Origin: an uncultured Acidobacteriota bacterium
GTDB taxonomy: Bacteria; Acidobacteriota; Blastocatellia; Pyrinomonadales; Pyrinomonadaceae
Length of the DNA: 64,000 nucleotides
Direction of reading: 5' to 3'
Assembly (NCBI GenBank): GCA_937859595.1
Contig: CALMAH010000036.1
Location: 62,001 to 126,000, forward strand
The first letter of the stretch is position 1. Each line of letters starts with the position of its first letter. The position numbers were made by a program, and so were the translations under genes. This document shows positions 1 through 64,000 of this stretch, piece by piece. The notes under the pieces are model-generated. The model was not told the DNA's origin. It saw only the letters and a program-made list of their open reading frames with translations, and made no database searches.

Positions 1-1
1 C

Positions 2-847
2 GAGGACGCCATTTCATCTGCCGCATCCGATCTAAGGTCATCGGGGGTTCCTGATCCGCTCCGGGATGCGCGGACGCTGCTCTCGTCCGTCTTGGGCAGA
101 GATCTGGCGTTCATTATCGCCCATCCGGAGTACATACTTTCCGACGACGAGCGTCGAGGCCTGGCTAGTGCAGTATTCCGGCGCTCGGCCCGTGAGCCGC
201 TACAGTACATTGTTGGGCATCAAGAGTTTTACGGTCTTAGGTTTCGAGTTACGCCGGAAGTTCTGATCCCGAGGCCGGAAACGGAGGCCGTTGTTGAGAC
301 GGTGATCGGTCTTCTTGAAAGGTTGCCGGAACCGAGGTTTTTTGAGGTCGGAGTCGGCTCGGGCTGCATCTCGGTGTCTATCCTGAAACATCTGCCAGGA
401 GCTTGCGCGGTCGGATCGGACATATCTGAAACCGCTATTGCCGTTGCACGCGAAAATGCTGAACGGCATGGGGTCCTTTCGCGTTTTGAGCTTGTTTGCA
501 CTGATATTTTTTCCGACCTTGCTTCCAACAAAAGGTATGACGTCATTGTCTCAAATCCGCCTTATGTCGATATCCGAGAAGTGGCCTCGCTTCAGTCTGA
601 GGTCCGCGATTTTGAGCCGCGTATCGCGCTGACCGACAACGCCGACGGCTTGAGTATTATTCGCCGTATCGTGGAGTCTTCACCGATGCATCTGAAGCCG
701 CGAGGAGCGCTTGTGCTCGAGATAGGTTTTCGGCAATCTCAAGCTGTCGGCGAGATGTTCGAAAGGGCACTATGGGGCGAGCCCGAGTTCCGTCCCGATC
801 TTAGCGGCATTCCACGCGTAGTACTTGCCTTTCTGGACGATTTGTGA
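2..847 (+). CDS. prmC: PrmC/HemK release factor glutamine N5-methyltransferase, 5' partial
   Basis: This enzyme methylates the glutamine of the GGQ motif in peptide chain release factors, using S-adenosylmethionine in the cytoplasm. The frame is open from base 2, and the residues before the first possible start (TTG at 92) include GVPDPLRDARTLL, typical of the PrmC N-terminal helical domain, so the true start lies left of the window. The methyltransferase core follows: IPRPETE, then the SAM-binding loop EVGVGSGCIS, then the catalytic NPPYVD motif that holds the substrate glutamine. The C terminus is complete. prmC usually follows prfA, which cannot be seen here. Family assignment is firm; only the missing 5' end is uncertain. 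Confidence 0.95.
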   Translation, partial: EDAISSAASDLRSSGVPDPLRDARTLLSSVLGRDLAFIIAHPEYILSDDERRGLASAVFRRSAREPLQYIVGHQEFYGLRFRVTPEVLIPRPETEAVVETVIGLLERLPEPRFFEVGVGSGCISVSILKHLPGACAVGSDISETAIAVARENAERHGVLSRFELVCTDIFSDLASNKRYDVIVSNPPYVDIREVASLQSEVRDFEPRIALTDNADGLSIIRRIVESSPMHLKPRGALVLEIGFRQSQAVGEMFERALWGEPEFRPDLSGIPRVVLAFLDDL

Positions 848-984
848 TTACTATAAGGGCGTTCGAAGACATCTGAACTATAGAGCCCCGGGGGCATAGT
901 CATCCGACGCTTCGGACCGGATCGGCCTGCTTTTTGTTTTGTATTTGACGTGAGTTCATTTTTCGTTTATCGGAGGTGAAGGAG

Positions 985-1173
985 ATGATGTATCTATTGT
1001 TGGCCCTTGTTTCGTTTTTGATCACGGCCGGAACATTTTATTACTATGTTCAGACCGCCCAAACGATCTTTATTGTTCTTGCGTTTATTTTTCTCGCCGC
1101 AGGTGTGGTTTGTGGCGGACTGTTTATGTCCGGCCGGGTAAATCAGAAAGAAGACATTCATATTACCGAATAG
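985..1173 (+). CDS. Small two-helix membrane protein of unknown function
   Basis: A short protein of about 62 residues made almost entirely of two hydrophobic segments (YLLLALVSFLITAGTFYYYV and FIVLAFIFLAAGVVCGGLFM) with a short charged C-terminal tail. An upstream GTG at 976 is in frame, but GGAGGTGA at 972-979 is correctly spaced as a ribosome binding site for ATG 985, so 985 is preferred. I recognise no family. The gene stands alone between prmC and the nfu gene and is followed by two hairpin-plus-T structures, so it is probably its own transcription unit or the end of the prmC unit. Confidence 0.6.
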   Translation: MMYLLLALVSFLITAGTFYYYVQTAQTIFIVLAFIFLAAGVVCGGLFMSGRVNQKEDIHITE

Positions 1174-1190
1174 AAGGTTGGCCGCCTGGC

Positions 1191-1266
1191 AGGTCCAGAG
1201 AGACCTTTTTTTGATCGCTCCTTTTTCAATGAAGCGGATAGCTTATTTTGGGCTGTCCGCTTTTTT
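1191..1266 (+). terminator. Two successive hairpin/T-tract terminators
   Basis: The stronger hairpin pairs GCGGATAGC (1234-1242) with GCTGTCCGC (1252-1260), nine pairs with one G-U, followed directly by six T. Just before it, AGGTC (1191-1195) pairs with GACCT (1202-1206) and is followed by T6, a weaker terminator. Both fit the end of the small membrane protein gene. Confidence 0.75.
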
Positions 1267-1375
1267 GTTTTTCGAAGTTCACATAACCGCCAGCTTGCCT
1301 AATGTTGACAAAAATGTAAGGATTTAAGAAAATCAGGGGAAGGCGGCGTTCGTGTCGCTTGAAATAGGAATATCG

Positions 1376-1942
1376 ATGCCAAAGATCGCAGACATCCAAG
1401 AAACACCAAATCCGAATGCCGTCAAGTTTATCTTGAAAGAGCCGGTATCGTTTGGAACGTCTCATTCGTTCAGCGATGCGGAAAGTGCGGCGGACGATGA
1501 ATTGGCGAGATCCATCTTTGAGGTCGGCAATGTTGTCTCCGTGTTCTACATGGACAAAATGATAACCGTCGAGAAGACGGATGATGCCGAATGGGATGAG
1601 GTGTTGCCCGAATTGGCAGTTCCGATCCGAGCCGCCGAAGGTCTTTCTGTGTCAAACGGCAATGGCGGCGCGGCAAGATCGGTTGGTGGGGCACTAGCCG
1701 CCGCAATTGATGACGATCCGAAACTTCGGGAGATCGATGCGCTGTTAGACGAACGAATACGCCCTTATCTTGCGAGCGACGGCGGATGGCTTGAGATCGT
1801 CGAACTCGTCGGGCAGACCCTCAAGATCAGGTATCAAGGTGCGTGTGGAAGCTGTCCCAGTTCGCTGACCGGCACGCTTATGGCCATCGAAAATATGATC
1901 AGAGAGGAAATAGACCCCGATATCGAAGTCGTTGTTACCTGA
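1376..1942 (+). CDS. Nfu-type Fe-S cluster scaffold/carrier protein
   Basis: Nfu proteins carry a [4Fe-4S] cluster between subunits and hand it to client enzymes in the cytoplasm. The N-terminal half is an Nfu_N domain beginning [11 protein letters not shown] short Gly/Ala/Ser-rich linker follows, and the C-terminal NifU-like domain has the invariant CGSC motif preceded by IRYQGA. ATG 1376 gives the family-typical start [14 protein letters not shown]; an in-frame GTG at 1352 would add eight residues with no better ribosome site. The nearest genes are unrelated, so this looks like a single-gene unit. Ferredoxin-type proteins at 47.4-58.3 kb are plausible clients, but that is inference. Confidence 0.9.
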
Positions 1943-2131
1943 ACATTCGAGCACATTATCTGCTTTACTGACAATAATTTCTTGACATTCGCTGCTATCA
2001 TTGGCCATAATCCAAGAGGCGGCGATTTACTTTAAATTGTCGTTACATCCGCAAAACTGCCTTTCTACGACATCCGCTCGCCAATTTTTCCTTGGGCCAT
2101 TGTATTCACGATTTTTTGGAGGAAATACCTA

Positions 2132-3967
2132 GTGACTAGTGAAGAACTCGAAATTAGCCTACGGACTGAGTTCGAAAACCACCTGAAGGACACCATCGCT
2201 GCCATTAGGCAAGACGTCGCCGAATTTCAAAAGAATTTCGAGGCCGAGTTTGCCAAGCACCGTTCCCAGCTTGATGAAGCGATCCGCATCCTTGCGGAAC
2301 GTGTTTCTATACCCCCAGAGCTAAATAAGGGATTTGCCGAGTCAGTTGTGGAACACTTGCGGCTTGCTCGCGACGAAGGAGCGCAGATTACCGCTGCTGC
2401 CTTCGGCGAAGCTGAAAAACTTCGAACAGAAGTGGCGGATACCTCCCGTTATGACGTTCTCCGAAACGCTATTAACGACATCAGCTCTCAAGGAACTCAA
2501 GCGGCCATTCTTAGGTCACTGGTTGAACACGCATCTGAGTTTGCGCCGCGCGGAGCATTCTTCATCCTTAAGAACGAACAATTTGTAGGATGGAAGGTTT
2601 TTGGGTCCGTGGGTTCCAAGACGGACGCTGATGCACAGGCGGTGCGATTTCCCGCAACAGACGGAACCATCTTGGCTCAATCCGTCAATACTCTTTCCGC
2701 CGCGGAGGGAGCCTATGGCTCATACGAGGATGACGAAAAGTTCCTCGGGCCGCTGGACCTAGGACGGCCTGATCGTATGTATGCGGTGCCCCTGACCGCG
2801 CGCGGCCGAGGTGTCGCCGTACTATATGCCGACTATGGGACCGAAGGCATATCGCTTAACAAGGAGGCTCTTGAAACCCTGGTTCGCGTCGCCGGCTTGA
2901 CCGTCGAGCTTAGGGCGGCTGTTCCGGCTGTCTCTGCTCCTGCTGAAGTGCAAACCACTTCCGAACCTTCTCCTGAAACGGCTGGTGAGCGGCCGTCATC
3001 AGAATATGAAGTAGGGGCAGCCTACGAAGAATCACCTCAGATCCACGAGGATCTTTCTTATGGTTCCACCCCTGAAGTGGATCATGTGGAAGAGATTGCC
3101 GCTGTCGAAGAAGAGTCTGTTTACGAGGAACTTCCGGAGCAGCCTCTGGTTGAACACGACATGCCCGCTGTGTCGCCGTTTGATGCCCCGGTCGAAGAGC
3201 CCGTAACTGACTCTGTAGGGGTGGTTCAGGAAGAGGAGTATTCCGGAGCGGTCGTATATGAAGAGCCCGTATCCGAAGCGCAGGCGGATGCTGTCGAATA
3301 TGAGGTCGAATACGAGTACGAGGGTACTCATGAAGAGCAGGAATCGGCTGCCGAACCTGCCACGCAGGATCATAGATTTGAGACCTTTTCTCGCGAGCCG
3401 ATCGCGCAGGATCATACACAGGCCTCTGACCAGGTTGAGCCGGAAACATCATTCGAGGCGCCCGGGCAAGTGGGTGGTTCCGAGCCGTTTGACGCACCGG
3501 TAGAGACCGTTTCTGCCGTCGAAGAACCGGTCGATCGGCCTGCCGAACCCTCGCTTGCTTATACGAACGGACAACCGACCGAGGCCGCCGAAGTCTCCGG
3601 CCAGCCCGCAGTTGAAGGTGTCGGCACTTCCCAGTTCAAGGGCCGTTTTAGCGACCGAATGCTCGATCTGCCGATAGACGTACCTGAGGATGAGAAAAAA
3701 CTTCACAACAACGCCCGACGATTTGCTCGGCTGCTTGTTTCCGAGATCAAACTCTATAACGAACAAAAGGTCGTGGAAGGCCGCGAGGCCGCTGATCTCT
3801 ACGATCGGCTCCGCGAGGCGATCGACCGCTCCCGCGAAATGTATGACAAGCGTGTGGAATCGCATGTTGCTGACAAGTTCGATTATTTCCACTATGAGTT
3901 GGTAAACAGTCTTGCAGAGGGCGATTCCGAAAAGCTGGGAGCGAACTACCCTGGAGCGGTCGTTTAA
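2132..3967 (+). CDS. Large acidic protein with coiled coil, GAF-like domain and conserved C-terminal helices
   Basis: A GTG start at 2132 follows GGAGG at about 2119. Residues 1-100 are charged and helical, probably a coiled coil. Residues about 105-260 look like a GAF-type sensory domain (from RYDVLRNAINDISSQGTQ to the VPLTARGRGVAVLYADY strand pattern), although no ligand residues can be assigned. Residues about 270-500 are low-complexity and Glu/Pro/Val-rich, full of EEP and YEE words. The last 90 residues (RFARLLVSEIKLYNEQKV onward) are a compact helical domain that is probably the conserved core. No signal peptide or membrane segment is visible. Function unknown; a cytoplasmic scaffold or signalling adaptor is only a guess. 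Confidence 0.75.
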   Translation: MTSEELEISLRTEFENHLKDTIAAIRQDVAEFQKNFEAEFAKHRSQLDEAIRILAERVSIPPELNKGFAESVVEHLRLARDEGAQITAAAFGEAEKLRTEVADTSRYDVLRNAINDISSQGTQAAILRSLVEHASEFAPRGAFFILKNEQFVGWKVFGSVGSKTDADAQAVRFPATDGTILAQSVNTLSAAEGAYGSYEDDEKFLGPLDLGRPDRMYAVPLTARGRGVAVLYADYGTEGISLNKEALETLVRVAGLTVELRAAVPAVSAPAEVQTTSEPSPETAGERPSSEYEVGAAYEESPQIHEDLSYGSTPEVDHVEEIAAVEEESVYEELPEQPLVEHDMPAVSPFDAPVEEPVTDSVGVVQEEEYSGAVVYEEPVSEAQADAVEYEVEYEYEGTHEEQESAAEPATQDHRFETFSREPIAQDHTQASDQVEPETSFEAPGQVGGSEPFDAPVETVSAVEEPVDRPAEPSLAYTNGQPTEAAEVSGQPAVEGVGTSQFKGRFSDRMLDLPIDVPEDEKKLHNNARRFARLLVSEIKLYNEQKVVEGREAADLYDRLREAIDRSREMYDKRVESHVADKFDYFHYELVNSLAEGDSEKLGANYPGAVV

Positions 3968-3996
3968 CAAGACCGCTGGGAAACTCAACCTTGATT

Positions 3997-4026
3997 GGGC
4001 CGGCTTTTCGTCGGCCCGTTTTGTTG
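3997..4026 (+). terminator. Rho-independent terminator
   Basis: GGGCCG (3997-4002) pairs with CGGCCC (4012-4017) around a nine-base loop, followed by a T-rich run. It lies 30 bases after the stop of the GAF-like gene. Confidence 0.8.
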
Positions 4027-4072
4027 TTCGGACGGCTTTTCGCGCAGATGCCGAGCATTATAAGATTGAAAT

Positions 4073-5413
4073 ATGCCAAAGTCCTTCAAATGTGTATCCT
4101 GCTCTGCCCCGCTTGAGTTCGAAGGAAACGCAATGCAGAAGTGCGGTTTTTGCGGTGTTAATGTGATCGTCCCGCCAGAGGTTTTCTATATTGATCAGCA
4201 GAGCAGGCCTGTCCGGCAAGATGATCCGAATCTGATCCGTGCCGAAAAACTTGCAGAGATAATGGGGCAGATCGCTCAAGGACAGAAGATCCACGCAATA
4301 AAGGGTATCCGAGATATATTTGGCATGGGGCTCGCAGAGGCGAAGTCTGCCGTAGAGTCTCTCGAACGCGGCGAAAGTGTTGATCTCTCATCCATAAGTC
4401 AGCGATCGCAAGGAGCGCAGGGGGAACGCATCTCGTCCGGAGGGTCTGTTATTCCACCGGAGGCGGCGCGGACTGCCGCAAAGGTCGCGGGTGGCTCTTT
4501 ATTAGTCGGTTTTCTTGCTGTGGTGAGTCTCGCAGTGGCCGGTGCGGTAATGTTCTTTTCGTTTTCTGCTGACGAGCCTGAACCGGTTGCCTCTGGCATC
4601 AAGACGATGGAAACGGTCGGTTCAGCAGCGGGCGGTGAGTCGCAAGGCATTTCGGAGGTGATGCGTATCGGCGGCAGAGGGACCGGGGCGGGTAGGTTTC
4701 AGGACAATCGGGTAGTCGCCGTTGATGGCGACGGCCGTATATTTAGCGGCGATTACAATGGCGGCAGGATCCAATCGTTTGACGCCACAGGCGAGTTTCT
4801 AGATGTTTGGACACTGGGCGATGGCATTCTAATATTTGACCTCGCCGCCTCTCGCCGCGGCCGGGTCTATCTTCTAACCCAGCGAGGTATTCGTGCATTC
4901 GAATCAGAAACGGGAAAGGAGGTCGCCTCCGTAGATGACCGTTACGGCCGCGGCCTTGCGGTTGGCCTTGACGGTCGAGTTTACCTTGCGGGTAGAAAGG
5001 GTATCGCAATCTATGACGCTGACCTGAAACTCATCAAGGAGTTTCCAAAGGCAGGTGACGACGCAAGCTCGAGCCTGGGGTTTGAGAAGATCGCTGTCGA
5101 TGGAATAGGCAATATGTTCATGATCGAACGTGCCTCTCGCGATATTATCAAGTTCTCGTCGGATGGAAAATTCCTGAACAGAATACCCACGGACAAAGGC
5201 GGCGGTTCGGCTAACGCCATCGCAATTGACCCGACCGGTCGTATTTACATTTCAAAGACCAGCTCGATAAACATCTATTCACCCGAAGGCAGACCTCTTG
5301 TCACCATCAAGGCTGATCAGGCTTTTGGAATGGCATTCAATAGTGCAGGCGAATTGTACGTGGCCTCCCGGCCCGAAATAGTAAAAAAACGCGTCGAGAT
5401 CGATCAACTATAG
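4073..5413 (+). CDS. Zinc-ribbon / L7-L12-like / membrane-anchored beta-propeller protein
   Basis: An unusual domain string. Residues about 5-30 form a zinc ribbon with two CxxC pairs (CVSCSAP and CGFCGV). Residues about 65-100 (HAIKGIRDIFGMGLAEAKSAVE) match the C-terminal fold of ribosomal protein L7/L12. One hydrophobic segment follows at about 140-165. The remaining 270 residues are repeated blades with DGRIFSGDYNGGRIQSFD-like patterns, resembling an NHL/six-bladed beta-propeller. The likely topology is a cytosolic N terminus with an exported propeller. ATG 4073 has no clear ribosome site. The gene is flanked by a terminator before and a 226-base gap after, so it is probably monocistronic. 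No specific function is recognised. Confidence 0.75.
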   Translation: MPKSFKCVSCSAPLEFEGNAMQKCGFCGVNVIVPPEVFYIDQQSRPVRQDDPNLIRAEKLAEIMGQIAQGQKIHAIKGIRDIFGMGLAEAKSAVESLERGESVDLSSISQRSQGAQGERISSGGSVIPPEAARTAAKVAGGSLLVGFLAVVSLAVAGAVMFFSFSADEPEPVASGIKTMETVGSAAGGESQGISEVMRIGGRGTGAGRFQDNRVVAVDGDGRIFSGDYNGGRIQSFDATGEFLDVWTLGDGILIFDLAASRRGRVYLLTQRGIRAFESETGKEVASVDDRYGRGLAVGLDGRVYLAGRKGIAIYDADLKLIKEFPKAGDDASSSLGFEKIAVDGIGNMFMIERASRDIIKFSSDGKFLNRIPTDKGGGSANAIAIDPTGRIYISKTSSINIYSPEGRPLVTIKADQAFGMAFNSAGELYVASRPEIVKKRVEIDQL

Positions 5414-5639
5414 AACGCACGATTTGGTCGCTGGCCTTAGATAAACACACCAAATCGTGATACTTAGGTTCCGTTTCTAATGTAAAGACATCGTATTTGC
5501 GGGCGGAAGATGTGTAAAGAAGTGTATGCATTGATTCGGTACGGTATTTGCATCCGATCTATGGTAAAGAGGCGTCCCCGGGACGACACATCCCCTTGAT
5601 ACCGGGCCGCAGGAAAAGTGATCCGTAGAGGAGACAACC

Positions 5640-7832
5640 ATGATCAAGATGCCCATCAAACAATTTGCAGGATTTTTTGCATTCGTTCTGTTGTTTGCAG
5701 CAGCTGCGTTCGGGTACATTCCGGACGACGATGATATCCCGGAGGTGACCGATCGCGTCGCCCGCATCAGCGACCTTAAGGGCGATGTGCGCATCAAGCG
5801 CTTCGAGACCGACGAATGGGAAACGGCCGTTCTTAACTTGCCGATCGTCGAGGGCGATGAGATCGCCGCAGATGCCGGTGCGAGGTTCGAGCTTCAGTTC
5901 GGGAGCCACAAGTTTGTACGCGTATCCGACGGATCCTATCTACGGATAGTGACCCTCAAGGAGGAGGGTATCGCGGTTAGTCTTTCCACGGGCATTATGT
6001 CCGTGCGCCTTCTTGAATTCGACCCCAACAATTCATTTTTCGAGATCGATCTTCCCGGTTCAACTGTGGCCGTACAGGCGGCGGGCCGGTACCGCGTTGA
6101 TGCGGGTGGGATCGATTTTGACGGTGTGAGTATTTCGGTTAGCGAAGGCGGCATTGCACGCGTTTATTCGTCCACGTCGGGCTTTACGCTCCAAGATGGC
6201 CGGTCAGCAAAGGTCTTTAACGACGGGCGTCGCTCAGGAGAATGGGAATTCAGCGATTTTGCAGGGCTGAATGACGAATTCGACTCATGGACACTTGAAC
6301 GCGAGGGGATAGTTGATCGCAGGCTCTTCAATGCCCGTTATGACGAGTATTATGACAGGGACATCTATGGGGCCGATGAGCTTGACAGCTATGGTGATTG
6401 GGTCCACTCGGTCGATTATGGTTACATTTGGCGCCCGTCGCGAGCCTCTTTAAGGTCTTATAGTGATTGGTCGCCCTATCGATATGGGCATTGGCGCTGG
6501 ATACCGGCGTTTGGATGGACATGGGTCAATGACGAGCCTTGGGGATGGGCAACATATCACCACGGCAGATGGATCTGGTACAACGGCGGATGGTATTGGT
6601 CGCCCTACGGCTATTTCCGTACAGGCCGGAGTTGGTGGCGTCCCGCGATCGTTTATATGACGATTTACAACAATTATGTTTGCTGGTATCCGCTGCCCTA
6701 TTACTATCCGTATTACAACTATAATCGGCACTATCTGCAACGAAAAGACCCACGGCGGCATGGTGCGGTCAATACCGCCCGACGCCAACCGTCGCCCGTG
6801 CCGACATTGCCTGGCGGGCCGGGTATGACGGCCGAAGAGCGAAGGGCAAGATACAACGAGCGTCGAGGCATACCGCCGCCGGGATCGGTTGTGACAGCCA
6901 ACAAGGTCGATTTCGGAAGCGGTCGGGAAACCATTCGACGAGCGCCGATCGAGATCGGGAACGAAATTGCGAAAAAAGACCCGTTCGAGACCAGAACTCC
7001 GCCGATCTTGCCGGAGCGGCGTGAGCTTAACAGCAGGATGAGCAAGGATATCGTGACCGAACGGCCTGTGATCGCGGCAAAAGCCGAAGTTCGCAGCCGG
7101 ACAGGAGCAGCACCTCGCCGAAGCGATGCCCCGCTCGATGGAGAACTAAGGAACACAAGGATGCTTGGCGGCCGTGCGCCGATGGAAACAGTTCCGAGGC
7201 CCGCCGAGCCCGTTCAGCCCCGAACGGACACAACGGTAACTGCCCCGCCTCGTCGGACAGGCGCATTTGAGCGGCCTGCGCCGGCTCCGCGCCAGCAGCC
7301 TGCCGAACGGCGGCCCGGGGAAACGCCACCGATAGTCGAGGCACCTCCGAGGACCACACCACGGGCACCGGCCCCTATTGAGAACAAGCGGGAACCCGCA
7401 CCAAGGTCCGAGCCGGCTCCTCGGCCTCAGCCGCAACCTCGTTCGGAACCTGCTCCGCGATCAGAGCCGGCTCCGAGAGCACAGCCTGCACCCGAGAAAA
7501 AGGATGATCCGCCGCCGGCCGAGAGACGCCAGCCCGAGACGTCACAGCCACGCCGGCCAAGCTCCACGCCGATTTTTGCAAATCCTCCCGCAAGGCCGAG
7601 CCCGCAGGTTCAGCGAGCGGCCCCCAGCCGTGAAACACCGCGGCCTGCCGCTCCGGCGCTGCGGTCTCCGGTTCGGCAGGAAGCGCAACGTCCCGCTCAA
7701 CGGCCACAGCCGGCCGCACCCCGTAGGGAGGCCCCGAGGCCCGCAGCTCCCGCCCAACGTCGTCAGCCCAGACAAGAGTCGCCGCGCCGGAACGATTCAC
7801 GTGGCTCCGATAAACCGGAAATGTCGAATTAG
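5640..7832 (+). CDS. Secreted FecR-domain protein with Trp/Tyr-rich DUF6600-like region and Pro/Arg-rich tail
   Basis: ATG 5640 follows GAGGAG at 5628-5633. A signal peptide covers about residues 1-25. A FecR-like domain follows (ISDLKGDVRIKR, then EGDEIAADAGARFELQFG). Residues about 255-345 are extraordinarily rich in Trp, Tyr and Gly (GHWRWIPAFGWTWVNDEPWG), matching the DUF6600 type found behind FecR domains. The C-terminal 300 residues are a disordered Pro/Arg/Ala tail with many PAPR and EPAPR repeats. FecR domains often act in the periplasm or envelope, but no sigma factor or TonB receptor is adjacent, so classical iron-citrate signalling is unlikely. Envelope-associated, role unknown. 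Confidence 0.8.
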   Translation: MIKMPIKQFAGFFAFVLLFAAAAFGYIPDDDDIPEVTDRVARISDLKGDVRIKRFETDEWETAVLNLPIVEGDEIAADAGARFELQFGSHKFVRVSDGSYLRIVTLKEEGIAVSLSTGIMSVRLLEFDPNNSFFEIDLPGSTVAVQAAGRYRVDAGGIDFDGVSISVSEGGIARVYSSTSGFTLQDGRSAKVFNDGRRSGEWEFSDFAGLNDEFDSWTLEREGIVDRRLFNARYDEYYDRDIYGADELDSYGDWVHSVDYGYIWRPSRASLRSYSDWSPYRYGHWRWIPAFGWTWVNDEPWGWATYHHGRWIWYNGGWYWSPYGYFRTGRSWWRPAIVYMTIYNNYVCWYPLPYYYPYYNYNRHYLQRKDPRRHGAVNTARRQPSPVPTLPGGPGMTAEERRARYNERRGIPPPGSVVTANKVDFGSGRETIRRAPIEIGNEIAKKDPFETRTPPILPERRELNSRMSKDIVTERPVIAAKAEVRSRTGAAPRRSDAPLDGELRNTRMLGGRAPMETVPRPAEPVQPRTDTTVTAPPRRTGAFERPAPAPRQQPAERRPGETPPIVEAPPRTTPRAPAPIENKREPAPRSEPAPRPQPQPRSEPAPRSEPAPRAQPAPEKKDDPPPAERRQPETSQPRRPSSTPIFANPPARPSPQVQRAAPSRETPRPAAPALRSPVRQEAQRPAQRPQPAAPRREAPRPAAPAQRRQPRQESPRRNDSRGSDKPEMSN

Positions 7833-7997
7833 GCCGGGGAGTTCCGGGTCTGGAAAAGTAAAAACATAATAGGCGGGAGCTACACACCTGTTTTCGCGCG
7901 GTCCTGTTGTCAGCATTGTGAAGGATCGTGGGCCATCCAGTTTTATCGCACGAAAAAGGTCCAAACCAATAAACCGAGACTTCGGATCGCGACGCCG

Positions 7998-9407
7998 TTA
8001 GCGACCCGTTGCAGCGGCTTTTGTGGACGGATCTTGTTCAAGGCCCAAGAACACCTTTTTGTCAACGGATCCCGGATCGCCTATAACGACAAAACGAAAG
8101 TTCGTAAAATATTTCTCTGAGACCCTTTGAACATCCTGCGGAGTAACAGCCCGCATCCGGTCGAGGAAGTCGAGCGACCGCCGCCAACCGCCGCCGATCA
8201 GCTCATAGCGCGCGAGTTCCGCTGCCTGGGCCGCATTGGTCTGCTGATCAAGGTAATAGTGTGTGAGAAACTGTCCTGCCATTCCGGCGATGAAATCTTC
8301 GTTCGTAAGCCGGGTCCGTAGCATATCTATCTGCTCACGCATAACTCTTACGGCCTCGTTTGCCTGTACGGCGGTCACATAGATCTTACCGGTATTCGCC
8401 GAAAAATTATCCAATTCGGCATTCGGTGCATAAGAAAGCTGTCGCTTCACCCTTACTTCTTCATACACCAACTGCTGGAGTATGGTGGTCGCCACCCGCA
8501 TCGCATAGTAGTCAGGATGACTTAAAGCTGGAGCGGCAAAGGCTCCCTGGATATAGTTCGTCTGTATGGTCCGGGGGGAGATGTCCACGGAAGGTTCTGA
8601 AAAATCGAGCGGAGGAAGTTCATTCTCCTTATATTCCCCCCTCGGCAGTTTCCCAAAAGACGCTGTGACCTTTGTCTTGAGGGCTTCTGGTTCAATGTCG
8701 CCTACTACGACCAATAGCATCCTTGACGTCTGCATCAGCCCTCTGTGGTATTCCTTCAGATCGTTAACCGAAATACCGGAAACGGTCCGCAGAGTTCCCG
8801 ACGGGCTGACCGAATACGGGTGCCCTCTGTATACAACCCTTTCCTGCGCTGTTTGCAAGGCGCCGTCGGGACTCGTCTCTGCTTCGCGAAGACCGGACAG
8901 CATCTGCTGACGAATGCGTTCCACATCCGCCGGCAGAAACGTCGGTTCGACCGCAACATCCGTAAAGATCTCCCAGACGCGGGTAAAATTTTCGGTCGTT
9001 GAGGCAAACGAGATCACTCCATAATCTCTTGAGCCGCCTCCTGCCAACGGGGCGCCGCCCATACGGGAAAGCTCTCGACGAAGTTGCTGCCGGCTAAATC
9101 GGCGTCCGCCTTCGGTAGCCGCTGCAAGGGTAAGATTTTCGATCCCGGCATTCTCCTCTGTCTGATTAAGAACGCCGCCGCGAAAGAAAAGCCCTCCGGC
9201 AAACGTTGGGGCAGCCTCGCGACGTTTTAAGATCACCTTCAGCCCGTTTACCTCAAACTCAGTGACCTGGCCGGCCTGATTATTGACAACGGGCGTCTGA
9301 GCAAAAGCGGGTGACCAGGCCCACAGCAGCAGGACCACAAGAATTAAAGGATACTTTGTAGTACGCATATTGGATGTATAACTAGTGTTGCGGCGGGCCA
9401 AACTCAC
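7998..9407 (-). CDS. M16-family peptidase-like protein, non-catalytic partner subunit
   Basis: This M16 (pitrilysin/processing-peptidase) fold protein has a signal peptide (KYPLILVVLLLWAWSPAFA). The region where active members carry HxxEH reads AGIENLTLAAATEGG, so the zinc ligands and catalytic glutamate are missing. It is therefore the structural half of a heterodimer with the upstream gene, as in mitochondrial processing peptidase and bacterial M16 pairs. The stop of the upstream gene overlaps the GTG start by four bases, indicating translational coupling. An in-frame ATG at 9368 would start immediately before the signal peptide and may be the real start. The protein presumably acts in the periplasm. 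Confidence 0.88.
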   Translation of the reverse strand: MSLARRNTSYTSNMRTTKYPLILVVLLLWAWSPAFAQTPVVNNQAGQVTEFEVNGLKVILKRREAAPTFAGGLFFRGGVLNQTEENAGIENLTLAAATEGGRRFSRQQLRRELSRMGGAPLAGGGSRDYGVISFASTTENFTRVWEIFTDVAVEPTFLPADVERIRQQMLSGLREAETSPDGALQTAQERVVYRGHPYSVSPSGTLRTVSGISVNDLKEYHRGLMQTSRMLLVVVGDIEPEALKTKVTASFGKLPRGEYKENELPPLDFSEPSVDISPRTIQTNYIQGAFAAPALSHPDYYAMRVATTILQQLVYEEVRVKRQLSYAPNAELDNFSANTGKIYVTAVQANEAVRVMREQIDMLRTRLTNEDFIAGMAGQFLTHYYLDQQTNAAQAAELARYELIGGGWRRSLDFLDRMRAVTPQDVQRVSEKYFTNFRFVVIGDPGSVDKKVFLGLEQDPSTKAAATGR

Positions 9408-10969
9408 TTCCCGCCGATAAGATCACCCTCGGTTAGGTTAGCCACTTTTTTCGCTGTCGGAGATACCAGTGCTATCGCTACCCTGGGTTTCCCAGCTATA
9501 TAAGTCCTTACATAACGGTTAATGTCGGCACGGGATACGGCGCGCAGATTTTTGTGGTAGTCCCGAAAATAGTCGATACCGGTAGAAGACCACCAGAAGC
9601 CCAGCGTGTGGGCATACTCGCTTGGTTTTTCCCGGTCAAAAAGATCATTCGCCTCAAGTATGTTCTTCGAGTTCTCGAGTTCCTCATTTGTGTAGTACCT
9701 AGGGTTGTCGAAAAGTGCGACCTCTGCATAGAGGGCCTTGAGCGCTGCTTTAGCCTTGTCGGCTGTCGTGATCATGAACATCGTTATCGGCCCGACGTTC
9801 CGCTGTGTGTAGTAATTGATCGCCGCGGCTGAAGCGAGGCCGCTGTCAACCAGATTCCGCTGAAATCGGTGGTCCGGTTGCGAAAGAATGTACGAGAAAA
9901 CGTCTGCTGCGTAGGTGGAAGCATCGTCCTTACCGATGGATGGGCCGTGCCACCCGATCTGGATAAACACATTCTGGCCGTCTGCCTCGTCCTCAGTGCC
10001 GATATTCTTCTCGATCACGACACCCTCACTTTTTTTCAGCGGCGGATGTTCAACAAGCGGGAACTCCTCAAAAGGATCCGCTTTTCTCGGTTCCCAACTT
10101 CCCAGAATATTCTCCGCCAGCTTGAAAACCTGGTTCGGGTCTGCGCTTCCGGTCACTACAAGGGCCGCGTTATTTGGAAAATAATATCGGGACTGTATTA
10201 GCCTCATCTGGTCGGTCGTGGCCGCTGCTACGGTCTCGCGCGTACCGCCCGGATTTTTGCGGGTAGGATACTTGTAAAAAAGACGATCGTTGGTTTCGCG
10301 GAATAGATATGTGAAAGGGTTCGATTCGTTGCGCTCCAGTTCACCGATCACCACCAGCTTTTCATTCTCAAATTCCTGTTCGTCGAACATCGGATAACGC
10401 GCGGCATCATTTATGATCCTGATCGCCGTCGCCAGATTCTGGCTTGTGGTAGTGAAGTAATAGTTTACGACCTCTTCGCGTGTCGTGCCGTTATTGGCAA
10501 TACCGAGCCGATGCACGTCCTGAAGATAGCTCACGTCGCCTATCTGTTCCTTAAGTCGCATCGGTTCGTCGCAGATCGGGTTTCTGCCGCCCCGAAGTAT
10601 GAACGGTTCGCATTGCGCAAGCAGAGCGGCCATCGTCGGCTTGAAAAACATATGTTCGTAGAGATGCGATAGGCCATTGAGTTCAGGCGGTTCAGTGAAA
10701 GAACCGTTTCTGACCGCCAACTCGACCGTAACGATAGGAACGCTCATATCCGGAAGCACGATCACCTCAAGGCCGTTCGTGAGTTTACGGTTCACGAACG
10801 GAACGGCGTAAGCCGGTCTCTCAGCTGCCTTTGCAGGAGCCGCCGCCGGAGCTTGTGGAGCAGGCCGCTGAGCAGGTCGCCGTTGTGCATCTGCGGCCGC
10901 TGCCCCAAGCGAAAGGAGCAGCAAAAATGAAAATAAAGAACGTGTCAAAGCTAAAACCCCCATTCGCAC
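9404..10969 (-). CDS. M16-family zinc metallopeptidase, catalytic subunit
   Basis: A periplasmic peptidase of the pitrilysin family. An N-terminal signal segment (LFSFLLLLSLGAAAADA) is followed by an Ala/Pro/Arg-rich linker. The inverted zinc motif HLYEH is intact, and the downstream glutamate helix ENEKLVVIGELE supplies the third ligand. Between the two lies an extra segment of about 45 residues containing two cysteines (CEPF and PICDEP), longer than the usual spacing and perhaps disulfide-bonded. It is the first gene of a two-gene unit with its inactive partner. GTG 10969 and ATG 10963 are both possible starts. Substrate unknown. Confidence 0.9.
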   Translation of the reverse strand: MRMGVLALTRSLFSFLLLLSLGAAAADAQRRPAQRPAPQAPAAAPAKAAERPAYAVPFVNRKLTNGLEVIVLPDMSVPIVTVELAVRNGSFTEPPELNGLSHLYEHMFFKPTMAALLAQCEPFILRGGRNPICDEPMRLKEQIGDVSYLQDVHRLGIANNGTTREEVVNYYFTTTSQNLATAIRIINDAARYPMFDEQEFENEKLVVIGELERNESNPFTYLFRETNDRLFYKYPTRKNPGGTRETVAAATTDQMRLIQSRYYFPNNAALVVTGSADPNQVFKLAENILGSWEPRKADPFEEFPLVEHPPLKKSEGVVIEKNIGTEDEADGQNVFIQIGWHGPSIGKDDASTYAADVFSYILSQPDHRFQRNLVDSGLASAAAINYYTQRNVGPITMFMITTADKAKAALKALYAEVALFDNPRYYTNEELENSKNILEANDLFDREKPSEYAHTLGFWWSSTGIDYFRDYHKNLRAVSRADINRYVRTYIAGKPRVAIALVSPTAKKVANLTEGDLIGGK

Positions 10970-11085
10970 AGAGCGACTACCGTCGGAAACAGACCGCTCC
11001 GATCTTGACCAGATAGAAAAACGAGCCCTTGCCAGAGCAAAGGGCCGCCCATTAATATTTAATCTAGCATACGGAGATCAAATAT

Positions 11086-11313
11086 ATGGAACGTGACAAT
11101 TTGATGCACGGAGCCCGCACCGCGTTGAATCGAGATGAGAAAATTCGTGCGTGGGCGGAAAATTATCTGAAAGAAAAAACCCGGGCTGAAAAGAACGAGC
11201 TTTCCGAAGAAGAGTTCGAGACCTACTGGAAATACCACAAACCGGAGATAATCCACGCCGGCGCCGCCGAAGCAATGGCGGCATTTCGCGAAACACGAAG
11301 GCCGGAAGGATGA
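11086..11313 (+). CDS. Small charged hypothetical protein
   Basis: Seventy-five residues rich in Glu, Lys and Arg with no signal peptide or membrane segment, predicted to be helical (EKIRAWAENYLKEKTRAEK). ATG 11086 follows GGAG at 11072-11075. It is divergent from the M16 pair and convergent with the peptide transporter. No family recognised; codon use and a ribosome site support it as a real gene. Confidence 0.5.
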   Translation: MERDNLMHGARTALNRDEKIRAWAENYLKEKTRAEKNELSEEEFETYWKYHKPEIIHAGAAEAMAAFRETRRPEG

Positions 11314-11390
11314 AACTATGGAAAAGTGATGGAGATCTGCAACTGAAAAGAGCATCTGTCCTTCACTTTTCCGCGCATTCCTTTTCTGGT

Positions 11391-12977
11391 TTACTCCACG
11401 TTTTCCCCTGGAACCTCCTGTGTCGGATCCAACGGTTTCTCAACACCCTTTCGTTCCTTCATCATCCGGCCTATCGGAACAGCAAGAATAACCAGCAGTA
11501 CCGCGGCCCCGCCCAGGAACAAGGACGTCGTGGTAAATAGCTTGGGCATGAGTTCGAGTTTTTCGGGGTCAACGTTGCCGGCAACAAGGCCACCTATTAA
11601 ATTGCCGAGGGCAGAAGCTATGAACCAGATACCCATTATCTGGCCGACGAAACGTTTGGGCGAGAGCGTTGTCATAGACGAGAGCCCGACTGGACTGATG
11701 AAAAGCTCACCGAGCGTCAGAAACAAGTAGAACGTTACCAGCCACATCGGCGAGACCCTGATGCCGTTTCCACCTATGACGACGTTTGCCGCAAAGATCA
11801 TTATCAAGAAGCTCACTGCCGCAAAGCCCAGGCCGATAGCGAACTTCAACGGGCTTGAAAGAATGATCTGTCGTCGCCCGAGAAACGTCCAGAAACCTGC
11901 AATTACAGGGGCAAGCAAAATAATAAAGAGCGAATTGATGGTCTGGAACCATGTCGCCGGCACTTCAAATCCGCCGATCATTCGCTCGGTGAAGTCGAAC
12001 GCGAAGAGGTTGAGGGCGGTAGGAGTTTGCTCAAAGGCAGACCAGAATATTGCGGCAAAAACGAAGAGCACCGCAATTACGACAACCCGCTTTTTCTCGT
12101 CGCTCGAAAGTCCGCCGAAAATGAAAAGATAAGCGAAATATGCAAAAGCGATCGCGATCAGTGCGTACGCGAGATATGTACCGACTACGGGTGCGTTTAT
12201 AGTCAGAACGCCCGTCGCCACCAGGACAATAACCAGTGTGAGTATTGCTAGGCCAATTCCTGTGAACAGCTTGACTTGAGTCTGTTGTTTTGCCTGAACG
12301 ACCGGATCAGGATGGCGTGACGGTTCGGAGCCGATATTCGCAAGGGTTTTCGGCGACATCAGCCAGAACTGCAGAAGTCCGATAAACATCGCAACGCCGG
12401 CCGCGCTAAAGCCCCAATGCCATCCGATCTGCTCGCCGAGAAATCCTGTTATGAACTGGCCGATCAATGCACCGATATTGATGCCCATGTAGAAGATCGA
12501 GAACCCAGCGTCCTGTCTGGCTCCACCTTCAGGATAGAGGTCACCGACCATTGCCGATATGTTCGGCTTCAGAAGTCCTGTACCAAGAACGATAAATACC
12601 AGCCCGAGGAAGAATGGCAATTTATGTTCAACAAGGCCCGAAATACCGATCGTCAAATGGCCGAGCGAGATCAAAGCGCCTCCATAAAGAACCGCTCTCC
12701 TCAAACCCAACAGCTTGTCGGCGATCCATCCACCGGGGAGGGATGCGAGATATACGCACGAGGCATAGATGCCAACGATGGCCCCGGCTTCGCTCCTATC
12801 CCAGCCCCATCCGCCTTGCATTACTGCTGCGACCATGAACAGCGTAAGCAGAGGCCTCAGCCCGTAAAAAGAAAACCGTTCCCACATCTCTGTAAAGAAC
12901 AGCGTGGATAGGCCCTTTGGATGGCCGAAAAAACCGCCCGTAGAGTTTGCCTGGTTGGCATCATTAGCAGCGCTCAT
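11391..12977 (-). CDS. POT/PTR2-family proton-coupled peptide transporter
   Basis: This inner-membrane major-facilitator protein imports di- or tripeptides with protons. The family signature ExxERFxYYG is present near the N terminus as EMWERFSFYGLR, and the PTR2 loop appears as GGWIADKLLGLRRAVLYGG. About twelve to fourteen hydrophobic segments are visible over 528 residues, the normal length. ATG 12977 is preceded by a spaced GAGG. It sits opposite the small gene at 11086 and divergent from the DUF4328 gene at 13138. Together with the M16 peptidase pair it could support peptide use, but they are not in one operon. Confidence 0.92.
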   Translation of the reverse strand: MSAANDANQANSTGGFFGHPKGLSTLFFTEMWERFSFYGLRPLLTLFMVAAVMQGGWGWDRSEAGAIVGIYASCVYLASLPGGWIADKLLGLRRAVLYGGALISLGHLTIGISGLVEHKLPFFLGLVFIVLGTGLLKPNISAMVGDLYPEGGARQDAGFSIFYMGINIGALIGQFITGFLGEQIGWHWGFSAAGVAMFIGLLQFWLMSPKTLANIGSEPSRHPDPVVQAKQQTQVKLFTGIGLAILTLVIVLVATGVLTINAPVVGTYLAYALIAIAFAYFAYLFIFGGLSSDEKKRVVVIAVLFVFAAIFWSAFEQTPTALNLFAFDFTERMIGGFEVPATWFQTINSLFIILLAPVIAGFWTFLGRRQIILSSPLKFAIGLGFAAVSFLIMIFAANVVIGGNGIRVSPMWLVTFYLFLTLGELFISPVGLSSMTTLSPKRFVGQIMGIWFIASALGNLIGGLVAGNVDPEKLELMPKLFTTTSLFLGGAAVLLVILAVPIGRMMKERKGVEKPLDPTQEVPGENVE

Positions 12978-13137
12978 TTGTTTTCCTCGAATAAGATTTG
13001 ATTATTGAAGAGAGTTAGCGAGAATATATCAGATAAATCGTTTATCCAAAAGCAATTGCCGAACTTTTCAGTCACTGGGCGATGTGATTGAATATAACTG
13101 TCTCTCCGCCGGACTCTAAAGAAAGGAGAAACTGCCA

Positions 13138-13848
13138 ATGATCGACCACTACAGGACTCCCCGTACGCTTTCTTTGTTTACGGTTATCTTGCTCGCTTGC
13201 CTTGCTTTGCTTGATGTTCTTGGAGCCTTGGTCGGTTTTGGACTGATTGCAACCCCTGACCTGACGTTTGAGATCGAGGACGGAGTCCTTACCTCAGTTT
13301 GGCTTATGCTTTACGGTCTCCTGGCGTTGCTCAAACTGCCCCTATATATTGCGACGATAGTATTCTTCCTGTGTTGGTTGTACCGGGCCCATTACAATCT
13401 TCAGTTTCTTAAACCTGGAGTGTTGAATTTTACTTCCGGCTGGGCTGTTGGCTGGTGGTTCATACCTATTGCAAATCTCTTTATGCCCTTCAAGGCAGTA
13501 CGCGAAGTCTGGAGTGAAAGCGACCCGGATGTTTCGGACGAACCCGAGATCTTCTCGGCTACCTTCCAAAGTGCGCCGACGTACATGGCCTTTTGGTGGG
13601 GGGCCTGGATACTTTCAAATGTTTTGGAGAATATCAGTGGACGTCTATACGATCCCGACAGGCTCGACGATCTCTCGTCGTTCGGGACCTTGTCCATCTT
13701 TTCAGGCATTCTGGGAGTTGTCGCGGCGAGCCTTGCGATAATGTTGGTCATGGACATCACCAACCGGCAGGAGAAGCGCTATGCCGCGATCGGAACGATC
13801 GCTACGGCCGCAACGCCGCCCCCTCCACCGATGTTCCATCAGGGATGA
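13138..13848 (+). CDS. DUF4328-domain membrane protein
   Basis: An integral membrane protein with about five hydrophobic segments. The central stretch has the DUF4328 pattern: FLCWLYRAHYNLQFL, then TSGWAVGWWFIPIANLFMPF, then REVW. A short Pro-rich tail ends the protein. ATG 13138 follows AAAGGAGA with good spacing. The function of DUF4328 is unknown; members are often near serine/threonine kinases or secretion genes, but neither is adjacent here. It is followed by the tRNA pair and appears monocistronic. Confidence 0.85.
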   Translation: MIDHYRTPRTLSLFTVILLACLALLDVLGALVGFGLIATPDLTFEIEDGVLTSVWLMLYGLLALLKLPLYIATIVFFLCWLYRAHYNLQFLKPGVLNFTSGWAVGWWFIPIANLFMPFKAVREVWSESDPDVSDEPEIFSATFQSAPTYMAFWWGAWILSNVLENISGRLYDPDRLDDLSSFGTLSIFSGILGVVAASLAIMLVMDITNRQEKRYAAIGTIATAATPPPPPMFHQG

Positions 13849-13907
13849 GATTTGGCAGGAATGGCGGTTGCTATACGACCGGTTATCGCTTAGTATTTTA
13901 GGTTCGT

Positions 13908-13983
<76 letters not shown>

Positions 13984-14007
13984 TTTCCTAGTTTTCGGAG
14001 CAATAAT

Positions 14008-14082
14008 TGGTAGCGCGTACGGGAATCGAACCCGTCTTTCAAGATTGAGAATCTTGCGTCCTAACCGATAGACGAACGCGCC
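14008..14082 (-). tRNA. tRNA-Glu (CTC anticodon)
   Basis: On the minus strand, acceptor GGCGCGT (14082-14076) pairs with ACGCGCT (14018-14012). The anticodon loop centre is TTCTCAA, giving CTC, and the T-arm is ACGGG-TTCGATT-CCCGT. CCA is encoded at 14010-14008. The first acceptor pair is G-U. The gene is tail to tail with the CAT tRNA, 24 bases apart. Confidence 0.94.
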
Positions 14083-14204
14083 TCAAGCCAAGGCCTCAAT
14101 TTTCCCGCAGAACCCTTAGATTTGCAAGTGAAACTCGAAGACACACACGCTCGGATAGCGGTTCGAATTGCCAGTGCCCCGGGGTCGTCTCTGGAAAGAA
14201 AACG

Positions 14205-14654
14205 TCAGAAAGAGAATGTATATGTAAACCCCGGATTGCGTCCGCGTATCATCAGAAACGTTAGTGCGTGTGTGTCGTTAAAGGTGTAGGTGAGCCCGGG
14301 ATGGACCTTTACCCCGTCAAACTGTACCAGCGAAGAAAGATCTTCTCTGATCCGGATGTTCAGTCCGCCTATTGCTCTGAACCGCTTTTCGTAGGTTCCG
14401 TAAACCACCCCGCCATACGGGGCGATCGGCAGGCCCGTCCAGTGTTGGAGATCTTTGCTCAGTGTGGCGTAAAGACTTGTTCCTTCGGGCGTCCCTATCC
14501 TGTCAGAGCTTACTCCCAGGACCACTGCGGGGCGATTGACGGTCTCGGTAACCGGAATGAACGTCACCAGCGGATGCACTTCCCCGACCCTCGGGTTATA
14601 TTCCACTCCGATGTGAAATCGCGGATGCCAGCGGAAGATCAACGTCGAACGCAC
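14205..14654 (-). CDS. Putative beta-barrel-like hypothetical protein, start uncertain
   Basis: The protein has alternating strand patterns (HIGVEYNPRVGEV, TSLYATLSKDLQHWTGLP, LTYTFNDTHALTFLMIRG) and ends in a Phe-terminated strand TYTFSF, as outer-membrane barrels do. The only usable start codon is GTG 14654. However, the frame stays open and protein-like for about 30 codons upstream (including NPKRYTAGFRLISGQ) until a stop near 14745, just past the end of the thioredoxin gene. The gene may therefore be a truncated or 5'-damaged barrel. It lies downstream of and in the same direction as the TlpA-like gene. No family recognised. Confidence 0.45.
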   Translation of the reverse strand: MRSTLIFRWHPRFHIGVEYNPRVGEVHPLVTFIPVTETVNRPAVVLGVSSDRIGTPEGTSLYATLSKDLQHWTGLPIAPYGGVVYGTYEKRFRAIGGLNIRIREDLSSLVQFDGVKVHPGLTYTFNDTHALTFLMIRGRNPGFTYTFSF

Positions 14655-14759
14655 TGATGCCCTGTCGACCTGTCCTGAGATAAGCCTGAATCCTGCCGTG
14701 TACCGTTTTGGGTTATCGGCCGTCCCCCGGACAGCCTGGCCTTCGCCCGGTCAGACCGG

Positions 14760-15659
14760 TCAGGCGGGAACAAGCGATGAACGCGGGCGTTTCTGCTCAC
14801 CGAGCTTGGCATTACGTTCGGATTCTTCAACAGCCGGAAGCAGCAGACGGTCAAGCACCTGCCTCATCTCCTTAGGGTCGATCACGCCGATGTGCCGCCA
14901 TACTATCTTTCCTTCGCGGTCAACTATCACCGTTCCCGGAAGCACGCTCCCTACTCCGAACCGTTCTGTGTCCTCGGTTGTTGCTCCGAGCCATACGGGA
15001 AAGTTGATCCCTACCTCCCTTACGAACGAAAGCACCTTTGCCGTGTCTGCGGCCGTATCCGCAGATGCTCCGATCACCTGCACGCCCAACGGAGCGTAAT
15101 CGTTCTGTATAGACGCGAGATCAGGCATTTCAGACCTGCAGGGTTCGCACCAGGTCGCCCAGAAGTTAACGACCGCTACTCTCCCTCGAAACGAGGAGAT
15201 GTCCTGTGCCGTTCCTGCCAGGTCTTTTAACGAAAGCACGGCATTATCTGAGACCGATCTCACGGGAGCCGCAGGACGCTCGACGCCCCTCAGCGAATCT
15301 ACCCGGACGATCTGCTTATCTTTCTCCGCTCTCAATGTCCCTTCTATCTCAACGAAAGCTGGAACGTGTGAGAGAAAGTCATTCCCCTTAGTCTCAAACT
15401 TTCCTCGCTCAAGGATATAGAGCCTGAATCCACCAGGTTCTTCTACGGCCAATGCCTGGGGGATGCCTTCATCGGCACATTCGATGGCACATTGAATATC
15501 GGCGGCGTCTCCGTAGGGCGTCTTCTTTCTATCCGATGCCTCGAACCAACAGATCGAACACACCACCTGTCCGATCAGTTTGACGCGTTCGTTTTGTTGA
15601 GCAGAAAAACCCAGCGGCATCAACAGGAATACGCCGATTGCAGTTAGCATTGATCTCAT
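14760..15659 (-). CDS. TlpA/ResA-like exported thioredoxin-fold protein
   Basis: An envelope thiol-disulfide oxidoreductase. A signal peptide covers about 20 residues. The first half is a separate domain with cysteines CSICWFEA and QCAIECADEG, perhaps a metal or disulfide module. The second half is a TlpA-type thioredoxin domain with active site FWATWCEPCRSEMP and the cis-proline loop LPGTVIVD. Such proteins keep cytochrome or copper-site cysteines reduced. Genes for two Cys-containing secreted proteins follow upstream in the same direction, so a joint role in metal or thiol handling in the periplasm is plausible but not proven. Confidence 0.85.
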   Translation of the reverse strand: MRSMLTAIGVFLLMPLGFSAQQNERVKLIGQVVCSICWFEASDRKKTPYGDAADIQCAIECADEGIPQALAVEEPGGFRLYILERGKFETKGNDFLSHVPAFVEIEGTLRAEKDKQIVRVDSLRGVERPAAPVRSVSDNAVLSLKDLAGTAQDISSFRGRVAVVNFWATWCEPCRSEMPDLASIQNDYAPLGVQVIGASADTAADTAKVLSFVREVGINFPVWLGATTEDTERFGVGSVLPGTVIVDREGKIVWRHIGVIDPKEMRQVLDRLLLPAVEESERNAKLGEQKRPRSSLVPA

Positions 15660-15694
15660 TCTTCTTCAGTATAAACCGGCCGGAAAAAGCAATT

Positions 15695-15720
15695 GGGGCG
15701 TGAATTCTTACTCACGCCCC
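15695..15720 (-). terminator. Terminator of the Cys-rich protein gene
   Basis: A perfect nine-pair stem of GGGGCGTGA (15695-15703) and TCACGCCCC (15712-15720). Reading the minus strand, the hairpin is followed by AATTGCTTTTT, a T-rich tail that fits termination of the gene at 15737. Confidence 0.7.
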
Positions 15721-15736
15721 GGGAAACTTGATACCT

Positions 15737-16150
15737 CTATGCTTCGGTTTCTTTCTTGGCCGCACAGCAGCACGCCCCGCCGCAGCATTCGGTCTTGGCA
15801 CTGTCAGAGCCGGTAACGGCAGTCGCGTCGTCCGAGTTGCCCTCGGCATTCTTCATCGGGCAAGAATCGCCGCAGCAGTCACAACAGGTCTTGCCATCGT
15901 GCGAGGCCGTTGTGCGTTCTCCGTGCTTCATCTTGCACGAATCTCCGCAGCATGATTTTGAGGCGTGTTCCGCCATATGCCCGCCTTTTGCCTTCGCCTT
16001 CATCGGGCAGGAATCAGCCCCTTCCGTCTTACAGCAGGATGCTTTTGCAGCGATCTCTGAAACAGATGTGCCGGTGTTCAATGCATAAACAGCAGCGGCC
16101 AGGCCGAGAACGGCCATAATTGAAGCAACAACAAAAATTCTTCTTTTCAT
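15737..16150 (-). CDS. Exported cysteine-rich putative metal-binding protein
   Basis: A signal peptide or anchor (FVVASIMAVLGLAAAVYAL) is followed by about 110 residues containing 16 cysteines. They fall in repeated modules of the form CC...(G)DSC(P/K)MK: ASCCKTEGADSCPMK, SCCGDSCKMK and CCDCCGDSCPMK, ending with ECCGGACCC. His and Met residues accompany them. This is metallothionein-like in composition, so binding copper or another soft metal outside the cytoplasm is a reasonable inference. AGGAG precedes the ATG, and a TATAAT (minus strand, 16224-16219) lies about 70 bases upstream. No known family recognised. Confidence 0.7.
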   Translation of the reverse strand: MKRRIFVVASIMAVLGLAAAVYALNTGTSVSEIAAKASCCKTEGADSCPMKAKAKGGHMAEHASKSCCGDSCKMKHGERTTASHDGKTCCDCCGDSCPMKNAEGNSDDATAVTGSDSAKTECCGGACCCAAKKETEA

Positions 16151-16244
16151 TTTTATAACTCCTGATTAGTTCTAACGATATTCGCCTCTCCGCAACACAG
16201 CGGAGCGCGGGTAAGGACATTATAGGGACAGAACTTGGGCAGGA

Positions 16245-16676
16245 TTAGATCAGGAGTGCACAATTACGGATGCAAAGCCGGGAACCGTGTTTAGGCGGTG
16301 GCCTGTAATGGCTAACAGAAACAAATCGAAACTGGTATGCAGCCACAAAGCGGCGACGTTCCGTTTCTTCAATCCGCTCCGGCTGCGCATCACGTTCTTT
16401 TAGTTCTGCAGAGGCGAGCGGAGCCGAGATAATAGAAAGTGGCAGCCGGCAGCAGTCAAGTGAAAGCCCGTTTATTGCCTCAGTTTTCTCAGCTGTCTGG
16501 ATCGTTAAGTTACAGTGATCCGCCTTTCGCGCCAGCGGACAATGGTCTGCGTCCGCAATTTCGAAATTCTCGCAATAGGCGAGACAAGCCGCCCCGCCCG
16601 CGTTTAGACAAACAAATGTTAGGAGAAATATTGCAAGGACTTTTGATGTTCGGTGGTATGCGTACATCACGAACAT
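16245..16676 (-). CDS. Secreted hypothetical protein with paired cysteines
   Basis: A 143-residue protein with an N-terminal hydrophobic signal (KVLAIFLLTFVCLNAGGAACLA) and scattered cysteines in the mature part (YCENFE, DHCPLA, DHCNL, DCCRLPL). Several are next to His or Asp, suggesting disulfides or metal contacts. The C-terminal part is rich in Arg and Glu. It precedes the Cys-rich protein gene in the same direction, 94 bases apart, with a promoter-like element between, so the two may be co-regulated rather than strictly co-transcribed. Function unknown. Confidence 0.55.
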   Translation of the reverse strand: MFVMYAYHRTSKVLAIFLLTFVCLNAGGAACLAYCENFEIADADHCPLARKADHCNLTIQTAEKTEAINGLSLDCCRLPLSIISAPLASAELKERDAQPERIEETERRRFVAAYQFRFVSVSHYRPPPKHGSRLCIRNCALLI

Positions 16677-16697
16677 TGTATCAGAGTTCGAACCTGT

Positions 16698-17798
16698 CTA
16701 CACGTTAAATCGGAAATTCACTACGTCGCCTTCCTTCATGATGTAATCTTTTCCTTCTAGCCGCACGAGGCCTCGTTCCTTTGCGGAGTTCATTGAACCG
16801 CAGGCAACGAGTTCGTTGTAAGAGACGATCTCAGCACGGATAAAACCACGCTCGATATCTGTGTGTATGACGCCTGCGGCCTGCGGAGCCTTCGTCCCGA
16901 CGGGGATCGTCCATGCCCGCACTTCCTTTTCGCCGGCGGTCAGAAAGCTCATCAGCCCAAGCATGTTATATGCAGCACGGATCAGCTCGTCCACTCCGCT
17001 TGAGTCCAACCCTAGATCCTTCAGATAGTCAGCACGGTCAGCCGGGTCGAGCGCAACCAGCTCAGCTTCGAGCTTTGCACAGATCGGCACAACATCGGAG
17101 TTTTCCGCTGCGGCATACTCCTTTACCTTTTGGATGTGCGGGTTCGAGGCCGGGTCAGCCAGCGAAGCCTCATCAACATTGGCTGCGTAGATGGTCGGTT
17201 TTGACGTCAACAGAAACCATTTTCTTACTAATTCGGCCTCATCGTCGGTCAGGTTCGCAGCGCGGACAGGCCGTCCTTCTACGAGGACGGGCATTATCTT
17301 CTCAATTATCTCAATTTCACGCTTCGCTTCCTTATCGCCTGACTTTATCCCCCGCGCTGCCTTTTCCTTTCGCTTCTCGACCGATGCCAGGTCGGCGAGT
17401 GCCAGCTCGATCTGGATCGTTTCTATATCACGGACGGGATCGACCGAACCTTCTACATGAACAATGTTCGAGTCCTCAAAACATCTGACGACCTGAATGA
17501 CGGCATCTGTCTCGCGAATGTTCGCCAGAAACTGGTTGCCCAGCCCTTCGCCCTTAGAAGCTCCTCGCACCAGGCCTGCAATATCAACGAATTCCACAGT
17601 TGCAGGAACCACGCGCTGTGCCTTGTTCATCTTTTCAAGCACCGCAAGCCGCTCATCCGGTACAGGCACGACACCAACATTCGGCTCAATGGTCGCAAAG
17701 GGATAGTTTGCAGCCAGTGCGGCCTCTTGCGCCGTAAGGGCATTGAAAAGGGTAGATTTTCCTACGTTGGGCAGCCCAACAATTCCTGCTTGAAGCAT
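16698..17798 (-). CDS. ychF: YchF/OLA1-family redox-responsive ATPase
   Basis: A cytoplasmic P-loop protein of the Obg-like family that binds ATP rather than GTP and associates with ribosomes. The P-loop GLPNVGKST is at the N terminus, switch residues DIAGLVRGAS follow, and the usual NKxD is replaced by NVDE, the hallmark of YchF. The TGS-like C-terminal domain ends FRFNV. The length of 366 matches the family (about 363). GAGGAC lies just before ATG 17798. Often next to pth; here it is alone, divergent from the diguanylate cyclase. Confidence 0.97.
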   Translation of the reverse strand: MLQAGIVGLPNVGKSTLFNALTAQEAALAANYPFATIEPNVGVVPVPDERLAVLEKMNKAQRVVPATVEFVDIAGLVRGASKGEGLGNQFLANIRETDAVIQVVRCFEDSNIVHVEGSVDPVRDIETIQIELALADLASVEKRKEKAARGIKSGDKEAKREIEIIEKIMPVLVEGRPVRAANLTDDEAELVRKWFLLTSKPTIYAANVDEASLADPASNPHIQKVKEYAAAENSDVVPICAKLEAELVALDPADRADYLKDLGLDSSGVDELIRAAYNMLGLMSFLTAGEKEVRAWTIPVGTKAPQAAGVIHTDIERGFIRAEIVSYNELVACGSMNSAKERGLVRLEGKDYIMKEGDVVNFRFNV

Positions 17799-18031
17799 TA
17801 TTCGTCCTCGGCGGCAGTAGCCAAAACTACGTATTCTACAGTTATGGCACTAGATATGCCAGCCGCCGCTGAGCTTGCGCCGGCGATCACCGCGCGGGAT
17901 CGAGAACGAGGCATCAATTGCTGCTTTTTTCTGCCAGAATGAAGAGACGTGATGAAAACTCTGGAAATTTTCAAATCGGATAGGTTATTCTATTTATTAG
18001 GCTTACGGTTTGCCTGAACCAGCCCGTTTCT

Positions 18032-18964
18032 ATGCTTAAAGCTACTCGCAGGCCGCGCGATCTTCGCCCCGCCCTTGTATTCTTATCCGGCGAGCTCATC
18101 GCAGTACCTATCCCGCTCGAGCGTGAGGAGGTTACGCTCGGGCGTGCGTTGGAGGCGGACGTTCGTGTAAATGATGCAGGTGTTTCGCGGGAACATGCTC
18201 GCATTTTGACCATCCGGGGCGATGAGTCCGGCCAGGTGAAGTACATCCTCGAAGACATGTTTTCGCGGAACGGCACGTTGCTCAACGGACAGAAGATCAC
18301 ACGCGAAGAGCTGCATAATGGCGACAAGATCACGATCGGACAGCACATTCTCAGATTCGACCTGCTGGACGAGATCGATCGCGAATACCACAAACAGATC
18401 CATCGTCTGATCGCACACGACGACCTCACCGGCCTGCTCACAAGCCGATCCTTCTTCTCGGAGCTAAGACGCGAGGCTGCCCGATCTAGCGCAGAAGGAC
18501 GGTCATTCTGCGTCCTTATGATGGACGTGGACCACTTCAAGGACGTCAATGATAGCTACGGCCACCTGACCGGAAGCAGGACCCTGGAAGAGATCGGCGC
18601 CTCGATAATCAACATCATGCGAAGCGGCGACGCCGCGGCGCGGTTTGGTGGTGAGGAATTTTCGGCCTTTCTGCTTGACGCTGAACTTGCTCAGGGCATA
18701 GTAGCGGCCGAGCGAATTCGTAAGGTAATAGAGAGCAGGGACTTTCCGGTGATACGACAAGGAAAGCCGAGCGAAACTCACCGGGTCACGATCAGCGTGG
18801 GTGTTGCGTCATTTCCGGATGATTCGGTCGACCCGATCGAACTGGTCGAAATGGCCGATTCGGCACTGTATCGGGCCAAAAGAGAAGGCCGAAACCGTGT
18901 CTGTGCTTACAGGGATCTTTCGCAGGAGGAGATCCACCGCACACTTCCGGCAAGAACGGATTGA
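18032..18964 (+). CDS. FHA-domain diguanylate cyclase
   Basis: The protein makes cyclic di-GMP from two GTP. Residues about 15-110 form an FHA phosphopeptide-binding domain (LGRALEADVRVND, VSREHARI, FSRNGTLLNG). The GGDEF domain has DDLTGLL, DVDHFKDVND and the active-site motif GGEEF at 206-210. RSGD at 197-200, five residues before it, is the inhibitory I-site, so product inhibition is expected. The FHA domain points to control by a Ser/Thr kinase, many of which occur in this lineage. It is directly upstream of pilus genes but separated by a terminator; c-di-GMP control of pili is inference. Confidence 0.93.
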   Translation: MLKATRRPRDLRPALVFLSGELIAVPIPLEREEVTLGRALEADVRVNDAGVSREHARILTIRGDESGQVKYILEDMFSRNGTLLNGQKITREELHNGDKITIGQHILRFDLLDEIDREYHKQIHRLIAHDDLTGLLTSRSFFSELRREAARSSAEGRSFCVLMMDVDHFKDVNDSYGHLTGSRTLEEIGASIINIMRSGDAAARFGGEEFSAFLLDAELAQGIVAAERIRKVIESRDFPVIRQGKPSETHRVTISVGVASFPDDSVDPIELVEMADSALYRAKREGRNRVCAYRDLSQEEIHRTLPARTD

Positions 18965-19001
18965 AACTGGCCCACAACCGAAACGAAACTTTTCTCGGTG
19001 T

Positions 19002-19030
19002 CCTGCGTGAAAGACCACGGGGCTTTTTTT
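19002..19030 (+). terminator. Rho-independent terminator
   Basis: CCTGCGTG (19002-19009) pairs with CACGGGG (19016-19022) with one bulged G, followed by C and seven T. It ends the diguanylate cyclase gene and separates it from the pilus genes. Confidence 0.6.
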
Positions 19031-19090
19031 GTGTTAGAATCGCGCCTTGCGAGATTGAAATGCCGCTTCGTCGCGACGCCTTTTTTTTAA

Positions 19091-19708
19091 GTGATAACTA
19101 AATTAAATCTAGCCACACACCCGTTTCGGAACCGAACAACGCCATACCTGCTCTCGGCGCTGATCGTCTTTCTTGCGGCTATCGCGGTGATGCTGCTTTA
19201 CTCGAAGATGCTTGAGAATAGGCGGATGAACGAGATAACTCGAAACCAGATCAACGAGATGCAGACCGAGATATCGTCGTTGAAGGCAAAGGGCGACCTC
19301 GTACAGCAGCAGCTCTCTCCGGCACAGCGGGAACTTCTTCTTGCCTCGCACAAGCTGGTGGCGAACAAGACCTTCGGTTGGTCGCGCCTGTTCTACGACC
19401 TTGAATCGGTACTGCCGGCTGGAGTTAGCGCCTCACGGATCGTTGTGCAGAATGTCTACCGAGATGGTGACCGGGTAAACGCCGAGCTTGACCTTACGGT
19501 GCTTAGCCGCGATTACCGAGTTGTAATGGACATGATCGTTGCGATGAACAATTCGGGAGTGTTCAATGCAGAACTTCGAAGTCAAAACCTTCAGGCAAGC
19601 CAATGGGCCACCTATACTGAATTTACTCTCAAACTTTTCTATCGACCGCCTTTCGGGGTAAACCCTCAAGCCGGAGATATGGCGCTGAACGGAGTTGAGC
19701 AACAGTAA
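19091..19708 (+). CDS. pilN: PilN-like type IV pilus assembly protein
   Basis: An inner-membrane protein of the pilus alignment complex. A short cytoplasmic start (KLNLATHPFRNR, the stretch that contacts PilM) is followed by one transmembrane helix (YLLSALIVFLAAIAVMLLY) and a periplasmic coiled coil plus ferredoxin-like domain, the PilN layout. GTG 19091 is the first start in frame. pilO follows after two bases. No pilM precedes it, unlike many pil operons; the FHA-GGDEF gene sits there instead. A GspL C-terminal relationship is an alternative, but size and neighbours favour PilN. Confidence 0.8.
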   Translation: MITKLNLATHPFRNRTTPYLLSALIVFLAAIAVMLLYSKMLENRRMNEITRNQINEMQTEISSLKAKGDLVQQQLSPAQRELLLASHKLVANKTFGWSRLFYDLESVLPAGVSASRIVVQNVYRDGDRVNAELDLTVLSRDYRVVMDMIVAMNNSGVFNAELRSQNLQASQWATYTEFTLKLFYRPPFGVNPQAGDMALNGVEQQ

Positions 19709-19710
19709 AA

Positions 19711-20712
19711 ATGGCGGGAAACAGACCGGAAAATGACGGCTCCGAAAAGGAACGAACCGACATGTTGATAAACAACGGCGGCTCGACCCGCGATGGTGTC
19801 GTTGTGGTTGACGAGCCGGAACGCACCGTTTTGCTAGCCGGAGATGAGGCCCTGGTCGTGGAAAAACAGCCGGAGATCCCGATAGCACCAAAGGGGCGTC
19901 CACGCAAGGTGTATAGCGGTATGTGGGGAACGCCGGAATTGGTTGCTCTGGGGATCGCACTTTCTTCGCTGCTTGCGGCGATCGTGTTCTATTTGGTCTG
20001 GGTTGCTCCATCGGCGAGCGAACTCGAGGCCAGCCGGTCAGAGGCGCGTAGGCTAGAAGCGGAATTGGCATCGGCACGTGCAAATTTTGGAAATATCACG
20101 AATGTCGAGACCCATGTTTCAAAATTGCTCGCAAGCATTGACGATTTCGAGGCGTATCTGCCTCTGGCAGTGAACGGAAGAACTGCTATTTATCAACGCC
20201 TTAACGGGCTGATCTATGCCTATGGATTGGTCAATACCAGCGGACCGGCTTATTCGCCGCTTGAGCCGGCAGATGTCGCACAGCAGAACCAGTCTGAGGA
20301 CGAAAGGGGAAGATCTCGTTTTCGCAGCCTGTTTCCGGGTGTCTATGTGACGATGACAGTGGAGGGCCCTTATCAAAACCTTCGGCGTTTCATAAGAGAA
20401 ATTGAGACCGGAAATGAATTCGTGGTTATCAGTTCTGTTGAACTCGCCCCGTCCGAATCGACCATCGGTACCACGACCGAACCGACGCCGCCCCCGCAGA
20501 ATGACGTCCCGCAGATGTTTGATCCTACTCTTCGTAACGTCCCGATGTCTCCTGGACCCGCGATGCCGGGATCGCCTCAGCAGGCACCTGCTCCCCAGCG
20601 TGGACGTACGCTTGGCGAGCGGGTAGCTCTCAGATTAGAGCTCGCAGCGTATTTTCGTAGACAGGATCTCGTACCCACGGCTGACCCGACAGCGGAACCG
20701 CAGATCCGATAG
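19711..20712 (+). CDS. pilO: PilO-like type IV pilus assembly protein
   Basis: It starts two bases after the pilN stop. A polar N-terminal region of about 75 residues is unusually long. It is followed by one membrane helix (LVALGIALSSLLAAIVFYLV), a coiled coil (ELEASRSEARRLEAELAS) and a PilO-type periplasmic domain (YVTMTVEGPYQNLRRFIREI, then FVVISSVELAPSES). The C-terminal 80 residues are Pro-rich and then resume an ordered strand. Together with PilN it should form the periplasmic ring linking motor and secretin. The assignment rests on order, topology and the conserved ferredoxin-like motif. Confidence 0.8.
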   Translation: MAGNRPENDGSEKERTDMLINNGGSTRDGVVVVDEPERTVLLAGDEALVVEKQPEIPIAPKGRPRKVYSGMWGTPELVALGIALSSLLAAIVFYLVWVAPSASELEASRSEARRLEAELASARANFGNITNVETHVSKLLASIDDFEAYLPLAVNGRTAIYQRLNGLIYAYGLVNTSGPAYSPLEPADVAQQNQSEDERGRSRFRSLFPGVYVTMTVEGPYQNLRRFIREIETGNEFVVISSVELAPSESTIGTTTEPTPPPQNDVPQMFDPTLRNVPMSPGPAMPGSPQQAPAPQRGRTLGERVALRLELAAYFRRQDLVPTADPTAEPQIR

Positions 20713-20774
20713 CGGCGATCAGAACGTCACCTGCGGGCATCCAATCATTTTGAAACCTGTTTGGAGCCTGAGCG

Positions 20775-20783
20775 TGTTATAAT
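20775..20783 (+). promoter_or_regulatory. Extended -10 promoter element
   Basis: TGTTATAAT, an extended -10 of the sigma-70 type with no good -35. It ends only 12 bases before ATG 20796, so transcription would begin about six bases from the start codon, giving a nearly leaderless mRNA. No ribosome site is visible. Confidence 0.5.
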
Positions 20784-20795
20784 TCGGTAGAAACG

Positions 20796-21893
20796 ATGGG
20801 ACTTTTTGAAGGCAAAACACGAGAGGAACGCAACAAGATGATTGCCGCCATGGTGCTGGGTGTGCTCGCGGTCGCGTCGCTTCTTTATGCGTTTGGCCCT
20901 GGATTTCTCAGCAGGGGGAGTTCGGTCGCGACCCAAACAAAGCCCTCGCCTACCCCGCGAAGCGAAAGCCGCAGCGAACTGACGCCCGTCGAACTGCCGA
21001 GCGACGAGGACCAGGCTCGAATATGGGAGGCAACACCGGTTTTATACAGGCCCGGGGTCTTCGGAGCTCCGGATCCGGGGCGAAATATTTTTGCCTTTTA
21101 TGAGCCTCCGCCTCCAACACCATGGCAGCCGACGCCGACGCCTTTTGTCGTCCTAACGCCGCCTCCGACGCCGACGCCTCCCCCTATCCTTATCAGTTTT
21201 GTTACACCGCAGAGCATCTTTGCGGGCTCGCGAACATTCAGGATAGAGGTCGTAGGCGACCGCATCCCGGCGGACGCGAGGATCTACTTCAGTCAGAACC
21301 AGCTTCCTACGACCTTTATCAGCCCGCAGCGGCTGACTGCTGAGGTCCCGGCCAATTTTATTGCCACCGAGGGACCCAGGCAGATAATCGTTCAGACGCC
21401 GGATGGCCGCCTCTATTCCAACCAGATAATGCTCAACGTTCAGGCGCCGCCTCGCCCGCAATTTCAGTACATCGGCATGATCGCTCGCCGTCACGCCAAT
21501 AACGACACGGCTTATTTTCGAGAGCAGGGGCAGACCGAATTTGGTGCCCGGTTAAATGACGTTGTCGGAGGACGCTTCCGGTTGGTAAGCATTGCTTCGG
21601 ACCGAGTGGTGTTCGAGGATGTAAACCTCGGATTCCGTCATACTCTCGAAATGTACCGGCCTCCTCCGGGGACGCTGACCAGCACATTGCCACCGGCCGG
21701 CAGGACTCCTCCGGGTGTGGTCCAACGCGGGCTTCCTCCCGGATTTGAAGGTGCGATACCGGTGCCGAATCCGGGCGCAAATCCCGGTATTCCTCAACCG
21801 ATTGTTCCTTCGAACACCGCTCCCAGGCCGATGCGTACGCCCAACGAGAGGAAAGACGAAGATGACGAAGACGGTACGGATGGCCGCCGGTAG
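20796..21893 (+). CDS. PilP/GspC-like pilus or secretion-system protein
   Basis: An inner-membrane anchored protein: one N-terminal helix (MIAAMVLGVLAVASLLYAFG), a linker rich in Pro and Thr (TPTPFVVLTPPPTPTPPP), then an IPT/TIG-like Ig fold (residues about 130-215). A PilP/GspC HR-type beta domain follows (FQYIGMIARR, AYFREQGQTEF, GGRFRLVSIASDRVVFED, FRHTLEM). The C-terminal 80 residues are Pro/Gly-rich and then acidic. PilP and GspC bridge the inner-membrane ring to the secretin. A proline linker between helix and domain fits that. It overlaps the next gene by 32 bases. Confidence 0.7.
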   Translation: MGLFEGKTREERNKMIAAMVLGVLAVASLLYAFGPGFLSRGSSVATQTKPSPTPRSESRSELTPVELPSDEDQARIWEATPVLYRPGVFGAPDPGRNIFAFYEPPPPTPWQPTPTPFVVLTPPPTPTPPPILISFVTPQSIFAGSRTFRIEVVGDRIPADARIYFSQNQLPTTFISPQRLTAEVPANFIATEGPRQIIVQTPDGRLYSNQIMLNVQAPPRPQFQYIGMIARRHANNDTAYFREQGQTEFGARLNDVVGGRFRLVSIASDRVVFEDVNLGFRHTLEMYRPPPGTLTSTLPPAGRTPPGVVQRGLPPGFEGAIPVPNPGANPGIPQPIVPSNTAPRPMRTPNERKDEDDEDGTDGRR

Positions 21894-22569
21894 ACGGGCG
21901 AACGAATGCGGCATGACGCTGATGGCGGTGATGGCCATTATGGCTGTCGTTTCTGTCAGTCTGCTCGCCGTGGCCCCCTCTGTTTATCTTGAGATCCAAA
22001 GAGAAAAGGAACTGGAGGCGATACGTCGTGGCGAAGAGGTTGCCGAAGCCATAAAGCAGTTTGTGATCCACCACAACGGGACACGTCTCCCGTCGTCTAT
22101 CGATGAACTACTTGAAGGGCTTCCGCAGGGAACCAAGCGAAGGATGATCCTTCGCCCCTCAGCCGCTGTCGATCCGCTTAGCGATGACGGGCGTTGGCGG
22201 CTGATCGCTCCAGACCCTCAGACGATCGCCGCTTTTGCAAAACGCGTTCAGGATCACAACAACGGCCTGCTTCCGACAAACCCGACCCAACTTCTGGACC
22301 GGTTCTCGGTAGTGATCGTCAACGCCATCAACACTCAAAGCGAGGACGACCTGACCGAACCGGATGACTTTAGCGTGGTCACGGATAATACACCGTTCAT
22401 CGGGGTCGCGAGCCAAAGCCGCGGTCGATCTGTCATTGCCTATTACGGCATCGAAAACCATTCGAAATGGGTCTTTACACCGCTGTTTCGCGGTGGCACA
22501 GGCATTGGCCCGCGATCTGCTCCCGTACCTGTTCAGCGGCCACAAGCTCCGAGCATTCCCTCACCGTAA
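21862..22569 (+). CDS. Type IV pilin-like / pseudopilin protein
   Basis: A polar leader ending ECG is followed by the hydrophobic stretch MTLMAVMAIMAVVSVSLLAV, the layout of a prepilin cut after glycine. The glutamate normally found at mature position 5 is absent (Ala), as in tip minor pseudopilins such as GspK. The mature part has a coiled stretch (YLEIQREKELEAIRRGEEVAEAI). ATG 21862 is preceded by AGAGGAAAG; a longer reading from 21715 lies wholly inside the previous gene and is not credible. The gene overlaps its predecessor by 32 bases, showing coupling to the pilus operon. Confidence 0.75.
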   Translation: MTKTVRMAAGRRANECGMTLMAVMAIMAVVSVSLLAVAPSVYLEIQREKELEAIRRGEEVAEAIKQFVIHHNGTRLPSSIDELLEGLPQGTKRRMILRPSAAVDPLSDDGRWRLIAPDPQTIAAFAKRVQDHNNGLLPTNPTQLLDRFSVVIVNAINTQSEDDLTEPDDFSVVTDNTPFIGVASQSRGRSVIAYYGIENHSKWVFTPLFRGGTGIGPRSAPVPVQRPQAPSIPSP

Positions 22570-22631
22570 AGGTGGTCTTCGTCTGCGGATCCACAGAACA
22601 GTTGGGCCCATGTGGTCAAAGCTCTGGTGAC

Positions 22632-22669
22632 TTGACTACGATTGTAAATAGAATTAGAATAATTCTAAT
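22632..22669 (+). promoter_or_regulatory. dps promoter with overlapping PerR/Fur-type operator
   Basis: TTGACT (22632-22637) and TAGAAT (22655-22660) form a sigma-70 promoter with a 17-base spacer. The -10 lies inside a perfect 8-1-8 inverted repeat, ATTAGAAT-A-ATTCTAAT (22653-22669), which matches the Fur-family PerR box pattern. A repressor bound here would block the promoter directly. Confidence 0.8.
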
Positions 22670-22681
22670 AAAGGAGGATCT

Positions 22682-23164
22682 ATGGAACTGCACGAAACAA
22701 AGATAGATTTAGGAAAAGACGAACGAGAGAAACTCGTGGAGATCTTGAACCGATCATTAGCGGACGCAATGGATCTGAAGTCTCAGGCGAAGCAGGCCCA
22801 TTGGAACGTTAAGGGTTCAAACTTTATTGCATTGCATGAACTGTTTGATCAGGTAGCGATCCAGGTTGAGACCCACGTGGATGATATTGCCGAACGTGTC
22901 ACATCGCTCGGGGGTACCGCGATGGGTACTGTAAGGATCGCCGCGGAACGATCGTCTCTGAGCCAGTATCCGCTTGAGATCTCTGACGGGACGGCCCATG
23001 TCGATGCTCTGTCAACGGCACTTGCTGATTTTGGCAGAAAAGTCAGGAAATGCATTGATGAGACCGATAAGTTGGGCGATGCGAACACGGCCGATCTTTA
23101 TACAGGCATTTCAAGATCGATCGATAAACTTCTTTGGTTTGTCGAGGCCCATAACCAGGCATAG
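22682..23164 (+). CDS. dps: Dps-family ferritin-like DNA-protection protein
   Basis: A cytoplasmic dodecameric mini-ferritin that oxidises and stores iron with peroxide and protects DNA. The ferroxidase signature is complete: AHWNVKGSNFIALHELFD followed by THVDDIAER, supplying His, Asp and Glu ligands at the subunit interface. The length of 160 is normal. AAGGAGGA lies four bases before ATG 22682, a very strong ribosome site. A PerR/Fur-type operator overlaps the promoter, so induction by peroxide or iron limitation is expected. A strong terminator follows, so the gene is monocistronic. Confidence 0.96.
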   Translation: MELHETKIDLGKDEREKLVEILNRSLADAMDLKSQAKQAHWNVKGSNFIALHELFDQVAIQVETHVDDIAERVTSLGGTAMGTVRIAAERSSLSQYPLEISDGTAHVDALSTALADFGRKVRKCIDETDKLGDANTADLYTGISRSIDKLLWFVEAHNQA

Positions 23165-23190
23165 AGCGGTCCTGGATCGAAATAGGAGAA

Positions 23191-23225
23191 AGGCTGTCGG
23201 AGAAACTCTCCGGCAGCCTTCTTTT
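23191..23225 (+). terminator. Strong rho-independent terminator of dps
   Basis: AGGCTGTCGGAGA (23191-23203) pairs with TCTCCGGCAGCCT (23207-23219), thirteen pairs with one T-G wobble and a three-base loop, followed by TCTTTT. Confidence 0.9.
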
Positions 23226-23262
23226 GCAACCAACTAATGCTTGAATCAACGGCCCTGCTTCA

Positions 23263-24801
23263 TTATATCTCAACCTCGTCGATCTGGGCCTTTTGGAGCT
23301 TGCCGCTGTAATCGACATAAAGGGCCTTCCATTCGCTGAAGATATCCAGCACCTGAGTACCGGCTTCGCGGTGGCCGTTTCCGGTGGCCTTTGTGCCTCC
23401 AAAGGGCAGATGCACCTCTGCCCCGATAGTCGCCGAGTTTACGTAGCAAATGCCGGTATATAGCTCCTGCATCGCGTAAAAGGACTTATTTACGTCTTGC
23501 GTGTAGATCGCCGACGAGAGGCCGTATTTCACACCATTAACGATCTCGATTGCTTCATCGAGCGTAGAGAACGGAATGACTGACGTAACCGGGCCGAAGA
23601 TCTCTTCCTGAGCTATTCGCATCTTTGGCGAGACATCCGAAAATACGGTCGGCTCGATAAACCATCCTTTTGCCAAGGCACCTTTTGTAAGACGGTTTCC
23701 ACCGGTTGCGAGGGTTGCTCCGTCTATCTTTTTGCCGATCTCAACATAGCCAAGGATCTTCTGCATCGCATCTTCGTGGATGACGGGGCCGACCTCGGTT
23801 TTGGGGTCGAGGCCGGGACCGACACGAAGCCCTTTGGCGCGTTCGGCCAGCTTCTGGACAAATTTCTTGTAGACCTTCTTATGAACCACAAGTCGCGATG
23901 AGGCGGTACATCGCTGCCCGCTGGTGCCGAACGCACCCCAAAGCGAACCGTCGACGGCATTGTCGATATCGGCATCGTCCATCACGATGATGGCGTTCTT
24001 GCCGCCCATCTCGAGCGAAACTATTTTGTTGTCGCGGGCACATGCCTCAGCGATCTTTCGGCCTGTTGCAGTCGATCCGGTAAATGAAATTAGCCTTACA
24101 TCCTCGTGATCAACGAGGGCCGCCCCTGCCTCACCAAAGCCATTCACAAGATTGACGACGCCCTTCGGAATACCGGCCTTTTCGCAGGCCTCTACAAGAT
24201 TAAGAGCCGAGAGCGGCACGTCCTCGCCCGATTTGATAACGACGGTATTTCCGCAGACCAGAGCGGGTATAAGCTTCCACGAAGGGATCGCCATCGGGAA
24301 ATTGAACGGTGTGATAAGCCCGCATAGCCCAACAGGCTGACGTACGCACATCGCAAATTTGTTCGGCATTTCGGCCGGCGTCGTAAATCCATGCAGCCGG
24401 CGGCCTTCGCCTGCGGTGTAATATGTGCAGTCAATAGCCTCCTGCACATCGCCGCCCGCTTCCTTTAGCACCTTGCCCATTTCGCGGGTCATTTCCTGCG
24501 TGTAGCGGTCCTTATCGTCACGGATTATTTCCGCGAGGTTGAACAATAGTTCTGCGCGTTTTGGCGCCGGCGTCCGTCGCCATTTCGTTGCCGCCTCCTT
24601 GGCCGCAGAAACAGCGGCGGCTACGTCGTCGGCATTGGATCTTGGAAAACGCCCAACAATATCTGTTGTGTCCGCGGGGTTTACGTTATCAAACCATTCT
24701 CCCGAGACAGATGCCACCCACTTACCGCCGATGTAGTTGTTAAATGTTCTAACTTTTGTTTTGGTTGAAGTTGTCTTTTTCGCTTTTGTTGCCTTTGCCA
24801 T
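23263..24801 (-). CDS. NAD(P)-dependent aldehyde dehydrogenase
   Basis: A cytoplasmic aldehyde dehydrogenase superfamily enzyme oxidising an aldehyde to its acid. The catalytic cysteine is in [11 protein letters not shown] and the general base glutamate in SLEMGGKN. The nucleotide-binding loop [14 protein letters not shown] and the [11 protein letters not shown] segment are intact. The length of 512 is normal apart from a Lys/Thr-rich N-terminal extension ([16 protein letters not shown]). The sequence resembles the semialdehyde-oxidising branch, but the substrate cannot be read from the sequence. It is followed on the minus strand by the convergent dps terminator. Confidence 0.93.
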
Positions 24802-24837
24802 GAGTTTCTTCTTTGTGATCGAGTATGAATAAGAAAT

Positions 24838-24885
24838 AAATCGTAAATCGCGGAAGGAAATATTTCCATCCGCGACTTACGATTT
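24838..24885 (-). terminator. Long hairpin terminator after the DegP-like gene
   Basis: Arms 24838-24854 and 24869-24885 pair over 17 bases with one mismatch. The loop (GGAAATATTTCC) can extend the helix further. Reading the minus strand, the hairpin follows the protease stop and is succeeded by a T-rich stretch. It separates the protease gene from the aldehyde dehydrogenase gene. Confidence 0.75.
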
Positions 24886-24900
24886 TGTATGAAAAAGTGG

Positions 24901-26454
24901 TTACTGGACCGTAAACTGTACAATTTTCAGCACGGAGCTCCGACCGCCCGAGATCGGAGTGAGGACATGCATCACCACAGCGTCACCTCGCTTTAGCTCG
25001 CGGACAATGTTTGAGAATTCCTCAACTTTCTTCACCGGCCTCCGGTTTATCCGCATTATGATGTCTCCCTGCCCGAGGGCCTCCGCCCCGCTCGTCATCT
25101 TTACGTCCGCGATAAAGCTTTCGGGGTTTATCTCGCGGACAACGAGACCGCCTTGGCCCTCGATCCGCAAAGCGGTCGCCAAGCCCTGAGACACCTCAGT
25201 TAGCGTAAGGCCAAAGGGTTTCTCCTCTTCACTGGTCCGCTCAAGCGGAAGTCTTGACGGAGCGTCATCGCCTGGATTTCTCCCAACGCGGGGTGGCCGC
25301 TCACCAAGCCTCATTACGACGGAACGGCGCTCCATGTTCGCACCGTTTTCTCTAAGGTAAACGACATTTACCGAACGTTCGGGAAGGGTCGAGCCAACCT
25401 TCGCGATAAGGTCCTGGGCACTCGTCACCGGTCGGCCGTCAAATTCAACTATCACGTCTCCAGACTTTATCCCTGCCGCAGCTGCCGGGCCGTCGTTATC
25501 TCGCACGTCCGTTACAATGGCACCCCGTTCCTCGTCCAATCCATAAACCTGCGCAAATTCGCTTCTTACCGACTCGAGCAAGACGCCAAGATATCCGCGC
25601 TGAACTTTCCCCTTCGACCGGATCTGTTCATAGACCTGTGCCGCCTCAAGCGAGGGGAGGGCAAAACCGACCCCGTTATAATCGCCGGTTGAGGTCGCTA
25701 TCTGGGAATTGACCCCGATAACCTCACCGTTGAGGTTTACCAAAGGCCCGCCCGAATTCCCGCGGTTTATCGCCGCATCAGTTTGAATGAATCGTTGAAA
25801 GGGCGATGAGAACGGCGTATCCCGCTTCGTCTGAGAGATTATGCCCGCGGTAACGGTCCGGTTTAGGCCGAACGGCGAGCCTATGGCAAGCACCCATTCG
25901 CCGACCCGCACCTGATCCGAATCGCCGAAAGTCACATACGGAAGCTCCCGTCCAACATCGATCTTCAACACTGCAAGGTCCGTTTCATCATCAGCACCAA
26001 CGATCTCGGCCGGATATTCGTCACCGGAATCAAGTCGCACCGTTACTTTGATCGCATTTTCGACCACGTGGGCGTTGGTCAGGATATAGCCGTCCCTATC
26101 GACAATGAAACCGCTTCCAACGGCGGTCGCTGTGCGGCGGGGCAGTTGGCGCCGAAAAAACTCCAGGATGTCGTCCGGGTCCACAGGAGCGTTGCGGCCA
26201 CGGGCGGCCTGTTCCGCGGGTCTGGATTTCGCGTCTATGCTTACCACCGCCGGGCCCACCTTCTTTGCGACCTGAGCAAATGAATCGGACAGACGGGCCG
26301 GAGTGATCCACTGCGGGTTGGAGCCGTTCTCAACTTCGTTTTGAGCAGATATCTGCTGTGCTCCGAAAGAGATCACGAGCGATATTGACAATAAAAGACT
26401 CGAGCCTGTGAGCAACAGGCGGCTGCGCCAAAGATTTTTCATAATTTCAAACAC
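24901..26454 (-). CDS. DegP/HtrA-type periplasmic serine protease with two PDZ domains
   Basis: An envelope quality-control protease. An N-terminal signal or anchor (LLLTGSSLLLSISLVISF) is followed by the trypsin-like domain with triad His129 (TNAHVV), Asp159 (ETDLAV) and Ser234 (GNSGGP). Two PDZ domains follow, beginning near YLGVLLESV and GLTLTEVSQG, with an acidic-basic linker between. The length of 517 is typical of the Do family. GTG 26454 and ATG 26442 are both possible starts. Regulation cannot be read; such genes are usually induced by envelope stress. Confidence 0.94.
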   Translation of the reverse strand: MFEIMKNLWRSRLLLTGSSLLLSISLVISFGAQQISAQNEVENGSNPQWITPARLSDSFAQVAKKVGPAVVSIDAKSRPAEQAARGRNAPVDPDDILEFFRRQLPRRTATAVGSGFIVDRDGYILTNAHVVENAIKVTVRLDSGDEYPAEIVGADDETDLAVLKIDVGRELPYVTFGDSDQVRVGEWVLAIGSPFGLNRTVTAGIISQTKRDTPFSSPFQRFIQTDAAINRGNSGGPLVNLNGEVIGVNSQIATSTGDYNGVGFALPSLEAAQVYEQIRSKGKVQRGYLGVLLESVRSEFAQVYGLDEERGAIVTDVRDNDGPAAAAGIKSGDVIVEFDGRPVTSAQDLIAKVGSTLPERSVNVVYLRENGANMERRSVVMRLGERPPRVGRNPGDDAPSRLPLERTSEEEKPFGLTLTEVSQGLATALRIEGQGGLVVREINPESFIADVKMTSGAEALGQGDIIMRINRRPVKKVEEFSNIVRELKRGDAVVMHVLTPISGGRSSVLKIVQFTVQ

Positions 26455-26521
26455 TCCAAACGGCTATAATGATCGCGTGAGAGGCATTATACCAAAATTC
26501 GCCGCTGCCAAATAAAAAGTT

Positions 26522-27499
26522 TCACTCGGGCAACTTCAGCAGGACCTTCATCACTCCGGGGGTACCGGCGGCTTTTAGAGCTTCGATCGCGTCATTGAGG
26601 TGGAACTCCTCGCTAATTAGATCGTCAACAAAAACACTGCCGTCGGATAAAGCTTTAATAGCCGGGGCAAAGCGACCACACCGGGAGCCCACAACAGATA
26701 TCTCGTCAACAACCACACGCCAAGCCTCCCAGGTAGGCCTGCCGTGGAACGTGGACTTTAGAACTATGCTTCCCCGAGGCCGAACCAGTTCCATTGCGAG
26801 GGTAAACCCGGACTCGGCCCCGCTTGCCTCAACTACGACATCAAAACTCCCTCGCACAGAGGTACAACGGTCAAAGAAGAGCGTCTGAATACCCCTGTTT
26901 TTTGCCAATTGGAGTTTTGATGAGTGTTTACCGACAAGGGATGCATTCGACGTAACGCAAGTGAGGGCGCGAACACACAGTTGACCGAGTTTCCCGTCGC
27001 CTATAACCGCCACCTGTGTATCGGGGCCGATGTCGACTCGTTCGGTGACGCCGATAGCTGCTGCGAGCGGCTCAATGAAGACCGCTTGCTCGTCGGAGAT
27101 AATGTCAGGCACCTCAAGCAAGTTTTCCGAAGGCAAAGAGAGGTATTCCGCATGTGAGCCGTCGCGGCCCTTTATACCAAGCACCGTTCGATCCGGACAA
27201 TGTCGGGTGTCGCCTGAGCCGCACCGCGAGCATTGACCACAGCCAGCGTTTATCTCGCCGACCACACGTCTGCCGACCAGTTCCGGCTTGTTCCGGCAAT
27301 TCTCCACGCGCCCGACGAATTCGTGGCCGATGGTGCCTTCGAAACCCGCATAGCCCCCAATTATCTCCAGATCCGTGTTGCAGATACCCGATCTCAGAAC
27401 ACGGACCAATGCCTCGGCATCGTTCGCAGGCCGGGGAACGTCAATTACACTCACAGATCCAGAACGTACGGTCAGGGCTTTCATAAGCTTTGCTTGCAT
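26522..27499 (-). CDS. Zinc-dependent medium-chain alcohol dehydrogenase
   Basis: An MDR-superfamily oxidoreductase of the alcohol/threonine/sorbitol dehydrogenase type. The catalytic zinc residues are in GICNTDLEI and GHEFVG. The structural zinc site is complete (CGQCSRCGSGDTRHC). The nucleotide-binding region VAVIGDGKLGQLCVRAL is present with Asp instead of the middle Gly. The 325 residues are slightly shorter than the usual 340-350. Both ATG 27499 and ATG 27484 could be the start. It is divergent from the lipoprotein gene at 27610. Substrate unknown. Confidence 0.9.
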   Translation of the reverse strand: MQAKLMKALTVRSGSVSVIDVPRPANDAEALVRVLRSGICNTDLEIIGGYAGFEGTIGHEFVGRVENCRNKPELVGRRVVGEINAGCGQCSRCGSGDTRHCPDRTVLGIKGRDGSHAEYLSLPSENLLEVPDIISDEQAVFIEPLAAAIGVTERVDIGPDTQVAVIGDGKLGQLCVRALTCVTSNASLVGKHSSKLQLAKNRGIQTLFFDRCTSVRGSFDVVVEASGAESGFTLAMELVRPRGSIVLKSTFHGRPTWEAWRVVVDEISVVGSRCGRFAPAIKALSDGSVFVDDLISEEFHLNDAIEALKAAGTPGVMKVLLKLPE

Positions 27500-27609
27500 G
27501 GTTGATCCGGGGTGCTATTCGGTGCTTGTGCCATTCGGCAAGCCGAAATTTACATTCGCAACACCTGTACATATACTTTAAAGAGTTTGCATAGTTCAGG
27601 AAAACAGCA

Positions 27610-28164
27610 ATGAAGAGAATAGTTTCGTTATTTTTGCTGCTCGCCGTCAGTGCGGCGATCTTTGCGTGTGGTTCGGCTCGAGGTGGTGGCGGTGCTTCAC
27701 CCACGGAAGCGTATACCAATCTTTTTAACGCCGTCAAAGCCAAAGACACCGAGGCGATCAAGGCGAACATGACAAAACGTTCGCTGCAATTCGCTGAGAT
27801 GGCAGCTCAGCAATACAAGACGCCGGTCGAAAAGGTCTTTGAGAACGGCATGACCGCCACAACCTACTCTCCCACTCTGCCGGAGATCAGAGACGAGCGG
27901 ATCAACGGGAACATGGGAGCGATCGAGGTCTGGAATGCCAGGGACAGCAAGTGGGAAGATCTGCCGTTCATCTTTGAGGATGGCGCATGGCGGCTGGCGG
28001 TAGGGGATCAATTTGCAGATTCTTACCGACTCCCAGCAAAAGGGCGTGACTTTCGCGAAAGAGAAGCGGCAAACGCCCTGTCGAATACAATGATCGAGGT
28101 CTCGCCGCAGGGCAACGCGAACCTCGTACCGATGGTACCGAAACCTGCACCCGACGCTCAGTAG
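27610..28164 (+). CDS. Lipoprotein with NTF2-like/DUF4878-type domain
   Basis: The signal peptide ends in a lipobox (AAIFACGS), so the protein should be anchored in the envelope by a lipidated cysteine. The mature part begins with a Gly-rich spacer and then has the small cone-shaped fold pattern of NTF2-like proteins (PTEAYTNLFNAVKAKDTEAIKANMT, later GAWRLAVGDQF). A Pro/Ala tail ends it. The next gene starts seven bases downstream, so the two are probably co-transcribed. No enzymatic residues are evident. Confidence 0.75.
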   Translation: MKRIVSLFLLLAVSAAIFACGSARGGGGASPTEAYTNLFNAVKAKDTEAIKANMTKRSLQFAEMAAQQYKTPVEKVFENGMTATTYSPTLPEIRDERINGNMGAIEVWNARDSKWEDLPFIFEDGAWRLAVGDQFADSYRLPAKGRDFREREAANALSNTMIEVSPQGNANLVPMVPKPAPDAQ

Positions 28165-28170
28165 GACAAG

Positions 28171-28485
28171 ATGGACGTCGATCTGATCAGGGACGTTATC
28201 GAACAATATTCCACACACGGTTGGAAGCTGCGCCGTGTGCTTGCCGTGGATCCCGGTGAGCTTAACGGGATGGAATTCCCTGAAGATGTAGCGGTCAGCA
28301 ATGCGGGGTTCAACGCACTTTGGTTTTCGAGGCGTTCTCGGCCCGGCTCAGAAACATGGGAATTGCGGCGAGCCGACGGTTCTCCGTTCGCACTCCTTAC
28401 CACTGTACCCAATGGCTCCGATGTCAGCGAGACGCTGGCGATACTCGCTGAGACGGAACAGAAGATGCTTGCCAGAAGAAATTGA
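28171..28485 (+). CDS. Hypothetical protein co-transcribed with the NTF2-like lipoprotein
   Basis: A 104-residue soluble protein starting seven bases after the lipoprotein stop. It begins with a helix (DVDLIRDVIEQYSTHGWKLR) followed by several strands (VAVSNAGFNALWFSRRS, ETWELRRADGSPFALLTTV) and a C-terminal helix ending in Arg. The pattern DxIxxYxxHGWxLRRVL recurs in small conserved proteins, but I cannot name a family. No signal or membrane segment. Confidence 0.65.
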   Translation: MDVDLIRDVIEQYSTHGWKLRRVLAVDPGELNGMEFPEDVAVSNAGFNALWFSRRSRPGSETWELRRADGSPFALLTTVPNGSDVSETLAILAETEQKMLARRN

Positions 28486-28559
28486 CGCAGGCGCTTTGTA
28501 TGTCTCAACAAAATTTGCTTGACAAGATCGGATCACGATAGCACACTTAAAGTGTTGAC

Positions 28560-29168
28560 ATGATGATCAAAGATCTCGATGCCCGAGTCGTTAGTGTTTG
28601 GGAAGGCTTGCGGCCGATAACAAAAAAAATGCTGGTCGGTTACCTGGAATCGAACGGCAATCTTCACAACACCCCTCAATCACCGAAATTCGAATACGAC
28701 GCCCATGCTGACTGGGAGCTCAGTCGGCTGCTTTCGGCTCTGGACGAGCAAAAGCGCCCGAAGGATCCGGACGTGGTCGAAGAGGCCGCGAAACTCGCTG
28801 AAACCTGTGCCCTCATCTTAGAGGCACAATCAGCGTCCGCAGAAGTGTTCATTCAGCTCGCTTCGAGAGCCATTAAGCAGCACGATTATAATAAGCTCGA
28901 CCGGCTTGCAGATCATCTGACTGAGCGTTTTTCAGCCGGAGAGATAGCCGAGATAATCAGGCAGACCGATCTCCCGCAGATAAGGGCCATCGCCTATGAG
29001 ACCTTGTCGATGCTCTCCGTTCAGGCGCTCGTTCCGCTGGTCGATGACCCGCTCTATTTCGGAATTGCAATGGCTGCGTTGGAGCAAAAAGCCTTCGAAT
29101 ATGATTCGGAGGAGGCGAGAGACCTCCTCGAACAGCTAGACAGTGAGGCCGATCTAAGGATGGATTGA
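28560..29168 (+). CDS. Helical hypothetical protein
   Basis: A 202-residue, acidic, almost wholly helical protein (SAEVFIQLASRAIKQHDYNK, AEIIRQTDLPQIRAIAYETL) resembling HEAT- or TPR-like repeat proteins, without clear repeat periodicity. It starts at ATG 28560. No signal peptide, membrane segment or catalytic motif is seen. It lies 75 bases after the previous gene and ends at a bidirectional terminator shared with glyA. Unknown function. Confidence 0.65.
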   Translation: MMIKDLDARVVSVWEGLRPITKKMLVGYLESNGNLHNTPQSPKFEYDAHADWELSRLLSALDEQKRPKDPDVVEEAAKLAETCALILEAQSASAEVFIQLASRAIKQHDYNKLDRLADHLTERFSAGEIAEIIRQTDLPQIRAIAYETLSMLSVQALVPLVDDPLYFGIAMAALEQKAFEYDSEEARDLLEQLDSEADLRMD

Positions 29169-29186
29169 TCCTGCTTTTATCGTGTA

Positions 29187-29224
29187 AAAAGCCGCGTCCG
29201 CGAAAAACTGGGTACGCGGCTTTT
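29187..29224. terminator. Bidirectional terminator between convergent genes
   Basis: A perfect eleven-base inverted repeat, AAAAGCCGCGT (29187-29197) and ACGCGGCTTTT (29214-29224), gives A-rich and T-rich flanks suited to termination on both strands. Confidence 0.85.
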
Positions 29225-29241
29225 CTCGATCAAATCAGGGT

Positions 29242-30540
29242 CTAAGGGTTCGAGACAGCTTCGGTTTGTTTTGGTTTAAGGCGGTCCGGGTACATAGGGA
29301 ATTGAGCAGTCAGTTCTCCGACCTCAAGTTTCACTCGGCTCTTGACCTCTTCCGAATTCGGTTCCCTTATCACATCGGCGATCATCGCCCCGATCGATCT
29401 CATTTCTTCCTCTTTCATGCCTCGGGTCGTGAGTGCCGGGGTCCCGATCCTGATTCCGGAGGCAACAAATGGTTTCTGTGTATCGAAAGGGATCGTATTC
29501 TTGTTCACCGTGATGTGCACGCTTTCGAGAACCTGCTCGGCCTCTTTGCCGGTAATGCCTTTTCCGTCCAAATAAACATCCACCAAAAGCAAATGATTGT
29601 CCGTCCCGCCCGAAACAAGCCTTAGGCCGTTGACGGCAAGCGTCTCACCAAGAACACGTGCGTTCTTTACGATCTGCTTCTGATATTCCTTAAAGTCTTC
29701 TCGCAAAGCCTCACCAAATGCGACGGCTTTGGCAGCAATTATGTGTATCAGCGGGCCGCCCTGAACTCCCGGGAATACCGCCCGGTCAACGTCCTTAGCA
29801 AACTCTTCTTTGCACAGTATCAATCCGCCGCGTGGGCCGCGAAGTGTCTTATGCGTTGTGGTTGTAACGTATTCGCAGTGAGGGATGGGCGACGGATGCA
29901 GACCGGCCGCAACAAGCCCCGCAATATGAGCGATATCAGCCATCACCCTTGCTCCTACCGAACGGGCTATCTCGCCGATGCGTTCGAAATCGATCGTTCT
30001 CGGGTAGGCCGATGCCCCGCAAATTAGGAGCGCCGGTCGGCTTTCTTCGGCGATCCTTTGAAGCTCATCGTAGTCGATCTGTTCGGTGTCCCGATTGACG
30101 CCGTAGTCGGCGACCTTGAAATTGATGCCGGAAAAATTGAGCGGGTGGCCGTGAGTCAAATGGCCGCCATGCGAAAGATTCATTCCTAAAATGGTATCGC
30201 CATGGTTGATCGAGGCAAGGAAAACGGCCATGTTCGCCTGTGCTCCGCTGTGCGGCTGAACGTTGGCGTGTTCGGCGCCAAAGATCTCCTTCGCACGGTC
30301 GATCGCCGCCTGTTCAACTACATCAGAAAATTCGCAGCCGCCGTAATACCGCCTGCCCGGATACCCCTCGGCATACTTGTTCGTAAAGACCGTACCCATC
30401 GTCTGCAGCACCGACTCGGAAACAAAGTTCTCAGACGCAATAAGCTCGAGCCCGTCCGCCTGCCGCCGGACCTCGCTGTCAATGGCATTGCTGATCAACG
30501 GATCAGCCTCAGAAATACTTGCAGTGAAAAAGCTACTCAT
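29242..30540 (-). CDS. glyA: Serine hydroxymethyltransferase
   Basis: A PLP enzyme converting serine and tetrahydrofolate to glycine and methylene-tetrahydrofolate in the cytoplasm. Family landmarks are all present: [25 protein letters not shown] and [12 protein letters not shown]. The PLP lysine is in [18 protein letters not shown] 30540 ([15 protein letters not shown]) gives the standard length of about 432 residues; the frame is open for a further 46 codons upstream, but that stretch does not resemble the family and is probably leader. Convergent with the helical protein gene and divergent from the lipoprotein gene at 30666. Confidence 0.97.
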
Positions 30541-30665
30541 AAGTTTTGTCGATAACGGCCTTCGAGGCGAGGAAATTATCTGCGCGTTTTTCATTATATT
30601 GCCTGACGGTGATACTGTGAACCGCAAGCGATGTTTTTCAATAATTGAGTTTAGCAGGAGATCAA

Positions 30666-31262
30666 ATGCGAATTCCAACTATCTGTCTTTTGCTGGTTTT
30701 GACTATTGCGACATTGTTCCTTTTGGGATGCAATTCGACGTCCAATACCGCGGCAACATCGACAAAGGAACAGGCTCGACACGAAGCTACTGTAATCCGG
30801 GTAGAAAGTGAGATACCCACTGTTGAAATGACTGAGTACGTTCTGATCGCCGCTACCGGAGACGAGCGAAAAACCGATGCGGCAGCAATAATGGCGGTCA
30901 AAGTAAGGTGGCCTCTGGCAATGCAGTCAAAGGACGTGAAGGAATTTGAAGCGATCTTGGCAGACGGTTTTACGTTCGTAGGCGGCGGGAAGGTAATTAA
31001 CCGCGACGAATATATCAAGGATAGGACGTCGCCTGATGATTGGCGCATCACCCATGTTAAGTATGATGGCCTAACGCTTCAATACTTTGGCGAGATAGCT
31101 GTTTTGAGTTATCGGAACCGTGTAACGAACACCAATAGCGTTACCGGGGAGATCGAGATCGAGGCCATAAATTGGCTCGACGTCTTTAAAAAAGAAAATG
31201 GCACATGGAAGATCGCCTCAGCCCACGTAGTCGATTTCCGGATCGAGCCGAATTCAAACTAG
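30666..31262 (+). CDS. Lipoprotein with SnoaL/DUF4440-like domain
   Basis: ATG 30666 follows AGGAGA. The signal peptide ends in a lipobox ([10 protein letters not shown]), so lipid anchoring is expected. The mature domain has the NTF2-like pattern of DUF4440 proteins: [37 protein letters not shown], a strand pair, and a final [11 protein letters not shown]. Such domains bind small ligands or act as accessory domains; no catalytic residues can be pointed to. An upstream TTG at 30645 would place polar residues before the signal and is less likely. Confidence 0.75.
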
Positions 31263-31289
31263 GACTCTCTAAGTTCGCTTTGAAACTAT

Positions 31290-31502
31290 CTATTCCGCAA
31301 TTTCCGGGAGATCAAATCCGTATAGCTCGCGAAATACAAAACGACGTCGATCATTTTCGGAAAGGTATTTCGGCGCGAGCTTTTCCGCAAGCGCTTTTGC
31401 CAAGCTGAAAAGGTCTCCCACGCGGCGAAGTCATTCCTCAATAGAAAGAGACATCCACATGCTCTGTTGGATCGCCCTTATTTCCCTGTGTGTGTCCTCC
31501 AT
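31290..31502 (-). pseudogene. Small conserved-looking gene interrupted by a TGA stop
   Basis: On the minus strand, ATG 31502 opens a frame reading MEDTHREIRAIQQSMWMSLS then IEE, then TGA at 31433-31431. It continues in the same frame as LRRVGDLFSLAKALAEKLAP onward to FVFRELYGFDLPEIAE and TAG at 31290. Both halves are convincingly protein-like (MWMSLSIEE-x-LRR and the closing YGFDLPE are words I have seen in small hypothetical proteins), so a single nonsense change (CGA to TGA would do it) has probably killed a 70-residue gene. The frame also extends upstream to an ATG near 31565. An assembly error is the alternative. This fills most of the 31263-31765 gap; I see nothing else there. Confidence 0.55.
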
Positions 31503-31765
31503 TGACTGAAAGCCTCCCACGTCTCGTCCAACCTTGCCGTCACGTCCTTGAGCGTAGTGACCATTTTTTTCGATCATTTGAATTTATTGCCGGTTCGCAA
31601 AAACAGGAATCTCCATGGTCGCGGCTATTGAGATCTTTCGCCTTCGGTCCGGCTCTATACTTTTCGGTCGCTAAACCAAATGAATCTAATTATAGACAAC
31701 CAATCGAAACCACAGACAGAAAGAGAATTTTCGATACTTATTTAGACCAACACAAAGATAAAATT

Positions 31766-31951
31766 ATGTCACTCGACCGTTCAGATAAATTCGTTCTTGC
31801 AGCAGCGTTCATTTCGTTCCTGTTCTCCGTTAGCCTTTGGTTCGGGATCTTAGGCGATGGAAACCGAGATACCGCGATCTTCGTGGGGCTTTGGGTTCCA
31901 TCCATTCTTGCATTAGGCCTTTACGGAACCACTACTCGGAGGGTCAGATGA
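31766..31951 (+). CDS. Small two-helix membrane protein
   Basis: Sixty-one residues with two hydrophobic helices (FVLAAAFISFLFSVSLWFGI and AIFVGLWVPSILALGLYGT) and a basic tail. ATG 31766 is chosen because the 92 codons open upstream are not protein-like. Its stop overlaps the ATG of the next gene (ATGA), so the two are translationally coupled. The motif FVGLWVPSILALG looks conserved, but the function is unknown. Confidence 0.6.
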   Translation: MSLDRSDKFVLAAAFISFLFSVSLWFGILGDGNRDTAIFVGLWVPSILALGLYGTTTRRVR

Positions 31952-32088
31952 ATGACCTAATCGTATTTGGAGTCGGCCTTGTTGTGAGCACACTCGTTCT
32001 TTTTGGAATTTTCTCGCGTGTTCCGATGGGAATGCACGAAGCCAAGGAATCAGCAAAATCGGAATTGAAGGGCCAGACTGAGAGGTGA
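31948..32088 (+). CDS. Very small membrane protein coupled to the preceding gene
   Basis: Forty-six residues starting at ATG 31948 inside the preceding stop codon (ATGA overlap). One transmembrane helix (LIVFGVGLVVSTLVLFGIFS) is followed by a charged tail (HEAKESAKSELKGQTER). Probably forms a small membrane complex with its partner. No family recognised. Confidence 0.55.
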   Translation: MNDLIVFGVGLVVSTLVLFGIFSRVPMGMHEAKESAKSELKGQTER

Positions 32089-32101
32089 GCACTACTCGTT
32101 T

Positions 32102-35139
<3,038 letters not shown>

Positions 35140-35147
<8 letters not shown>

Positions 35148-35913
35148 TGTCCTTTTGGTAAAGGAGATATTGCGGCGAATCTACGTCGCGTTTGAATCCG
35201 GCTCCAACAAGGCCGCCAGCGAAGGCCTCGGTAAATTCGGCCCTAAGACGCTTCTGTTCCTTGAGCGCCGCTTCCGGATCGGTTGCGACAAGCGATGCCC
35301 AGTCCGGAGGAACCGCTATCGTTCCTGCCGGCGCCCGATCGTCCTTAAAGCTTTCACCGGCGGACAGGGCCGCTACCTTTTCGCTTTCCAAATGCCATTC
35401 CGCGAAGAGCCGGTCGCTGGCGAGCCCGAATGGTTTGGTCCCCTGAAACGCCGTCGCATAATCAATGCCGTAGAAATTTTCGCGATATTCCGTGACGATG
35501 GCTCCGAGCTTTTCGATATTGAAATAGGCATTTCGAGCCTTCCAAGGCTCAAAAGTCCATTTCACATATTTTACACCGAGTTCAAGCGAGCGTGATCGCT
35601 GACCCCATTTCAGTGCTCGGCCCACCCCCACGCTTTGGAAATCTTGTCTGACCGCGGTCATGTGGGAATAAAAGGCCTTTTCGCCGCGAAGAAATGCCGG
35701 GACACTGAGCACAAAACCTACTATCTCATTGCCGCTGAATGCACCTAAGACAAAACCGCCTGCGTTTTTTGTAACGATCAGGTGTCGGACCGGCGATATC
35801 TCGATCTCGGGCAACGCAAATACCCGGCGTTGCAGATCGACACATGCGGAAAACTCGTCCACCGACGCACACTCTCTGATCGATAGCTCCGGACCTTCCA
35901 TCAAACCATTCAC
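35140..35913 (-). CDS. GNAT-superfamily acyltransferase (COG3375-like)
   Basis: A predicted CoA-dependent acyltransferase. The motif region VGVGRALKWGQRSRSLELG matches the acetyl-CoA pyrophosphate loop, and FVLGAFSGNEIVGFVLSVP and KWTFEPWKARNAYFNIEKLGA are typical of the COG3375 branch. The length of 257 fits that branch. The 3' end overlaps the Rieske oxygenase start by eight bases, suggesting a shared small-molecule modification pathway, though the substrate is unknown. ATG 35913 or ATG 35901 could be the start. Confidence 0.82.
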
Positions 35914-36104
35914 AAACCGTCCTGTTTCATTATCTCAATGAACTTTCTCAATTTGTCCGAAGGCTGTCAAACGCCGCCTTTCGCCTATGCTTTCACAAAG
36001 GGGGTATTGAGTTTAACGAGAGAGAACACATTCTATATCGGCCGCCATGGTGTCCGGAAGGGGCTTTGCACAGGAAGAATTTTTCATCTCGCGGCGAACT
36101 TTTT

Positions 36105-36113
36105 TGATATAAT
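36105..36113 (+). promoter_or_regulatory. Extended -10 promoter element
   Basis: TGATATAAT followed by TCG, an extended -10 about 48 bases before ATG 36161. The downstream TCG matches two other promoters in this window. Confidence 0.5.
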
Positions 36114-36160
36114 TCGTTTGTGGCCTGTTCCGGCCGTTCTCCGAAGCGTCTCTTTACATA

Positions 36161-37732
36161 ATGTCCGCACAAAACAGTCTTGATCTAAAGGGCAAACTTA
36201 GCGAACATCCGCTTGCCGAATTGATTGTCGAGATCGCGCAGTCTCAGCTCAGCGGGAGCCTCCGGCTCGCGCGCGACGCTAAGAAAGTGATCGTATATTT
36301 TCGCGAAGGGGCAGTGATCTTTGCGGTCTCGAATGCGAGGGAGCATCGTTTGTTCCACCACCTGATCGAAAAATCCAGGCTCCCGAAGGAGTCTGTTATG
36401 AGATTTCCGAACGCGGCAAACGACATTGAGTTGGCACAAGGCATTGTAAATGAGGGGCTTCTTGAGCAAAAGGAAATTGACGAAGCGATCGTCGCAATAA
36501 TGGCCGACATGATCGTCGATTGCCTGATGTGGCCCGACGGAGACTGGCATTTCTCCCCGCTCGCTCGTTTGCGGGACGATGTGAGCTATTCGTACAACGT
36601 ACACCAAACACTGATCGATTACGCCCGCTGCCTTCCGCTAACGACAGTAGAGAGTCGGTTCAAAAGCGTCAATGAATCATTCAAGGCTGCCCGCGTCCTG
36701 ACCTTTGATGACCAGCTCTTGCCGCACGAGGCCTTTGTTCACAGCAGTTTTAACGGTAGCGATCAGCGTATCGAGGACCTCAGGCTTCGGGGCGGTATGC
36801 CCGAGCAAGGGCTGCTCCAAGGCCTCTACGTTTTGTGGCTTGGCGGCTTGCTTTTCCGTAAGGATTGGAACTCCGCTTTTACTCCGGCAAAGATTCAGGC
36901 AATACGAGAGGCGAAGATCGCCCGAGTACGGGAAGCACCGAAGGTAGCGGTCGCCGACGCAGCACAAGCGGATGAACCCGAAACTGGTTTGACCGAAGGA
37001 GCCCCCGAACAAGAGAAGGTCCAAAGGAAAGAGATCAAGCTAACCCGTGAAGAATACTTGAAACGCACGGAAGAGTCAGAGACGTTCTACGACCTGCTCG
37101 GCGTTGATGAAAAGGCCGGTATCGATGAGATAAAGCACGCCTATTTCGGCATGGCGAAGCTGTTCCATCCCGACCGTTACCACAAGGAGGAGCCAACGAC
37201 ACTGCGACGCATACAGGTGGCGTTCACAAATCTTGCACACGCATACGAGACCCTGAAGAACGCGGAATCCAGAAAAGCCTATGATTTCAAGGTCCGCAAG
37301 GAACTTGAGGCACGCGAACAGCGCAGGGCCCAGGGCCTAGGTGAAAATGAAGTTGCGGAAGACGTAAAGGCAACAAGTAGCCGGGAAAACTTTGAGGAGG
37401 GAATGAAGGCACTTGCGGACGACGATTACGACGCCGCAAGCACGTTCCTTGCTCGTGCCGTCCACTACAGCCCCGAAAATGCGTTGTATCGGGCCTACTA
37501 CGGCCATGCGCTTTCCGGCGATGACCGAATGCGGCACAAGGCCGAAAGCGAATTGCAGGCTGCAGTCAAACTTGAACCCGCAGACTGGAAGATCAGGTCT
37601 ATGCTGGTGGAATTCTTTGTTGATATGGGGCTGACGAAGCGTGCGGTCGGCGAACTAAAGCGATATCTTGAGGTGGCACCCGGTAACACTGAGGCCGCCG
37701 GAATGTTGGCTCGGCTCCAACGGGAAGCATAA
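36161..37732 (+). CDS. DUF4388 - DnaJ - TPR protein
   Basis: A three-part cytoplasmic protein. Residues about 5-110 form a DUF4388 (PatA-like) domain (LSEHPLAELIVEIAQSQLSG, then YFREGAVIFAVSN). A helical middle follows. Residues about 305-370 are a J domain (FYDLLGVDEKAGIDEIKHAY) with intact HPD in LFHPDRYH, so Hsp70 ATPase stimulation is possible. The last 130 residues are TPRs (NFEEGMKALADDDYDAASTF). DUF4388 occurs in gliding and polarity regulators of delta-proteobacteria and Acidobacteria. HD-GYP follows, suggesting signalling, but the exact role is unknown. Confidence 0.88.
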   Translation: MSAQNSLDLKGKLSEHPLAELIVEIAQSQLSGSLRLARDAKKVIVYFREGAVIFAVSNAREHRLFHHLIEKSRLPKESVMRFPNAANDIELAQGIVNEGLLEQKEIDEAIVAIMADMIVDCLMWPDGDWHFSPLARLRDDVSYSYNVHQTLIDYARCLPLTTVESRFKSVNESFKAARVLTFDDQLLPHEAFVHSSFNGSDQRIEDLRLRGGMPEQGLLQGLYVLWLGGLLFRKDWNSAFTPAKIQAIREAKIARVREAPKVAVADAAQADEPETGLTEGAPEQEKVQRKEIKLTREEYLKRTEESETFYDLLGVDEKAGIDEIKHAYFGMAKLFHPDRYHKEEPTTLRRIQVAFTNLAHAYETLKNAESRKAYDFKVRKELEAREQRRAQGLGENEVAEDVKATSSRENFEEGMKALADDDYDAASTFLARAVHYSPENALYRAYYGHALSGDDRMRHKAESELQAAVKLEPADWKIRSMLVEFFVDMGLTKRAVGELKRYLEVAPGNTEAAGMLARLQREA

Positions 37733-37754
37733 TTTCTACAATCACCCGGAGTGC

Positions 37755-37789
37755 TGTTATAATTCGCTTGGTTTCATTCTAAAGCGAAT
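37755..37789 (+). promoter_or_regulatory. Extended -10 promoter and start-codon-proximal hairpin
   Basis: TGTTATAAT (37755-37763) is an extended -10. Overlapping its end, ATTCGCTT (37762-37769) is repeated inverted as AAGCGAAT (37782-37789), directly before ATG 37790. In a transcript starting about 37770 only the right arm would be present, so the repeat may be a protein-binding site rather than an RNA hairpin. Confidence 0.45.
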
Positions 37790-38398
37790 ATGCAGGGCTC
37801 CACGAAGACTCAATCTCAATTCGACGACAAGTTGCTGGACCTATCGTCTCGGATCGACGAATTTGAGGGCTATCGCCATGCTCACGGCCTAAGGATCGCC
37901 GAGGTCGCCGATGCTCTTGCAGTTCGTTTTAATATGGCTGCTAACGACCGCTTTTTTATGCAGCAGGCAGCCCTGCTCCACGACATCGGTGAGATGAAAA
38001 TGGCTCGCGACTATATCCGTACCAATCGTCCTCTCAGCGAAACAGAAAGGCTCGATATGCAGCGTCACCCGGTTGTTGGCGAACAGGAAGCCGCTAAGCT
38101 CGGGTATTCCCGCGGCGTACAACTTCTGATCAGGTGGCATCATGAGTGGTGGAACGGAATGGGATATCCTGACGGGTTATCCGGCGAAGAGATCCCTCTT
38201 GCGGCAAGGATACTGAGAGTCGCCGATACGTACGCGGCCATGATGGAGGCCCGCCCGGGAAGAGAACGATTGACAACAGACGCGGCAAAGACCGAGATCA
38301 AGAACCTCGCTGGGATAGAGTTTGACCCTTCGATCGTAAAACTTCTTTTGCAGCATGACCTGAATTTTGAGGACGGGAATTGGCACGGCTCGATCTGA
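37790..38398 (+). CDS. HD-GYP-type phosphodiesterase domain protein
   Basis: A stand-alone HD-GYP domain, the family that hydrolyses cyclic di-GMP. The metal-binding HD pair is in ALLHDIGEMKM (His64, Asp65). The signature HHEWWNGMGYPDGLSGEEIP is essentially perfect, followed by RILRVADTYAAM. No sensor domain is attached. Together with the diguanylate cyclase at 18 kb it indicates c-di-GMP signalling in this genome. It starts 57 bases after the DnaJ-TPR gene with its own promoter-like element. Confidence 0.9.
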   Translation: MQGSTKTQSQFDDKLLDLSSRIDEFEGYRHAHGLRIAEVADALAVRFNMAANDRFFMQQAALLHDIGEMKMARDYIRTNRPLSETERLDMQRHPVVGEQEAAKLGYSRGVQLLIRWHHEWWNGMGYPDGLSGEEIPLAARILRVADTYAAMMEARPGRERLTTDAAKTEIKNLAGIEFDPSIVKLLLQHDLNFEDGNWHGSI

Positions 38399-38473
38399 CC
38401 GATGGATCGAAAATCAATTTGCCGGTAAAGCACTTTCGGCCATTGATCGTTTACGCGGTCACCTTACTTGAAC

Positions 38474-40006
38474 ATGAAGTTTCCGAGGGCATCGGGAATA
38501 TTGCTCCACCCTACATCGCTTCCGGGAGACTTCGGTATCGGCGATCTTGGCCCTGATGCCTATTCGTTCGTCAATTTCCTTGAAGACGCCGGACAGACAT
38601 ACTGGCAGATGCTGCCTTTGGGGCCCACCGGATATGGCGATTCGCCCTATCAATGCGTCTCCGCGTTTGCCGGAAACCCCATTTTGATCTCACCTCTGAT
38701 GCTGGCCGACGAAGGCCTTGCAAATAAGGACGACATCGTAGCCGGCGGCCAGACCCAAACAGACCGAGTCGATTTTGGAGAGGTTCATCGTGGGAAGTCG
38801 CAGATGCTGCGTCGAGTTTTTGAGGAATTCAAGTCAGCGGCGAGCAGAGAACCGGAAGAGAGATTCAGACAATTCGTAAAAGAGCACGATTGGTGGCTGA
38901 ACGACTATGCCGTCTACCGGGCTATAAAGTCCGCGAACGGCCAAAAGCCCTGGTTTGAATGGCCGGAGCCCCTTAAGCTGCGAGATCCTGCCGCATTGGC
39001 GGAATCTCGCCAAGCTCTTCAGGATGATATCAATGCGGAAAAGTTCTTTCAGTTTATCTTTTTTCGTCAATGGGGACTGTTAAAGGAATACGCCAACAAA
39101 CACGGTGTCAGGATCATCGGCGATCTACCGATCTTTACGGCCCTTGATTCCGCAGATGTCTGGTGCAACCGTGATCGGTTCAAGCTTAACCCGGATGGGT
39201 CTCCAAAAGTGGTCGCCGGTGTTCCCCCTGACTATTTTTCCGAGACCGGCCAGTTGTGGGGAAATCCCATTTACGATTGGGATGCGATGCGCGATGACGA
39301 GTTTGGCTGGTGGATAGCCAGAATGGAGTTTGCCCTTAGGGTATTCGATATTGTGCGGATAGACCATTTCCGCGGCTTCGTGTCGGCGTGGGAGGTTCCG
39401 GGCGGCGACGTTACGGCCGAGAACGGACGCTGGGTCGACGTGCCCGGGGCCGAACTATTCTCTGCCATAAAGCGAGCGCTGCCCGCTTTGCCGGTTATTG
39501 CCGAGGACCTGGGCGTCATCACGCCCGATGTTGTAGATCTTCGCACGCGGCTCGGGTTCCCCGGGATGAAGATACTCCAGTATGCCTTCGGCGGCGACCC
39601 CGCGAATCACGATCTTCCACACAACTACACTCGGGATTGTGTTGCGTACACTGGCACCCATGACAACGATACGGCGGTTGGCTGGTGGCGTGCCCTGGTG
39701 AAAAGAAGCGAGGATCCGGACGATAAAAGTGCGCCGAGAGAACTTGAATACTGCAAGAAATATCTGCCGACCAGCGGAGATGAGATACACTGGGATCTTA
39801 TTCGTGCGATATGGGCCTCGGTTGCAGATACGGCGATAGTGCCCGTACAGGACCTTTTGGGGATTGGCTCGGATGGGCGAATGAACGTTCCGTCGACAGT
39901 ATCGGGAAACTGGACGTGGCGGTTGAAGACCGGCCAACTTACCGGCGAGATTGGAGAAAGATTGAAAGATCTTACGGTAATCTATGGCCGGAAGGCTGAA
40001 GAGTAA
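38474..40006 (+). CDS. malQ: 4-alpha-glucanotransferase (amylomaltase)
   Basis: A GH77 enzyme that transfers alpha-1,4-glucan segments between maltodextrins or glycogen breakdown products in the cytoplasm. The N terminus FPRASGILLHPTSLPGDFGI is diagnostic. Catalytic-domain motifs include GDLPIFTALDSADVW, RIDHFRGF (nucleophile Asp), AEDLGVITPDV (acid/base Glu) and TGTHDNDTAVGWW. The length of 511 fits. ATG 38474 is preferred over an in-frame TTG at 38468. Other glycogen genes are not adjacent. Confidence 0.97.
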   Translation: MKFPRASGILLHPTSLPGDFGIGDLGPDAYSFVNFLEDAGQTYWQMLPLGPTGYGDSPYQCVSAFAGNPILISPLMLADEGLANKDDIVAGGQTQTDRVDFGEVHRGKSQMLRRVFEEFKSAASREPEERFRQFVKEHDWWLNDYAVYRAIKSANGQKPWFEWPEPLKLRDPAALAESRQALQDDINAEKFFQFIFFRQWGLLKEYANKHGVRIIGDLPIFTALDSADVWCNRDRFKLNPDGSPKVVAGVPPDYFSETGQLWGNPIYDWDAMRDDEFGWWIARMEFALRVFDIVRIDHFRGFVSAWEVPGGDVTAENGRWVDVPGAELFSAIKRALPALPVIAEDLGVITPDVVDLRTRLGFPGMKILQYAFGGDPANHDLPHNYTRDCVAYTGTHDNDTAVGWWRALVKRSEDPDDKSAPRELEYCKKYLPTSGDEIHWDLIRAIWASVADTAIVPVQDLLGIGSDGRMNVPSTVSGNWTWRLKTGQLTGEIGERLKDLTVIYGRKAEE

Positions 40007-40099
40007 GTATTTCCCAGATCAAACTCACAAGCCGCATTTCCGTAGCGAGTTTGCAATATTAAAGATCCGGTTCTATTAGAAAATGGAGAAATAATTGAA

Positions 40100-40762
40100 A
40101 TGAAAGCTACGCTTTTGATGGCCTTGATCTCATGTGTTTTGGTTCTGGGTTCATGTGGTGCTGGCAGGGCGGTGAATGGATCTAAAGCCGAAACGCCGTC
40201 ACCCGGAACTGCTACAGTTGAGGGCGAGTCAGCAGGCGGACGATCATCAGAAGAGCCGGTTGCCGCAAAAGAGCCTGGAACCGTACTTGAGTTTTTCGAA
40301 CTTCTCACTGATGAATACTTCCTGCTCGAAGGATGTGACCGTAGTACGGACAAAGGCTGCAGGAACGCCAGACGTGAATACCTCAAGAACTTTACCGAGG
40401 TCATGGATATCAGGAACGGTTATTTCAAAGGCGGCTGTGACGGTGCACAAGCCTGTATTGAAATGACCATTTTTAGACGCCCGAACGGCCGTTATCTGGT
40501 CGCGGTGGCGACCTTTCAGGAAATGATGAACACATTTCGTTTCCTCGATCATTCCGACGGACGATGGACCGAAGTCGGAGATCGAGACGTTCCCGAATTC
40601 GGTGATGACAAATGGTACGAATTGCCCAGGTTCGGTACGACAATGAATGTTTATGAAAAGCGTGTCGTCGAACGAGGTGATGATTACGAGATAACAGACC
40701 GAGGACGGAAACTCTACCAACTTATCTGGAAGGACGGTAAATTTCACAAGCAGGGCAGCTAA
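40100..40762 (+). CDS. Lipoprotein of unknown function
   Basis: A signal peptide ending in a lipobox (VLVLGSCGAG) is followed by a disordered Pro/Thr/Ser/Glu stretch and a folded domain of about 150 residues. That domain has four cysteines in two local pairs (GCDRSTDKGC and GCDGAQAC), likely disulfides, and closing strands ending YQLIWKDGKFHKQ. ATG 40100 follows an A-rich leader containing GGAG. It stands alone between malQ and the nuclease pair. I recognise no family. Confidence 0.7.
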   Translation: MKATLLMALISCVLVLGSCGAGRAVNGSKAETPSPGTATVEGESAGGRSSEEPVAAKEPGTVLEFFELLTDEYFLLEGCDRSTDKGCRNARREYLKNFTEVMDIRNGYFKGGCDGAQACIEMTIFRRPNGRYLVAVATFQEMMNTFRFLDHSDGRWTEVGDRDVPEFGDDKWYELPRFGTTMNVYEKRVVERGDDYEITDRGRKLYQLIWKDGKFHKQGS

Positions 40763-40832
40763 AGGAGAATTTGACGACAGCATCTTACGCCGACAACTAG
40801 GCCATATCCCGTAGCTGCCAGAGAAACCCCAA

Positions 40833-43487
40833 GTGACAAAGCTCCTCAGGACATATCCTTTTCCATCCGGCCTCGTAAACGCCGATGGGCACGGTGTCGT
40901 GCTTACCCCTCACCCTGCGGCCGCCCGCTCGATCGGTGTCCCCCATAGAAAGCTTGAAGACATAGCTGTAAGACTCCTTGAAAAGAACGGCCTCCGGGTC
41001 GCCTCCCCGCTTGTCTCCCGACGGATGCTGCGTTCGGTGATCGGACGGGTTACTACCGAGCGAGACCATTCCGCTTTCGCCGACCGTATGGGCCCGGTCC
41101 TCGGTACCATACTCAGGACGGGGATCGATACAGCAGCTCTTGCAGAACACGGATCGGGTTCGGTACGTGTTTTGGCAAATGTCGCAAAGGCCTTTCAGAC
41201 GGAACTTCGAAAGGAGGGCTTGGTGGATGGCTCAGAATGTATGATCCAGGCTTCCAGGCTCGCTCCCGAACGGACCCGGTTCACCATCTATGGGTATTTT
41301 CGCGCCCGGCCGGAAGAGATCAGAATTATCTCTGCGCTCGCGGATGAAGGAAGCGAGTATTACCTGCCGTGCGGAAGCATCCCGTTGCTGGACAATAATC
41401 GTCGCTGGCGTGACGTTATGATCTCTCAGGGGTGGAGCGAAGATCCGGAAGGATGCGGCCCTTTGGTCGGTTTGGGACGAGACCTTGCAAAGGTTTTTGG
41501 GGGACCCGGATCCGTAGGAGGGAATGTCGAAGGTTCAATCAGGGCCATTTCGTTGGCAACGATCGAAAACGAGGTCCGCTTTGTTCTGGGGGAGGCGAAG
41601 GGTCTGATCGCTGACGGGACATCACCGGACGAGATCGCGATCGTTTGCGAACGGCCTGATGACTACGCCGCCGCCCTTTCCGCGGTGTCCGATGAGTACG
41701 GGCTGCCGTTGGTTCTCCGGCACAGCATTCCTCTTTTGGCATCACGTTTCGGCGGGATGATACGCCATCTATTCGAAGCGGTGGCAAGCGATCTGGATTT
41801 TGAGCCAACCCTTCGCTTGCTGATGCACCCTTATGGCCCCGATGCGGCCCGGTCCGCATGGCGAGCGATTCGCAGGACACGTCCGAAGGGAATGGACAAA
41901 TGGGTAGAATCTTGGCCCGGCGTTCACATCCTGGAAACGAACGACAAGAGGCCGCTGCGCGAATGGGCCCATTTGCTTCGCCGGTGGCTGGATGCGTTTG
42001 GGACACAGGTCAAGACCGCTGAGACGGCCGCAGAGTTAGCAGCCTACTATGGTTTTATTGACGCGATCAACGAGATCGCCGTACTTGAGGGCACCGCGCC
42101 GATCCCGTTTGCCGCTTTCCACGCGTTCGTTTCCGATGTCCTTTCGTCAACGATGACCCCATCGTCGCTAAGTGCGATCGGAGTTGACGTTCTTACCCCG
42201 GACACCCTGAGCGGTGGCAAGTACAAGAACGTATTCATCCTTGGTTTGGCCGAGGGTATGCATCCCCCGAAAATTGATGACAATGTTGTTGTCGATTTTT
42301 ATGATCGAAAATTGCTTTTAGCGAACGGTGTGGAATTCGAATCGGCAGCCGACATTGCGCGATGGGCCTCTTCAACCTTCTTTTTCTCTCTTCTTGCGGC
42401 GGATGATCACCTGACCCTTTCATATCCCCGGAATGTCGAGAACAAAAGCAAGATCGCGTCTCCTTTTTTTGACCTATTGGGTCTCGTCCCGCGGGCTGCC
42501 GGCCAAAATAACATTTCCAGCATCGAAGAATGGAGCAGAGCTTTCGTTGCCTCGCCGGCGGAAGTACCGGCGACCTCTGGTGTTGAAGAGATACGCCGAA
42601 AGCTGAAGGTCGAACTTGCCAGGGAGTTGTCGCGACCCCCGGATGAATACGGCGGCATCGTCGGCCGGCCGCTTGATGCAGCGGCAAGGGTCTGGAGCGT
42701 TTCGCAATTCGCACGGTTTGGCCAATGTCCCTTTAAATGGTTTGCATCTCATGTTCTGAAGCTGGTCATTGACGAGGAGGCCACCGGCGAATTGCACCCG
42801 ACGATCCGCGGTTCGCTCTATCACCGCACCCTGGAGCTCGCCGTACTTGCCGAGGGAGACGAGACGGACATCAGGGCCAAGATCCTGAACAATCTTGAGC
42901 AGGCATTTTCAACCGCTGAGAGCGATCCTGAGGTCGGACTTCCCGCATTGCCGAATTGGGAACTTCAGCGTGCAGACCACCTGGAGCATCTTCGCAGGGC
43001 AGTGATCTCCCCCGAGTTTATCGATGAAGGGGCCCGGGTAATTGATGTCGAGGTCGCGTTTAACGGCAGGTGGGACGGCCTTCAGATGATCGGCTATATC
43101 GACAGAGTCGACGAAACCCCTGCAGGCTTGGTCGCAATAGACTATAAGACGAGTTCGAAAGCCCCCTTCGGCATCAAGGACCCGGCAGGCAAGTTATCGG
43201 TCGATATACAGCTGCCTATCTACACTCACGTCGCCCTGCGTACTCTCTATCCCGATAAAGTGCTCGGTGCCGGGGCCTATTATTCGCTTACAAAGGGAAA
43301 CGTGATAAAACGAGCCGGGCTTGAGGGTATGGAGGCCCTTTCCGGTTTTCCCGAGATGGTTAAACAAGCTTTGGCCGAAGGCCGATATCCGGTTGAGCCG
43401 GACGTCGACCAAAAGGCGTGTAGGCAGTGTGATTTCGACCCGGTCTGCCGCAAGACCTCAATGTCGATCGATTCTGATGTTGTTTGA
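40833..43487 (+). CDS. addB: AddB/RexB-like nuclease subunit with C-terminal PD-(D/E)XK domain
   Basis: Partner of the helicase encoded next in an AddAB-type double-strand-break resection complex. Most of the protein is an inactivated helicase-like fold. The C-terminal 240 residues form a PD-(D/E)XK nuclease with GYIDRVDET and VAIDYKTSS. Four cysteines, one in FGQCPFKWF and three in QKACRQCDFDPVCRK, are arranged as in the iron-sulfur cluster that staples AddB nucleases. Start is GTG 40833. The 3' end overlaps the helicase start by eleven bases, so translation is coupled. Exact orthology is inferred from architecture and order. Confidence 0.85.
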   Translation: MTKLLRTYPFPSGLVNADGHGVVLTPHPAAARSIGVPHRKLEDIAVRLLEKNGLRVASPLVSRRMLRSVIGRVTTERDHSAFADRMGPVLGTILRTGIDTAALAEHGSGSVRVLANVAKAFQTELRKEGLVDGSECMIQASRLAPERTRFTIYGYFRARPEEIRIISALADEGSEYYLPCGSIPLLDNNRRWRDVMISQGWSEDPEGCGPLVGLGRDLAKVFGGPGSVGGNVEGSIRAISLATIENEVRFVLGEAKGLIADGTSPDEIAIVCERPDDYAAALSAVSDEYGLPLVLRHSIPLLASRFGGMIRHLFEAVASDLDFEPTLRLLMHPYGPDAARSAWRAIRRTRPKGMDKWVESWPGVHILETNDKRPLREWAHLLRRWLDAFGTQVKTAETAAELAAYYGFIDAINEIAVLEGTAPIPFAAFHAFVSDVLSSTMTPSSLSAIGVDVLTPDTLSGGKYKNVFILGLAEGMHPPKIDDNVVVDFYDRKLLLANGVEFESAADIARWASSTFFFSLLAADDHLTLSYPRNVENKSKIASPFFDLLGLVPRAAGQNNISSIEEWSRAFVASPAEVPATSGVEEIRRKLKVELARELSRPPDEYGGIVGRPLDAAARVWSVSQFARFGQCPFKWFASHVLKLVIDEEATGELHPTIRGSLYHRTLELAVLAEGDETDIRAKILNNLEQAFSTAESDPEVGLPALPNWELQRADHLEHLRRAVISPEFIDEGARVIDVEVAFNGRWDGLQMIGYIDRVDETPAGLVAIDYKTSSKAPFGIKDPAGKLSVDIQLPIYTHVALRTLYPDKVLGAGAYYSLTKGNVIKRAGLEGMEALSGFPEMVKQALAEGRYPVEPDVDQKACRQCDFDPVCRKTSMSIDSDVV

Positions 43488-46400
43488 CGAACTAACCGCA
43501 CAACAAAGATCTGCCGCGACCACGCCCGGAAGCATCGCGGTGACCGCCGGTGCCGGCACCGGTAAAACGAAAATGCTTGCCGCCCGGTATCTTTTTCACG
43601 TGCGGGAACAGCAGCTTTCGCCCCTGTCGGTCGTTGCCGTTACCTTCACAGAAAAGGCCGCGGACGAGCTACGTTCAAGGATACGGGCTGTTCTAGTTTC
43701 CGAACTCGCCGATCCGGAAACCGTCGCAGAGATCGAAGCCGCACAGATCAGCACTGTCCACTCGTTGGCGCTCCGCATCTGTCGCGACTTTTATCACATT
43801 GCCGAGCTGCCTGCGGATTTTTCGGTCCTGGATGAACTTGATGCTCCTTTGTGGCTTTCTAATGAGTTTGAGGCGGCCATCGGGGCGATCCCGCGCGATG
43901 TAGTCGAACACCTTGGCTATGAATGGCTCAAAGGTGCCTTGAACGAGCTGCTGAACGATCCCTTTGCGGCAAGCGAGGCACTTTCCGTCGGGGCCGAAAG
44001 TTGGAGGTCGCAGATCGAAGCTTGTGCCGAAGCGGCCCTCGGTGACTTCAGATCCTCCCCGGAATTTTCGGATGCGGGATCGGCTGTGACGGAGTTCGAA
44101 GGCGGTCCCGGCGATCGTCTTGAGGACGCAAGACAGGCTGCAGCGTGGGCACTTAAGGAGATAGACACCGGGGGAGACATAGTTTCCGCGTTCGAAAAGC
44201 TCGACAAGATGCAGGCCCATCTGGGAAGTGCAAAAAACTGGCCCGAAGGCGGCAAGGAGCGGGTCGGATCGAGCCTCAAGGCTCTCAAAAAACTTGCCCG
44301 CAAAACGATGCCGGCCGCTACTCTGGAATTTAGCGGGCTTGATGATGACGCGGCCCGTCGGGTCGTGCTACTTCGCCGTGCGTTCGCTGCGGTAAGCGGC
44401 CTTCTCCGAGAAGCCAAGTTGAGGGAACGGGTCCTCGATTTCAACGACCTTGAGCATTACGCTCTGGCCATTCTCCGTGATCCCGCGGGTGAGGCTCTTC
44501 GCCACTATGGAAAACGTTGGAAAGCTTTTCTTGTTGATGAGTTTCAAGACACGAATCCGATACAGGCTGAATTGATAAGCCTTTTGACCACAGGACAAAC
44601 CATAACGATCGTCGGCGACGAAAAGCAATCTATCTATGGATTTCGCGGAGCGGATCCCGGTGTGTTCTCTCGGTTCCGGGAAAATATCAGGGCCGACCGC
44701 GGAGGCATTGAGGTCGAACTTTCTCAGTCGTTTCGAACTCACAGTGGGCTGATCGAAGAAATGAACAGGGTCTTCGATCCCGTTCTTGGACCGCTTCATC
44801 AAACCCTCAGTTCCGAGGTGCAGGCCCCAGCCGGGGACGATCCGCCGTTCATAAGGTTTTCGTACGTTGGGAAAGGGTCATTCGGCTCGAACGCAGCGGA
44901 ACAACGCTTGATCGAGGCAGGCCATGTCGCAGAAACGATCCTGGAATGTGTCTCGAACGGTTCAACGATTTTTGACCCCAAGCTTAGGGCAGAAAGGCCG
45001 GTGCGGTTTGGGGATATCGCCGTACTTTCCAGAACGTGGGACGTACTGGACCTTTTCGCCGAAACGTTCACAGCTCGCGGGATACCGCACGTAAATGCCG
45101 GCGGCGGGAACCTTCTGGAAACCCGAGTGGCCATCGATATGCTTGCTCTATTGAGCTTCCTCGTCGAGCCTGCTGACGACATTCATCTTGTTTCGGTCCT
45201 GCGAAGCCCTTTCTTTGCTGTAAGTGATGTTGAACTATTTGAGCTTGCCTCAGGGAAAAGGGATGGAACCAGCTGGTGGGAGATCATCCGGGGTTCGACG
45301 GGTCGGGCGGGTGCTGCTTTTCTGCTCCTCCGAACGCTGCTCGAAAAACGTTCGAACGATGCATCTGAGCTCCTGGCTCTTGCTGACAGGCTAACCGGCT
45401 ACAGCTCTGTCGCGGCGAATCTGCCCGAAGGAGACCGAAGGTTTGCCGATTGGCACGGAGTGATGGATCTCGTCCGACGGATAGAGCGTGCCGGAGACCG
45501 TGACCTGTTCGGCACGGTCCGGCAGATACAAAATCTTGCGGCCAGTGAAGTTGAGATCCCACGGCCACAGATCGAGCCCGGCGAGGCTGTTTCTCTGATG
45601 ACGATCCACAAAGCCAAGGGTCTGGAATGGCCTTTCGTTTTCGTTGTTGACCTTGCACGCCGCCGGCATACGGCGTTCCGCAGGCTTGTGGTTGACCGCG
45701 AACTCGGGGTCTCATTCAAGCTGGACACCGAAGATAATGATAAGGCGGAGCCGTCGATCTATCGTCTGGCAAAGATGCGTTACGACGAACGAGAGCTCGC
45801 CGAGACCCGTCGGCTGCTTTACGTTGCAATAACGCGGGCGCGGGATCGCGTGTTTCTCTCCACCGGCGGCGACAAAGGCCCCGCTCTTGACCTGCTGATG
45901 CCCGGGCTTGAATCAGCGCTCGTACCGAAAGAGGAGGTCGACCCGTCCGGTATTCGTGGCCGCGAGCGCCTCGTCACTTACTCCGAACATGTTGGTGACG
46001 AGCCGATGGTCCGTATCGACGGTGTAAGATTTGGCCCCGGAGCACTTACCCCGACCGGCTTGGAGACATATGCCGAGTGTCCAAAGCAGTTTCGCTATGC
46101 GTTCGTTGATCGCCACCCGGGCCTTAGCGAGGGCTTTGCGACGAGCAGCGTGATCGGGTCCCTTACTCATAAAGCGCTCGAACTCGGAATTGTAGAACCG
46201 ACGGAATTGCAGCGATTTGCCCCGGCCTGTGATCCAAGTCTTGTTGCTGCGGCGCTTTCTTATGCTGTAACGTTCCGAAGTCACCAGGCGTTTGCCGAGT
46301 TGGATCTGGGCGGAGCTTTACGCGAAGAGCCTTTCAGCATTGAGCGATACGGTACTCTGATCACCGGAGTTGCTGATGTTGTGGGAAGCGATCTCGTGCT

Positions 46401-46671
46401 CGATTACAAGACCACTGCCGAGGAAGACCCGGGGCGGTATCACATACAGATGTGGGCCTATGCCGCCGCTTTCGAAAAACCCAGGGCTTTTGTGGCATTC
46501 TTGCGCCAGAAAAAGCTCGTCGAGATCGACAGGGCAGAACTTGCGGCTGCAGGCGACACTGCTCGTGAACTGATCGCAGAGATCCGGTCGGCAAATTACC
46601 CTGCCCGGCCCGCGATTCCGGTCTGTAAAACTTGCAGATATTCGCCAATTTGTGAGGAGTCGGCAGCTTGA
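43477..46671 (+). CDS. addA: AddA-like UvrD-family helicase-nuclease
   Basis: A DNA helicase-nuclease for recombinational repair. ATG 43477 lies inside the end of addB and gives the typical start MLFDELTAQQRSA; the open frame before it is a shadow of addB. Helicase motifs run in order: Walker A TAGAGTGKT, FTEKAADEL, Walker B LVDEFQDTN, GDEKQSIYGFRGAD, SQSFRTH, TIHKAKGLEWP and YVAITRARDR. The C-terminal nuclease has VADVVGSDLVLDYKTT and a QMWAYAAA helix. Cysteines in ECPKQFRYAF and CKTCRYSPIC could hold an Fe-S cluster as in related enzymes. The length of 1,064 is normal. Confidence 0.92.
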   Translation: MLFDELTAQQRSAATTPGSIAVTAGAGTGKTKMLAARYLFHVREQQLSPLSVVAVTFTEKAADELRSRIRAVLVSELADPETVAEIEAAQISTVHSLALRICRDFYHIAELPADFSVLDELDAPLWLSNEFEAAIGAIPRDVVEHLGYEWLKGALNELLNDPFAASEALSVGAESWRSQIEACAEAALGDFRSSPEFSDAGSAVTEFEGGPGDRLEDARQAAAWALKEIDTGGDIVSAFEKLDKMQAHLGSAKNWPEGGKERVGSSLKALKKLARKTMPAATLEFSGLDDDAARRVVLLRRAFAAVSGLLREAKLRERVLDFNDLEHYALAILRDPAGEALRHYGKRWKAFLVDEFQDTNPIQAELISLLTTGQTITIVGDEKQSIYGFRGADPGVFSRFRENIRADRGGIEVELSQSFRTHSGLIEEMNRVFDPVLGPLHQTLSSEVQAPAGDDPPFIRFSYVGKGSFGSNAAEQRLIEAGHVAETILECVSNGSTIFDPKLRAERPVRFGDIAVLSRTWDVLDLFAETFTARGIPHVNAGGGNLLETRVAIDMLALLSFLVEPADDIHLVSVLRSPFFAVSDVELFELASGKRDGTSWWEIIRGSTGRAGAAFLLLRTLLEKRSNDASELLALADRLTGYSSVAANLPEGDRRFADWHGVMDLVRRIERAGDRDLFGTVRQIQNLAASEVEIPRPQIEPGEAVSLMTIHKAKGLEWPFVFVVDLARRRHTAFRRLVVDRELGVSFKLDTEDNDKAEPSIYRLAKMRYDERELAETRRLLYVAITRARDRVFLSTGGDKGPALDLLMPGLESALVPKEEVDPSGIRGRERLVTYSEHVGDEPMVRIDGVRFGPGALTPTGLETYAECPKQFRYAFVDRHPGLSEGFATSSVIGSLTHKALELGIVEPTELQRFAPACDPSLVAAALSYAVTFRSHQAFAELDLGGALREEPFSIERYGTLITGVADVVGSDLVLDYKTTAEEDPGRYHIQMWAYAAAFEKPRAFVAFLRQKKLVEIDRAELAAAGDTARELIAEIRSANYPARPAIPVCKTCRYSPICEESAA

Positions 46672-46755
46672 GACACAACAGATCCTGTGGTCCCTTGATC
46701 GTATTTCAAGTCATCCCCGTACGCTGTTGATCCGTTTTATCCGTGACACTTATCG

Positions 46756-47028
46756 CTATTCCTCGACCGGGCGACGGCGCCGCACAGTTTCGCGACCCCC
46801 GCCAAAATAGGCAAGGATCATGACCACAAGGTGAGCTATGAACCAGACATTCTCTGCACCCATATTCTGGTAGATATAAATGAGGATCAATATCCTGGGG
46901 GCAAAAATGCCGAGCAGGATGTCTCCCCATAGGGGGACGGCGTTCGCCGGATACCAACCTTGCAGGAAGTAGATGACCAGAACGATCCTCGGAAAGAACA
47001 AAGAGAAAATCAGGAAATATTCATCCAT
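46756..47028 (-). CDS. Small three-helix membrane protein
   Basis: Ninety residues with three hydrophobic stretches (FLIFSLFFPRIVLVIYFLQG, ILLGIFAPRILILIYIYQ, WFIAHLVVMILAYFGG) and a basic tail. AAAGGAG lies upstream of ATG 47028. It is convergent with addA. Unknown function; it resembles small uncharacterised inner-membrane proteins. Confidence 0.6.
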   Translation of the reverse strand: MDEYFLIFSLFFPRIVLVIYFLQGWYPANAVPLWGDILLGIFAPRILILIYIYQNMGAENVWFIAHLVVMILAYFGGGRETVRRRRPVEE

Positions 47029-47400
47029 AGCCAGATCGCTCCTTTACGGGTTTTTGAGATGATACACTACCTTTGTACTCTTATTCCATCCGATCACGCC
47101 CACCTGACTTCGGACCCGGCGGTTTGGGATCGCCGCCCTTTTCGCTTTTGTCAAACCCGATCCGTAGGTCCTGGCATCTCATAAACTCGAAACGCACGGC
47201 CGCCTGGGAGGAATTTATTCGTTGAAAGGTGTTGACACGTTCGCCGGTCTTCGCGAAACTCACATCACGCAGGTGGTAGATCGTAAGATCATTGATGCCG
47301 GCCCTGCGATTGTATAAACTTTCTTTTAACGTGAACTTACGAGTTTGTTTCCGCTTTTTGCTGGGATGCGAAGAATTCTCACAACATTAGGTGAAAAAAA
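47029..47400 (+). other. Intergenic region, possibly with a 31-codon ORF
   Basis: This 372-base gap between divergent genes should hold promoters for both, but no convincing -35/-10 pair stands out. One short frame, TTG 47222 to TAA 47317, is preceded at good spacing by GGGAGGAA and reads KGVDTFAGLRETHITQVVDR then KIIDAGPAIV. It may be a real small protein, a leader peptide of the downstream flavoprotein, or chance. I see nothing else. Confidence 0.3.
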
Positions 47401-49365
47401 GTGAAGCCTACCGACATAGCCGACCCGGAGTATTTTCATAAGGTAATAGACTGCCAGTGGGCATGCCCAGCGCACACGCCCGTTCCCGAATACATTCGAC
47501 TGATAGCCGAGGGTAAATATACCGAGGCCTACATGATCAACTGGGATTCGAATGTGTTTCCGGGCATTTTGGGTCGAACGTGCGACAGGCCCTGCGAACC
47601 TGCCTGCAGGCGCGGACGCGTGGAGGAAGAACCGGTAGCGATATGCAGGCTGAAGCGCGTGGCGGCGGACAACCGCGAAGACCCTTTGCCGTATATGCCG
47701 AAAGGGCCGTTCGAGCCTAATGGGAAAAAGATCGCACTGATAGGGGCGGGGCCGGCATCGCTGACGGTGGCACGCGACCTTGCGCCGTTGGGCTATGAGA
47801 TACATCTTTTCGACGAGCAGATAAAGGGCGGCGGATTTATGCGGTCGCAGATACCGGCGTTCAGGCTGCCGGAATCGGTGCTTGAGGAAGAGGTCGATTA
47901 TATCTTGCGGCTCGGGATACATACACATTTCAAGCACTACGTTTCTTCGATGAAAGAAGTGCTTGAACAGGATTACGACGCCGTTTTTGTCGGGACCGGT
48001 GCACCACGAGGCCGCGATCTGCCCGATCTGCCGGGACGGCAGGAAGGAGCGGCGAATATTCATATAGGCATCAATTGGCTGGGCTCCGTCGCATTTGAAC
48101 ATACCGACAAAATTGGCAGAAGGGTCATCGTTCTCGGCGGCGGTAACACGGCGATGGATTGCTGCCGGACCGCGCGTCGATTGGGCGGAGAGGACGTAAA
48201 GGTTATCGTGCGATCGCCATTTGCGACGATGAAGGCGAGCCCCTGGGAAAAAGAAGATGCAATGCACGAGGACATTCCGATAATCGACAACCACGTGCCG
48301 AAATCCTTCGTCGTTGCAACTGACGAAGAGTGGTCAGTGGTCGGTGGTCAGTGGTCAGAAGGAGCGGCTGTGCCGCTCGATGTGCGGAAAAGCTCTGCTT
48401 TTCCGTCAGGCGATCAACTAGATTCGGAGGCTACGCCTCCGCTCCGTCGACTTCGAGGCATGACATTCGAAAAGGTCGAAGCGGTTTACGACGAAAACGG
48501 CAAGCGAAAGCTCGTCCCGACCGGCGAGCCGGATGCGTTTTATCCCGCGGACGATGTGCTTATCGCGGTAGGGCAGGAGAATGCGTTTCCATGGATAGAG
48601 CGAAACATCGGCATTGATTTTGATAAATGGGAGATGCCTGTTGTTGACAAGACGACGTTCCAATCGACCAACCCGAAGGTCTTTTTTGGCGGCGACGCGG
48701 CGTTCGGGCCGGAGAATGTGATAACGGCGGTGGCACACGGCCACCAGGCGGCGATCTCGATCGACCTGCTTTGCCGCGGCGAGAATTTGTTGACGAGCCG
48801 GCCGGCACCGCACGTAAATCTCGTCTCTCAGAAAATGGGCATCCACGAATGGGCGTATGACAGCGAAATAGCACACGATCCGCGATATGCCGTGCCGCAG
48901 GCTCCGAAGACGGTTACGCTGAAAGACCGCAAGACGGAGGTTGAACTGGGTTTTGACGAAAAGGCGGGCTACAAGGAGGCGATGAGATGCCTGAACTGTG
49001 ACGTCCAAACCGTGTTCTTTGCCCCGAAATGTATCGAGTGCGACGCCTGCGTCGATATCTGCCCTACCAGCTGCATTACGTTTACGACCGATGGCGAGGA
49101 AGAGGAACTGCGGCCGCGGCTAAAAGTTCCTGCGCTGAATCTTACTCAAGACATCTACGTCGCCGATGGGCTCAAGACCGGCCGCATCATGGCCAAAGAC
49201 GAGGACGTCTGCCTCCATTGCGGCCTCTGCGCCGAACGCTGCCCAACCGCCGCCTGGGAGATGGAAAAATTCTGGTACAACGTAACCAAAGCCGGCGAGA
49301 TAAAATACGGCCCGAACGGGGGTGGGTTAGTGCAGATCCAGAGGAATGGGGATGGTGCGATCTAG
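47401..49365 (+). CDS. GltD-like FAD/NAD(P) oxidoreductase with ferredoxin domains, partner of 2-oxoacid oxidoreductase
   Basis: An electron-transfer flavoprotein related to the glutamate synthase small subunit. An N-terminal Fe-S domain has cysteines DCQWACPAH and CDRPCEPACRRG. FAD binding is at IALIGAGPASLTVARDL (about 111-127), NAD(P) binding at VIVLGGGNTAMDC (about 242-254). The C-terminal part has two 4Fe-4S motifs (CIECDACVDICPTSC and CLHCGLCAERCP). GTG 47401 follows AGGTGA. Residues 310-353 are an in-frame insertion made of DNA repeats (separate entry). korA and korB lie 5.4 kb downstream, and the three probably form one enzyme passing electrons between 2-oxoacid oxidation and NAD(P)H; that is inference. 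The 3' end is partly duplicated at 50170. Confidence 0.85.
   Translation: MKPTDIADPEYFHKVIDCQWACPAHTPVPEYIRLIAEGKYTEAYMINWDSNVFPGILGRTCDRPCEPACRRGRVEEEPVAICRLKRVAADNREDPLPYMPKGPFEPNGKKIALIGAGPASLTVARDLAPLGYEIHLFDEQIKGGGFMRSQIPAFRLPESVLEEEVDYILRLGIHTHFKHYVSSMKEVLEQDYDAVFVGTGAPRGRDLPDLPGRQEGAANIHIGINWLGSVAFEHTDKIGRRVIVLGGGNTAMDCCRTARRLGGEDVKVIVRSPFATMKASPWEKEDAMHEDIPIIDNHVPKSFVVATDEEWSVVGGQWSEGAAVPLDVRKSSAFPSGDQLDSEATPPLRRLRGMTFEKVEAVYDENGKRKLVPTGEPDAFYPADDVLIAVGQENAFPWIERNIGIDFDKWEMPVVDKTTFQSTNPKVFFGGDAAFGPENVITAVAHGHQAAISIDLLCRGENLLTSRPAPHVNLVSQKMGIHEWAYDSEIAHDPRYAVPQAPKTVTLKDRKTEVELGFDEKAGYKEAMRCLNCDVQTVFFAPKCIECDACVDICPTSCITFTTDGEEEELRPRLKVPALNLTQDIYVADGLKTGRIMAKDEDVCLHCGLCAERCPTAAWEMEKFWYNVTKAGEIKYGPNGGGLVQIQRNGDGAI
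48330..48441. repeat. Spacer-like tandem repeat plus three palindromes inserted in frame in the GltD-like gene
   Basis: Four 7-base copies of GTGGTCA/G (48330-48357) are followed by three hairpins, each with a three-base loop. GAGCGGC-TGT-GCCGCTC is at 48362-48378, CGGAAAAGC-TCT-GCTTTTCCG at 48385-48405 and CGGAGGC-TAC-GCCTCCG at 48425-48441. They encode about 44 residues (WSVVGGQWSEG to LRRLRG) that interrupt the region between the NAD(P) domain and the final FAD segment. The reading frame is preserved. Confidence 0.8.
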
Positions 49366-49476
49366 TAATTAAGGAAGCTCGAAAGAAACGGTGCATAGGT
49401 TAGCGTCTTTATCGACCTCGTATGTATTGAGACTAACGCTTTTGCCAAATAAAGTCGCTCCGTTTGCCTTTTGAGA

Positions 49477-49482
49477 TATAAT
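49477..49482 (+). promoter_or_regulatory. -10 element of the antitoxin-toxin pair
   Basis: TATAAT 18 bases before the start codon at 49500, followed by the ribosome site GGGAGG at 49489-49494. No clear -35. Confidence 0.4.
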
Positions 49483-49499
49483 TTTACTGGGAGGCCACT

Positions 49500-49742
49500 A
49501 TGTCAGAAGTAGTTCTAAAATTACCGGACGATCTTGCAAAGGAAGCCGCCGAGTTGGGTATTTTTCGCCCCACCACCATTACTTCGCTGATAAAGGAGGC
49601 GGTTCGGCGGCGAAAGGTTAATAAACTCTTTGAAACGATGGACAGGCTCAACGCCGTGCCTGAAAAACCGACAGAGGACGAGATCGCAGCTGAGATCGAC
49701 GCTTACCGGAGAGAGAAGCGGAACATGCAACGGAACCCGTAG
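49500..49742 (+). CDS. VapB/RHH-like antitoxin of a PIN-domain module
   Basis: Eighty residues. The first half (VVLKLPDDLAKEAAELGI, then ITSLIKEAVRRRKVNKLFE) fits a ribbon-helix-helix-type DNA-binding antitoxin. The acidic C-terminal half (PTEDEIAAEIDAYRREKR) would wrap the toxin. A strong GGGAGG precedes ATG 49500. The toxin gene follows immediately, with its ATG directly after the stop. The module sits between the complete GltD-like gene and a second copy of that gene's 3' end, marking it as an inserted cargo. Confidence 0.75.
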   Translation: MSEVVLKLPDDLAKEAAELGIFRPTTITSLIKEAVRRRKVNKLFETMDRLNAVPEKPTEDEIAAEIDAYRREKRNMQRNP

Positions 49743-50159
49743 ATGCGTGTCACGGTCGATAGTAACGTTGTAGTTTCTGCCTTCCTTTGGGGCGGCGTCC
49801 CGCGACGGGTGATGGATTATGCCCGCGATGGAGCGATAAATATATTCACCAGCCCACAGTTGATCGACGAGTTGAGGGGGGTCTTGTCGCGAGAAAGATT
49901 CGAGAGCCGTTTGAACGAGGTCGGTTCATCTGTTGCCGAGATCATCGATCAGTATTAGGCACTAGCCATTGTCGTCGAAGCTCCCGAAATAGACCCGGTC
50001 ATTACACGTGATCCGGACGATGACGCGGTTCTTGCCTGCGCCATAGCCTCAGAATCAGACGTGATCGTCTCAGGCGACTTAGACCTGCTCAACCTCAGGC
50101 AATATGGCGATATCAGGATAATGAAGGCCGCAGATCTTGTATACGAAATCGGCCCTTGA
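49743..50159 (+). pseudogene. PIN-domain toxin gene interrupted by an amber codon
   Basis: The frame begins MRVTVDSNVVVSAFLWGGVP, the first PIN strand with its catalytic Asp, and reaches SVAEIIDQY before TAG at 49956-49958. The same frame then resumes as ALAIVVEAPEIDPVITRDPD through VLACAIASESDVIVSGDLDL to TGA at 50159. The continuation contains the remaining acidic PIN residues (DPDDDAVL, SGDLDLL), so a single nonsense change has split a normal COG1569-type toxin of about 138 residues. The truncated 71-residue product lacks most of the active site. The antitoxin before it is intact, as expected if the toxin was lost. A sequencing error is the alternative. Confidence 0.75.
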
Positions 50160-50169
50160 AAACAAATGA

Positions 50170-50252
50170 AAAGCCGGCGAGGTCAAATACGGCCCGAACG
50201 GGGGCGGCAGCATGGTGCAAATAGAAAGGAATGGAAATGGTCAAGGTCGCGA
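50170..50252 (+). repeat. Duplicate of the 3' end of the GltD-like gene
   Basis: The bases translate as KAGEVKYGPNGGGSMVQIER then NGNGQGRE and stop, matching the end of the flavoprotein gene (KAGEIKYGPNGGGLVQIQRN, then GDGAI). The first 30 bases are nearly identical to 49289-49320. It lies after the antitoxin/PIN cargo, so the cargo is flanked by two copies of the gene's tail. Confidence 0.85.
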
Positions 50253-50596
50253 GTAATAAGAACGTGGAAACGGCGCGGTTTTTTCTGCCATTTGCCATGA
50301 TGATGATGTTGACGCCGTTCTTTTTGATCGTCGGATTCTTTTCGGCGGGAGCGGGGCATGGAAGTTATTTCTTTGCGAAAGTGCTTTTTCCATTTACGAT
50401 GCTCTCGACGATCGCTTTTAACGAGATAACCGTGTCGTTCTTGGTTCTTGGACTAATTCAATTTCCGACTTATGGGGTCTTTCTCGGCGCGATGAATAGA
50501 TTTGGACTCCTATGGCCAGCGATTATCGCGCTTAGTATTTTGCATATCGGCGCTATCGCGGCATGTTTTCTCCTGATTGGTGAGAATTTCTCGTAG
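50237..50596 (+). CDS. Small membrane protein, accessory cargo
   Basis: About 119 residues with three to four hydrophobic segments (ARFFLPFAMMMMLTPFFLIV, VLFPFTMLSTIAF, VSFLVLGLIQFPTYGVFLG, IIALSILHIGAIAACFLLIG). Its ribosome site (AAAGGA, 50225-50230) and start codon ATG 50237 lie inside the duplicated flavoprotein tail, so the gene has borrowed that sequence as its translation start. An in-frame ATG at 50231 is too close to the ribosome site. Unknown function. Confidence 0.6.
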   Translation: MVKVASNKNVETARFFLPFAMMMMLTPFFLIVGFFSAGAGHGSYFFAKVLFPFTMLSTIAFNEITVSFLVLGLIQFPTYGVFLGAMNRFGLLWPAIIALSILHIGAIAACFLLIGENFS

Positions 50597-50649
50597 TTGG
50601 CCGTAGATTCGAACACGAAGGATTACAAACCGCGTCCGACGCACAGGAG

Positions 50650-50759
50650 GTGCTTCACGAATCACTATGGCTGGCTCACGAAGGCCTATGAGTGCCTCAC
50701 GAAGCGGTCGGAGTTGCTCAAGACGGACAAAGAGCTTCGATTCGTCTCCTTCGGAGACG
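50650..50759. repeat. Three imperfect 21-base repeats and a triloop palindrome
   Basis: Units 50650-50670, 50671-50691 and 50692-50712 share a TCACGAA core with 21-base period. CGTCTCC-TTC-GGAGACG (50743-50759) is a palindrome with a three-base loop, the same style as the three inside the GltD-like gene. A 60-codon open frame over this stretch is repeat-derived and not called as a gene. DUF2200 starts 17 bases later. Confidence 0.6.
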
Positions 50760-50775
50760 AGGGCACGGCAATCGT

Positions 50776-51141
50776 ATGAACAAGAACTACGAAAGAGTTT
50801 TTGCTATGAGTTTTGCGGGGGTTTATCCGCATTATGTGGCGAAGGCGGAGAAAAAGGGGCGGACGCAGGCAGAGGTTGACGAATGTATCCGCTGGCTGAC
50901 AAGTTACACGCAGAAGGGCCTTGAGAAGGCGATCGAGAAGAAGATCAGCTTTCGCGAATTCTTTGATAAGGCGCCGAAGCTAAACCCGAATGCTCCGATG
51001 ATAAAAGGCGTTGTCTGTGGCATCCGGGTCGAGGAGATCGAAGACCCGCTGATGCAAAAGATCCGCTGGCTGGACAAGCTGATCGATGAGCTGGCAAAAG
51101 GAAAACCGATGGAGAAGATCCTGCGAAATTCGGTGATATAA
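50776..51141 (+). CDS. DUF2200-family protein
   Basis: A small conserved cytoplasmic protein of unknown function. It begins [20 protein letters not shown] and carries family phrases [40 protein letters not shown] and [17 protein letters not shown] 50776 gives the normal length of about 121; an upstream open frame is not protein-like. The last residues (LRNSVI) differ from the four downstream tail copies (LR-THE, LR-SAE, LR-AAE, LR-TAE). Here the stop codon is built from the promoter of the next module, so the tail was altered when that module arrived. Confidence 0.88.
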
Positions 51142-51142
51142 T
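51134..51142 (+). promoter_or_regulatory. Extended -10 of the first RelBE/ParE-like module, overlapping the DUF2200 stop codon
   Basis: TGATATAAT, with the DUF2200 TAA stop at 51139-51141 inside it. The same GTGATATAATT precedes the second module at 54203, and similarity between the two modules begins exactly here. Confidence 0.55.
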
Positions 51143-51160
51143 TGTTTATGAGGAATGGAT

Positions 51161-51388
51161 ATGTCAGAAATCGCAGAAGCAGAGAAATTGGTATTTAGTC
51201 TGTCGGAGAAAGATCGGGCTGTGTTGGTCGGAAAGATGATTCGTTCGCTTCCGTCGCCCTTTACGGCTGAAGACGAGGAATGGGTCGAGGAAGCACTGCG
51301 ACGAGATCGCGAGATGGACGAGAAACCTGAGACGGTGCTTACCGAAGAACAATTCTTCAGGTCGCTGAGAGAACACGTTCGCAAATGA
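51161..51388 (+). CDS. Addiction-module antitoxin (module 1)
   Basis: A 75-residue antitoxin-like protein: MSEIAEAEKLVFSLSEKDRA, then LVGKMIRSLPSP, typical of the short addiction-module proteins paired with RelE/ParE toxins. AGGA lies at proper distance from ATG 51161; an ATG six bases upstream is possible. The toxin start overlaps the stop by four bases. It is clearly related to the antitoxin at 54233 (shared AEAEKLV-SLSEKDRA and RRDREMDE), and the DNA is similar from the promoter onward. Confidence 0.8.
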   Translation: MSEIAEAEKLVFSLSEKDRAVLVGKMIRSLPSPFTAEDEEWVEEALRRDREMDEKPETVLTEEQFFRSLREHVRK

Positions 51389-51678
51389 AGGTTCTTCTCA
51401 GTTCTGCCGCCGAACGCGACGTTAAGCGAGCGCTTGATTACTACCTTCGAGAGGCCGGTGCCGAAGTCGCTGACGATTTCATCGACCGCCTTGAAGCCAA
51501 GCTCGATCGAATAAAGACGAATCCTGAGATGTGTCGTGTTGTTGCGAAAGACCTCAGGAGTGCCGAACTTGACAGATATCCATATAGTATCGTTTACAGG
51601 ATCGTAAACAAATCGCTTATCCGAGTGACAACGGTTCGTCACCACAAACAGCACCCAGACTTCGGTTTGCGTCGCTAA
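51385..51678 (+). CDS. RelE/ParE-family toxin (module 1)
   Basis: Ninety-seven residues with the RelE/ParE fold pattern: an N-terminal strand and helix ([20 protein letters not shown]), a long helix ([20 protein letters not shown]), then [20 protein letters not shown] and a final strand with [12 protein letters not shown]. The Arg/His-rich end could contact RNA or gyrase. It overlaps the antitoxin by ATGA. Five bases after its stop lies a copy of the korA start, so in the source genome the module probably sat directly before korA, as module 2 does here. Confidence 0.82.
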
Positions 51679-51683
51679 ATCTC

Positions 51684-51724
51684 TGAAGATCAACGGTTTT
51701 GTTATCAGACTTGCTAATGTGAAC
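51684..51724 (+). repeat. Diverged copy of the korA 5' end
   Basis: Translates [13 protein letters not shown] against KINDFVVRFANVN at the korA start (54770 onward). 31 of 41 bases agree, and most changes are at third codon positions. There is no start codon (CTG replaces ATG). It is joined directly to a copy of the DUF2200 tail. Confidence 0.8.
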
Positions 51725-51732
51725 GACGCTCT

Positions 51733-51856
51733 CTGCGGCATACGCGTTGAGGAGATCGAAGACCCGCTGATGCAAAAGATACGCTGGCTGGACAAGCTGA
51801 TCGACGAACTCGCCAAAGGGAAGAAGATGGAGAAGATTCTGAGGACGCATGAATAG
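51733..51856 (+). repeat. DUF2200 3'-end copy 1 (longest)
   Basis: Reads [20 protein letters not shown], then [20 protein letters not shown] and stop, matching residues of the intact DUF2200 protein almost perfectly. The DNA differs from the intact gene mainly at synonymous positions, so it derives from a different allele. It has no start of its own. Confidence 0.9.
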
Positions 51857-52097
51857 ATCTTTGAAAATTATGGCCGCAGTAACTGGCTTTTTCGTCATTC
51901 TTTCCGTTGCGGGTGGGGTGTTTTTTGCATACACGATGCAGTTGGGTAGTGGTTTTGGAACATTAGGACTTCTCGCCCTCACTATCGTGGCGATCCCGAC
52001 TTTGATTAGCGTACTCGTGACTATAGGCCTTTGGATGTTTCAGCGGAACCGATCGGTACACGAAAGATCCAGTCTCTTCGGTCCGGAATCACGATGA
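51849..52097 (+). CDS. Small membrane protein, accessory cargo
   Basis: Eighty-two residues with two hydrophobic helices ([20 protein letters not shown] and [20 protein letters not shown]) and a polar tail. ATG 51849 lies in the last codons of DUF2200 tail copy 1, and the TGA stop (52095-52097) lies in the first bases of copy 2, so the gene exactly fills the space between two copies. Unknown function. Confidence 0.6.
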
Positions 52098-52146
52098 ACT
52101 AGCCAAAGCCAAGAAGATGGAGAAGATATTGCGGAGTGCGGAGTAG
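52093..52146 (+). repeat. DUF2200 3'-end copy 2
   Basis: Reads [17 protein letters not shown] and stop, equivalent to the last 17 codons of DUF2200. It begins inside the stop codon of the membrane-protein cargo. Confidence 0.85.
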
Positions 52147-52152
52147 CCGTAC

Positions 52153-52458
52153 ATGTTTCTATTTACGATTGAAGCTGAAGTAAATCCAAAAGCAAAATAT
52201 TCGGCCGAGTGGTCGGACATAGGCGGTGCATACGTCAATTGTTACGTGTCGTTTAAGAACTTTGAGATTGCTGAGAAAATTGCGAAGTGGGCAATTAGGG
52301 ACTCTGGTTGGATAGTTAGGAAAAGAACTGAAGCATCCAAGCTACAGAGGAGCAAGTTGACGACGAAAAAGGAAATACAATATTACGCGGAAGCGCTGAA
52401 ATACGGATATTGCCTTGTCTTCTATACTTGGCCTGCTGATGAGATGAAAGAAAACTAA
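52153..52458 (+). CDS. Hypothetical protein, accessory cargo
   Basis: A 101-residue soluble protein (FTIEAEVNPKAKYSAEWSDI, FKNFEIAEKIAKWAIRDSGW, KKEIQYYAEALKYGYCLVFY). ATG 52153 comes six bases after tail copy 2. Its final codons MKEN and stop come from a copy of the reductase gene start, so the natural C terminus may have been a little different. No family recognised. Confidence 0.55.
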   Translation: MFLFTIEAEVNPKAKYSAEWSDIGGAYVNCYVSFKNFEIAEKIAKWAIRDSGWIVRKRTEASKLQRSKLTTKKEIQYYAEALKYGYCLVFYTWPADEMKEN

Positions 52459-52500
52459 TAGCCGCGATGAACGTGGCTCTTGGGGGATTTTGCCATCTCA
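52444..52500 (+). repeat. Diverged copy of the dihydrofolate-reductase-like gene 5' end (copy A)
   Basis: Starting at ATG 52444 with a two-base insertion, it reads KLIAAMNVALGGFCHLT against KLIAAMNMTLDGFCDHT at the start of the intact gene (53641). A stretch of twelve bases (GCCGCGATGAAC) is identical. It is followed within about 12 bases by DUF2200 tail copy 3. Confidence 0.85.
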
Positions 52501-52512
52501 CCAGAACAACCC

Positions 52513-52557
52513 GGGAAAGGCAAGAAGACGGAGAAGATTTTGCGGGCGGCGGAGTAG
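52513..52557 (+). repeat. DUF2200 3'-end copy 3
   Basis: Reads GKGKKTEKILRAAE and stop, equivalent to the last 14 codons of DUF2200. Directly preceded by reductase head copy A. Confidence 0.82.
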
Positions 52558-52561
52558 CGAA

Positions 52562-52849
52562 ATGAATCTATCTGATCGTGAACGAAAGCGAGCTTGGAAA
52601 GCAGAACAAAAGGCATCGGCTAAAGAGGCGTTTCCATTACCACACCAATTGCTCGCGTCGCTCTTTGATTTTGTTGATAAATCGGTCGGAAAGGAGGGTT
52701 GTGATCACACGCGTCGATTTACTGAAAGTTGGCTCGAAGATAATAGACTGTCACCTGAACCGGTTCTGAAGTGGCTTGGGTCGAATGCCGGCTATTGCGA
52801 CTGCGAGGTGATCTCCAATGCGATGGACGCGTGGGAGGAAAATCGCTGA
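52562..52849 (+). CDS. DUF2695-domain protein, accessory cargo
   Basis: Ninety-five residues. The closing CDHTRRFTESWLEDNRLSPE followed by VLKWLGSNAGYCDCEVISNA is the DUF2695 pattern, in which the CDCE motif might bind metal. The N terminus is charged (SDRERKRAWKAEQK). ATG 52562 comes four bases after tail copy 3; the longer open frame to 52490 reads through repeat DNA. Function unknown. Confidence 0.75.
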   Translation: MNLSDRERKRAWKAEQKASAKEAFPLPHQLLASLFDFVDKSVGKEGCDHTRRFTESWLEDNRLSPEPVLKWLGSNAGYCDCEVISNAMDAWEENR

Positions 52850-52858
52850 GGAATTATA

Positions 52859-52910
52859 AGGAAGTTGATTGCTGTGATGAACAGGGTGTGTGATTGGTTT
52901 TGCGATCTAG
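52859..52910 (+). repeat. Diverged copy of the dihydrofolate-reductase-like gene 5' end (copy B)
   Basis: Reads RKLIAVMNRVCDWFCDL against RKLIAAMNMTLDGFCDH of the intact gene. No start codon remains. It is followed six bases later by DUF2200 tail copy 4. Confidence 0.82.
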
Positions 52911-52916
52911 GTTGCC

Positions 52917-52966
52917 GAACTCGGCAAAGCAAGAAGATGGAGAAGATATTGCGAACGGCGGAGTAG
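52917..52966 (+). repeat. DUF2200 3'-end copy 4
   Basis: DNA close to copy 2 (GAACT, AAGAAGATGGAGAAGATATT, then GCGGAGTAG), but lacking one base in the AAAGCCAAG stretch, so the frame is broken. This fits a non-coding remnant. Confidence 0.82.
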
Positions 52967-52972
52967 TAACGG

Positions 52973-53644
52973 ATGGCGACCGACTGGTATCGACGCAATA
53001 CTTGGACGAAGGCGGATGAAGAAGAATTCTTCATGCGGCTCGGTCGCGCGAGAAAGGATGGCCGGGCCCAGTACCTAAAACTCCAGGCGTATGCGCTAAT
53101 GGATACTGAAAAATCTAGTCTACTAACAGTGGCAGAATCTCTTCTAACCAGGATATTGTCCGACTTTCCAGACGATAGAGTTGAAAAGAGCCAGACACTT
53201 AATGCGCTAGGCGTTATTCAAATGCGGCGCGGGAATAACGAGGCCGCGATTCAATTTTTTCAGCAAGCAATAGAATTTGAGAAGGCGTTTCCGTATAGCA
53301 TCTCAGGAGCACATCTTAATCTTGGTGAAATCGTGGTAAAGACCGGTCGAACCGACCTCTATGACGAGGTGCAGGAGCGGTTTTTGGCTGAGGCTAATCG
53401 TGGCGGAATCATTTTCCCGGCGGAGTTGTATACCATCGGCTCGGTATTAGCCATAATTTTCGCATTTAAGGACGATGTCGAGAATGCGAAATATTTTGCC
53501 GAGGTTGCCGCGAATAACGCTACCGCCAAAACGAACACGCTCTGGAATCCGAGAAAAAGGCACTATGGGACCGTTGAGCATAGAAAAGTTTGGCTAGACA
53601 GATTGGTCAAGAAAGCTCAGAAGTTTGTCAAAAGAGATTCATGA
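52973..53644 (+). CDS. TPR-like hypothetical protein, accessory cargo
   Basis: A 223-residue soluble protein with repeat helices of TPR type (SQTLNALGVIQMRRGNNEAA followed by IQFFQQAIEFEKAFPYSISG, and AHLNLGEIVVKTGR). ATG 52973 is six bases after tail copy 4. The stop overlaps the next start (ATGA). Charged N terminus, no signal or membrane helix. Likely a protein-interaction module; partner unknown. Confidence 0.65.
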   Translation: MATDWYRRNTWTKADEEEFFMRLGRARKDGRAQYLKLQAYALMDTEKSSLLTVAESLLTRILSDFPDDRVEKSQTLNALGVIQMRRGNNEAAIQFFQQAIEFEKAFPYSISGAHLNLGEIVVKTGRTDLYDEVQERFLAEANRGGIIFPAELYTIGSVLAIIFAFKDDVENAKYFAEVAANNATAKTNTLWNPRKRHYGTVEHRKVWLDRLVKKAQKFVKRDS

Positions 53645-54195
53645 GAAAACTGATCGCCGCGATGAACATGACGTTGGATGGTTTTTGCGACCATACGGTG
53701 ATGAGCGCGGACGACGAGATCCATGAGCATTACGCTAAGCTGCTGCGGGGTGCCGACACGCTGTTGTATGGACGCGTGACTTATCAGTTGATGGAGTATT
53801 GGCGCGGGATCGTCGAAAACCCGACCGGGAACAAGGCGACGGATGATTTTGCCCGCGTTATCGACGGATGTTCAAAGATCGTCTATTCGAGGACTCTTGA
53901 GAGTGTTGATTGGAAAGGTGCCGAGCTTAGACGAGAGATCGACGCGGATGAGATACGAGAGCTGCAGCGGGGATCGGGCAAGGACCTGTTTGTCGGCAGC
54001 CCGAGCTTGATAGTCGCTCTTATGAATCTCGGTTTGGTTGACGAGCTACAGCTTGGCATCCAACCGACCATAGTCGGCGAGGGCCTGGCATTATTCAAAG
54101 ACATCACCGAAAGGATCGATCTTAAGCTGCTTAGAACGCGAACATTCGACTGCGGAGCGGTCTTTCATTACTATGAACCGACAGTTAATCGGTGA
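53641..54195 (+). CDS. Dihydrofolate-reductase-like (RibD C-terminal type) protein
   Basis: A 184-residue member of the dihydrofolate reductase / RibD C-terminal superfamily. It begins MRKLIAAMNMTLDGFCDHTV, has LLRGADTLLYGRVTYQLMEYW and KDLFVGSPSLIVALMNLGLVD, and ends with the usual DCGAVFHYYEP. The family binds NADPH and a pterin or pyrimidine-like substrate, but stand-alone members are mostly uncharacterised and are not true antifolate targets. It is the last complete gene of the accessory cluster before module 2 and korA. Two decayed copies of its start lie upstream. Confidence 0.85.
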   Translation: MRKLIAAMNMTLDGFCDHTVMSADDEIHEHYAKLLRGADTLLYGRVTYQLMEYWRGIVENPTGNKATDDFARVIDGCSKIVYSRTLESVDWKGAELRREIDADEIRELQRGSGKDLFVGSPSLIVALMNLGLVDELQLGIQPTIVGEGLALFKDITERIDLKLLRTRTFDCGAVFHYYEPTVNR

Positions 54196-54203
54196 CCGCT
54201 ACG

Positions 54204-54212
54204 TGATATAAT
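54204..54212 (+). promoter_or_regulatory. Extended -10 of the second RelBE/ParE-like module
   Basis: TGATATAAT, followed by ribosome site AGAGG at 54221-54225 and ATG 54233. Identical core to the element at 51134. Confidence 0.55.
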
Positions 54213-54232
54213 TTTGCTTTAGAGGTATCCGT

Positions 54233-54460
54233 ATGTCAGTAGTTGCAGAAGCAGAAAAATTGGTCCTTAGCCTGTCTGAGAAAGATCGGGCTGAATTGGT
54301 AGGTAAGATATTGCGTTCGTTGCCGATGTATGCGGAGGACGGCGGATTGGCGGAGGCACGACGCCGAGACCGGGAGATGGACGAGGATCCGGATTCGATA
54401 ATAACAATGGAACAATTGGACGCTAGACTGGTAGAGCATTTCCCGTTTCTCCGCAATTGA
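54233..54460 (+). CDS. Addiction-module antitoxin (module 2)
   Basis: Seventy-five residues (MSVVAEAEKLVLSLSEKDRA, then ELVGKILRSLP), clearly paralogous to the antitoxin at 51161. The C-terminal half differs (DPDSIITMEQLDARLVEHFP), as expected if each antitoxin is matched to its own toxin. AGAGG precedes ATG 54233. The toxin starts with TTG overlapping the stop by four bases. Confidence 0.8.
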   Translation: MSVVAEAEKLVLSLSEKDRAELVGKILRSLPMYAEDGGLAEARRRDREMDEDPDSIITMEQLDARLVEHFPFLRN

Positions 54461-54762
54461 GTTTTGAACTCAACTCGGCTGTCCATAATGACCTGCGCGA
54501 AGCGATCGAACATTACGACGATACAGCCAGAAGCAAGGTCGCGATCGACTTTTACAGAGAGTTTTTGCGATTCGCAGGTCTTGCGGCAGAGGCACCCCGT
54601 GCCTTCCGGATTTATGAGAATGACCCAACGGAGATCCGAAGGGTGAATTTTCGAAGGTTTCCATATCACTTCTTGTTCAGGCAGGTTGGAGAGAACGCCA
54701 TAAGAATACTGGTTGTTCGCCATGACCATCGGCATCCGTCCTATGGACTCGACCGGTGGTGA
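54457..54762 (+). CDS. RelE/ParE-family toxin (module 2)
   Basis: A 101-residue toxin-fold protein (SAVHNDLREAIEHYDDTARS, YREFLRFAGLAAEAPRAFRI, VNFRRFPYHFLFRQVG, ending VVRHDHRHPSYGLDRW). The start is TTG 54457, within TTGA overlapping the antitoxin stop. The end VVRHDHRHP parallels [10 protein letters not shown] of module 1. korA begins four bases after its stop, so the module is likely co-transcribed with korA. Confidence 0.8.
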   Translation: MSFELNSAVHNDLREAIEHYDDTARSKVAIDFYREFLRFAGLAAEAPRAFRIYENDPTEIRRVNFRRFPYHFLFRQVGENAIRILVVRHDHRHPSYGLDRW

Positions 54763-54766
54763 GAGT

Positions 54767-56773
54767 ATGAAGATAAACGATTTTGTAGTTCGCTTTGCGA
54801 ATGTTAACGGCACCGGGTCGGCGTCGGCCAATGCTTTGTTTACGAAGGCGGTGTTTCGGATGGGTGTGCCGGTTACGCCGAAGAACATTTTTCCGTCAAA
54901 CATTCAGGGGCTGCCGACGTGGTATGAGGTCCGTGTATCGGAAAATGGTTATCTCGGGCGGCGCGAGGGCTTGGATCTGATGGTCGCGGTAAATCCGCAG
55001 TCGATGAAGAAGGATTATGCCGATGTGCGCCCCGGCGGTTATTTTGTTTACGACAACACAAAGCCGCTCTCGCCGGAATACGATCGGACGGACATCACTC
55101 ACCTCGGCATCCCGATGACGGCTCTTTGCAACGCTGAGTTTACCGATGCCCGCCAGCGTCAGCTTTTCAAGAACATTGTTTATATCGGTGCGCTTTCGAC
55201 GCTTTTTGACATACCGTTCGACGTTCTCGAAGGGATGATCGGCGAACAATTCAGGAAGAAAGAGAAGCTCATCGCACCGAATATAAAGGCCCTCAATCTG
55301 GGTGTTAATTACGTTAAGGAAAATTTCGAATATCCCTTTGACCTTCGTATCGAGCGTCGCGATCTGCTCGGCGACAAGATACTTTATAGCGGCAATTCGG
55401 CATGCGCACTCGGCGCGATCTATGCCGGTGCGACCGTCGCTGCCTGGTACCCGATCACGCCTTCAACCTCCGTCGTCGATGCCTTTGCAAGCTATTGCGC
55501 AAAGTACCGCGTAGATCCCGAAACTGGGAAGAACAACTACGCCATCGTGCAGGCCGAAGATGAGCTCGCCGCGATCGGGATGGTGATGGGAGCGATGTGG
55601 AACGGCGCCCGAGCATTTACAGCGACCAGCGGCCCCGGCGTTTCTCTAATGAACGAGTTTCTTGGGCTGGGGTATTTTGCAGAGGTGCCCACCGTTTTGA
55701 TAGATGTTCAGCGCACCGGCCCCTCGACCGGAATGCCGACGCGCACGCAGCAGTCTGACATTCTGCTCGCGGCCTATGCCTCGCACGGCGACACAAAGCA
55801 CCCGCTGCTCTTTCCGGCGACGCCGAAGGAGTGCTTTGAGCTGACCGCCGATGCATTTGACCTGACCGAACGGCTGCAGACGCCGGTTATTGTTATGACC
55901 GACCTCGACCTTGGGATGAACGACCACGTGACAGAGCCGCTGGAATGGGACGATAACCGCAAATGGGATCGCGGAAAACTGCTCTCGGCTGAACAGTTGG
56001 AGAAGATCTATACCGCGGCTATCGGGAAACATGCGGGCAACGGTGATGGGAACAGTTCTATCGATGACATCGAGCAAGCGTTGCCGGGTAACATCGAACT
56101 CGAAACCCTTACGAACGATACAGCGGCACCCGAACCGCCGCTCGAGCAGTTTCGCGGCAAATTTGGCCGTTATCTGGACATTGACGAGGACGGCATCCCC
56201 TATCGAACGATCCCGGGAGTGCACACGACCAAGGGTGCGTTTGTAACGCGGGGTTCCAGCCGTGATGAATATGCGGTCTATACCGAAGACGGCGACGCTT
56301 ACCGGCGCAATGTGGACCGTCTGATGCGGAAATGGGAGACCGCAAAGGAACTGGTGCCGAGCCCCGAATTCTACGTAAGAGACAAGGGACGGGTGACAAG
56401 TGACAAGCAAGAATATTCCGAGAGCGCATCTGTCACCCGTCACCAGTCGCCTGTCGCGCCTTTCGGAGTGATCTATTTTGGAACATCCACTTACTCTGCC
56501 GAGGAGGCTCTTGATCTGCTTGCCGAAGAGGGAATTCACCTGGACGCAATGCGCGTCCGAGCGTTCCCCTTTGGCAGTGCTTTCGTCGATTTTGTCGAGT
56601 CGCACGACCGCATCTTCGTCATTGAACAAAACCGCGACGCTCAGTTCAAAAGCCTGATGATGATCGAACTCGGGATCGATCCGGCGAAACTGATCTCCGT
56701 CCTCAACTACGACGGCATGCCGATAACGGCGGATAATATTTACAGGCAGATAAAAGGAGCGATTGCTATATGA
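54767..56773 (+). CDS. korA: 2-oxoacid:ferredoxin oxidoreductase, fused gamma-alpha subunit
   Basis: Part of a TPP-dependent enzyme that oxidatively decarboxylates a 2-oxoacid such as 2-oxoglutarate and reduces ferredoxin. The N-terminal gamma part (FVVRFANVNGTGSASANALF) is fused to the alpha part, with SGNSACALGAIYAGATVAAW, YPITPSTSVVDAFASY and TGPGVSLMNEFLGL-like motifs (here SGPGVSLMNEFLG). ATG 54767 is used; the longer open frame overlaps the toxin. Residues about 541-558 come from an in-frame repeat insertion. korB follows after one inserted gene. Whether the substrate is 2-oxoglutarate or another acid cannot be read from sequence. Confidence 0.9.
   Translation: MKINDFVVRFANVNGTGSASANALFTKAVFRMGVPVTPKNIFPSNIQGLPTWYEVRVSENGYLGRREGLDLMVAVNPQSMKKDYADVRPGGYFVYDNTKPLSPEYDRTDITHLGIPMTALCNAEFTDARQRQLFKNIVYIGALSTLFDIPFDVLEGMIGEQFRKKEKLIAPNIKALNLGVNYVKENFEYPFDLRIERRDLLGDKILYSGNSACALGAIYAGATVAAWYPITPSTSVVDAFASYCAKYRVDPETGKNNYAIVQAEDELAAIGMVMGAMWNGARAFTATSGPGVSLMNEFLGLGYFAEVPTVLIDVQRTGPSTGMPTRTQQSDILLAAYASHGDTKHPLLFPATPKECFELTADAFDLTERLQTPVIVMTDLDLGMNDHVTEPLEWDDNRKWDRGKLLSAEQLEKIYTAAIGKHAGNGDGNSSIDDIEQALPGNIELETLTNDTAAPEPPLEQFRGKFGRYLDIDEDGIPYRTIPGVHTTKGAFVTRGSSRDEYAVYTEDGDAYRRNVDRLMRKWETAKELVPSPEFYVRDKGRVTSDKQEYSESASVTRHQSPVAPFGVIYFGTSTYSAEEALDLLAEEGIHLDAMRVRAFPFGSAFVDFVESHDRIFVIEQNRDAQFKSLMMIELGIDPAKLISVLNYDGMPITADNIYRQIKGAIAI
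56388..56441. repeat. In-frame inverted repeat inside korA
   Basis: GACGGGTGACA (56388-56398) is repeated inverted as TGTCACCCGTC (56431-56441), with a tandem GTGACAAG (two copies, 56394-56407) on the left side. It encodes RVTSDKQEYSESASVTRHQS, a polar stretch that interrupts the alpha subunit while preserving the frame. Confidence 0.75.
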
Positions 56774-57222
56774 ATATTATTCGCAAAGTATGGCCTTTTT
56801 TCCCCATTGCGTTCGCACTTTGTTTAATTACTGTTACCGAAAGTCATGCATCTACGTGCCTCAGCGCGCGTGAAGGCGAGTTTCGACAAGCAAAAGCTAT
56901 TTTCATCGGAAAGGCTCTCTCGGTCGGGCCAACTCAGATCGGACCTAACGGACGAGAGCTTACTCCGATACGACTTTCCGTAGTCAAAAGCTGGAAAGGA
57001 TCGGTTGGAAAGGAAACCACAGTCTGGACAAACAATCGCATGGGACTTTGCGACGTTTTCCTATTCGAGGCCGGCGAAACATACTTGGTTTATGCACAGA
57101 AAGATATGTTCGCTTCATCAGATTGTAATTCAAGCAAGATTGCATCAACAGAGGTAGCCATAGAGCAGATAAAACAGCTCAATAATTGGTGGTTTAGATT
57201 CAAGCCTCGGTTACATTTGTAG
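56770..57222 (+). CDS. Secreted NTR/TIMP-like protein between korA and korB
   Basis: A 150-residue exported protein. After a signal peptide (FFPIAFALCLITVTESHA), the mature part starts TCLSAREGEFRQAKAIFIGK and has SVVKSWKGSVGKETTVWTNN, CDVFLFEAGETYLVYAQ and a late SDCNSS. This is the pattern of netrin/TIMP-like beta-barrel domains common as secreted bacterial proteins. Cysteines are placed for disulfides. The start overlaps the korA stop (ATGA), so it is translationally coupled although unrelated to the oxidoreductase. Function unknown. Confidence 0.7.
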   Translation: MNIIRKVWPFFPIAFALCLITVTESHASTCLSAREGEFRQAKAIFIGKALSVGPTQIGPNGRELTPIRLSVVKSWKGSVGKETTVWTNNRMGLCDVFLFEAGETYLVYAQKDMFASSDCNSSKIASTEVAIEQIKQLNNWWFRFKPRLHL

Positions 57223-57246
57223 TTAAAAACTAAGTAAGAAACATTT

Positions 57247-58299
57247 ATGACCTACGTACGATCAACATTCCGCCACCCGGCCTTGCCGAAGAACGACCTT
57301 GGGTACACGGTCGATTATTATGAGGGCTCGCTTTCGACGCTGTGTGCCGGCTGCGGGCACGACTCGATCAATGCGGCTATCGTCGAGGCGTGCTGGGAGA
57401 TGAATATTGAACCGCACAAGGTTGCAAAGCTTTCGGGTATTGGGTGTTCATCGAAATCGCCGGCATATTTCCTTACAAACTCGCATGGTTTCAATTCGGT
57501 CCACGGACGTATGCCCTCGGTGGCGACGGGTGCGAACCTGGCAAACCGCGACCTGATATATTTTGGCGTTTCCGGCGATGGCGACACTGCTTCTATCGGG
57601 ATGGGGCAGTTCGTCCACGTTGTCCGACGAAATCTCAAAATGGTCTATCTCGTGATGAACAACGGGTGTTACGGGCTGACGAAGGGCCAGGATTCGGCGA
57701 CCGCCGATGCCGGTTCAAAGAACAAGACCGGACACGAAAACCTGTTCGCGGCGATCGACCTGGCCAGTCTCGCGATCGAACTCGGTGCGACATTTGTTGC
57801 TCAGAGCTTTTCGGGAGATAAAGAACAGCTTGTGCCTCTGCTCAAAGCGGCGATGCGCCATAATGGGTTCGCTTTTCTAAACGTGATCTCACCCTGCGTC
57901 ACATTTAACAACAATGTGGGATCGACAAAATCATACGATTACGTTCGCGAACATATGGCTGCGACGGCGACCATGGACTTTATCCCGATGATGCACGAGA
58001 TAAAGACCAGATACGAAGCCGGCTCCGTCAAGGACCTCACGATGCATGACGGTTCCGTCATCCACCTCAACAAGCTCGCGAAAGACTGGGATCCCCACGA
58101 CCGACTTTCCGCCACAAATGCCATCCGCCTTGCCAAACGCCGGGATGAGATACTGACCGGGCTGCTTTACATCAATGAAGACACTCCTGATCTGCACGAA
58201 ATACTTAACACAAGCGAAACTCCGCTGAACGCGATGACGTCGGAAGAACTTTGCCCCGGCAGCCGGGCACTCGCCGACCTGAACCTTCGGCTTCGCTGA
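57247..58299 (+). CDS. korB: 2-oxoacid:ferredoxin oxidoreductase, beta subunit
   Basis: The TPP-binding subunit. Motifs include LSTLCAGCGHDSINAAIVEA, KLSGIGCSSKSPAYF, and the TPP/Mg loop FGVSGDGDTASIGMGQFVH with NNGCYGLTKGQ. The length of 350 fits the beta subunits of 2-oxoglutarate or pyruvate ferredoxin oxidoreductases. The protein lacks its own ferredoxin domain, consistent with the GltD-like flavoprotein at 47401 providing the Fe-S and flavin electron path. It starts 24 bases after the NTR-like gene. Confidence 0.92.
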   Translation: MTYVRSTFRHPALPKNDLGYTVDYYEGSLSTLCAGCGHDSINAAIVEACWEMNIEPHKVAKLSGIGCSSKSPAYFLTNSHGFNSVHGRMPSVATGANLANRDLIYFGVSGDGDTASIGMGQFVHVVRRNLKMVYLVMNNGCYGLTKGQDSATADAGSKNKTGHENLFAAIDLASLAIELGATFVAQSFSGDKEQLVPLLKAAMRHNGFAFLNVISPCVTFNNNVGSTKSYDYVREHMAATATMDFIPMMHEIKTRYEAGSVKDLTMHDGSVIHLNKLAKDWDPHDRLSATNAIRLAKRRDEILTGLLYINEDTPDLHEILNTSETPLNAMTSEELCPGSRALADLNLRLR

Positions 58300-58444
58300 T
58301 CCGCTGACCTGTCGTCGAAAGGCAACGCTTTGTGGTACCCGCTTGGGAGGCAAAGATCAAAATAATGTTCGGGAGCCGGGGTATAGGGCGAACACGAGAC
58401 CTCTCTTTTTCTTCTAAACCATATCTGGGATATTCTTTGTAGTT

Positions 58445-59626
58445 ATGAAGAGATCGATTCACTGTGTTCTTTTTTCTATTGTTGCGGCTACGATGCCCTT
58501 GACTGGATGTTCAAATGCGGCACCGACGGGCGGCGTGGACAATACGGTGTTTGAGGCCGCGGGGGACGGGGCGGCAAAGTTTCGCGTGGAGACCGTGGCG
58601 ACCGGGTTGGAGGTACCCTGGGCGTTTGCATGGCTGCCGAACGGAGACATGCTTTTGACCGAACGGGCCGGCCGGGTTCGCATTATTGAGGGCGGTAAGC
58701 TCAGGCCTGAACCCGTATATGTTGTCCCTGATGTCGAACCTTCAAGCGAGAGCGGCTTAATGGACGTAACCATCGATCCCGGCTTTGCCGACAATTCATA
58801 CGTTTACATCGCCTATGCATACCGTCAGGACGGCAAACAGGTAAAGATCGTTCGCTACACCTATTCCGGCGGAAAGTTTACCGAGCCCTTCAATGTGATA
58901 GAGATGATCCCGGCCGCTCCGAATCATGCAGGTACGCGTGCAAGGTTTGGCCCGGACGGTAAGCTGTATATTACGACCGGAGATGCGACCAAATGGGATC
59001 TCGCACAGCAGATGGATTCACTTGCCGGCAAGACCCTTCGCATAAATGCCGACGGCACTGTTCCCGACGACAATCCGTTCGTTAACCAAAAAGGCGCGCG
59101 GCCTGAGATCTGGTCTATCGGCCACCGCAACGCTCAGGGGCTTGACTGGCAGCCCGGGACCGGCCTGATGTTCCAGACCGAACACGGTCCCAGCAATTTC
59201 GAAGGACGCGGCGGCGGCGCGGACGAGGTGAACATAGTAGAGGCTGGTAAAGATTACGGCTGGCCGACGATCTGGGGCACAAGGACGCGAGCGGGCATGG
59301 AACCGCCGCTGCTCGAATACACACCGGCATGTGCTCCTGCAAGCGGAGCGTTTTACAACGGCGACAAGTTCCCTGAATTTAAGGGCAATTTCTTTTTTGG
59401 ATGCCTTCGCGGCGCCCGCATCATCCGCGTCGTTCTGGATGGACGCAAAGTCGTAAGGCAAGAAAACCTGCTTGAAGGCAACGTAGGTCGCGTCCGCGAG
59501 GTCGCCGAAGGGCCCGATGGCTATCTCTATTTCTCGACCTCAAACCGCGACGGCCGCGGCCGCCCCGACAAAGAAGACGACCGCATAATGCGTCTCGTTC
59601 CTGAAACGCAGAATCCGGAACAGTAG
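58445..59626 (+). CDS. PQQ-dependent sugar dehydrogenase-like lipoprotein
   Basis: A soluble-type aldose/glucose dehydrogenase family protein in the envelope. The signal ends in a lipobox (MPLTGCSNA). The six-bladed propeller starts TGLEVPWAFAWLPNGDMLLT, and the conserved NHAGTRARFGPDGKLYITTG, IWSIGHRNAQGLDWQPGTG, TEHGP and DEVNIVEAGKDYGWP segments contain the PQQ, calcium and catalytic His region. The length of 393 is normal. Members oxidise sugars with PQQ, but some bind no cofactor, and no PQQ synthesis genes are visible here. Confidence 0.9.
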   Translation: MKRSIHCVLFSIVAATMPLTGCSNAAPTGGVDNTVFEAAGDGAAKFRVETVATGLEVPWAFAWLPNGDMLLTERAGRVRIIEGGKLRPEPVYVVPDVEPSSESGLMDVTIDPGFADNSYVYIAYAYRQDGKQVKIVRYTYSGGKFTEPFNVIEMIPAAPNHAGTRARFGPDGKLYITTGDATKWDLAQQMDSLAGKTLRINADGTVPDDNPFVNQKGARPEIWSIGHRNAQGLDWQPGTGLMFQTEHGPSNFEGRGGGADEVNIVEAGKDYGWPTIWGTRTRAGMEPPLLEYTPACAPASGAFYNGDKFPEFKGNFFFGCLRGARIIRVVLDGRKVVRQENLLEGNVGRVREVAEGPDGYLYFSTSNRDGRGRPDKEDDRIMRLVPETQNPEQ

Positions 59627-59677
59627 TCATAGCTTCGCTTTTGCAACTAGATCGTCTTTCGTGGCATCGATACTGTT

Positions 59678-60370
59678 ATGCAGAAAGTAATTCTTCCCAT
59701 GATCTGGTGTATTGCTTGCGCTGGTGCTGTAATTTGTCAGGCAAATTCGGCCGCCGTTGAGAGGTCGGTTACAGGCATTGCGAAAGACCGCAGCGGACTG
59801 CCGATCGTTGGTCTAGATCTTTTTGTTGAGCGGGATGATTTTAGGCGCGTATTTTCAACAGATCACAAGGGCGAGTTTGAACTCAAGCTTAAACCGGCTG
59901 ATTATGTGTTGACCGTTGGTGGACATATCAAGCGCGACTTTCGACTATTTCTGAAGGTACCAGACTCCGGTCCCGTTGCGCGTGACCTGGAGTTAATGTT
60001 CGACCCGTCAACTACCTGCTGCTCTGACATTGACGGCAAACCCTATCCGAAACCGACCTCACTTCCGAAACCTCCATTCCCTCCCGCTGCGCGAGCCGTC
60101 CGGGCAAGTGGCGAGGTCGCAGTCGAAGTTGTACTGGCTACAGACGGAAGTGTGGAAACCGCGTCAGCCATCAGCGGTCATCCATTATTACGCCGTGCGG
60201 CTGAAGCAGCTGCAATGCGCGCGCTGTTCGAGAATTCTGGCAAAATTACATCAAAACGCTTACTCCTAGTCTATGTTTTTCTGCTCTCTGATCCTGAACC
60301 GGAGAGACAAAGATATTCAAACCCCTACCGCATCGAGGTGCGCTCGTTATATGAGATAGTGGCGAATTGA
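59678..60370 (+). CDS. Exported protein with carboxypeptidase-like regulatory and TonB C-terminal domains
   Basis: A signal peptide (about residues 1-25) is followed by an Ig-like carboxypeptidase regulatory fold (VTGIAKDRSGLPIVGLDLFV, GEFELKLKPADYVLTVGG). A TonB-type C-terminal domain follows (PKPPFPPAARAVRASGEVAV, LATDGSVETASAISGHPLLR, AAEAAAMRALFE). TonB proper needs an N-terminal anchor, whereas this looks secreted with a cleavable signal, so it is more likely a TonB-domain envelope protein than the energy transducer. Stands alone, convergent with the next gene. Confidence 0.75.
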   Translation: MQKVILPMIWCIACAGAVICQANSAAVERSVTGIAKDRSGLPIVGLDLFVERDDFRRVFSTDHKGEFELKLKPADYVLTVGGHIKRDFRLFLKVPDSGPVARDLELMFDPSTTCCSDIDGKPYPKPTSLPKPPFPPAARAVRASGEVAVEVVLATDGSVETASAISGHPLLRRAAEAAAMRALFENSGKITSKRLLLVYVFLLSDPEPERQRYSNPYRIEVRSLYEIVAN

Positions 60371-60402
60371 TCTATCGCTGTCTATTCGAACCTGGAATGC
60401 GA

Positions 60403-60999
60403 TCAGTCCGTTTTCTTTAAGTGCTTGGTCGTGTGTTCCGTGACAGACGGAAAGAGGCTTTTAGCATCAGCAGGACCTAACTTCGTCGGGGATGAATATT
60501 CGGCGTCGAGCTCGCGCGGCCGGTCTGCGTCGTTTGAATCTTCCGGCAGCGCAGTTCGAGGGACCGTAAGAAAAATCCCGTTCAATATAAACCCAAGGCC
60601 CAGGAAGAAACATACAACACCGAGAGCTGCAATAAAGAGGATCTCGGAGTCACCCATCGCCATCGCAGCTATCGTGATGCCGAGCGCTGCTCCGGCACCA
60701 ATGGTCGAGAGTATGGTTCCTACGCGCATTCTCCTCAGTTTTTTTTCAGCGGGCGACTCCAAAAACTTCTCTATCTCTGGCAGCACCTCTTCCGTTACCT
60801 TTGCGAGTTCCGTGGCCGAACTCATTTCACGGATCCTTCCCGCGACCGCCCGCCCTATCTCCTCGCGCGCCGAGGCGGCCGATTCGGTTATCTGGTCGGG
60901 CCGCGCCAACGCCGTCCTGACCTGCCTTAGGTCGGCACCGCACGAACGACAGAATTGATTTGCCTGTATGTCTTCAAGTCCGCATTTAGGGCAGAACAT
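60403..60999 (-). CDS. Zinc-ribbon membrane protein
   Basis: The N terminus has two CxxC pairs (FCPKCGLEDIQ and FCRSCGADLR), a zinc ribbon. A helical region (EEIGRAVAGRIREMSSATEL) is followed by two membrane helices (RVGTILSTIGAGAALGITIA and ILFIAALGVVCFFLGLGFIL) and a polar tail. This layout is common in uncharacterised Acidobacteria and Planctomycetes proteins. It is downstream of PPK2 in the same direction but separated by about 57 bases. Function unknown. Confidence 0.75.
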   Translation of the reverse strand: MFCPKCGLEDIQANQFCRSCGADLRQVRTALARPDQITESAASAREEIGRAVAGRIREMSSATELAKVTEEVLPEIEKFLESPAEKKLRRMRVGTILSTIGAGAALGITIAAMAMGDSEILFIAALGVVCFFLGLGFILNGIFLTVPRTALPEDSNDADRPRELDAEYSSPTKLGPADAKSLFPSVTEHTTKHLKKTD

Positions 61000-61056
61000 C
61001 GACTACCTCCGTCTTTAGATACCTAAGAATCGATACGCCTCGGAACTCGGCCAAGT

Positions 61057-61926
61057 TCAATTTTCGCCTTCAAGTGTCTTCTTTGCATCGGCAAGGGCAG
61101 CGCGCTGTTCGTCCGTAACCACCGGATAATGCAGATCCATAGATTCAAGCTTTTTGACGATGATCTCCGAGATCGCCAGCCTGGTGAACCATTTCTTGTC
61201 CGCGGGGATTACAAACCACGGGGCCGCCTCGGTCGAGGTTGCCGAGATCGCTTCCTCATACGCCTTCATATAGTCGTCCCAGTGCCCGCGTTCGCGGACG
61301 TCCGCCGCCGAAAACTTCCAGTTCTTTTCCGGTTCGGCTATCCGCGACATAAAGCGCTTCTTCTGTTCTTCTCGCGAGACGTTGAGGAAAAACTTCAATA
61401 TATGTGTTCCGTTCTCATACAGGTGCTGTTCCCAGTCCCGAATGTGGTTGAAACGCTTTTTCCAAATATCCGGGTCGTTCTTTATTTCCGGCGCAAGCTG
61501 CTGCCCTTGCAGTATCGCTGGGTGCACCCGCACGACCAGGACCTCTTCGTAATGCGAGCGGTTGAATATGCCGATCTTGCCGCGCTCCGGCAAGGCCTTT
61601 TGGTGCCGCCAGAGATAATCGTGGTCGCGCTCTTCTGCCGAGGGCGCTTTGAACGACACCACATGGCAGCCCTGAGGATTTACCCCGCTCATCACGTGCT
61701 TTATCGCTCCGTCCTTTCCGGCCGCGTCCATCGCCTGGAACACTATCAGCAGCGAATAGACGTCCTGGGCATAGAGCATGTCCTGCAGCTCGGCCATCCG
61801 CTCGATGTTCGCCGCCAGATCCCCGCGTGCCTGCTCCTTGTCCTTATAGCCTGCCGTATTGTCGGCCTTGTGTTCTGCGATCCTTACCGGCTCGCCTTCT
61901 TTTATCTGAAATTGTTCGATGTTCAT
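61057..61926 (-). CDS. PPK2-family polyphosphate kinase
   Basis: It transfers phosphate between polyphosphate and a nucleotide in the cytoplasm. The Walker A motif is FQAMDAAGKDGAIKHVMSG, the lid region SFKAPSAEERDHDYLWR, and the Walker B segment GIFNRSHYEEVLVVRVHP; KFFLNVSREEQKKRF follows. The length of 289 fits single-domain PPK2. Class assignment (nucleoside mono- versus diphosphate substrate) cannot be decided by eye. The kinase gene lies directly upstream, eight bases away, so the two may be co-transcribed. Confidence 0.94.
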   Translation of the reverse strand: MNIEQFQIKEGEPVRIAEHKADNTAGYKDKEQARGDLAANIERMAELQDMLYAQDVYSLLIVFQAMDAAGKDGAIKHVMSGVNPQGCHVVSFKAPSAEERDHDYLWRHQKALPERGKIGIFNRSHYEEVLVVRVHPAILQGQQLAPEIKNDPDIWKKRFNHIRDWEQHLYENGTHILKFFLNVSREEQKKRFMSRIAEPEKNWKFSAADVRERGHWDDYMKAYEEAISATSTEAAPWFVIPADKKWFTRLAISEIIVKKLESMDLHYPVVTDEQRAALADAKKTLEGEN

Positions 61927-61934
61927 AGATCTGG

Positions 61935-64000
61935 TCAGAGTCTGGCTATCTTTTCCTCCATTTCAGCCAGCAATTTGTTGTCAACTTCGGGCAAAGCGTT
62001 CTCCGTCTTCAGGATATTAAAGAGTTGTATCGCATCTGAAAAACTTGCCCTCGCACGCAGTACATCGCCGAGGATGCTGTAGTTTTCTGCAAGGTTCTTT
62101 TTTGCCAACGCGATATCACGTCTTGCGTTCTTGTTTCCGGGATCCATCTCGGCGATCTGCTTCCATATCTCGATCGAACGTTCGAACGCACGATTTGATC
62201 CCTGCAGATCATTTTGAAGCCGTTTCGCGAGTCCCATCCGGTTATATATACGCCCGAGGTCGGTCTGATAAAAACGGTTGCGGGGTTCCCGACGGATCAG
62301 GACGGTGAACTGCTGCTCGGCCGCTTCGAGTGCTGCGACTGCGGCGGATGTTCGCTTCAGGTTGACCAAAACGACCCCTTTTCGATAGGTGGCCCGGGCA
62401 AGGTTATGGCGGGACTGGATGTCCGCCGGATCGATCTCTACACCGCGTTCTGCCGTCGAGATCGCTCGGCGGGAAAATTCAAGCGAGATTGCGTCATTGA
62501 TCTCTTCGTAGATACCGCTGGCGAGCATCAAAACGCGCCATGCGATATGCCGCGTGCGTGCGTCGTTCGGCCGTTCCGCGAGCAATGCTTCAACACCCGT
62601 CACGGCTTTGGCCATTTCCTTTTCCGCGCGCTCCTGCTCGCCATTCCAGGAAAGGGCATTGCCGAGATCGGCATGGGTTACGAAAAAGACCTCGCGCGTT
62701 TCCCGCGCGTCGGGTGCGAGATCCTCAGTTCCCGCTATTGCCAACTCTGCAAACCGTATGGCCTCACCATATTCGTTATTTGCCTGATGGTACTGCGAAA
62801 TTTCCGCAAGTGCCTTCAGGTATGACAACCTCACTGAGTTCTCGTCCGGAGCCTCCGCCAACAGTTCTTCAAAAAGACGCCGTGCCTCCATTAATGCAGA
62901 AAGTAAACCGGGCGTGTCACCTTGAGTAAATCGGGCGTTCGCTAGATGCCGAAAGTTCTCGGCAAGCAGCCGCCTGTTCTCAAAAGTGGAAGGCTGTCTT
63001 TGTCTTAAGGCATTTGCTTTCTCATAACTTGCCAGGGCTCCGGCGAGATCGCCCAGATTTGGCTTGCTCGGATGGCCTTGCAGCTCGCCGATCTTCTCGT
63101 AGGCGGCTGCCAACTCGGCCTCAAGCGTCAGGTCGCCAACGGCCTCGACCGAAAGACTGTCCAGATATTCGAGGGCGCGTTTGACCAATAATTCACGAGC
63201 TTCCGTAGAGCCTTCAAGTGTCTCTATCCTGGGGCTGATCTCAAACAGGAGCGCATTCGAGAGCTTTCTGACATCATCGAACCTCTTTTCGGCGCGATCG
63301 CGCTCCCGCCTTGCTTCTTCCGCCTGCCATAATGAGATCCCGAGACCGGCGAAAAGGGAAATGATAACTAACGCACCGGCTGCCACGGCCGCTTTGTTGC
63401 GCCGTATGAACTTTGATGCCAGATACGCGAACGTGTTCGGCCGAGCGAGTACTGGCCGGCCCGCGAGATATCGATCAAGGTCGGCAGAGAGCTCTTCGAC
63501 TGACGTATAACGTCGATCGGGTTCCTTCTGGAGACATTTCAGGCAGATATTATCGATATCCGGGCTTAATGCCGGCCCATAAGGCACAGGGCGGTCCGAT
63601 CTGCGACCGCGTACATAGCTTGGCTTTTCGGGATCCGAGCCCGTGATCGTCCGAATGATCTCGTCCAGGCTTTTCCCTTCAAAATGAAACGGTTTTTTTC
63701 CGGCTAACAGTTCGTAAAGGACAACCCCAAGACTATAGATATCGTATGCCGTCTTCTGCTTGAAAAAAAAAATCAGGTCAGGTGAGGCATAAGCCGGTGT
63801 AAACGCACGCATTACCGTTGCAGTTGTCTCTTCATCGGCTACGCCCTGGTCGATCATCTTCGCAAGGCCGAAATCGAGAAGCTTCGGTTCTCTATCTTGT
63901 GTTACAAGGATGTTTGTCGGCTTGATATCGCGATGAACCGTTAGATTTCTGTGTGCGAACGAAACTGCGGAACAGACCTTAAGAAAAAGCCGCAGCCTTT
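61935..64000 (-). CDS. PknB-type Ser/Thr protein kinase with TPRs, 5' partial, with adapter-derived codons
   Basis: The minus-strand frame is open from the right edge, where it reads LRLFLKVCSAVSFAHRNLTV. It then has the catalytic loop HRDIKPTNIL and metal loop LLDFGLAK, so the ATP-binding lobe lies beyond the window; a start at 63857 would be wrong. After TPAYASP the normal EQ-RGE-type stretch is replaced by DLIFFFKQKTAY, which is translated sequencing adapter, and then DIYSLGVVLYELL resumes. One membrane helix (AAVAAGALVIISLFAGLGIS) separates the kinase from a periplasmic-side TPR-like region of about 450 residues. The kinase presumably senses envelope conditions; FHA proteins such as the cyclase at 18 kb are possible targets. 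Confidence 0.88.
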   Translation of the reverse strand, partial: RLRLFLKVCSAVSFAHRNLTVHRDIKPTNILVTQDREPKLLDFGLAKMIDQGVADEETTATVMRAFTPAYASPDLIFFFKQKTAYDIYSLGVVLYELLAGKKPFHFEGKSLDEIIRTITGSDPEKPSYVRGRRSDRPVPYGPALSPDIDNICLKCLQKEPDRRYTSVEELSADLDRYLAGRPVLARPNTFAYLASKFIRRNKAAVAAGALVIISLFAGLGISLWQAEEARRERDRAEKRFDDVRKLSNALLFEISPRIETLEGSTEARELLVKRALEYLDSLSVEAVGDLTLEAELAAAYEKIGELQGHPSKPNLGDLAGALASYEKANALRQRQPSTFENRRLLAENFRHLANARFTQGDTPGLLSALMEARRLFEELLAEAPDENSVRLSYLKALAEISQYHQANNEYGEAIRFAELAIAGTEDLAPDARETREVFFVTHADLGNALSWNGEQERAEKEMAKAVTGVEALLAERPNDARTRHIAWRVLMLASGIYEEINDAISLEFSRRAISTAERGVEIDPADIQSRHNLARATYRKGVVLVNLKRTSAAVAALEAAEQQFTVLIRREPRNRFYQTDLGRIYNRMGLAKRLQNDLQGSNRAFERSIEIWKQIAEMDPGNKNARRDIALAKKNLAENYSILGDVLRARASFSDAIQLFNILKTENALPEVDNKLLAEMEEKIARL
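63742..63772. other. Illumina P7 adapter end plus poly-A inside the kinase gene (assembly artefact)
   Basis: Bases 63742-63762 match the 3' end of the standard Illumina index adapter exactly (beginning TCGTATGCC and ending CTGCTTG) and are followed by ten A, as seen when a read runs past its adapter. On the coding strand this gives FFFKQKTAY, a known contaminant peptide. The block replaces about twelve codons of the kinase activation segment. Confidence 0.95.

What the first reader, a model, noticed from the sequence alone, without database searches (positions are those of the whole stretch)
63742..63772. Sequencing adapter assembled into a kinase gene
A 21-base exact match to the Illumina P7 adapter end plus ten A replaces the activation-segment codons. 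The replacement keeps the expected spacing between ASP and DIYSLG, so the gene looks intact and could pass automatic checks. The translated FFFKQKTAY word can pollute databases and produce false kinase subfamilies.
Basis: partly seen in the sequence, partly recalled or inferred. Interest (0 to 1): 0.6.

Follow-up and report, generated by a model that had tools for sequence, protein, structure and literature searches.

The report
Illumina primer overwritten into kinase gene
About 31-37 bases inside a bacterial kinase gene are not bacterial DNA: they are the Illumina P7 flow-cell primer plus ten A, written over the real bases one for one, so the gene still reads cleanly, and the same kind of overwrite occurs in other published genomes.

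Summary
In detail: TCGTATGCCGTCTTCTGCTTG plus exactly ten A lies at 63742-63772. It is a sequencing artefact, not biology. The same genome has a second copy, in a ytxJ-like gene on another contig, again 21+10 bases, in frame and without length change. No other of 396 genomes of the phylum has it.

The string lacks index and AGATCGGAAGAGC, and the genome holds no AGATCGGAAGAGC, so common trimming would miss it. The replaced residues lie just after the APE (SPE) motif, not inside the activation segment.

Comparison cases with known native alleles (E. coli prophage, a Klebsiella phage-plasmid site in five records, Klebsiella phage Marfa, a metagenomic phage) show P7'+A written over native bases with no length change, and every native site carries 6-13 bases matching the P7 3' end (chance about 0.001 each). 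Klebsiella records mix primer and native bases column by column.

Best explanation: the flow-cell P7 oligo misprimed on homologous genomic sites; consensus calling then wrote the chimeric tails over native bases. Published "mutations" in Cupriavidus metallidurans (RFAQKPAYV to FAKQKTAYE) fit the same artefact.

The parts
63742..63762 (+). Exact 21-base match to the complement of the Illumina P7 primer (TCGTATGCCGTCTTCTGCTTG)
   Evidence: 0 of 100 shuffles give a match at up to 3 mismatches
63763..63772 (+). Ten A, the expected copy of the T10 spacer at the 5' end of the surface-bound P7 oligo
   Evidence: the other copy in this genome also has exactly ten A; ten is the commonest run length in the viral contigs scanned with only A4 required; T10-P7 design as in PMC11123353
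63739..63741 (+). ATA at the junction: either native Asp/Ile codons or the P7 8-oxoG position read as A; in both readings compatible with the P7 3' end annealing at a native ATATCG
   Evidence: E. coli native site ATATCGT; ambiguous here because the native allele is unknown
63773..63778 (+). Probable further wrong bases after the A run (TCAGGT): SPEQ, shared by all relatives recovered, reads SPDL
   Evidence: inferred
61935..63998 (-). Host gene: PknB-like Ser/Thr kinase with TPR-like C-terminal part (open at the window edge; 874-aa open frame in the whole contig)

Best explanation
Sequencing artefact. Inferred steps: (1) on the flow cell, the surface-bound P7 oligo (T10 spacer plus CAAGCAGAAGACGGCATACGAGAT) annealed by its 3' end to an internal site of a library fragment that happens to resemble it, and was extended; (2) reads from such clusters run native DNA - P7 complement - A10 - noise, with no index and no AGATCGGAAGAGC, so ordinary adapter trimming misses them; (3) a column-by-column consensus or polishing step, in which these tails were aligned without gaps, wrote primer bases over native bases. 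Shown here: the in-place, length-preserving replacement, the absence of index and ligation adapter, the A10, and (in comparison cases with known natives) the 3'-end homology of the native site and the mixing of native and primer bases. Not shown: the reads themselves, and the software step. The confidence given is for an in-place P7 artefact as such; for the mispriming step itself I would say about 0.7.
For: Exact 21+10 string twice in one genome, absent from 395 other genomes of the phylum. No AGATCGGAAGAGC and no P5 end in the genome. Both host genes keep length against relatives. Comparison cases with a close native allele: E. coli 2024CK-00535 against strain WCHEC005784, 1001 vs 1001 bp, all 22 differences inside the 34-bp block, native ATATCGT; Klebsiella phage-plasmid site in five records, four of them inspected, native ATCTCG, A-run reverting to native bases at different columns and one native base inside the primer part; Klebsiella phage Marfa against HMGUkp2, native ATCTCGTATGCCG, 13 matching bases; metagenomic phage L178 against L332, 320 vs 320 nt, native ATCTCGT. 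Chance of a 6-base 3'-end match is about 0.001 per site. Same-length replacement also against more distant relatives in L260 and L295 and Shinella KatG. C. metallidurans MSR33 'mutations' at a site matching P7 at 11 of 12 bases.
Against: Raw reads were not available, so the mispriming and consensus steps are inferred. The exact native bases of the window are unknown (closest relative 61% identical in protein), so P7 homology at this very site cannot be verified; the closest relative shows only 7 of 12 matches there. One index-less E. coli case (kdpA, L306) is not length-preserving and carries only A6. In one case (L186) relatives were too distant to judge. The T10/8-oxoG design of commercial flow cells is from memory; only a T10-P7 design from another group was found in the papers.
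Confidence: 0.85

Rival explanations
1. Ordinary adapter read-through from short inserts, misassembled into the contig.
For: The commonest way this string enters assemblies: most other hits are the full adapter with index at contig ends, also reported by Moeller et al. 2024 (PMC11536531).
Against: Here there is no AGATCGGAAGAGC, no index, the site is inside a 150-kb contig, and the length is unchanged; the E. coli and phage cases compared that carry the full adapter change the length.
Confidence: 0.08
2. A gap-filling or k-mer read-correction step pulled native reads onto the very abundant primer k-mers; no misprimed molecules existed.
For: Would also be length-preserving and start at a native-primer resemblance; the 21+10 length equals a 31-mer.
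Against: Partial reversion to native bases at different columns in Klebsiella records looks like mixed-read voting; the same site and signature appear in records of different isolates, and also in read-mapping variant calls.
Confidence: 0.12
3. A real sequence of the organism (true kinase variant or inserted DNA).
For: Frame is open and the kinase domain scores well.
Against: 31 exact bases of a synthetic oligo, twice, in unrelated genes, replacing conserved residues; none in 40 other genomes of the genus.
Confidence: 0.01

Closest known systems
Sequencing-adapter contamination of microbial genome assemblies (Moeller et al. 2024, PMC11536531)
   Same: Illumina oligo sequence assembled into published genomes
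   Different: That study counts AGATCGGAAGAG and finds it concentrated at contig ends; here the string is index-less P7 only, internal, length-preserving, and invisible to that test
Primer mispriming artefacts in HITS-CLIP libraries (PMC4858895, abstract read)
   Same: Library primer anneals to target-internal sites resembling it and creates reproducible false signals
   Different: Reverse-transcription primer in an RNA protocol; here the surface P7 oligo is inferred, and the result is false bases in a genome
Variant cluster in C. metallidurans MSR33 Rmet_5508 (PMC6266692)
   Same: Net-zero-length change RFAQKPAYV to FAKQKTAYE contains the P7 translation; native site matches P7 at 11 of 12 3' bases
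   Different: Reported as real mutations from read mapping; no A10 reported

Membership tests
Illumina P7-derived artefact | Exact match to the P7 complement | tested here: met
   21/21 exact, two copies
Illumina P7-derived artefact | Followed by A10 (T10 spacer of the surface oligo) | tested here: met
   exactly ten A in both copies
Illumina P7-derived artefact | Absent from relatives at the same locus | tested here: met
Ordinary ligation-adapter read-through | AGATCGGAAGAGC (or Nextera end) plus index before ATCTCGTATG | tested here: not met
   one search shows gene sequence directly before the match; none in the genome
P7 mispriming with in-place overwrite | No length change against the native allele | tested here: met
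   (protein length against relatives); exact DNA length in comparison cases
P7 mispriming with in-place overwrite | Native site resembles the P7 3' end | tested here: inconclusive
   met in comparison cases with a known native; native of this window unknown
P7 mispriming with in-place overwrite | Chimeric reads ending in P7'-A10 at the site | not testable with these tools
   no reads held
PknB-like Ser/Thr protein kinase (host gene) | Pkinase domain with HRD, DFG and subdomain IX motifs | tested here: met
   HRDIKPTN, DFGLAK, DIYSLG; Pkinase 6e-28

The most novel reading that the evidence does not exclude
Index-less, length-preserving P7 overwrites are a distinct, systematic error class: wherever a genome carries a good match to the P7 3' end, flow-cell mispriming can create a clean-looking false allele that adapter trimming and contaminant screens keyed to AGATCGGAAGAGC do not see, it recurs at the same site in different isolates' records, and it has been published as real mutation.
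Probability: 0.6. Interest if true: 0.5.

Novelty: not a real feature. Interest (0 to 1): 0.33.

Why it matters
The kinase and the ytxJ-like protein in this genome carry false residues. More widely, the error yields intact reading frames with invented residues, survives in complete genomes (E. coli, Klebsiella plasmids, phages), recurs at fixed sites, and in one paper was probably read as mutation. A screen for ATMTCGTATGCCGTCTTCTGCTTGA, not only AGATCGGAAGAGC, would find it.

Tried and rejected
k-mer-size (31) origin of the 21+10 length: weakened, since A10 is the commonest run in unrelated viral contigs and fits the T10 spacer. Insertion or gap-fill: made unlikely by unchanged length. Adapter words as a false protein family: no hit in Pfam or PHROGs. 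Papers holding the T10-P7-8-oxoG string of commercial flow cells: none found; the last query was rejected for a short term. L186 and Proteus phage Saba: no close native found. Salmonella plasmid hits were left unread.

Full report
What is there. The window is positions 62001-126000 of a 150-kb contig of a 3.8-Mb, 44-contig genome. At 63742-63772 stands TCGTATGCCGTCTTCTGCTTG followed by ten A. It lies in a PknB-like kinase gene on the minus strand, giving SPD-LIFFFKQKTAY-DIYSLG. The whole-contig frame is 874 aa. Pkinase still scores 98 bits against a cut-off of 31.7.

A second copy. The genome has one more exact copy, on contig 21. It too has exactly ten A and sits in frame in a small ytxJ-like gene: EARAI-SYAVFCLKKK-RHHSPQAFV, where relatives read for example RRISNAVEKRTGFRHHSPQAFV. 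Neither copy is preceded by an index or ligation adapter. AGATCGGAAGAGC and the P5 end are absent from the genome. In 40 other genomes of the genus and 395 others of the phylum the string is absent.

Length is unchanged. Relatives of the kinase have the same number of residues between the conserved flanks, and M. tuberculosis PknB aligns there without a gap. The changed residues follow the APE (SPE) motif, so they are the alphaEF-alphaF linker rather than the activation segment. The SPEQ shared by all relatives recovered reads SPDL, so a few bases beyond the A run are probably wrong as well.

How such strings usually look. In the viral set, where only four A were required, ten is the commonest run length. 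This fits the T10 spacer of surface-bound P7 oligos; a T10-P7 surface primer is described in PMC11123353. That commercial flow cells use the same design, with an 8-oxoG near the 3' end, is from memory.

Comparison cases with known native allele. (a) E. coli 2024CK-00535, phage tail sheath gene: 1001 vs 1001 bp against strain WCHEC005784, all 22 differences inside the 34-bp block; native ATATCGTTGACGG became ATCTCGTATGCCG. (b) A Klebsiella IncFIB phage-plasmid tail gene, overwritten at the same site in five records; native ATCTCGATGACG. In the four inspected, the A run gives way to native bases at different columns, and one keeps a native base inside the primer part. (c) Klebsiella phage Marfa against HMGUkp2, 1001 vs 1001 bp; native ATCTCGTATGCCG is a 13-base match to the primer. 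(d) Metagenomic phage contig L178 against L332, 320 vs 320 nt, native ATCTCGT. Same-length replacement against more distant relatives: L260 and L295 and Shinella KatG. Counter-case: E. coli kdpA, index-less but 13 bp longer, with A6. The cases compared that carry full adapters (E. coli bglG, cheB and kdpE loci; phages G4507 and G4500) change length.

Mechanism. This, the missing index, and the A10 tail point to the surface P7 oligo priming inside inserts. Column-wise mixing of native and primer bases points to consensus calling from mixed reads rather than to a physical insertion. The reads were not available, so these two steps are inferred. For this window the native bases are unknown and the closest relative shows no special match, so the priming step is argued by analogy here.

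A published case. In C. metallidurans MSR33, two SNPs, +CTT and -CGG in Rmet_5508 were reported as changing RFAQKPAYV to FAKQKTAYE (PMC6266692). It is probably the same artefact.

Verdict. The added value is its class: index-less, likely to escape ordinary trimming, length-preserving and recurrent. The test of Moeller et al. 2024 (PMC11536531), which counts AGATCGGAAGAG and finds it at contig ends, would not detect it.

Noticed in passing
G000:C21:14289-14319 (L004 2290-2320): Second P7'+A10 overwrite in the same genome, in a ytxJ-like gene, in frame and same length as relatives.
   Followed up: yes
NC_007974.2 2253535-2253579 (L341): Published 'mutations' in C. metallidurans MSR33 Rmet_5508 (PMC6266692) match P7 mispriming.
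   Followed up: partly
NZ_CP117742.1 47707-47740 and four other Klebsiella plasmid records: Same tail-gene site overwritten by P7' in five records; native carries ATCTCG.
   Followed up: yes
NZ_CP157243.1 1731289-1731322: P7'+A10 in a prophage tail sheath gene of a complete E. coli genome.
   Followed up: yes
CP132317.1 589679-589712 (L351): P7'+A10 inside Shinella katG, in frame, RLLFFFKQKTAYEISWADL.
   Followed up: partly
plasmids collection, Salmonella records: Eleven Salmonella plasmid records carry the string, several near the same coordinate; not read, because the plasmids may be virulence plasmids.
   Followed up: no
L003 1561-2121: The gene directly upstream of the kinase looks like a sigma-70-family (ECF) factor by reading the translation; not tested.
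   Followed up: no
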